From: a virus
Length of the DNA stretch: 28,927 nucleotides
Virus record (IMG/VR): IMGVR_UViG_3300025655_000210
Coordinates: 1 to 28,927 of that record
Direction: 5' to 3' (one strand)
Shown: piece by piece, positions 1 to 28,927 of the stretch
Layout of the letters: each line of letters begins with the position of its first letter
Position numbering within the stretch: position 1 is the first letter of the stretch
Program-made: the position numbers and the translations under genes
Notes under the pieces: generated by a model
Seen by the model: only the letters and a program-made list of their open reading frames with translations
Database searches by the model: none
Told to the model about the DNA's origin: nothing

Positions 1-3000
1 GCAAACTTCATCTCCTCATACACCTCTCCTACAAGTGCATCAGCTTCTTCTATCTTTCCTTGTTTGCGTAGCTCCCTAGCTTTATCGCGCTTCTTGAAAA
101 CCTCCTTATTTACACCACTGAAATTAACCCAACTGTTTTGACCTCTCGTTTCTGATGTCATAGCTTTAACAGCTAGATCAGAGTACATCACAGAGTGAAC
201 CCTCCATGCGTTTTCCTCTCCAATTGGCCCAAAGCTGTTACCTAATTTCGCATGACCAAAGAAGTCATGAACGAATCTGAATAGGTCGTTTGCAAGAAGA
301 GGAACTCCGTTTGCGTCTTTGTACTTGGTTTCTTTTAGTAATGGATTGCTTTCTCTTTGTTCATCTGTTATAGGCTCGTCTCCAAATCCAGACTCAGTAG
401 AGAATATCTTCATGCGCTTGTTCTCTCTAAGGTCATTTATCATGTCCTCAGAAGATGAATATGGCTCCTCGTTGTTTATCTCAACAACATATCCGCTCTT
501 GATAATCTCCTCGTACTGATCGATGGTCTCATTGATCATCGCATCGTAAGCTTCTTTCACCTCTGGATTTGTAGGATCGTCCTTCATCTGGTCGTATGCA
601 TTAGCTATACGCTTTGAATTGTTTTCGTCCAGTTTTGATATCTTCTCGACCTGCACATACTCCATACCAGCTCGATCCATGTAAGCCTTAGCGATATCTG
701 TTGCTTCAGTAAGTGGCTTATTGAATAACTTGTTGCCTGGAACTGGCTCGGTCATTCGTTTTTTTCTTCCAGCTAATCTATCCCTGACAGTATCAGATTC
801 AATTCGATCAATTCCTGTTCCTCCATCGCTCTCCCTGTCGCTAATTCCAGCCCCTTCTTGAACAGGCCCTCCTGCCCAGGTTGGATCATCGATCCCTCCT
901 GCTCTTTCTTTTGAAAGCTCTCTTGCTTCTTGTTTTGTGATTTCTCCATTCGCATATTTATTCCATATTTCGTTAATACTATCTACATTGCTTGATTGAC
1001 TCTTAAATGTATCCTTGTACAAGCCTCTTACAGCTTCCCATGTTATACTTTGAACTTGTCTCGGTAGTAAACCTGTCTCTTTAGCGGCTAAAGCGTATGC
1101 ATCGGCATATGCGTAGTATAGCCCTTTTATTCCTAATGATCCAGAATTAGCTGTTCCAGTTCCAAAATTTTGACTAACCTCTTTTGAATTGCCAGATAAT
1201 GGCTTTAGCAGTGCTGCTGCAACTGCATGAGTATCTATAGTGACATCACCATCCTTACTCATTGGGTCTATTATATTATTGTAAAAATTCCTGATCTTGT
1301 GCATCTGGCCTAATGACCTTGTGATATTATCAGGTGTCCCATCATTATAAATGGAAACCGCTTTCCCTATTTCAGTATATGACCCCCACGCTAGTTTTGC
1401 TTTAGAGCCATCTTTTTTTGTGGCAATACCAGAAACATTTCCATCTGGAGTCAGCTTATTGTAATCTTTTGTGGTGTTTACTTCATGATAAGTTCTTACT
1501 ACATATGGCTGGACATGTTCAGGTATCGACTTCAGATTCTCACCTATATGAGATTCTAACATGGCCATAACTTTTGATACTGCATATTCAGCCTTTATCA
1601 TCTTATCCCTAGCGATATCTAAAGCTTCTTTGTTTGCTTTCGTCTTTGACTTCTTGTATTTATTCTCAGCCTTCTTTAATTTCTTCCCTGGAGACGTATT
1701 GTTTTCGTACAATCCAATATTAGCTACAGACATTTGATAGTCAACCATTTCCTTGGTTACTATTGGATTTTTAGCATATGCATCTAACACCAGCTCCGCA
1801 AGTCTAACATTCATATACCAATCTTTCTGAGGTGATAACGACGCTATTATTCCAGCTACTTGCTCGGGAGTTGTTCCATACTTTTCTGCTAGGTTGTTAG
1901 CTATAAGATTAGCTCCGTCATACCACAATGTAGAAACATCTCTCAACTCTTGATTGAATTCACTCATTAGGTACTTCAAGTTATCCGCAACCTCTCTAGT
2001 GAATATATTGTATACATCTTGAGCCTGATCAAGTGTTGTTACCTTGCCAAACTTCTTTACACCATTAACCAGGTGGTATGACGCTAAGATATTCGCATTA
2101 GATATAAATACTTTAGGAGCGTTTTTCTTCACATATTCAATTGACAATCCGTCGGTTTCTGTGGCAATTTTATTATCTCCTGAACCTTTTACAGATAAGC
2201 CTTTTGATATCCTTTTACCAGGGCGATCTTTAGATCTAACCTTGTCTACATCAATCCTTTTTAACCTCTTCTTGATCTCCTCTTTTGTTTCCGCTTTCAT
2301 CTCGGAAATATTTATCCCCCTCCCCTCTCGAAGCGACTTAGCCATTCTATTCACGAAGTCAACCACTTCAGATCGACTAGCTCTGTTCGACAATACTTGG
2401 GTCAACCCAAGTTTAGAAGCAATTTTATTGATGATAGTGATAAGCTTTTGCAGTCTTGTTGTGTCAAGCTTGCCTGCATTCGCAGCCAAATCGGATACTA
2501 TCTCGGCTAAGAATTCCTCATCCCTTTCACCTCTCTCGTATGCTTCGGTGAACTTGTCAATCTTAGCAAGCAAGGCTTTATCTGTAACTACTGCTTTCAA
2601 GTCTTTGACCATATCGATCATAGCCTTGGACTCGATTCCGAGCTGCTTCACTATGTCGTGGAATACCTCGTGAAAAACCGTTTGCTTGTCTGCACCAGTA
2701 AGATCTATATGAACCTCTCCATCCTCAGTTAGATACGATCCGAATGTAGCCCCCTCAGCCTCTTCCGCTTCGATCTGAGTACGTGTCATCCCAGTTTTAT
2801 TCGCTATCGCATCGAGGTACTCATCTCTCGTTTCGTGAACAACTATCTTTGTGTCAGGAGAAGCCTTTAAAGAGGTACGAACAGCTTCGTAAACGTCCGA
2901 TTTTCTATCGTCGTTCTCATTCCTTTCTTTACCCTCAATAGCAGACTCCACCGTCTGGTAGTTTTGAGTCGTAACTGTGCCAGTTCCTCCTGTATCTATT

Positions 3001-6000
3001 TCTACTCCGTTTTGAAGATCGAATATAGCTTTCTGATTGGCGTCAGCACCCATCTTTCTAGCTTTATCTATATTGCCTTCATAAGTGCTTATATCTATAT
3101 AAGTTTTCCCAGATTTTTTATCGAACCATGTCCCAACAAAGTTATTTGTATCATCAAGAAGATCAGCATTTTTTCTCTTAAATTCCTCTAGTTGTTGCTC
3201 AGTTACATTTTGACCATCTACAATTTGAGTCCTATCCGTATGTATAGAGACTGAGTAGCCTGGTTTTCCCATTAGGTTTTCTCCTGATTGACTAATAGAA
3301 GATCCCCCATCCTTTTCATGAGAAGATACTATTAATTCGTTTGCTGTTTTTTGGGTCTTTAATTTATCTAACTCACTTAGAACTTCTTCTCTCGCTTCAG
3401 GTGCTAAGTTTCCGTATCCGTTTTCCTGCATCGATTGATTATCTGATGCAATTATTCCTTCAAGTTCGTCTATTTTTTCTTGGTTACTTTTTTCGGTAAC
3501 GACTTTAGGTTTTGATTCGGGTGTTCCTTCCTCCATTTTTCCGCCAACTTCGGTTTCTGGCTGAACAGGTACTTCACCTGCTGTTTGCTCTTGAATGGCA
3601 TCTATTTGTTCTTTACTTAATGTTTCTAACTCAGCATTGATTTGGCTTATTCTATCTATATCATCTTTTACTAGAGCCTTATCTTTGCCATCTATTTGTT
3701 TCTCTATCTTTTGCTTTTCTAGTAAAAGGTCAAACGCCTTATCTATATTAGGCTTTAATCCTTGAGGTATTTTATTCATTATACCCATGACTTCATCGTA
3801 TGAAGTCATTATGTTCTTAGCCTCATCTGTAGTAATCTCTCCTGCCATTATCTGAGTCTTTAGCTTTGTTGAAACTAAAGATTTCATATCTGCATCAGAT
3901 GAGAAGTCTTGCATAATTGCGGCTAACTCCTTATTTACTTTAGATGATTTTATTCCTCTAGAAATCATTACAGGTGTTTCTAACGCACCCTTCATAAACA
4001 TACCACCTATCCCCTCTAACAATGCTGATTCACCTATTTGTGCAGCACCACCTGATGAGAATAGTTGAGGGTCATCAAACATACGTTCTCCCTTAGCTAA
4101 TGAATATACATCTTTCACTGCTAAATTTAGCACCTCCTGTGCAGCACCTGTCTCTGCTTCTATTATAGCACCACCTGCTATTCTAAATATTCCACTTGCT
4201 AATTCATTATCAATACCATTCTTTACTGCTGCTGCTATATTTTCTCCTCCCTTTGTTTTCTTAATAGCATTAAATACTACTTTGTTCAGCATTGATTTTG
4301 CAGCAGGATTCTTAGATAGCATCTCGGTGAATCCTAACCTCTCCAAATACCCCATGCCAATAGCATATGGTATTGCTATTAACTTCTTTTCATTCTCACT
4401 AACATTCTCAAAATCGGGGTCATCCCTCATTTCAGAATCAATGTGTGCATATGACATTGCAGCCATTGAAAATAAAGCCATGCCTTTACCACCAATACCT
4501 GTTGCCATTGAAGGTATAGATTCAGCTAAACCAACCAATGCCTTTTCAAACATATTTCTGTCTTCAGAATTTATATAAGCATCTGTTGTTTCAGAACCTA
4601 TTAGCTCTACTAATCCTTTATCTAGTTCAGGTATTATGTCTTTCTTTAATTCTTTTTTGGCTATATCTATAATTTCAGCATCAGTCTTCCCCTCAGATTT
4701 ATATTTTTCATATTGAATTTCAGGCATAGACTCAATACCTGCAAAGTCTAAAATTGTAGGCATAATATCTATCGCAAGACTAGCTGCTGCTTCTGATGTG
4801 TTTGTAATACCCTCTAATAGTTTATTATAGAAAGCTCCACTAAAAGTACCTATCTTTTCTTCACTTTTTCTTTTCTTTTCTAAAGCAATTCCTGTGGCTA
4901 GATTAATTAATTTTTCTTTTTCAGTAAGAGCCTTAACATCTTTATATAGAGTTTCTTTTTCAAGCTGAAGTTCAGCAATCCTTTTGTTTATATCACTATT
5001 CTTCTTCCCTCCATTAGCAGCTATAGCTTTTTTAATTTCATCTAAATCTTTAAATATTTGATTTTTTCTAGCTTTTATGTCTTCTATATTGCTTTTTATA
5101 GTTGACATAACTAGCTCTTCTGCTTCAAGTATATCTTTACCTATACTCCCTGGATCTTCAATATATTTTTCTACCTGATAATTTCTATATTCAGTCAATG
5201 TCATTCTTTCCGTGGCTACCTTTTCTTCTTGGGAGATTGACTTCATGAACTCCTTTAGTTCACGCATACCATCAACTGTCCTATCTATAATCTTAGTTCT
5301 ACCATTGAAGTCAACAACTTCTATTTTAGACCCTGATTCATATGCGGTGATTCCCTTGTCTGACCAATAATTATTTAGATAGTCAACCACATCACCTTGA
5401 CTTGAGTTCATTAACATGCTGAATGGAACTGCCTCTACTTGTGAAATATATTTTCTTTGGTCTAATATTCTTTTATTTGGAAGACCACCAAAATAATTTT
5501 CATCTAATCTAGATATTTCAGATTCATTATCAACCTTTCTCCATGGAGTGTATTCTGATTTCAATGTTTGTGATAATGGATCAAACCCTATAGAAAATGG
5601 ATATTCTTCCTGTTTTTGTAGTAGCACTCTCTGAAAGTATTCTCCATCTTTAAATACTGTTTGAACACCTTTATCTATCTGAGGAAGTATCACCATCTCA
5701 GGTACTTCCATTGGCTTCTCATATTCAGCCTCTATTCTCTTTTCTTTTTCTAAAGCCTCTTTCTCCTCTTGAGATACTTGTACTCCTTTTGCAGCTCCAA
5801 ACGATGCTTTCTCAGCTAATCTTGCTGAACCTGAAATACCCGATGGCAGTGTGACCTTTTTCTGCTTTGCGGTAGCCAATGTAGTGATAGGTTTTCTTTG
5901 TTCTCCATCCGATACCGTAGGCTCTTTTTTTTTACTAGAACCGAAGTATGAAGAGTAGAAAGACTGCTCATCAAGATCGGTCATGTTTTTGCTGGACAGA

Positions 6001-6122
6001 TACTTGTAAATTTCTGAAGCCTTTGATGGATCAGAGTATTTAGAATAAAAATCATCTTGACTCAAGTCTGTCAAATTATTACTTGACAGGTAATTGTAAA
6101 GTTCTACAAATTTCTCATTCAT
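1..6122 (-). CDS. Giant polyvalent-type virion/cargo protein, truncated by the window edge (2040 codons visible)
   Basis: I translated this frame codon by codon from the ATG at 6122 to the left edge and met no stop, so the gene is at least 2040 codons long and its C-terminus lies outside the window. In order it shows: two 30-residue tandem repeats (residues 9-60); a charged coiled coil (about 320-420); a hydrophobic Gly/Ala/Met-rich zone (about 515-705); a HEVFH zincin signature at 1151-1155 with a downstream Glu at 1207 in FLAE; a segment resembling HhH-GPD DNA glycosylases (about 1395-1700; SPQ at 1430-1432, K1609, TIDTH with D1630); and a C-terminal module (about 1815-2000) with VHDFFGH (H1952, H1957) and ETRGQNSW (1991-1998). 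Such strings of unrelated effector domains are typical of phage polyvalent proteins. It follows two probable internal virion proteins, so packaging and injection with the DNA is a reasonable inference. Reading-frame confidence is very high; functional confidence is moderate. Confidence 0.9.
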   Translation of the reverse strand, partial: MNEKFVELYNYLSSNNLTDLSQDDFYSKYSDPSKASEIYKYLSSKNMTDLDEQSFYSSYFGSSKKKEPTVSDGEQRKPITTLATAKQKKVTLPSGISGSARLAEKASFGAAKGVQVSQEEKEALEKEKRIEAEYEKPMEVPEMVILPQIDKGVQTVFKDGEYFQRVLLQKQEEYPFSIGFDPLSQTLKSEYTPWRKVDNESEISRLDENYFGGLPNKRILDQRKYISQVEAVPFSMLMNSSQGDVVDYLNNYWSDKGITAYESGSKIEVVDFNGRTKIIDRTVDGMRELKEFMKSISQEEKVATERMTLTEYRNYQVEKYIEDPGSIGKDILEAEELVMSTIKSNIEDIKARKNQIFKDLDEIKKAIAANGGKKNSDINKRIAELQLEKETLYKDVKALTEKEKLINLATGIALEKKRKSEEKIGTFSGAFYNKLLEGITNTSEAAASLAIDIMPTILDFAGIESMPEIQYEKYKSEGKTDAEIIDIAKKELKKDIIPELDKGLVELIGSETTDAYINSEDRNMFEKALVGLAESIPSMATGIGGKGMALFSMAAMSYAHIDSEMRDDPDFENVSENEKKLIAIPYAIGMGYLERLGFTEMLSKNPAAKSMLNKVVFNAIKKTKGGENIAAAVKNGIDNELASGIFRIAGGAIIEAETGAAQEVLNLAVKDVYSLAKGERMFDDPQLFSSGGAAQIGESALLEGIGGMFMKGALETPVMISRGIKSSKVNKELAAIMQDFSSDADMKSLVSTKLKTQIMAGEITTDEAKNIMTSYDEVMGIMNKIPQGLKPNIDKAFDLLLEKQKIEKQIDGKDKALVKDDIDRISQINAELETLSKEQIDAIQEQTAGEVPVQPETEVGGKMEEGTPESKPKVVTEKSNQEKIDELEGIIASDNQSMQENGYGNLAPEAREEVLSELDKLKTQKTANELIVSSHEKDGGSSISQSGENLMGKPGYSVSIHTDRTQIVDGQNVTEQQLEEFKRKNADLLDDTNNFVGTWFDKKSGKTYIDISTYEGNIDKARKMGADANQKAIFDLQNGVEIDTGGTGTVTTQNYQTVESAIEGKERNENDDRKSDVYEAVRTSLKASPDTKIVVHETRDEYLDAIANKTGMTRTQIEAEEAEGATFGSYLTEDGEVHIDLTGADKQTVFHEVFHDIVKQLGIESKAMIDMVKDLKAVVTDKALLAKIDKFTEAYERGERDEEFLAEIVSDLAANAGKLDTTRLQKLITIINKIASKLGLTQVLSNRASRSEVVDFVNRMAKSLREGRGINISEMKAETKEEIKKRLKRIDVDKVRSKDRPGKRISKGLSVKGSGDNKIATETDGLSIEYVKKNAPKVFISNANILASYHLVNGVKKFGKVTTLDQAQDVYNIFTREVADNLKYLMSEFNQELRDVSTLWYDGANLIANNLAEKYGTTPEQVAGIIASLSPQKDWYMNVRLAELVLDAYAKNPIVTKEMVDYQMSVANIGLYENNTSPGKKLKKAENKYKKSKTKANKEALDIARDKMIKAEYAVSKVMAMLESHIGENLKSIPEHVQPYVVRTYHEVNTTKDYNKLTPDGNVSGIATKKDGSKAKLAWGSYTEIGKAVSIYNDGTPDNITRSLGQMHKIRNFYNNIIDPMSKDGDVTIDTHAVAAALLKPLSGNSKEVSQNFGTGTANSGSLGIKGLYYAYADAYALAAKETGLLPRQVQSITWEAVRGLYKDTFKSQSSNVDSINEIWNKYANGEITKQEARELSKERAGGIDDPTWAGGPVQEGAGISDRESDGGTGIDRIESDTVRDRLAGRKKRMTEPVPGNKLFNKPLTEATDIAKAYMDRAGMEYVQVEKISKLDENNSKRIANAYDQMKDDPTNPEVKEAYDAMINETIDQYEEIIKSGYVVEINNEEPYSSSEDMINDLRENKRMKIFSTESGFGDEPITDEQRESNPLLKETKYKDANGVPLLANDLFRFVHDFFGHAKLGNSFGPIGEENAWRVHSVMYSDLAVKAMTSETRGQNSWVNFSGVNKEVFKKRDKARELRKQGKIEEADALVGEVYEEMKF
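1023..1940 (-). other. HhH-GPD (DNA glycosylase)-like region inside the giant protein
   Basis: Visible in the translation: IASLSPQ followed by N at about residues 1427-1438, K-x-x-N-x-x-x-N beginning at K1609, TIDTHA with D1630, and ITWEAVRG near 1693-1698. In endonuclease III family enzymes the matching landmarks are LLSAQ...N, the catalytic K-x-x-N-x-x-x-N helix, and VDTH carrying the catalytic Asp. The gap between the first landmark and the Lys is about 100 residues longer here and includes a lysine-rich helix. No iron-sulfur cysteine cluster is evident. This is pattern matching only, not a profile hit. Confidence 0.4.
2502..2672 (-). other. Zincin-type metallopeptidase signature inside the giant protein
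   Basis: HEVFH (residues 1151-1155) gives the two zinc-binding His and the catalytic Glu of the HExxH signature. Glu1207 in FLAE lies 52 residues downstream and could be the third ligand, as in gluzincins. The motif is in a helical, well-ordered stretch. Zincins are common in polyvalent and injected phage proteins; self-processing or attack on a host protein are both possible. Confidence 0.55.
5943..6098 (-). repeat. Two tandem 30-residue repeats at the N-terminus of the giant protein
   Basis: Residues 9-38 and 39-60 of the giant protein repeat the pattern Y-x-Y-L-S-S-x-N-x-T-D-L, then F-Y-S-x-Y, at a spacing of exactly 30 residues. The second copy is shorter and ends near FYSSYF. The DNA copies have diverged while the protein pattern is kept, which suggests an old duplication under selection. 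The role is unknown; a docking or packaging tag is one possibility. Confidence 0.8.
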
Positions 6123-6143
6123 AATTTCTTAACCTTTTGATTG

Positions 6144-7568
6144 TCAATTGAATTTAATAGTTGATCCGCTACCTGACTTACCACCAGCTTTTCTCCACTC
6201 GTTAACATCGTTTGTCCAAGTCCTCTGATTAACATTTATAAACTGGCCCAAATCGTCTATTGTGGCATCTCTTAATGTATATGACTCACCTTTAGCTATA
6301 TCTGTAACGATCAAGTCTTTCCCAGACCATTTATAGTCATACTTGTTGTCACCAAGTATTTTAAGAGTTTCCATATCCTTTCCAACCCATGCGTCTGCAA
6401 CGTCTTGAACTAGGGGATAATCTTTTGCAGCGGTGCTACCTCTGCTACCTGATCCTCCACCACCTCCATAGCTTCCAGCTGTAGATGTCTCAGATGTACC
6501 AAAGCTCATATCGATCCTAGACTTCACATTGTCTATAGCTTTCTTTTGTTGCTCCTCTGTGATGTCTGGCTGCCATGTACCTGAGTTGTCCTGATACATT
6601 CGTATCATTCGCTTCTCAATTTCTTTTGAGAATTCCTTCTTCTCTTCTTCAGACATCTTCTTGTTCATCACAATCTCCTTTGCCTGAATCTCTCTGTCTA
6701 TAATATCCTGTTTGTTGCTGTACGACTCACTATCCATATAAGTTATATAGTTAATCGTGTTTCCGTTTTCATCTACAGAAGGATAGTCTAACAAGACACT
6801 TGCTGCAGCCCTGTCGTTTGACACAACCGCATAAGCTTGCGCTCTAGCCCATTCGTCATAACCCTCTTTGATTTTAACACCTTCTTTAGTAACTATCCTT
6901 GTGCCTTCTCGTTTAAATCCTTTATCTGCCTCACCAGTCTTCTTTATATTGGAAACTGCTGAATTTAGATCAATCTTGTTAAATATAATATTGCCAGGTT
7001 TATTCAGCACGTTAAAATCAACAGTACTAGCTATGTTTCCTTCAGCATCTCTTTTTACCATGTAAAAATTTCCACTAGATGGATCCTGGTACATCTCAGA
7101 TCCATTTAAATCTGTCATCTGAGCAACATAACCCAATATGTCAATCTCCGCTTGTGAGGCAGCGACGAAACCATTCTCATCTGGCTCCTGTCTCTTCATG
7201 TTCTCAGCAGACCTTGTGTCAAAAGATTTTACAGAGTTTATCATAGCATCAAACGATGCGTTCGTATTGTTCATGAAGTTTCTATACTCTCTAGGAGTCA
7301 TCTGTCCGTTCTTCAACAATACAGACGCATTATATATGTTCTCCTTTGCCTGAGTAGACCCGTCTAAAAGTAGCTCATTTGCAGATGGGCTTTTACCCAT
7401 TTGTATATTGTCTACCTTGAATTTAGTGTCTTGGTAGACCTTTGTCAGCCTCTCCTGCTCTTTTAGCCTCTGCTCCTCTATTCCTCTAAATGTCTCTACA
7501 ACATCTCCAGCTAGTTCAGACCAGTCTATTGTTTTCTTTGGAGCAACAAAACCTATATAACTTGACAT
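6144..7568 (-). CDS. Probable internal (ejected) virion protein, 474 aa
   Basis: I do not recognise a catalytic family. The protein is hydrophilic and helix-rich. The N-terminal half contains charged helices (about residues 25-55 and 285-320). A Gly/Ser-rich linker with a GGGGGSGSRGS-type run lies near residue 385, followed by a compact C-terminal region of about 85 residues that ends in another Gly/Ser stretch. It sits between an Ala-rich internal-type protein and the giant polyvalent protein, the usual location of ejection proteins in podovirus genomes. The ATG at 7568 follows the upstream stop by 14 nt, with an A/T-rich leader and no Shine-Dalgarno. The internal virion role is inferred from position and composition. 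A tail accessory role is the alternative. Confidence 0.7.
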   Translation of the reverse strand: MSSYIGFVAPKKTIDWSELAGDVVETFRGIEEQRLKEQERLTKVYQDTKFKVDNIQMGKSPSANELLLDGSTQAKENIYNASVLLKNGQMTPREYRNFMNNTNASFDAMINSVKSFDTRSAENMKRQEPDENGFVAASQAEIDILGYVAQMTDLNGSEMYQDPSSGNFYMVKRDAEGNIASTVDFNVLNKPGNIIFNKIDLNSAVSNIKKTGEADKGFKREGTRIVTKEGVKIKEGYDEWARAQAYAVVSNDRAAASVLLDYPSVDENGNTINYITYMDSESYSNKQDIIDREIQAKEIVMNKKMSEEEKKEFSKEIEKRMIRMYQDNSGTWQPDITEEQQKKAIDNVKSRIDMSFGTSETSTAGSYGGGGGSGSRGSTAAKDYPLVQDVADAWVGKDMETLKILGDNKYDYKWSGKDLIVTDIAKGESYTLRDATIDDLGQFINVNQRTWTNDVNEWRKAGGKSGSGSTIKFN

Positions 7569-7582
7569 AATCTATTCTTTTA

Positions 7583-8254
7583 TTATTGTTTTGGCTTTAA
7601 AGTACCATCTGACATAATCTCATATAGTACGCCACCGATCTCTCTTAGTGATCCAGTTCCTCCGATAGCACTAGAACTAGCATTAAGAACGTCAAATTTC
7701 TGATCTATAAATCCTTTTGCTACTCCATATTTCGTAAACTCAGCAGCGGTAGCTCCTAACCCCGAAACAGCTTGCCCAATACCTTCAACCATCTGCTCTC
7801 TACCAGCAGCCTCTGCTGCCCTTGCTCCTTCCAACTTCATTGTAGCCTCTTGCCTTCTCATAGCTAGATTAGCGTCTTCTTTTGCTTGCTCTCCTGCCAA
7901 TATCTTTTCTTGGGTAGCTTGCTTTGCTATACCTTGAGCTTGAGCAGCTTCAAGTGCTGACCTCCTTCCAGCTTCAGTTATCCCAGCTACATTAGCAGCG
8001 CCTTCAGGCCCCATATCTCGTAACGCCTGAACCTGCATCTGAATTTGAGATTGAGCCTCTTGAAATGCTAGTGAAGATACATCTGGAGTTTGAAGAGCTG
8101 CCATCTCATTTGTAGCCTGCTGCCCAGCCATAGTCGCTGCTGCTGCCTCCGCTGCTGCGTTAGCTGCCTTAGCTTGTTGTTGACCCTGGATAGCCTTACC
8201 AACACTAAGACCAATACCTGCTAGTGAAACTAAAGTTGACGTTATTGCTGCCAT
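7583..8254 (-). CDS. Ala-rich internal virion protein candidate, 223 aa
   Basis: It opens with a hydrophobic stretch (residues 2-22, consistent with a membrane-associating helix) followed by an Ala/Gln-rich helical region through about residue 165, with many EAAA/QAA-type runs. The C-terminal 50 residues are Gly-rich and end in GTLKPKQ. This composition is typical of podovirus ejection proteins such as P22 gp7 and T7 gp14, which leave the capsid with the DNA and help cross the envelope; that comparison rests on composition and position, not homology. Its ATG at 8254 overlaps the end of the upstream GNAT-like gene by 13 nt, suggesting translational coupling. Confidence 0.7.
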   Translation of the reverse strand: MAAITSTLVSLAGIGLSVGKAIQGQQQAKAANAAAEAAAATMAGQQATNEMAALQTPDVSSLAFQEAQSQIQMQVQALRDMGPEGAANVAGITEAGRRSALEAAQAQGIAKQATQEKILAGEQAKEDANLAMRRQEATMKLEGARAAEAAGREQMVEGIGQAVSGLGATAAEFTKYGVAKGFIDQKFDVLNASSSAIGGTGSLREIGGVLYEIMSDGTLKPKQ

Positions 8255-8655
8255 AATACCTTTATCATTTGAGTGCAGTTCTTATCAGATTCTAAGAACC
8301 CACACTGTTTATACTTTGCTTCTAGTCCAGGATTGCCCTGAAAACTTGTAAAGATGAATGTGAACCCCTTATCTATAGCCATAGAAGACAACCCCTTTAT
8401 AAGCATTAGGATTGCATCAGATCTATCATCACCTTTATAATCCTTATCAGAAATTATAAATTCACACCAAGCCATCGAGCTATTAGTTTCATATAGAAAC
8501 CCAGCACAAACAGGCTTATCGCTAGACATTACCATGAGACCACCAGTACCATTATCTGGTAAAGCAAAAGGAGCTGGTGCGTCCCATCCCCAATCTTTCC
8601 ACCATTTTACAAGCGTTTCTTGGTAGTCTTGATCATTCAATTTTCTAACAACCAT
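8242..8655 (-). CDS. GNAT-fold acetyltransferase-like protein, 137 aa
   Basis: The pattern is that of a small GNAT domain: an N-terminal strand-helix (VVRKLND...), a central GFLYETNSSMAWCEFIIS strand pair, a helix after a loop where the acetyl-CoA pyrophosphate normally binds, FTFIFTSF as strand 5, and YKQCGF before the end. The usual Q/RxxGxG/A loop is not clear (KGDDRSD occupies that place), so acetyl-CoA binding is uncertain. A longer reading from a TTG at 8664 is possible, but the ATG at 8655 is the simpler start. Small GNAT-like proteins near tail genes occur in several podoviruses and may be structural rather than enzymatic. Confidence 0.65.
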   Translation of the reverse strand: MVVRKLNDQDYQETLVKWWKDWGWDAPAPFALPDNGTGGLMVMSSDKPVCAGFLYETNSSMAWCEFIISDKDYKGDDRSDAILMLIKGLSSMAIDKGFTFIFTSFQGNPGLEAKYKQCGFLESDKNCTQMIKVLWQQ

Positions 8656-8675
8656 ATTACGCAAAGATAAATAAA

Positions 8676-9422
8676 TTATGGCATACTTTGAGAATATTCA
8701 GAAGATATAGAGAAAATTTCAACTAATTGTGTGTCATTGTTTTGTATAGACACATCCATATAGTATCCTCTCGCACCATAAGACTCGGCAGTACTGTCTT
8801 TAATAACTACTATCATATCCCCAGGAGACGGTGTAATTGTTACAGATGAAACAGTTATTGTATTGTTATCGTAACCAGCAATAGTCCCAATCAAATTGAA
8901 TGATGCTCCAGACGCAAAGTATACCTTATCACCTACAGATATTTGAGACGAGATATTAAACGAGAAGTTTAAGTCGTTACCAGAAATAGATCCAAGCTTA
9001 CCAACACCTTGAGTTGATGTAGCTTTGAAGTCTATAGTGTTAGGATTTCTTCTTATGTATGCGTAAAAGTTACCCTCCTTGTCTTTGAAGTAATCTCTAT
9101 CTATCATTCCACTATCCATGTCAGTGTCTACAGTTACATCCCAAGTAGCATTACTATCCAAAGCTATAGTTCTAAAGTCTTTGGTATCGACAGGAGAGTC
9201 ATTCATTACTAGAGTTATCTCAGATGGATAAGTATAATAGTCTTGAATAGCATAGTTCCAATAAAAAGCATTCCTAGTAGGATTTGTATCATGCTTGTAT
9301 AGCTCTCCATTCTTAAATGTATACATGGAGTTATTCAAATGAACACCCCAATCAGGTAAGAAAGAAAATCTTGAACTCCACCCAGCGGTAGCAATATTAT
9401 ATCCTAAAGTAACCTCAGCCAT
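8676..9422 (-). CDS. Phage tail-associated structural protein, 248 aa
   Basis: The N-terminus has the pattern GWSSRFSFLPDW...NNSMYTFKNGELY, followed by RNAFYWN. I recognise this as a recurrent arrangement in structural proteins of Bacteroidetes and crAss-like phages, although I cannot name a formal family. The rest is beta-rich and Asp/Asn/Ser/Thr-rich, with VGDKVYF and PGDMIVV, typical of small beta-barrel modules in virion proteins. The ATG at 9422 is one base past the stop of the glycosyltransferase-like gene, so the two are probably translated together. No enzyme motif was seen. Assembly near the tail tip or fibre attachment region is an inference from position. Confidence 0.65.
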   Translation of the reverse strand: MAEVTLGYNIATAGWSSRFSFLPDWGVHLNNSMYTFKNGELYKHDTNPTRNAFYWNYAIQDYYTYPSEITLVMNDSPVDTKDFRTIALDSNATWDVTVDTDMDSGMIDRDYFKDKEGNFYAYIRRNPNTIDFKATSTQGVGKLGSISGNDLNFSFNISSQISVGDKVYFASGASFNLIGTIAGYDNNTITVSSVTITPSPGDMIVVIKDSTAESYGARGYYMDVSIQNNDTQLVEIFSISSEYSQSMP

Positions 9423-9423
9423 A

Positions 9424-10371
9424 TTACAAAAGTACTGAATTTTCTCCTACATTTTTTACAATGTCGTAATACATCTTAGAGCACCTGTTGGGGTCTATAT
9501 CTAAATCCTCGTTATATGGTAGTTTTGTGACGTATGATGACTTAAAAAACATTCCAGACTTGTTATCAACTACCCCAGCATTATGAAAAAAACTCTTATC
9601 GTACCACTTACTCTCATGGTCTGTAGCCCAGCAAAAATCGAACTCCTTTGGAGTCATTACATTCTTACCTCGCTTCCATGCATTCCATAACTCACTCCAC
9701 ATAGACGCAGTCCATATCTGTATATCGTTCACATCTGAATCACCATAATCATCTTTATTTTGTAGCAACCAGTTATACAGGTTTATAGAGTCTTCTTCAA
9801 CTTCTTTCCAGTATTCACTAGTCACTTTCTTCATTAACTTCTGCGCGCCACCTGCTCTGCCTCGATTAGCTCTAATCTTACATGCACAAATACCAACAAC
9901 CTTAGCCATCATATCTAAAAGCATTATGCTCTTATCACCCTTCTTATACCCTTTACTCTCTAGATAATCTGCACCTATATAGTGATCCACGTTAGAGAAG
10001 TACCAATTATCATCATTTAGGTACGGCTGAAAATCAAAGTGTTTAGTAAACACAAAATCGCAGTCATGGAAGAATATAGCATAATCCTCTAACTCCCTGT
10101 ATCTTAAAAAGTGATGCTTCAGTATATGAGCTTGGACAGCAGGTAGATAGTTTCTGTTTGGATCGTTATCTATATAAAACGAGAAACGAACCATTGGATG
10201 CTTCGAAACCAATTTCATCCACGAATCTGGAATACTGTCCCTCTGTATAGAGCAAACCACATCTATATCTGTTTCACTATAACCTAGGCTAATAAAATTA
10301 TATAGGTAAACCTCTACTTGCCATGCGTAGTAGTCAGTCGCTGGCTGTGCACTAATAAACTTAAACTTCAT
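9424..10371 (-). CDS. GT-A-type glycosyltransferase-like protein, 315 aa
   Basis: Near residues 98-108 a hydrophobic strand leads into FFHDCDFVF. D103 and D105 form the DxD-type motif that binds the metal and sugar nucleotide in GT-A glycosyltransferases. Earlier, an alpha/beta segment (FISAQP, WQVEVYL, DVVCSI) fits the nucleotide-binding half. NYLPAVQAHILKHHF precedes the DxD as the usual helix before the metal site. FFHNAGVV near residue 280 could be a late metal-binding His segment. No signal peptide or membrane helix is seen, so it should act in the cytoplasm. It lies directly downstream of the polythreonine-rich virion protein, 10 bases after its stop, which makes that protein a natural candidate substrate. 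The exact family and donor sugar are not recognised. Confidence 0.65.
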   Translation of the reverse strand: MKFKFISAQPATDYYAWQVEVYLYNFISLGYSETDIDVVCSIQRDSIPDSWMKLVSKHPMVRFSFYIDNDPNRNYLPAVQAHILKHHFLRYRELEDYAIFFHDCDFVFTKHFDFQPYLNDDNWYFSNVDHYIGADYLESKGYKKGDKSIMLLDMMAKVVGICACKIRANRGRAGGAQKLMKKVTSEYWKEVEEDSINLYNWLLQNKDDYGDSDVNDIQIWTASMWSELWNAWKRGKNVMTPKEFDFCWATDHESKWYDKSFFHNAGVVDNKSGMFFKSSYVTKLPYNEDLDIDPNRCSKMYYDIVKNVGENSVLL

Positions 10372-10381
10372 TTTATTTTAT

Positions 10382-13267
10382 TTAAATACAACTATTCGTT
10401 CCTCCCCACAACTCAAGCCCTGCATCCCATTCAAATGACTCTGAAGAGGCAGTATACTTGTACCATCCACTACGTGCAATTGCTGTACCTGAGGAATCTG
10501 TGTATATCTTAGATGAAGGATCTCCAACAGGGCCATCTATATAATAAGACGCTATATCTGCATAACATGAGTTAACTGCATTAGAGCTATATCTCAACAA
10601 TACTCTAACAGTACCTATTGTCGTAGTTGTCGTAGTAGTTGTCGTAGTAGTCGTTGTGGTTGTCGTAGTACTAGTTGTAGTAGTCGTTACGCCAGCGCAA
10701 TCTACACAGCTATCATACAAGAACTCTATTGTAGTGATCTCAGTAGTACTTCCAGAAACGGCATCAATCGTATAGCAAAGACCGTTAGCACCCTCAACAA
10801 CATCACCGTTCATAAATGTACTAGTTCCGATATACTTTAACACTACTGTACCAACACCATAGCAAGGTGTTGCGTCATAATATGTAGTGGCTAGAGTGGT
10901 TGTCGTTGTTGTAGTTATCGTTGTACAGTCAACCTTAGATAGCAGTAGTCCTCTAGATGATATCAACAGTGCAAAATCACAAGATCCGTCACCATTAGTA
11001 TCTAAGCAGTACCACTTGTTTAGTCCATTAAAATAGGTTGTACCTGCAGCATCTGTGTAAATAAAATCACCCTCCTCTGGATATGTGCCAACCCCATCGT
11101 GATAGTATGTATCATAAGGTGTTGTTCCGTTTGCACACGCATCGGCAGCAGAGCTAAACTCCGTCTCATCCATGTCGTAAGCGGTTATTGGTTTAGCTGT
11201 TGTCGTTGTAGTTGTAGTAGTAGTCGTAGTTACATTTAAACATGTATCGCAATCAGCATAAGTAACCACTGGGTTCTCTATAGAATAGTACGGATACGAT
11301 GCAGTTGTTGATGAAGATATAGTCCAACAGTTTCCGTCAGTAGTTTTAACGACATCACCACCTATAATACCAGTAGTTGTTGTATCAAATAACACTGCAC
11401 TGGTCGTTCCATCCGAACAAAGTGTAGCCGTATAATAATCTCCAACTGGAAGAGTTGTCGTAGTTGTAGTAGTCGTTGTAGTAGTAGTCGTAGTTGTAGA
11501 AGAAGGACATTCATTCTTAGCTATAACCACACCTAAATCATCTATCTGTATTGAATATGTTGAGTTGGCAATGTAATACCAGTACTTATGACCAGGGAAT
11601 CGAACAGAACCATACGTGTCAGAATAAACAATATCGTTTACTTCTGGAACCCTATTTAATCCATTATGATACATCACACTCAATGATGACGCTAGTAGTG
11701 CGCAAGCAGCGTCTCCAGTATCCATTGGCTCATCACTAGCTATAGCAAAAGGCTTTAGCGGTGACTCTGATGCCGCTGTAATCTTTATAGTCTTAGGATC
11801 GCTCTCTCCAAAACAGTTCGTTGCAGTTAATGTTACATTAAACTCTCCAGAACTAGTTGGAATTCCAGATATAAAACCATTAGTATAATTGAATGTTAAA
11901 CCTTCAGGAAGCACCACATCTTGACACACACCTATCTCTGTAGCTGAACCATTACCACTAACAACCGTTGGCGCAGCAGATAGACAGATCTCATAAGTTG
12001 CTCCTGCCCCAATAGTCTCAGTAACGCCATTACCATCGCAATCAGTACCTGTAAAAACTGACCCAAATGTACCGCCATTAAGCGAATATGTCTTGCAAGA
12101 GGAAGATATAGACCATGATGTTGGGTTGTTCGCAGCCGATAAACCAAAACTAACAGCTCTATTTGTTTGAAAAACAACGTCACTCTGACTTATAAATGGA
12201 ACCGAGAATTCAGTACAGTTACACTCACCCTTTGCTGTTACATTACCACTGCTATCCACAACGATATATTGAGCGTCAGCGAGTGGAGCACCAGGACAGG
12301 TAACATCGTCTATCAAGTGATATGCAGATTCACCATCATAAATAACAGAACCATCAGAAACTGTATATATTCTATCACCTAGCTCTGGCAGTGTATTCGA
12401 CCCATTATGGTAGTACTGAGTAGTAGGACATTGAGAACAAACCGTATCCGAATCACCGTTTGTTGTATCTATATAGAATGGTCTTAAGAATACGTCATTA
12501 ATCTTCACAGCCCAAGACGTTGATGCCAATGGAGAGATTATCTTAGCTTTATATGTTCCAGATGATGATAACTTCTTGAACCTAATAACACCAGCACCAT
12601 TGTTTGTAAGACCATCGTATGGTGAAACTAAACTTATATCATCATCACTAACACCTGCACTAATTAACGCATTGTAATTTGCAGTAGTATTGAGCCCTAT
12701 ATATCCAGTATCAGCTACAATAGTAGATCCATTGTAAATCAATATCCTAGCAGGAGTATCGGTCACATCGTATGGTATATCGGTAATTCCGACATCAGAA
12801 CCTAAATCTAAATCGATATTCTTGACAGTTTCACCCCCAGAATAAGAGAATGCCCCAGCACCAGAGCTGTTTGTGTAGTCCCATATAAGGTATAGTCTAC
12901 TGTAATTATTAGGGTTCGAAAAAACAAAGCTTGCCTCATATCTTCCCGAAACAAGTGTAGCAGGTACTTTTGTAGCTTGAGACAAAATCAGCTCTTTATC
13001 CGACTGTGTATACAGCTCATCTGTTACCAGATAGTAAAACGAATTGTTAAGCGATGGATCAAAGTCTACCACCTCAGGATCTACTCCAATCTCGTTAGAC
13101 TTCATTGTCACTGTTGCACCATCATAAGGCATCTGATCAAGACCACCTGTCCCGTTAACAGCCTTGTAGAATATGTTACCATTAACTGGGTCAATAGTTC
13201 TATTATCAAAGCTATACTCGGTACTTCCAGTATATACGTATGATTGATTCGTTTTTATCTTAGCCAT
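10382..13267 (-). CDS. Modular virion surface/fibre-type protein with polythreonine linkers, 961 aa
   Basis: The N-terminal third (to about residue 260) is beta-rich. A cysteine-containing A module follows, then an Ig-like He_PIG domain (LPEGLTF, ISGIP, GEFNVTLTATN) interrupted by an inserted Cys/Gly-rich module. After that, type A modules (pattern YYH-D/N-G, P-E-x-G-D, I-Y-T-D, then W-Y, K-x-x-C) alternate with type B modules (C-x-D-G, G-D-V-V, C-x-T-I, Y-x-x-C-x-x-C), each joined by runs of 7 to 17 threonines. Such beta modules on flexible linkers fit a fibre or capsid/tail surface appendage. The start ATG overlaps the upstream stop (TAATG), tying it to the muzzle-type gene. I infer a host-contact or decoration role; no depolymerase motif is visible. 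Confidence 0.8.
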   Translation of the reverse strand: MAKIKTNQSYVYTGSTEYSFDNRTIDPVNGNIFYKAVNGTGGLDQMPYDGATVTMKSNEIGVDPEVVDFDPSLNNSFYYLVTDELYTQSDKELILSQATKVPATLVSGRYEASFVFSNPNNYSRLYLIWDYTNSSGAGAFSYSGGETVKNIDLDLGSDVGITDIPYDVTDTPARILIYNGSTIVADTGYIGLNTTANYNALISAGVSDDDISLVSPYDGLTNNGAGVIRFKKLSSSGTYKAKIISPLASTSWAVKINDVFLRPFYIDTTNGDSDTVCSQCPTTQYYHNGSNTLPELGDRIYTVSDGSVIYDGESAYHLIDDVTCPGAPLADAQYIVVDSSGNVTAKGECNCTEFSVPFISQSDVVFQTNRAVSFGLSAANNPTSWSISSSCKTYSLNGGTFGSVFTGTDCDGNGVTETIGAGATYEICLSAAPTVVSGNGSATEIGVCQDVVLPEGLTFNYTNGFISGIPTSSGEFNVTLTATNCFGESDPKTIKITAASESPLKPFAIASDEPMDTGDAACALLASSLSVMYHNGLNRVPEVNDIVYSDTYGSVRFPGHKYWYYIANSTYSIQIDDLGVVIAKNECPSSTTTTTTTTTTTTTTTLPVGDYYTATLCSDGTTSAVLFDTTTTGIIGGDVVKTTDGNCWTISSSTTASYPYYSIENPVVTYADCDTCLNVTTTTTTTTTTTAKPITAYDMDETEFSSAADACANGTTPYDTYYHDGVGTYPEEGDFIYTDAAGTTYFNGLNKWYCLDTNGDGSCDFALLISSRGLLLSKVDCTTITTTTTTTLATTYYDATPCYGVGTVVLKYIGTSTFMNGDVVEGANGLCYTIDAVSGSTTEITTIEFLYDSCVDCAGVTTTTTSTTTTTTTTTTTTTTTTTIGTVRVLLRYSSNAVNSCYADIASYYIDGPVGDPSSKIYTDSSGTAIARSGWYKYTASSESFEWDAGLELWGGTNSCI
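10619..10687 (-). repeat. Polythreonine-coding tract (17 Thr, one Ser, 5 Thr)
   Basis: 23 consecutive codons, 22 of them Thr, link the last B module to the C-terminal A-like module. The codons mix ACA, ACT, ACG and one ACC, so the run is conserved at protein level and is not a pure DNA trinucleotide repeat. Confidence 0.95.
10895..10924 (-). repeat. Polythreonine-coding tract (2 Thr, Ile, 7 Thr)
   Basis: A short Thr linker joins the third A module to the second B module. It is interrupted by one Ile and has mixed Thr codons. Confidence 0.9.
11198..11230 (-). repeat. Polythreonine-coding tract (11 Thr)
   Basis: Eleven consecutive Thr codons with mixed third positions lie between the first B module (ending DCDTC) and the third A module. 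Confidence 0.95.
11453..11497 (-). repeat. Polythreonine-coding tract (15 Thr)
   Basis: Fifteen consecutive Thr codons follow two Ser and precede LPVG. They separate the second A module from the first B module. Confidence 0.95.
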
Positions 13268-16200
13268 TATAAAGTAGTTTTAATATCTGGGTCTACTGTG
13301 TCGTATATAATCATTATAACTTCTCCATCTTTGCCTATTGACTGGTATATATTAAATGTTTTTGTCAGTCCACCACAGTAAGTTATTGTTAAAATAGCAG
13401 TTCTATTAGATCCAGACGAGTTGTATCCAAGACCTAGATATACATCCTGATTTCCGCTTCCAGACTGAGGATATCCAGTAACCCAACCAGAACCAGAGCT
13501 ATACGAAACGCTTATAGTCCATTCAGTATTGCTATATATTGTAAAGTCTGGAACATTATTACTGATCGTTCCTGGAGTGTCTGAAGCACCGCCGATATCG
13601 TAGTTTCTCCACTGTCTATCTAGATAAAGATCACAAGGATTCGATGTGTTATCGTTCGATGCCAGTATATACTGATCGTTGTATGGATCGTATATACCTA
13701 TCTTCATCGTGTTAGGATTATCCATGAATAAATCTCTAAAGTAATCAGACATTCCATCAACTATTGGAACAATACCTCCAGTTGTCATCTTTAATACCTC
13801 ACCTCTTCTAGTGTCTGTGAAGAAGATTTCATTAGCCCATCTAGCAAAGCTTTCAGGATTAGTGCTTATTCCCCATTCTCCAGCATAAGGAACCTGAGTG
13901 CCTAAAACCTGCGGCACAGATGTAATAGTTCCTCCTCCTATAGCGTCAGAAAGTAAGTTCTTTCCATATAAAACCTTGCTAACCTTATTCTCTTGGAATA
14001 CAAGTAAATCAGTGTCTCTTGCGTGAAGCTTCTGTATAGATCCAAATTCAACATCTAAATTCTTGAAGTTAGAAGCAGATAGGTTGAATTCATTAAGTCT
14101 ATTTACAGACGACTCACCTCTATATATATTACTATAACAAAGAGATGATTTCTTAACCTCCTCTTCGTAAGTATCAACGGTAGTCATAACTCTTGGAGAA
14201 TATTCTATTGTAGTCTCATTAAAGTCATCTAAAATCCTGTTAGATTCAAGACCATTTCCAAAAGAAAAGGCATTATGAGTATTGTTAGGATTGTCAGGGT
14301 GGCCTATCACGATCACCGCTGGAGTGGTAGATGTCTGATCTAATTCCAATTCTGTACCATATAATGTCTGATGCTCTAGAGATATTTTACCACCTTCAGC
14401 CGTACCAGCAGATACCCAAGGAATATCCAATGTAATCCCGTAAGCGTCAGGCACATTTACTACTGTATATGTTCCAGACTGAACATGAATCGATGCTGAC
14501 ACTGAGTGATCTACCACAACTCTATCTCCTATTTTAAATTTATGAGGTCTAGTAGGTGTAAGTTGAACAAGTTTTGTGTTGCCAGAATCAAACTCAAAAT
14601 CATCATATTTCCATTGAACTTTATGCAACCCATCTTCAATTGGATACGTGTCTGTTATTTCATGGAATATCTCTTGATCTGAATCGATTGGCTCCGTTTC
14701 GGCTATCACTGCACCGTCAAGTTGAGTGACGTAAAAATTTACTATAAATTTGTTCTGATCGCAACCATCATTTGTATTGTATCCACGTATAATCATTTTG
14801 ACAGGATAATTTACTGTCGATGAATTAGGAGATCCTCCTTGATTTATTGTGTTAACCTTATAGCCAGTACTAACTGTGTAAAGGCCCCAATTAGACCCTC
14901 TCCTAAAATATATTGACGCTGCACCTGTTGGTAACCCAGTATTCCCAGCTACCTGAGTCCATTGAGTATATATCTCATCTTCAAAGAACCACTCCTCTAT
15001 GTTTTCATATTGTCTTGATGAGTAAAACGTCATAGAGTGAGGAGATTGATCTGGGAATGACGTACTAGGATTATCTTGATATATCCATAATTTTATCTGA
15101 GCACCTGCATTTATTTGTTGCGTAAAACTATCGTCTGGAACTATTGCAAACCCACCATGATTATCCCCAGTTGGTAATCCTGTTCCTTTTGATGTCAATA
15201 ACTTCAGCCTTCCTCCAAATACATTTTGAGCACCACTATTATTAATATCTCCTCGACAATTTATTCTCCAAGAGTCTCCTATATTATACCCCGTTGCTGT
15301 AGAAAATTGTACATTAAAAAGTATAGTACCATTACCAGATTGTATAGGAATATTAGTGTTTGGTGTTATCACTTGTGGAGAAGACCATGAACTTAAGGTA
15401 GAAGCTGTGAAATTAGTCCCAACAAACCTATACCTGAACCTTGCGGAACCAGATAGAATGTCATATATCTCCAATACAACCCTCAAGTCATCAATTCCGA
15501 GATACTCCCAGTTATTTGATATGCTTAACGAGCTTCCATTAGAACTAGACCCGTAGAATACTGGGCTCTCTGTACATTTAAAGTATCCATCAATTGGGAA
15601 AAATGAGTCTTGATTACAGTTAAGTACTGAAATATTAGAAAGTGGTGTAGTATCATTTGCCCCATAAGATGAACCTGAATAATATTGAATCGAAGACTGA
15701 GGAAAATCGCCTCCATCAACCTTAACTTTAAAATAAACACCTGGTGATTGATACGATCCATTATCAAGAAAATCCTTAGCTTTAACATCTATTTCTAATA
15801 CCTTATACTTCTTGTTAGATAATGTTGGCCCGTCAGCATTTGACTTAAATATTATATATTCACCAACTTTTATCTTATCAACATCTGATTGATTTATTAG
15901 GAAGTAGCGATACACACCTTGAGAGTAGTATAATATTGGAAACACATTATAGTACTGAGATTTTGATTGTTTTATCACAACCCTGTAGTGTGTAGCAAAG
16001 ATTGGAGGCTCATTATCAATCTCTAAAACTATACTATTTGCGTGTATACTATTCTCTGGTTTTATATATACAGTGCCACCATATGTTGAGTTAGTCGAAT
16101 TTGATGGAGTAGTCAAAACTGTAGTAAGTCTACCGTAGTTATCGCCATAAACAACACCAATCTCGTAATCTCTATCCGAACGGAATGTTCTCTTACCGTT

Positions 16201-17307
16201 ATTATCCTCTATACTAGAACTTATATATCTAACATTATGTTTTATAGGAAGGTCAATCCCTTGCTCATTAACCACATCATAAAACTGAGTATAGTTACCA
16301 TATACCAACCTTCGCTCAATAATATCTTGAGATTTAGCCTTTAAAGGTACGTTGTCAAATAATCTAGTTAACTGATCTGAACTAAGAACAGTATATGTCT
16401 TATTATTTGCAAATTTATATTTATACGAATAGTTGTTATCTATGTTTAATACATCTTTCTTAAACTCCTCGACTACCACTACGTTGAGATTTTTTGAATC
16501 TCTAAAAACCAATTGTATCGACTTAACGAATCTATTACCCGTCTCGAATGTTACCTCGACTTCGTTCTTCGTGTTAGCCATTGCTTTATTATTTCCTGCA
16601 GCATAATCAATCTGAAAATTACCAGGATCAAAAGAAACTCCAGAAAATGGAGAAAGCGAACTATATTGGTTATCAACATATTTATATCTGTAAGCAAACT
16701 GAATAAATCTTTTTTCAATGTTATTCTCTTCGTCCTGCTCCTGCGTCAAGTATATAGTAGGGGCATTCATTGGAGGAGCTTTTATAACTCTAATATCATC
16801 ATCTATCCTAAGATCATCTATAGAGTAAGACTTCCATCTAGAAATATTACCACCAAAAGGCTCATTATAATTGTCTGTCCAAAATAACAAGCCATCGATA
16901 TAATTAAACCCCGTAACATAATAGTCAGGGTTGAAATTCAATTTGCTAGGAGTAGTAGGAGTTGCCTTATTAGATTGAAGAACTCTTGTTATAGTATCTG
17001 AAATCTCATTATATTCAAATACTCCATCAAAATAGTCTGATGAAACTAAGTAGTATATCTTTCTTTCAGCCTCAACTGGTATAGCCCCAATAGTTCTAAA
17101 TGAACTATCTACTGGGTATCCACAAACAGAAGACAAGTCTTGTACTTTTGTATTACCTTTTTTGTTTCTAGCGGTTCCTGAGTTAGAGTCATCACCACTA
17201 GATACGTCTATGTTTAAGGCATCTCTATATTGACCTCTAGGAACAAGGCGTTCATCTAGATCCTTGTTCATCATGGCAGATGAGAAAGTTCTTATACTTC
17301 TAGCCAT
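13267..17307 (-). CDS. Tail muzzle / stabilisation-type protein with C-terminal BACON-like domain, 1346 aa
   Basis: The N-terminus (MNKDLDERLVP near residue 13, then YRDALNI and GNT) has the pattern I associate with the large tail stabilisation proteins of crAss-like and related podoviruses. In phiCrAss001 the protein of this size and position forms the tail muzzle. The long middle is beta-rich, with frequent aromatic, Asn and Ser residues. Residues about 1245-1323 read as a BACON-like domain: W near the start (1263), SGW, SGSGN, a late N...RTAIL-T-I strand, and a closing I-Y-Q. BACON domains are typical of Bacteroidetes carbohydrate-active and phage tail proteins. Both ends use TAATG junctions. 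It probably lies at the distal tail, closing the tube or contacting surface glycans; that is inferred from family and order. Confidence 0.75.
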   Translation of the reverse strand: MARSIRTFSSAMMNKDLDERLVPRGQYRDALNIDVSSGDDSNSGTARNKKGNTKVQDLSSVCGYPVDSSFRTIGAIPVEAERKIYYLVSSDYFDGVFEYNEISDTITRVLQSNKATPTTPSKLNFNPDYYVTGFNYIDGLLFWTDNYNEPFGGNISRWKSYSIDDLRIDDDIRVIKAPPMNAPTIYLTQEQDEENNIEKRFIQFAYRYKYVDNQYSSLSPFSGVSFDPGNFQIDYAAGNNKAMANTKNEVEVTFETGNRFVKSIQLVFRDSKNLNVVVVEEFKKDVLNIDNNYSYKYKFANNKTYTVLSSDQLTRLFDNVPLKAKSQDIIERRLVYGNYTQFYDVVNEQGIDLPIKHNVRYISSSIEDNNGKRTFRSDRDYEIGVVYGDNYGRLTTVLTTPSNSTNSTYGGTVYIKPENSIHANSIVLEIDNEPPIFATHYRVVIKQSKSQYYNVFPILYYSQGVYRYFLINQSDVDKIKVGEYIIFKSNADGPTLSNKKYKVLEIDVKAKDFLDNGSYQSPGVYFKVKVDGGDFPQSSIQYYSGSSYGANDTTPLSNISVLNCNQDSFFPIDGYFKCTESPVFYGSSSNGSSLSISNNWEYLGIDDLRVVLEIYDILSGSARFRYRFVGTNFTASTLSSWSSPQVITPNTNIPIQSGNGTILFNVQFSTATGYNIGDSWRINCRGDINNSGAQNVFGGRLKLLTSKGTGLPTGDNHGGFAIVPDDSFTQQINAGAQIKLWIYQDNPSTSFPDQSPHSMTFYSSRQYENIEEWFFEDEIYTQWTQVAGNTGLPTGAASIYFRRGSNWGLYTVSTGYKVNTINQGGSPNSSTVNYPVKMIIRGYNTNDGCDQNKFIVNFYVTQLDGAVIAETEPIDSDQEIFHEITDTYPIEDGLHKVQWKYDDFEFDSGNTKLVQLTPTRPHKFKIGDRVVVDHSVSASIHVQSGTYTVVNVPDAYGITLDIPWVSAGTAEGGKISLEHQTLYGTELELDQTSTTPAVIVIGHPDNPNNTHNAFSFGNGLESNRILDDFNETTIEYSPRVMTTVDTYEEEVKKSSLCYSNIYRGESSVNRLNEFNLSASNFKNLDVEFGSIQKLHARDTDLLVFQENKVSKVLYGKNLLSDAIGGGTITSVPQVLGTQVPYAGEWGISTNPESFARWANEIFFTDTRRGEVLKMTTGGIVPIVDGMSDYFRDLFMDNPNTMKIGIYDPYNDQYILASNDNTSNPCDLYLDRQWRNYDIGGASDTPGTISNNVPDFTIYSNTEWTISVSYSSGSGWVTGYPQSGSGNQDVYLGLGYNSSGSNRTAILTITYCGGLTKTFNIYQSIGKDGEVIMIIYDTVDPDIKTTL

Positions 17308-18191
17308 TATTTAATCCATTTTTGCTGACCTCTAAGTGTCATCAAAAGATCAGCTGGGTTCATTTTATTTATTCTGATTCTGGCATTTCTATAAAGTGCC
17401 CTCATGCTCTTCCTGGCGTTCTCTATTCTCATCAGTGGTATGTCCACTTTACTATCTAGCAAAGAGTAAGTGATATATGCGTATATATACTTCTCAAAGA
17501 ATTTGTTAATCATTATCTCTGAGTCAACACCGCCCTCCATACCATCGGATACATACTCTATCACTATCTTCTGACCAGACATAGACGAATCAAAGTCAAT
17601 AACACCTGCTCTTCTATTCACACGAAACTTAGGATTGACATTCATCTGACTTGGATCGTCCCCATATCTCTGGCCAACATAGTAGTAGCAGCAATCAGCA
17701 GAAAAGTCGTTTATATTCGAAGTAGATGTCCCATCAATTCTAGCCTGATCAAGATCAGATATAGGAGCGTATAAAACATTACCATCCATATCAAACTGAA
17801 GATCGTCATTGTTATCGTATAGATAAGCTTTAGCAGACATCTCAGTAGAATTCTCTACAAGTGGGTACAACGTCCCGTCTTGAAGTAGTGACATTCGAAT
17901 ATAGTCAACATAGTCATATGGCATTACTAGCTTAAGGTCATCACCAACTATTGCCTCAAGAACCTTTATCTCTTTCAATGCATCGTAGTTTAACTCCTTA
18001 ATGCACTGCTTAGCGTGGAATCGAACCAAAGACCTATCTACGTTATCAACAATCTTATCCTGACCAACATAGGCGAACATGTAATTATTAACAACATCTT
18101 TCACTGAAACGTATTGATACGATCCGTGGTTTGCGTTTGTTGGAGCTGAACCACCGTTTAGGTAGTATTGGTAATTAGTTAAGTAAGGCAT
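17307..18191 (-). CDS. Tail connector/ring-type protein, 294 aa
   Basis: The region VKDVVNNYMFAYVG...VRFHAKQCIKELNYD (about residues 30-75) followed by LPYDYV-like MPYDYVDYIRMS is characteristic of connector (ring, tail tubular) proteins that stack below the portal in crAss-like and similar podoviruses. The C-terminus is basic and helical (RKSMRALYRNARIRIN). It has TAATG junctions with the genes on both sides, so it is made in step with its partner ring protein and the muzzle protein. The connector role is inferred from sequence pattern and gene order. Confidence 0.7.
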   Translation of the reverse strand: MPYLTNYQYYLNGGSAPTNANHGSYQYVSVKDVVNNYMFAYVGQDKIVDNVDRSLVRFHAKQCIKELNYDALKEIKVLEAIVGDDLKLVMPYDYVDYIRMSLLQDGTLYPLVENSTEMSAKAYLYDNNDDLQFDMDGNVLYAPISDLDQARIDGTSTSNINDFSADCCYYYVGQRYGDDPSQMNVNPKFRVNRRAGVIDFDSSMSGQKIVIEYVSDGMEGGVDSEIMINKFFEKYIYAYITYSLLDSKVDIPLMRIENARKSMRALYRNARIRINKMNPADLLMTLRGQQKWIK

Positions 18192-18937
18192 TATTGCTCA
18201 AGTTGTTTCTCAGTAGTTATATTTCTGTTAGCCGCACTCGCGACAGCGTTATCTCTTATTTGAGTTCCAGCATACAATAGTATCAAGTCTACCAAGTTAT
18301 CCATATCATCTAAAGGCAACTCAAAGTCTTGGTAATCTGTTGCAGACTGATCAAATACAGGCTCTCCACCAGATAAAGACGAATAAGTCCACTTAGGATC
18401 TTTAGGGTATCTTATGTACTGACACTGAACGTTACTAACTATCGATGAAGGATATACTCTTATTGATTTATTTGAATCCTGATAGTTAACAGGAACAACA
18501 TCAATAGTATTATCATTATCAAATACAACACAAACAGGATAATCTTCTGAAGGTGATGCATCCAATAATAGGTTCATCTGCAAAGCCTTAGCCGCTGTAA
18601 CCGTCTCCACCTCAACAGTACCATCATAGATAATATTCTTAGACCAGTAAGAATCAGATGGTAGTATAAATTTAGTAGTACTCGGTGAGTAAGGTAATGA
18701 GTCTTCAGCATAGAACGACCCTATAACCTCTTCAAGCTTTTTAGGTACATCTCCGTATCCAGATTGATGTCTTCTAGTGTTTCTCTTATAAACTGCACGG
18801 CTGTAGTCATGGAAGTATTGCTCAAACAATGTTAATTGAGCTTGCTTTGCATACATGTTGAATTCTTCAGGAGTAACATAACCATTGTTATCCTTGTTTA
18901 GAATATGTAAGACCGTATTTCTTACGTCATTAATCAT
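18191..18937 (-). CDS. Tail connector/adaptor-type protein, 248 aa
   Basis: It begins with a helix, then NKDNNGYVTPEE (residues 14-25), then an FNMYAKQAQLTLFEQYF helix. This layout recurs in neck/ring proteins of Bacteroidetes phages. The loop matches the spacing of an EF-hand calcium site, though its first ligand is Asn. The middle is a beta-rich domain, and the end has the Asp/Leu-rich helix LDDMDNLVDLILLYAG. It is the first gene after a strong hairpin terminator and carries a TATCTTTG element 15 nt before its ATG, so it may begin the tail transcription unit. Its stop overlaps the next start as TAATG. Its adaptor role is inferred from position and pattern. Confidence 0.7.
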   Translation of the reverse strand: MINDVRNTVLHILNKDNNGYVTPEEFNMYAKQAQLTLFEQYFHDYSRAVYKRNTRRHQSGYGDVPKKLEEVIGSFYAEDSLPYSPSTTKFILPSDSYWSKNIIYDGTVEVETVTAAKALQMNLLLDASPSEDYPVCVVFDNDNTIDVVPVNYQDSNKSIRVYPSSIVSNVQCQYIRYPKDPKWTYSSLSGGEPVFDQSATDYQDFELPLDDMDNLVDLILLYAGTQIRDNAVASAANRNITTEKQLEQ

Positions 18938-18951
18938 AAGGAAAGTTTACA

Positions 18952-18959
18952 CAAAGATA
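18952..18959 (-). promoter_or_regulatory. Candidate Bacteroidetes-type -7 element (TATCTTTG)
   Basis: TATCTTTG on the minus strand matches the TAnnTTTG consensus and lies just behind the terminator at 18957-18992 and ahead of the first tail gene. No TTG at the normal -33 spacing was found, so it could be a weak or activator-dependent promoter, or chance. Confidence 0.4.
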
Positions 18960-18992
18960 AGAAAAAGGGAGATACTAAAATAGAATCTCCCT
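18957..18992 (-). terminator. Rho-independent terminator after the 249-aa gene
   Basis: On the minus strand AGGGAGAT pairs with ATCTCCCT (8 bp, 18985-18992 with 18966-18973) around an 11-base loop and runs directly into TTTTTCTT. It stands 24 nt past the stop of the upstream gene. Confidence 0.8.
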
Positions 18993-19015
18993 AAGACACA
19001 CAACATAGAAAAAGA

Positions 19016-19765
19016 TTATAACTCAGAAACTGCCTCCTCTAAAGCTTTAAAATCTTCCAATCCATCATTAGAATTAAGGTATTCTTGGAAGTGCTGTATA
19101 TGGTTTACACCTTCAGGCACTCTGGTGATCATCCTCTTGTTGCCTTTCAAATTGAAAAAGATCTCCTTATTATTACGCCTAAACGTTACTAGATTTTCAT
19201 CGATAGCAGTAGCCACAATATTATTCATCTCTATGGAAGGATCCTCAATCATGTCTAGGAAGTCAACAGGGTTGTTTCTTGCAAATAGCTTTACATCCTT
19301 TCGAATCTCGCTAGCATATAACTTGTTAGTGTCTCGGCTAAACGTTCGGTGAATAGCCTTATATTGATCGTCAGTAAGTTTTCTTGATAGATCTTGAGCT
19401 TTGTACTCAATCTCAAGCATTCTTTCAGTATCCTCAGCCTCAGCCTCAAAGTCTCTTAGTTTAAACAAAGAGCCGCCATTACTAGCATTATCTGGATGAT
19501 GCTCTAGAAACTTAACGAGATTATGACGCTTTTTGTCAACCTTTAGAACTCCATCCTCAAAAATAATTGGCTCAAGTATGACATGTCCCTCCTGCTCATC
19601 CTCAAATATACTCTCTTTATTTGATGCATATCTAAGTGCTCTGGTTCGTTTTGTCTCAGGATCTTCAAACAGTAAAGCCTTGCTTCTACTGTGTTTTGTC
19701 GCAATCATAACAGACATAGCTCTGTGATCACGCATTAATTGATAGTAAAGAAAATTATCTTTCAT
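19016..19765 (-). CDS. Unrecognised virion-associated protein between capsid and tail genes, 249 aa
   Basis: I cannot name the family. The protein is charged and helical. A strand-rich start (residues 17-80) is followed by HPDN...GGSLFKLRDFEAEAEDTERMLEIEY (about residues 88-120), a long acidic-basic helical segment, and a C-terminal helix with EALEE-type composition. HPDN-S-LF followed by a helical run occurs in some phage head or neck proteins. It has its own leader and is bracketed by two hairpin terminators, so its dose is set apart from both the capsid and the tail genes. A head accessory or neck component is plausible, but a cargo gene inserted into the structural operon cannot be excluded. 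Confidence 0.65.
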   Translation of the reverse strand: MKDNFLYYQLMRDHRAMSVMIATKHSRSKALLFEDPETKRTRALRYASNKESIFEDEQEGHVILEPIIFEDGVLKVDKKRHNLVKFLEHHPDNASNGGSLFKLRDFEAEAEDTERMLEIEYKAQDLSRKLTDDQYKAIHRTFSRDTNKLYASEIRKDVKLFARNNPVDFLDMIEDPSIEMNNIVATAIDENLVTFRRNNKEIFFNLKGNKRMITRVPEGVNHIQHFQEYLNSNDGLEDFKALEEAVSEL

Positions 19766-19797
19766 TTGTTTTGATTTAATTTTATTATAAATTTAGT

Positions 19798-19828
19798 AAA
19801 AACTGGGAGAGAACTTAATCCCTCCCAG
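19798..19828 (-). terminator. Rho-independent terminator after the major capsid gene
   Basis: CTGGGAG (19822-19828 read on the minus strand) pairs with CTCCCAG (19803-19809), a 7-bp GC-rich stem with a 12-base loop, followed by TTTTTA. It sits about 20 nt past the capsid gene stop. Incomplete termination here would let capsid mRNA exceed downstream mRNA. Confidence 0.8.
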
Positions 19829-19847
19829 ATTTGTTTATTAAGGGTTA

Positions 19848-21248
19848 TTAGTCTTTGAACAATACGAAGTTGTTTCGACCAACTGTACATAGAGCACGCT
19901 CAGAAAGGAAGTTAACCTCCATTGCATCAAGGTCGCTAGTCATAGCACCTCCAGCACCACCTGTGATCCATGTTTTGTATCGACGATCCTCAGCACCGTT
20001 TGGAGCAACACGGTAACGTACGTGTAGGAATGGACGCTTCATTTTTGAACCAAGAACTTGGTCATAAACGCTCATCTCACCTGCAGGTACAAGTACCCCG
20101 TTAACTTTACCTCCAACAATACCTCCACGAGTAGAAGCATCATTTAAGTATTTCCAGTCAGTTTTGTAGAAATCGTAAGATCCACGACGGAAACCATCAA
20201 ATCCAAGGTTGATAGCCATATCCTCATCGTTGTCGAACATTCCGTAAGAAGTACCACCAACTCCGTAAGAGTTCTGTGCAGCAAGCATGTCGTCTATATC
20301 GATAGCGAAATCACGCTCAACAAACAAAACATTTTGCTGGATAGCAGCATTCTTGTCAAGACGCTTAAGGATAGCATCAAAGTCAGCGATTGTTGATGGG
20401 TTACCACCAGACCAAACGTTACCTCCGTCTTCAACAGCGTCGAAGAATCCTTGAGTTCCTGAAGTAGCACCTAAACCTGTAGCAGCAACACCTGACCCCG
20501 GATCAGTTGGAACGTGTTCAACCATCATCATCTCAAGGTAGTCATCAAATCGCATACGAGTCTCGTGCTCAGAACGAAGATACCATAGGTAACCAGTTCC
20601 AGCAGAACCTTCAACCTCAATCCATCCGATCTGTGCCATATCTGATCCAGAAACAGCGTAACGATCCTTGATGATTACAGGTTTTACTTCACGGATTTCA
20701 GACTCAGCCTCTAGAGAACCTTCCATCCCTGTGTCACCTTTCTGGAATTCAGATCCATAAACGAAAGCGATAACATCAGTGATACCGTCAGTAAATCCAG
20801 GAGCAGTTGCATTATAGTAAGCAACATTAAATGTACCTCCAGAAACAGCAGTAATATAAGCCTTTTCAGACTTGTTATCACTAGCAGAAGAAAGTAATAC
20901 AACCTGACCAACACGGAATACACAAAAGGCAGTTCCATTGTCGAATGTTTGTGTACCTGAAGATACTGCTGCAGTTACCTCAACACCCTCATACTTAGTG
21001 TGAAGACGACCTTGCTCAGACCACTTGATAAGGTCAGAAGCAGAAGGCTCCTCAGCACCTACCAAACGAAGGAATGAAGAGATTGAACGGTTACCGTAAA
21101 CCTCGAAATCATCCTTCACTGTATCTGGAAGGTATTGGTTAAGGAAATCAAATTGGTTCGAAGCCAAATAGTTTGTAGGCAAAGCTGCCTTTGTAGAAGA
21201 TGGAGTTAATGTATATCCACCTACTGGTAATGAAAATGATCCAGCCAT
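19848..21248 (-). CDS. Major capsid protein, HK97-type, 466 aa
   Basis: Position (portal, scaffold, then this gene), length and composition fit a major capsid protein. The C-terminal pattern VNFLSERALC...RNNFVLF resembles the ends of capsid proteins I associate with Bacteroidetes and marine podoviruses. Residues about 200-235 (IKDRYAVSGSDM, then LRSEHETRMRFDDYLEMMM) look like the E-loop/spine helix segment of the HK97 fold. Arg codons are mainly CGT here, unlike the AGA-rich neighbours, as expected for a very highly expressed gene. The gene has a candidate promoter just upstream and a terminator just downstream, so it can be transcribed alone. Confidence 0.85.
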   Translation of the reverse strand: MAGSFSLPVGGYTLTPSSTKAALPTNYLASNQFDFLNQYLPDTVKDDFEVYGNRSISSFLRLVGAEEPSASDLIKWSEQGRLHTKYEGVEVTAAVSSGTQTFDNGTAFCVFRVGQVVLLSSASDNKSEKAYITAVSGGTFNVAYYNATAPGFTDGITDVIAFVYGSEFQKGDTGMEGSLEAESEIREVKPVIIKDRYAVSGSDMAQIGWIEVEGSAGTGYLWYLRSEHETRMRFDDYLEMMMVEHVPTDPGSGVAATGLGATSGTQGFFDAVEDGGNVWSGGNPSTIADFDAILKRLDKNAAIQQNVLFVERDFAIDIDDMLAAQNSYGVGGTSYGMFDNDEDMAINLGFDGFRRGSYDFYKTDWKYLNDASTRGGIVGGKVNGVLVPAGEMSVYDQVLGSKMKRPFLHVRYRVAPNGAEDRRYKTWITGGAGGAMTSDLDAMEVNFLSERALCTVGRNNFVLFKD

Positions 21249-21261
21249 TTTTTCTAATTTT

Positions 21262-21293
21262 TAAAGTTATTATTTACGTTTTCTAATACGCAA
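21262..21293 (-). promoter_or_regulatory. Candidate promoter for the major capsid gene
   Basis: TTG (21291-21293) is followed after 21 bases by TAACTTTA (21262-21269), one mismatch from TAnnTTTG. The spacing is within the 17-23 nt seen for Bacteroidetes promoters. The element lies in the 21-nt gap before the capsid ATG. Confidence 0.35.
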
Positions 21294-22463
21294 TCCAGAT
21301 GTTCTGTTTGCGTTAGCGTCCGTAACTTTCAAGCCAGATGTCGTTCGTACACTAGAAGCTTTTCTAGGTTCCATGTCTATATTCTTAGAAGTCTTAACAG
21401 AATCTTCTATAGCTGAAGCCTTTCCTAGCTCATATGCATACTCAAAGAACGAATCTGGGTTCATCGCCACAGACAGTGCTTTGTGATAAGCTGCAGCGTC
21501 TTTCAAAAAGCCATTATCATCAAGATGCTTATTCAAAAAGTTTGTCACATCCATCTGAGATTTCATGATTGACTCCTTATCTCCAGGTTTGTAAGTGTAG
21601 TTCTGATCACCAGTTTTAAATTCGAAACCTTCGAATTTTTCGTTGAACAGATTTCTAGACTTTTCAGAGAAAACCTCCTGCTTCTTCCTGTAGATTTCAG
21701 CTTGCTCACTCATTTTAGCAGACTGCTCTTTAAACTTACTGTAAGCCTCTCGCTCTTCTTCAGGAATAAAATTCGTTCTTGACTCAAGAGGAATTTTGTA
21801 TTGCTCCTTCTGTTGATTAAAATGCTTACGAGCCTCAATTGCCGCCTGCTTTAACTCTAATCTCTTTCCACGAATAGTACTTTCTTCTTCGTACTCATCG
21901 TATCCATAGTTAGAGTTAAATTTCCAATCTATATCATCAGAATCAAATCCTTCTAAGGTTTCTTTCATGTACATCTTTACAACCTCAGAATCATCGATAC
22001 TGTCATAATCTTTATTCAGCTCAATGTAGTCGCTTATACTTCTACCAGTTTCCTGCTTATACTTCTGGTAAGCAGCAACGTCCTCATCAAGCTCAACATC
22101 CTTCTCTTTAACTAGATCTTCGATAGACTCAACCTCTCGACCAATCTTAGCTGACAAGAATTTATATACTTGCTCTTCATTTAGAACAATATCACCATCC
22201 TCATTGTACGATGGATATTCAACTTCTTCAACTTGCGCTTGATCAATCTCTTCATTAGTATCAGTAGTTTTATCTTTATTATTATCTCCTTCTATAGATT
22301 CAACATTATCAGTTGGAATGACCATTTTTACTACATCTGGATCACTATCTATAGGATCCTTTCCATTCTCTTCTCTATAGTTGTTTATAACCTCTTTCTC
22401 AATATCACTTACCGATTTCACCTCGTTAGATTCATCATCGATTTTAATCTTAATATCACTCAT
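21270..22463 (-). CDS. Capsid scaffolding protein candidate, 397 aa
   Basis: It is placed between portal and major capsid genes, as scaffolds usually are. It is strongly acidic in the first 200 residues, then long, charged and helical (about residues 200-300). The tail is basic, with two short SGL[K/R] units near the end (SGLKVTD and SGLRIRKRK). An acidic helical body with a basic C-terminus is the classic scaffold layout, in which the basic end contacts the capsid protein. No protease motif was seen. The ATG at 22463 lies 27 nt after a TAAATTTG element. The function is inferred from position and composition. Confidence 0.75.
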   Translation of the reverse strand: MSDIKIKIDDESNEVKSVSDIEKEVINNYREENGKDPIDSDPDVVKMVIPTDNVESIEGDNNKDKTTDTNEEIDQAQVEEVEYPSYNEDGDIVLNEEQVYKFLSAKIGREVESIEDLVKEKDVELDEDVAAYQKYKQETGRSISDYIELNKDYDSIDDSEVVKMYMKETLEGFDSDDIDWKFNSNYGYDEYEEESTIRGKRLELKQAAIEARKHFNQQKEQYKIPLESRTNFIPEEEREAYSKFKEQSAKMSEQAEIYRKKQEVFSEKSRNLFNEKFEGFEFKTGDQNYTYKPGDKESIMKSQMDVTNFLNKHLDDNGFLKDAAAYHKALSVAMNPDSFFEYAYELGKASAIEDSVKTSKNIDMEPRKASSVRTTSGLKVTDANANRTSGLRIRKRK

Positions 22464-22490
22464 CTGTATTTTAATTTAATTTAATTGTTG

Positions 22491-22498
22491 CAAATTTA
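22491..22498 (-). promoter_or_regulatory. Candidate Bacteroidetes-type -7 element (TAAATTTG)
   Basis: TAAATTTG in the 39-nt gap between portal and scaffold genes matches TAnnTTTG exactly and leaves a leader of about 20 nt. No convincing -33 TTG was seen at normal spacing. Confidence 0.4.
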
Positions 22499-22502
22499 TA
22501 AA

Positions 22503-24935
22503 TTATTTTGGACTAAATTCTTCTAGCCCAAACCCATCAAGGGTATCCTCGTTCGATTCAAAGTTTACAGGAGGAGTTCCCATCTGTCTTTGTTGAATCA
22601 TTTTAGATTGTTGATTAGCTTGTATCTTAGTTCTTTCGTCTTTTCTATCCTCCTTGTACGACTCTCTACTCTTTATAGCCTCAACCTCAATACCCCTAAG
22701 CTGCATATTCAACTGGAACTCTTTATCCATCAAGACTTGCTTAAGAGATGCTTCAAACTCAAGCTTTCTCATCTCAACATCTGCCTCAGCTTGTTTGATA
22801 GATATTTTAGATTGAGTTTCAGCTTGGATTTGCTCCATCTTAGCCTGAGCAGCTGCCTGCTGTGATTGCATATTATTCTGCGCCTGCATCTGCATCTCCT
22901 GCATCTTTCTTTCTTGGTCAGCTCTCTCCTTCTTCTTTCTTTTCAGTTTCAGAAGTTCATTTGCAATCCTAATATTTCTTATATTCCTAATATCTATAGC
23001 ATCATCTAAACTTATCTGATCTCTAGATAAAGCCATTTGAATGTTAGCCTCAAGCTGAGCCTTCTCTTCCTCATCTGGAGATACCTCGATATAAATACCA
23101 AACGAGTGCAAGTGAAGATCCATTATCGACTCTAGGATATCTAGATTATACTTACCTATCATATTGGCAAACTCCTCTCTCTCTGGAGCATACTGTATAA
23201 CATCACTTATACGGATCATTATACCCTCACAAAGTCTCTCTGTAGCAAATTTACATGCGTTAAGTATATGCTTAGTGGCCATTGCAGAGTTTAGTGAAGC
23301 TAACTTCTGAATCCCAACTAATGAGTCTGGGTCTGGAGTAGAAGCATCAGCACCTCTAGGAACACCTATAACCTCTCTGATCTGCTCAAGATAGTAATTC
23401 ATCAAGTTAATGATAGCACCCATCTTAGCCTGACCAGTATTGTTATTGATCTCCTGAATAGGCATTTTACCTTGATTGTATTCTCCATCAACAGTATAAC
23501 TTCTACCAACCACAGAACCTGTAGCCCAGAATAAGTTAAGGGCATCTTGTGGGCTATACTTTGAACCGTTTCCAAGGTCTACCTCATTTATACCGTCAGC
23601 ATCTATAAATACACCGTCTGGATTTATCTTTTGGGCTACCTGCTGAAGCTTGTAATGTGCAAGCATGAACTGATCAACATAAGGCATGGCTCTAGATGTA
23701 GTAGAATCGATTCTGCCTCTATATATGCTAGGAGCTTCAGCGATCCAAACAGGGTAAGCTTTCTGAATCTCAGAATTAGGCTTAACCATATTCTTTTCAA
23801 GCTCCCAACTCAATAGTTTATCAGAACCTAGAACCAATACGCCAGAATACCAGCACTCCTCTTTCTTGTCCAGCTTGACAAACATGTCTTGCATCTCTTC
23901 TGGCGGATTAAATTGGTCATCCTTTTGGATTACTCTCTCGCCACCATTAGCTAACAACTTCTTCTTGTAAACAAAGTTTCTAGTAGTCTTGTAACTGAAG
24001 TACATTACGTTAACAACGTCATTCTCAAAGACGCTAGGATAGTATGGATACTTAATTCTAAATTCATCGATCCAAGACTTACTACACTTTGATATCTCCT
24101 CAATCTCTTCGTTAGTTAGATTAGGATTAATTCTAAGCAATTCAGTTATAGGTATCTGCTTTATTTCACCCCAGTAAAATACATCATTAAAGTGAGGATC
24201 ATCCGTAGGGCTATGTACAACAAACTCTGGGTCTACATACTTAATACGAATACCACTTCCAGGTACATACTCATGTCTCATAACCCCCATACCCAACTCT
24301 ATGATATCTCGCTTATATCTGTCAAGTATCTCGTTGTAATCATTAAGGTCAAGAATGTTAGATATAGCAACTTCTGCAGCCATCTCAACTCTAGGTTTAA
24401 ACTTTAGCTGCATATGCAACTCAAGCTCTTCATCACTTTCTGGTATATCTTTAGGATCTACACTGTATGCATTTATTCCAGCCTGACTTTGAACCTTCTG
24501 CAAGAACTCTCTAGAAGCCATATCAACCTCTAGCTGTCTCTGATACTCTGCACGCTGATTTGAAACAGCGGCATCATGTGCATAAGCCTTTGGGGCAAAC
24601 ATTCTCTCTCCAAGCTTATTGGATATAATATCTATAAACTTAGGCATTACTGGTATTGCATCCCAATTTAGGTTTAATAATGATAGATCGCCATTAATCT
24701 TCATCCAGTCCTTATATTTATGAACAGGCTGTTCACCTCTAGAGTACAATCTTCGCATATAGAAATCGTTCATTCTATCGAAGAATCTACATCCGTGACG
24801 ATTTCTATCAAACCATTCGTACTGTATAGCTTGAGCCACCTTTAAGCCGTATTCATACGTATCCTTTTCCAAGTCTGAAGCCAGGTGGTCAGGAAACTTT
24901 TGAGCTGGAATTATTGAAGTGTTTTTTATAGACAT
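22503..24935 (-). CDS. Portal protein, 810 aa
   Basis: It is directly downstream of the large terminase gene and of the size expected for podovirus-type portals (700-850 aa). The N-terminal half holds the typical alternating helices and strands (for example DRNRHGCRFFDRMNDFYM near residue 45, and RYKRDIIELGMGVMRHEY in the middle). IREVIGVPRGADASTPD (about residue 530) resembles the channel-lining segment before the crown. From about residue 660 it becomes a long Gln/Met/Lys-rich coiled coil, ending in an acidic tail (LDGFGLEEFSPK). Such extended C-terminal helical barrels occur in P22-like portals. The ATG starts 10 nt after the terminase stop. Confidence 0.85.
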   Translation of the reverse strand: MSIKNTSIIPAQKFPDHLASDLEKDTYEYGLKVAQAIQYEWFDRNRHGCRFFDRMNDFYMRRLYSRGEQPVHKYKDWMKINGDLSLLNLNWDAIPVMPKFIDIISNKLGERMFAPKAYAHDAAVSNQRAEYQRQLEVDMASREFLQKVQSQAGINAYSVDPKDIPESDEELELHMQLKFKPRVEMAAEVAISNILDLNDYNEILDRYKRDIIELGMGVMRHEYVPGSGIRIKYVDPEFVVHSPTDDPHFNDVFYWGEIKQIPITELLRINPNLTNEEIEEISKCSKSWIDEFRIKYPYYPSVFENDVVNVMYFSYKTTRNFVYKKKLLANGGERVIQKDDQFNPPEEMQDMFVKLDKKEECWYSGVLVLGSDKLLSWELEKNMVKPNSEIQKAYPVWIAEAPSIYRGRIDSTTSRAMPYVDQFMLAHYKLQQVAQKINPDGVFIDADGINEVDLGNGSKYSPQDALNLFWATGSVVGRSYTVDGEYNQGKMPIQEINNNTGQAKMGAIINLMNYYLEQIREVIGVPRGADASTPDPDSLVGIQKLASLNSAMATKHILNACKFATERLCEGIMIRISDVIQYAPEREEFANMIGKYNLDILESIMDLHLHSFGIYIEVSPDEEEKAQLEANIQMALSRDQISLDDAIDIRNIRNIRIANELLKLKRKKKERADQERKMQEMQMQAQNNMQSQQAAAQAKMEQIQAETQSKISIKQAEADVEMRKLEFEASLKQVLMDKEFQLNMQLRGIEVEAIKSRESYKEDRKDERTKIQANQQSKMIQQRQMGTPPVNFESNEDTLDGFGLEEFSPK

Positions 24936-24945
24936 TATAGGATAA

Positions 24946-27162
24946 TCAATTCTTGTATCTTACAAAATTAAAGGTAATTTTTGAATTTTCTCTATTTGGT
25001 ATCAATTTATGCTTTCTAGTAGCCATTATAGCAAGGCCAGAACTCATTGATGCATCGTTCTTAGTTCTGTTATTTATATCGAATCCTGCCCAATCTAGAA
25101 GAGTTCTATTAAAATACATATCACCTATCTCACCTGGCTCCCTGTACTCACCACTACGATCGTATCCAACATACATCTTTATGTAGCTATCAATCATATC
25201 GGCATGTGTCTGTTTAACGTCTTCAGAAGTATTTGGTATACCACCTAACTCCTTCTCACCCTTCGATAGTTTAGCTATAGGCTTGTCAGGTCTGTTCATT
25301 GAGAACTTCCTGTATCCGTTATTCTTCATATATCTCAACAATGCAGGCTTGTTATTCTCTACAAGTATAGGCATACCGTAAAAATGGATTGCCTTTACAA
25401 CGTCATCGAAGAAGTCTTCAGCCATATTAGGCCTGTCTATATACTCTAAAAAAAACAAATTACTAGGTACACCCTGCATATTAAACTTAGTAAGACCATG
25501 TATAGATCCCTTCGATCCAGAACCGTGAACCACACCACTAATATCATATGAGTCACAACCAAAAGCTCCAAGCTCTTCATTGCCTGGGTATTTAGAACCA
25601 TTTCTAACAACCACATTGTTTCTCATTGAGCTATCTGGTAGCCATGAAACAAAAAATCTACCTCTAGGATCTGGAGTCCATATTACTTCAGAGAACTTCT
25701 CACCATTCTTCCAGTCAAATCTACCCCTAGTTATAACCCTCTCTTTAACTAGATTATCATTATACTCTACCTGATCATATATCTTGGTAAGGTCAAATAT
25801 AGACTGCTTTGATTCATCTCTAAATGCATGAGACTCCTTTCTAGGGAACTGTCTAAGGAATTCATTGTACTTATCTGGATCATCCTTTAATGCCTCCAAC
25901 TCATTTTCCCAATACTCTATAACTCCCATGGTAATCATCTCACCATCTATACCAATAACTGGCTCCTTTGGAGTCTCAAAAACTGGGAATCCATACTGAT
26001 CTATAAATCCCTCATAGTTCCATTCCATAGGTATGAACAACTTATAAAGACCAGACTTTGTCTGACCATTTTTAGATCTATTGCTTGGATCAGATGCCTC
26101 ATAAAGTTCTTTAAACTGTTGACCACCCTTATTAAGAGCATTACATGTTGATCCCATCATGCACTTGCCAATAATTTTAGAACCAACCCTTAGACACGTT
26201 TTAGTAACATTCCAGTTATTTTTAATGTTTAAAGGCTTAACCCATTTGCCACTCTCATCATGTAGCAACAAAAGCAATTTCTCCCCATCATAACTGTTGT
26301 CATCAGTATTTTTCCAGTCTATTGACGTATTTAGTCCTTCCTCATCATCATCAACATCATGCATGTTGTTTTTAGTAATCTTCTTTGCTGGAAGACTATA
26401 TACCAATTCAGTCTTAGGTCTATCCATACCAGACTGCATTGGTTTGAAGAAGAATGGATAGTTCCATGCTATAGGAACAACCTTATCGGTAAACATTTTC
26501 TTAGCATCACCCCCACTCTTTGAAAGTATACCAACTCTAGAGTCTTTTGCTAGAGTAGCGGTATCAACACCAACAGATGACTCCATAAAAGAAAAGCCAG
26601 ATCGTCGAATCTTTAGATAAATTATACCAAAACACCTTGGATCAGCCTTAGCGGCCTCCCAGTATATAAACAGAATTCTATTAGCCTCCCTAAAGTCTGG
26701 AAGACCAATATCAATCTTAGTGTGCTGAAGATACATGTAGTGATGCCCTGTTACATATGTTGGCTTCCCGTTATTTACAAACCAATGCCCAAACTCTCTT
26801 CTATCAAATTCTCGCTCTATATATGGTGCATATCTTTCCTTAAAAGATCGATCCATATTCCTCCAATCAAATATAGACTTTATTCTTTTTAGATCAGACG
26901 GCACTTCGTGCGGAACCCATCTATTATTTTCAGAATCAATATCTTTAGGTTGACTAGGAAGTGCTATGTTTAACCCCTCAATATTGTATACCTCACCAAC
27001 AGTACCATCCTTAGATATTATTATCAGGTCGTTGTCAGCGTCATATCCATATTTCCAGGACTTATCTTTATTTCTCTTCTTTAATACATCTGAAGGAATA
27101 TAATTAGAGCTAGAATAATATAATGGCTCCCACTTTTTATTTTCTTGCTCGTGATTCTGCAA
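24946..27162 (-). CDS. Terminase large subunit, 738 aa
   Basis: The DNA-packaging motor. The ATPase domain shows KIRRSGFS at residues 184-191, a deviant Walker A that lacks the usual GK[S/T] but matches the lambda gpA form (Lys first, then R, G, aromatic, S). Walker B is LLLLLHDE with D302 and E303. The nuclease domain begins near GCDSYD (D537, D540), the RNase H-like acidic site, with VENNKP and HADMIDSY further on as likely later acidic positions. The frame opens with stop TGA, GTT, then TTG at 27162, with no ATG for about 100 codons, so TTG is the likely start. That puts the start 26 nt inside the preceding gene. The terminase identity is strong; the start is less certain. Confidence 0.88.
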   Translation of the reverse strand: MQNHEQENKKWEPLYYSSSNYIPSDVLKKRNKDKSWKYGYDADNDLIIISKDGTVGEVYNIEGLNIALPSQPKDIDSENNRWVPHEVPSDLKRIKSIFDWRNMDRSFKERYAPYIEREFDRREFGHWFVNNGKPTYVTGHHYMYLQHTKIDIGLPDFREANRILFIYWEAAKADPRCFGIIYLKIRRSGFSFMESSVGVDTATLAKDSRVGILSKSGGDAKKMFTDKVVPIAWNYPFFFKPMQSGMDRPKTELVYSLPAKKITKNNMHDVDDDEEGLNTSIDWKNTDDNSYDGEKLLLLLHDESGKWVKPLNIKNNWNVTKTCLRVGSKIIGKCMMGSTCNALNKGGQQFKELYEASDPSNRSKNGQTKSGLYKLFIPMEWNYEGFIDQYGFPVFETPKEPVIGIDGEMITMGVIEYWENELEALKDDPDKYNEFLRQFPRKESHAFRDESKQSIFDLTKIYDQVEYNDNLVKERVITRGRFDWKNGEKFSEVIWTPDPRGRFFVSWLPDSSMRNNVVVRNGSKYPGNEELGAFGCDSYDISGVVHGSGSKGSIHGLTKFNMQGVPSNLFFLEYIDRPNMAEDFFDDVVKAIHFYGMPILVENNKPALLRYMKNNGYRKFSMNRPDKPIAKLSKGEKELGGIPNTSEDVKQTHADMIDSYIKMYVGYDRSGEYREPGEIGDMYFNRTLLDWAGFDINNRTKNDASMSSGLAIMATRKHKLIPNRENSKITFNFVRYKN

Positions 27163-27421
27163 AACTCACCTCCTTATTAGATTCAGAACTTGAACCAGAC
27201 TCTAAAGACTCCTCCTCTCTTTGGATTCTAGACAATATCTCAAAAGCATCTTCTATAGCTATCTTCTTAGCCTGTGCTGCGGTCTTCATTTTTTCAGCTG
27301 CCAGGTCGTCATCGTTATCAAATTTTATAATCTTAGCTCCAGCCACCTTTATAAGCTCATCAACAGCCTTATAGCCTGCATCTATAAGCTTGTTTTTTCT
27401 ATCTCTTACTTTATCATGCAT
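27137..27421 (-). CDS. Small terminase subunit candidate, 94 aa
   Basis: A small helical protein encoded immediately before the large terminase, overlapping it by 26 nt. It has a basic N-terminus (KVRDRKNKLID), a helix (AVDELIKVAGAKII), an acidic turn (DNDDD), a second helix (AAEKMKTAAQAKKIAIEDAFEILSRI) and an acidic, Ser-rich tail ending SRARK. The helix-turn-helix-like layout, length and position fit a DNA-recognising small terminase, but I see no diagnostic motif. Its ATG at 27421 overlaps the stop of the GroES-like gene by 16 nt. Confidence 0.6.
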   Translation of the reverse strand: MHDKVRDRKNKLIDAGYKAVDELIKVAGAKIIKFDNDDDLAAEKMKTAAQAKKIAIEDAFEILSRIQREEESLESGSSSESNKEVSFAESRARK

Positions 27422-27924
27422 ACGTCATCAGTTGTCATCTTATAAAACAGATTACCATCAATATAAAACTCATACTCACTCTCTGGAGTGAAAATGATCT
27501 CATCGCCTGGCTTAATAGTTACGTTATCATTAGAATACACAACACGACCATGCAGTTCATGGTCATATGGCTCAACTAATATATTATCTCCAGTAGTTGT
27601 CCAAGAATCCCCATCACTATATGCAAATATCTGGTCATCTTTTATTAGATAGTCTTCCCCTTCAAAAAAATCGACACTAAACCTCTCAATACCATCATAA
27701 TCATTATACTTCCTGAAAACATTATGATGAACAAGAACAGTGTCACCAATCTTAATACTACCATTATAATAAGATGGAAGAAGTTTAACAACTCCAAACC
27801 TATTCGAAGACTTACCATCATCTATCCCATTAGAAACGCTTAAACCGAGCTTAGAAGATGAAGTCTTTGTGCTGTATAGCTTTCCACCTAAAGGGGAAAC
27901 TATAAAACCATGTGGTGACCTCAT
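27406..27924 (-). CDS. Tandem GroES (Cpn10)-like protein, 172 aa
   Basis: The second half (from about residue 113) follows the Cpn10 fold order: NILVEP, GRVVYSND, IKPGDEIIF, a short loop, YIDGNLFYKM, then DDVCMI, much as GroES runs from its first strand through VGDIVIF and EEVLIMSESDILAI. The first half shows a looser copy: GFIVSP, GVVKLLP, IKIGDTVLVHHN, YLI, DDQIFAY. A two-domain cochaperonin would form a ring from half as many chains. The start at 27924 makes an ATGA overlap with the upstream stop; a longer TTG start at 27975 is less likely. T4 gp31 shows that phages can use a GroES-like protein to fold capsid protein with host GroEL. Placement before the head genes supports a similar role here, by inference. 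Confidence 0.65.
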   Translation of the reverse strand: MRSPHGFIVSPLGGKLYSTKTSSSKLGLSVSNGIDDGKSSNRFGVVKLLPSYYNGSIKIGDTVLVHHNVFRKYNDYDGIERFSVDFFEGEDYLIKDDQIFAYSDGDSWTTTGDNILVEPYDHELHGRVVYSNDNVTIKPGDEIIFTPESEYEFYIDGNLFYKMTTDDVCMIK

Positions 27925-28142
27925 ATCTCTATATGATATTCTATTTGAACTGGCTGATTGACTATCTTTTTCCAAAGCTGGATCTCATCTTTCTTATTGA
28001 TTATCCATATCTCATACTCATTAATCTCTCGCATCTTGATCTCATATATCCGATGAGAATCGCCTATGCAACCAGAATCAAGTATGTAATGCATTGAATC
28101 CTTGTAGTCAGGGCCAACAGATATTTTTCTTATTACACTCAA
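27921..28142 (-). CDS. Conserved small phage protein of unknown function, 73 aa
   Basis: It opens VIRKISVGPDYKDSMHYI, a pattern I have a sense of from small genes in Bacteroidetes phages. It then alternates short strands (YEIWIINK, IQLWKKI) and ends IEYHIEI. No catalytic motif is visible. The start is TTG at 28142, which overlaps the upstream stop as TTGA; no ATG precedes the conserved region. The gene ends with an ATGA overlap to the GroES-like gene, so it is tightly coupled on both sides. The role is unknown. Confidence 0.65.
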   Translation of the reverse strand: MSVIRKISVGPDYKDSMHYILDSGCIGDSHRIYEIKMREINEYEIWIINKKDEIQLWKKIVNQPVQIEYHIEI

Positions 28143-28396
28143 TCTATAGATATTAAGTCGCCAGTTGTCATATCTATACGAAACTTAACTCCTGCGTCTG
28201 GACTATACTTATCAACTATCTCTTTTTGATAGTCATCCAAAACACTTTGAGATATCTCGCATCTAGAGATAAGGGAAGACTTTCTACTCGAAAGTGTCTC
28301 TATAGCAACAACAGTTTCTGAAAGTTCAATCTTTGAGGACATCATGTCCTCATGAAGAGATCTTAACTTCTCTAATTCTTTATCTTCTAATTTCAT
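28139..28396 (-). CDS. Small coiled-coil protein of unknown function, 85 aa
   Basis: Residues 1-60 form a charged helix pair (KELEKLRSLHEDMMSSK, then DDYQKEIVDKY). The last 20 residues form a short beta element (VKFRIDMTTGDLISID). No family is recognised. Its ATG at 28396 is 16 nt after a TATATTTG promoter element, so it probably heads the transcript that leads into the terminase and head genes. It overlaps the next gene by 4 nt (TTGA). Confidence 0.65.
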   Translation of the reverse strand: MKLEDKELEKLRSLHEDMMSSKIELSETVVAIETLSSRKSSLISRCEISQSVLDDYQKEIVDKYSPDAGVKFRIDMTTGDLISID

Positions 28397-28412
28397 TTTA
28401 TTATATTTTTAA

Positions 28413-28441
28413 CAAATATAATAATTTTCTAGCTACCACAA
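28413..28441 (-). promoter_or_regulatory. Bacteroidetes-type promoter ahead of the head-module transcript
   Basis: On the minus strand TTG (28439-28441), 18 bases, then TATATTTG (28413-28420). Both boxes and the spacing match the Bacteroidetes consensus TTG-N17-23-TAnnTTTG. The predicted leader to the ATG at 28396 is about 10 nt. This is the best promoter in the window. Confidence 0.55.
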
Positions 28442-28596
28442 CCGATACAGTCTATATGAGAATCTGTTGGCTTTATACCCTTTAGCTTCATTTCAAGGTT
28501 ATGGATCTGATCCTTTATTTCCATATCCTTAAACATATCCCCAGTAAGTTTAGATTTTAGGTATTTTATTTGCTTTCTTAAATCAGAATTATCCAT
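28429..28596 (-). CDS. Small charged protein ending in CIGCGS, 55 aa
   Basis: A Lys/Asp-rich helical body (LRKQIKYLKSKLTGD, then IHNLEMKLKGIKP) is followed by SHIDCIGCGS at the C-terminus, a CxxC pair that could bind metal. The ATG at 28596 lies one base after the amidase stop (TAG T ATG). A longer reading from a TTG at 28620 would overlap the amidase and is less likely. The function is unknown. Confidence 0.55.
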   Translation of the reverse strand: MDNSDLRKQIKYLKSKLTGDMFKDMEIKDQIHNLEMKLKGIKPTDSHIDCIGCGS

Positions 28597-28597
28597 A

Positions 28598-28927
28598 CTA
28601 CAAGTTATTAAGCATTTCAATTAATTCAGGCTGTGGATGACAGTCAGATTTATCAGATCTATAACTTGTATGTGTAAACACTCCTGATTTACCAGCTAAT
28701 GCATCATAACACAAATCCCACATATCCTCATTATAGTCTAGAGGAATTCCATAAGTCTTATTCCAAAATACAAGCAATTGTCTAACAGATTCTATTTGCT
28801 CGTCTGTATATTTTTCAAAACCATAATATCCTCTAAATCCTTCAGGATATTCCTGAACCTTTTCACTAGGAACAACAGTATTAGCAGAAGAATACCATTT
28901 ACCATCCTTCTTTTTAAGTCCTCCCCA
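28598..28927 (-). CDS. N-acetylmuramoyl-L-alanine amidase-like lysin, C-terminal 109 residues
   Basis: The gene enters from the right edge in frame and ends with TAG at 28598-28600, so only its C-terminus is visible. I translated it directly. The visible part contains YTDEQIESVRQLLVFWNK (a helix typical of Amidase_2 enzymes), YGIPLDYNEDMWD, and then GVFTHTSYRSDKSDCHP followed by PELIEML. In the Amidase_2 (T7 lysozyme/PGRP) family a late His and a following Cys or Asp complete the zinc site; the His of THT and the Cys of DCHP fit this. It would cut the amide bond between muramic acid and the peptide stem, for lysis or as a virion lysin. Start and N-terminal zinc ligand are outside the window. 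Confidence 0.75.
   Translation of the reverse strand, partial: WGGLKKKDGKWYSSANTVVPSEKVQEYPEGFRGYYGFEKYTDEQIESVRQLLVFWNKTYGIPLDYNEDMWDLCYDALAGKSGVFTHTSYRSDKSDCHPQPELIEMLNNL

Follow-up and report, generated by a model that had tools for sequence, protein, structure and literature searches.

Virion glycosylation by phage enzymes is known from mycobacteriophages, in which the glycosyltransferases of Che8 and its relatives are reported to modify capsids and tail tubes (Freeman et al. 2023, as cited in PMC10877033 and PMC11256854). For the Che8-related phage Maravista, the transferases are described as lying close to the 3' end of its genome (PMC10877033/PMC11256854). As far as these accounts reach, that system couples a phage-encoded glycosyltransferase to virion proteins, as is proposed here for the family phrog_4417 and its neighboring threonine (Thr) tracts. 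The two differ in layout and in the acceptors. While the Maravista transferases are placed near the 3' end in these accounts, the phrog_4417 glycosyltransferase (GT) lies in the structural block, and the capsid and tail proteins of Che8, unlike those of phrog_4417 phages, contain no Thr run longer than one residue. No Mycobacterium phage was found among the 74 GT-bearing phage records that were matched.

A second comparison is offered by the Ig-like or carbohydrate-binding extensions of siphophage major tail proteins (Big_2, Big_5), which sit on homologous tail proteins at the C-terminal place of the Thr tags and decorate the virion surface. However, these are folded domains without a GT, whereas the tag phages combine a Thr tag with a GT. 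The literature covered on poly-threonine, threonine-rich tails, and virion glycosylation, with most subscription journals outside its scope, contained no description of phrog_4417 or of a poly-Thr tag. The data below are best read as dedicated O-glycosylation by the phage GT, with the Thr tags and linkers of virion proteins as its targets, and this reading is very likely.

The gene pair in the window

The window (viral record IMGVR_UViG_3300025655_000210, analyzed over its whole length of 28,927 nucleotides) carries a late block on the minus strand of the 28.9-kb record. It comprises terminase, portal, several virion proteins, a phrog_14478 protein, the Thr-tract protein, the GT, and a muzzle-like protein. 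The features concerned are:

8676..9422, minus: muzzle-like tail protein, operon context, directly 3' of the GT (crAss_MUZ_C, E 1.5e-12; the elemo phage homologue is annotated as structural protein)
9424..10371, minus: phrog_4417 glycosyltransferase, GT-A fold, 315 aa (phrog_4417, E 1.4e-58; model pLDDT 95.5; GT-A matches in the PDB)
10057..10065, minus: DxD motif D103-C-D105 of the GT (both Asp invariant among 68 homologues)
10382..13267, minus: presumed acceptor, the Thr-tract protein of 961 aa, in which Thr linkers join folded beta domains (phrog_21885)
10619..10687, minus: Thr tract 4, residues 861-883, linker (model and Thr codon count)
10895..10915, minus: Thr tract 3, residues 785-791, linker (model and Thr codon count)
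11198..11230, minus: Thr tract 2, residues 680-690, linker (model and Thr codon count)
11453..11500, minus: Thr tract 1, residues 590-605, linker (pLDDT below 50; TPPTPPTPP in GT-less siblings)
13267..17307, minus: virion structural protein phrog_14478, 1346 aa (E 1.7e-199; fused to the Thr protein in L069-L073)

The first-pass annotation had placed the GT 10 bases behind a Thr-rich virion protein with about 50 Thr in its linkers, and each part of this description agrees with the data. Ten bases (10372-10381) separate the stop codon of the Thr protein, which ends at 10382, from the ATG of the GT at 10371, and a single base lies between the GT stop codon and the muzzle gene. The four long tracts hold 55 Thr codons (ACT 24, ACA 17, ACG 12, ACC 2), a mixture that does not support plain trinucleotide slippage as their origin. 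The Thr protein was modeled as a string of mostly confident beta domains, with pLDDT below 50 at residues 28-44, 590-605, 679-691, 785-792, and 859-884, and the last four of these stretches are the Thr tracts, modeled as low-confidence linkers. A Foldseek search of this protein against the PDB returned only generic multi-Ig or beta-domain proteins at very low TM-scores, from which no function was read. In sibling phages (L069-L073), the Thr protein and phrog_14478, its neighbor annotated as "virion structural protein", form one ORF of about 1970 aa, and because of this fusion the Thr protein is very probably a virion component.

The portal of the window is 51% identical to that of an environmental podophage and 43% to those of Flavobacterium elemo phages, the nearest records, and a host within the Bacteroidota is accordingly probable. 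With the crAss_MUZ_C match and these portal identities, the window phage may be a Crassvirales-like podophage.

Fold and family of the glycosyltransferase

Residues 4-308 of the GT match positions 2-291 of the 293 in the phrog_4417 profile, for which the PHROG function entry is "unknown". The AlphaFold2 model, built with a 68-homologue alignment, reached a mean pLDDT of 95.5. In a PDB structure search its best match was glycogenin (Z 14.9, 3.4 A, 226 residues), followed by LgtC (Z 14.6), with the Skp1-glycan alpha-galactosyltransferase (Gat1), UGGT, and LARGE1 as further top GT-A matches. Glycogenin and UGGT act on proteins, and Gat1 acts on Skp1 glycans. No GT family was matched in a Pfam search of the GT at E up to 1, including the Glyco_transf_8 (GT8) profile, and a PDB sequence search assigned no family. 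PF00535 was not found in a search of the window record.

Residues D103, D105, G175-A176-Q177, W220, M224-W225, and K277 are invariant in the 68 phage and bacterial homologues, and H263 and G266 are nearly so. The C-terminal H-x-x-G pattern followed by K is reminiscent of GT8. Fold and DxD motif are common to the phage GT and GT8-type enzymes such as glycogenin and LgtC, but the structural matches are only 8-11% identical to the phage enzyme, which is without a Pfam family match. The model thus confirms the GT-A fold, which had been guessed from the sequence, despite the lack of a significant Pfam match. As modeled, the enzyme appears nearest to GT8-type folds and outside GT8 by sequence profile.

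Co-occurrence of the glycosyltransferase and threonine tracts

A Thr-rich ORF was found in each of the 68 viral GT loci of the first scan, almost always as the gene directly upstream. After dereplication to one locus per 75%-identity GT cluster, a Thr/Ser tract occurred on the same strand within 4 kb of the GT in 41 of 41 phage loci, in 39 of them within 1.3 kb upstream, and on the opposite strand in none. In contrast, 3 of 120 random viral loci, about 1 Mb in total, contained tracts (four tracts). Loci of one clade are related and not independent, and many records are fragments. The weight of the case lies in three independent joint changes and in unrelated acceptors rather than in these raw counts.

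The reverse association is looser. Among viral records with poly-ACN, phrog_4417 was present in 9 of 50 compared to 0 of 49 random records (Fisher p 0.003), and in five of the GT-carrying records the GT began 3-19 bases past the Thr ORF. The other 41 poly-Thr records carried no phrog_4417 gene, and PF00535 (GT2) was not clearly enriched in them (10 of 41, compared to 6 of 49 random records). Presence of the GT predicts a tract, whereas a tract predicts phrog_4417 only sometimes, and with no clear GT2 enrichment a Thr tract alone does not imply glycosylation. The PF00535 counts also do not support the idea that every poly-Thr phage has a recognized glycosyltransferase.

In three separate groups of phages, homologous acceptors carried tracts when the GT was present and lacked them when it was absent. 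With the phiFL1A tail protein, its tag removed, as query, ten contigs were obtained. Enterococcus-type tail proteins were tagged in 3 of 3 contigs with the GT, where the capsid proteins were tagged as well, and in 0 of 7 without it, although the tail proteins of these seven are 64-87% identical to that of phiFL1A. In a Bacilli-wide sample of 40 tail-protein loci, collected by tail similarity irrespective of the GT and nearly all from 398 drawn Bacilli genomes, the one locus with a GT was tagged and none of the 39 without (one of them with a 70%-identical tail protein) was. In several untagged relatives, the C-terminal position of the tag is taken by Ig domains (Big_2 or Big_5). The podophage siblings share the gene order of the window and a homologue of its Thr protein, and the GT is absent. 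The T15 of the window corresponds to TPPTPPTPP in these siblings, with no difference in total Thr content (about 15%), so it is the tract and not the Thr content that tracks the enzyme.

Since tract and GT are mostly adjacent, they might merely travel as neighbors on one DNA segment with no enzyme-substrate relation. We consider this very unlikely, as several linkers along about 0.9 kb of a single gene differ between the window and its GT-less siblings, and in Bacillaceae and other prophages the capsid and tail tags lie 2-3 kb apart on either side of the GT, with endings alike within one genome (SA/SA, GA/GA, AAV/AAV). Tail and capsid proteins are both tagged whichever one the GT follows, which together with the shared endings disfavors mere linkage.

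GT homologues with 28-35% identity were found in phages of Lactobacillus, Enterococcus, Staphylococcus, Lactococcus, and Chryseobacterium. In Bacillota phages, poly-Thr is a short C-terminal tag on unrelated major tail and/or major capsid proteins, with tags found in the tail families phrog_88, 117, 238, 2645, and 14018 and in the head families phrog_10 and 544. It is carried by the major tail proteins of phiFL1A (...DNGTTTTTSTTTTTTSSTTTTTTTQASSK) and Lactococcus phage 1706 (...GVTTTTTTTTTTHHD), by tail proteins of iLp84 and Iacchus, and by the capsid protein of Enterococcus phage 4995_1. A tract occurred in all 13 isolate records read, in Enterococcus phage 9183 just as a short TTTSTT end. 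The tracts tolerate Ser and Pro, as in TSTSTST of locus L059 and in a GT-positive relative (L010, TTSPTTSPTTSP), which has TTSPTTSP-type linkers in place of pure Thr.

The GT could also glycosylate virion proteins outside the tracts, which would then be docking or spacing elements. This is unlikely, as the tract is the sole feature common to the unrelated acceptors and its tolerance of Ser and Pro is expected of an O-glycosylated mucin-like segment. Phages are known to carry glycosyltransferases that modify the host surface, and a role of the GT in receptor masking or serotype conversion, with an incidental position in the virion operon, would place it among these. We judge this highly improbable, since the GT stands directly behind acceptor genes in unrelated phages, is lost jointly with the tracts, and was modeled as a compact 315-aa protein without an additional membrane segment. 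Glycosylation of DNA bases has the slimmest chance of all: while the DNA of the GT-bearing Enterococcus phages VPE25 and VFW behaves as glycosylated (PMC4999554), the VPE25 tail protein is Thr-tagged, and numerous small prophages (about 35-40 kb) also carry the GT, which always lies within the structural block and tracks virion Thr tags.

Co-occurrence and joint presence and absence tie the phage GT to particular virion proteins. The first-pass annotation had paired the enzyme with the Thr-rich protein as a dedicated acceptor, an idea at risk if the GT were found as often beside proteins without tracts. The pairing survived this comparison: phage GTs always lay near a tract, homologues in GT-less phages were tract-less, and the association recurred in unrelated phages and on unrelated acceptors.

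Proposed function and bacterial homologues

In the favored reading, dedicated O-glycosylation of the tracts, the phage would encode a soluble O-glycosyltransferase with the Thr (Thr/Ser) tracts of its own virion proteins as substrate. In the window phage, these tracts are disordered linkers that join the beta domains of one long protein associated with the tail. In Bacillota phages, they form short tags at the C-terminus of the major tail protein, the major capsid protein, or both. Expressed from the late operon of the acceptor, the GT would place sugars on tract hydroxyls from a nucleotide-sugar of the cytoplasm, with a metal bound by the DxD motif, in trans and presumably before or during assembly. 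Virions are assembled in the cytoplasm, and a soluble nucleotide-sugar enzyme fits the need of such a system. The outcome would be a linker of mucin-like character or a particle coated with sugars on its surface, with extended or rigid linkers and the shielding or decoration of tail and capsid as possible benefits. For the podophages, the Pro-rich linkers that replace Thr linkers in GT-less siblings suggest that sugars keep the linkers extended. For the siphophages, surface decoration by the tags is suggested by the Ig domains that untagged tail proteins carry in their place.

More broadly, poly-Thr is probably a portable glycosylation tag. One GT family would recognize the tag in trans on whatever virion protein has gained it, phages from two phyla of bacteria would sugar-coat tail tubes, capsids, or stalk linkers in this way, and the domain would also serve peptide-modifying clusters in Bacteroidota chromosomes. 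If true, virion glycosylation would extend beyond a few mycobacteriophages and be a modular trait of many phages, temperate as well as lytic, that infect lactobacilli, enterococci, bacilli, and Bacteroidota. A sequence with both phrog_4417 and a Thr tract would suffice to recognize it. An unnamed family would gain a function, and there would be an explanation for the low-complexity Thr tails found on the most abundant proteins of the virion. The system is broad, simple, and directly testable, and its small enzyme and short tag could be a useful tool for O-glycosylation in bacteria.

The GT tree separates the Bacillota phages (100/100), nearly all Bacteroidota phages, and most Bacteroidota chromosomal proteins. 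The latter share the phrog_4417 domain and are 27-36% identical to the window GT. They differ from the phage GT in their length of usually 440-585 aa, in the fusion of the scanned members to a Glyco_transf_7C region, and in their tract-poor surroundings. A Thr tract was found near 1 of 21 of them, and the domain can thus apparently serve other acceptors. As a lead only, the Glyco_transf_7C fusion and the neighboring genes suggest that these homologues are peptide transferases, as they are accompanied by GG-leader-like short peptides, LanC-like proteins, C39 ABC exporters, and HlyD.

Thr tags and the position they occupy

In Staphylococcus phage VB-SauS-SA2 (locus L077, 6114-6927) and in vB-SscS-F1 (L573), poly-Thr forms the end of the tail-protein ORF. 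A second, overlapping ORF of SA2 continues in a different frame as a long Thr tail beyond the tail-protein ORF, and a programmed frameshift may give some copies of the tail protein a longer Thr tag. Major tail proteins from loci without the phrog_4417 glycosyltransferase (L536, L537, L543, L549, and L552) carry Big_2 or Big_5 Ig domains at the position of the Thr tag in tagged homologues. Small proteins with a terminal T14 tag precede a probable tail-assembly gene in two viral contigs (L286 and L339), and phrog_4417 occurs in neither record. These tags may be served by a different enzyme or by a glycosyltransferase beyond the contig bounds.

Possible peptide-modifying relatives of the glycosyltransferase

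At seven loci on Bacteroidota chromosomes (L195, L206, L218, L225, L208, L205, and L217), the phrog_4417 domain makes up the N-terminal half of longer proteins, and it was fused to Glyco_transf_7C in those that were scanned. Their neighbors encode LanC-like proteins, C39 ABC, HlyD, and GG-leader-like short peptides, and these loci look like RiPP-type clusters with a peptide glycosyltransferase. The homologue in Enterococcus phage 9183 (L576, 6001-6870) is annotated as similar to a Streptococcus PqqD-family peptide modification chaperone, a further hint of peptide-modifying relatives. Chitinophaga sp. YR573 (L224) encodes two phrog_4417 proteins in tandem, with an STTTTSSTT stretch ~1.8 kb upstream, which is unusual among the chromosomal loci.

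A second candidate modifier in the tail operon

The tail operon of the window also includes the following gene:

8242-8664, minus strand, phrog_17252 protein of 140 aa

Podophage MW202828 has a matching gene whose annotation reads N-terminal acetyltransferase subunit, which makes this protein a possible second modifier of virion proteins in the window.
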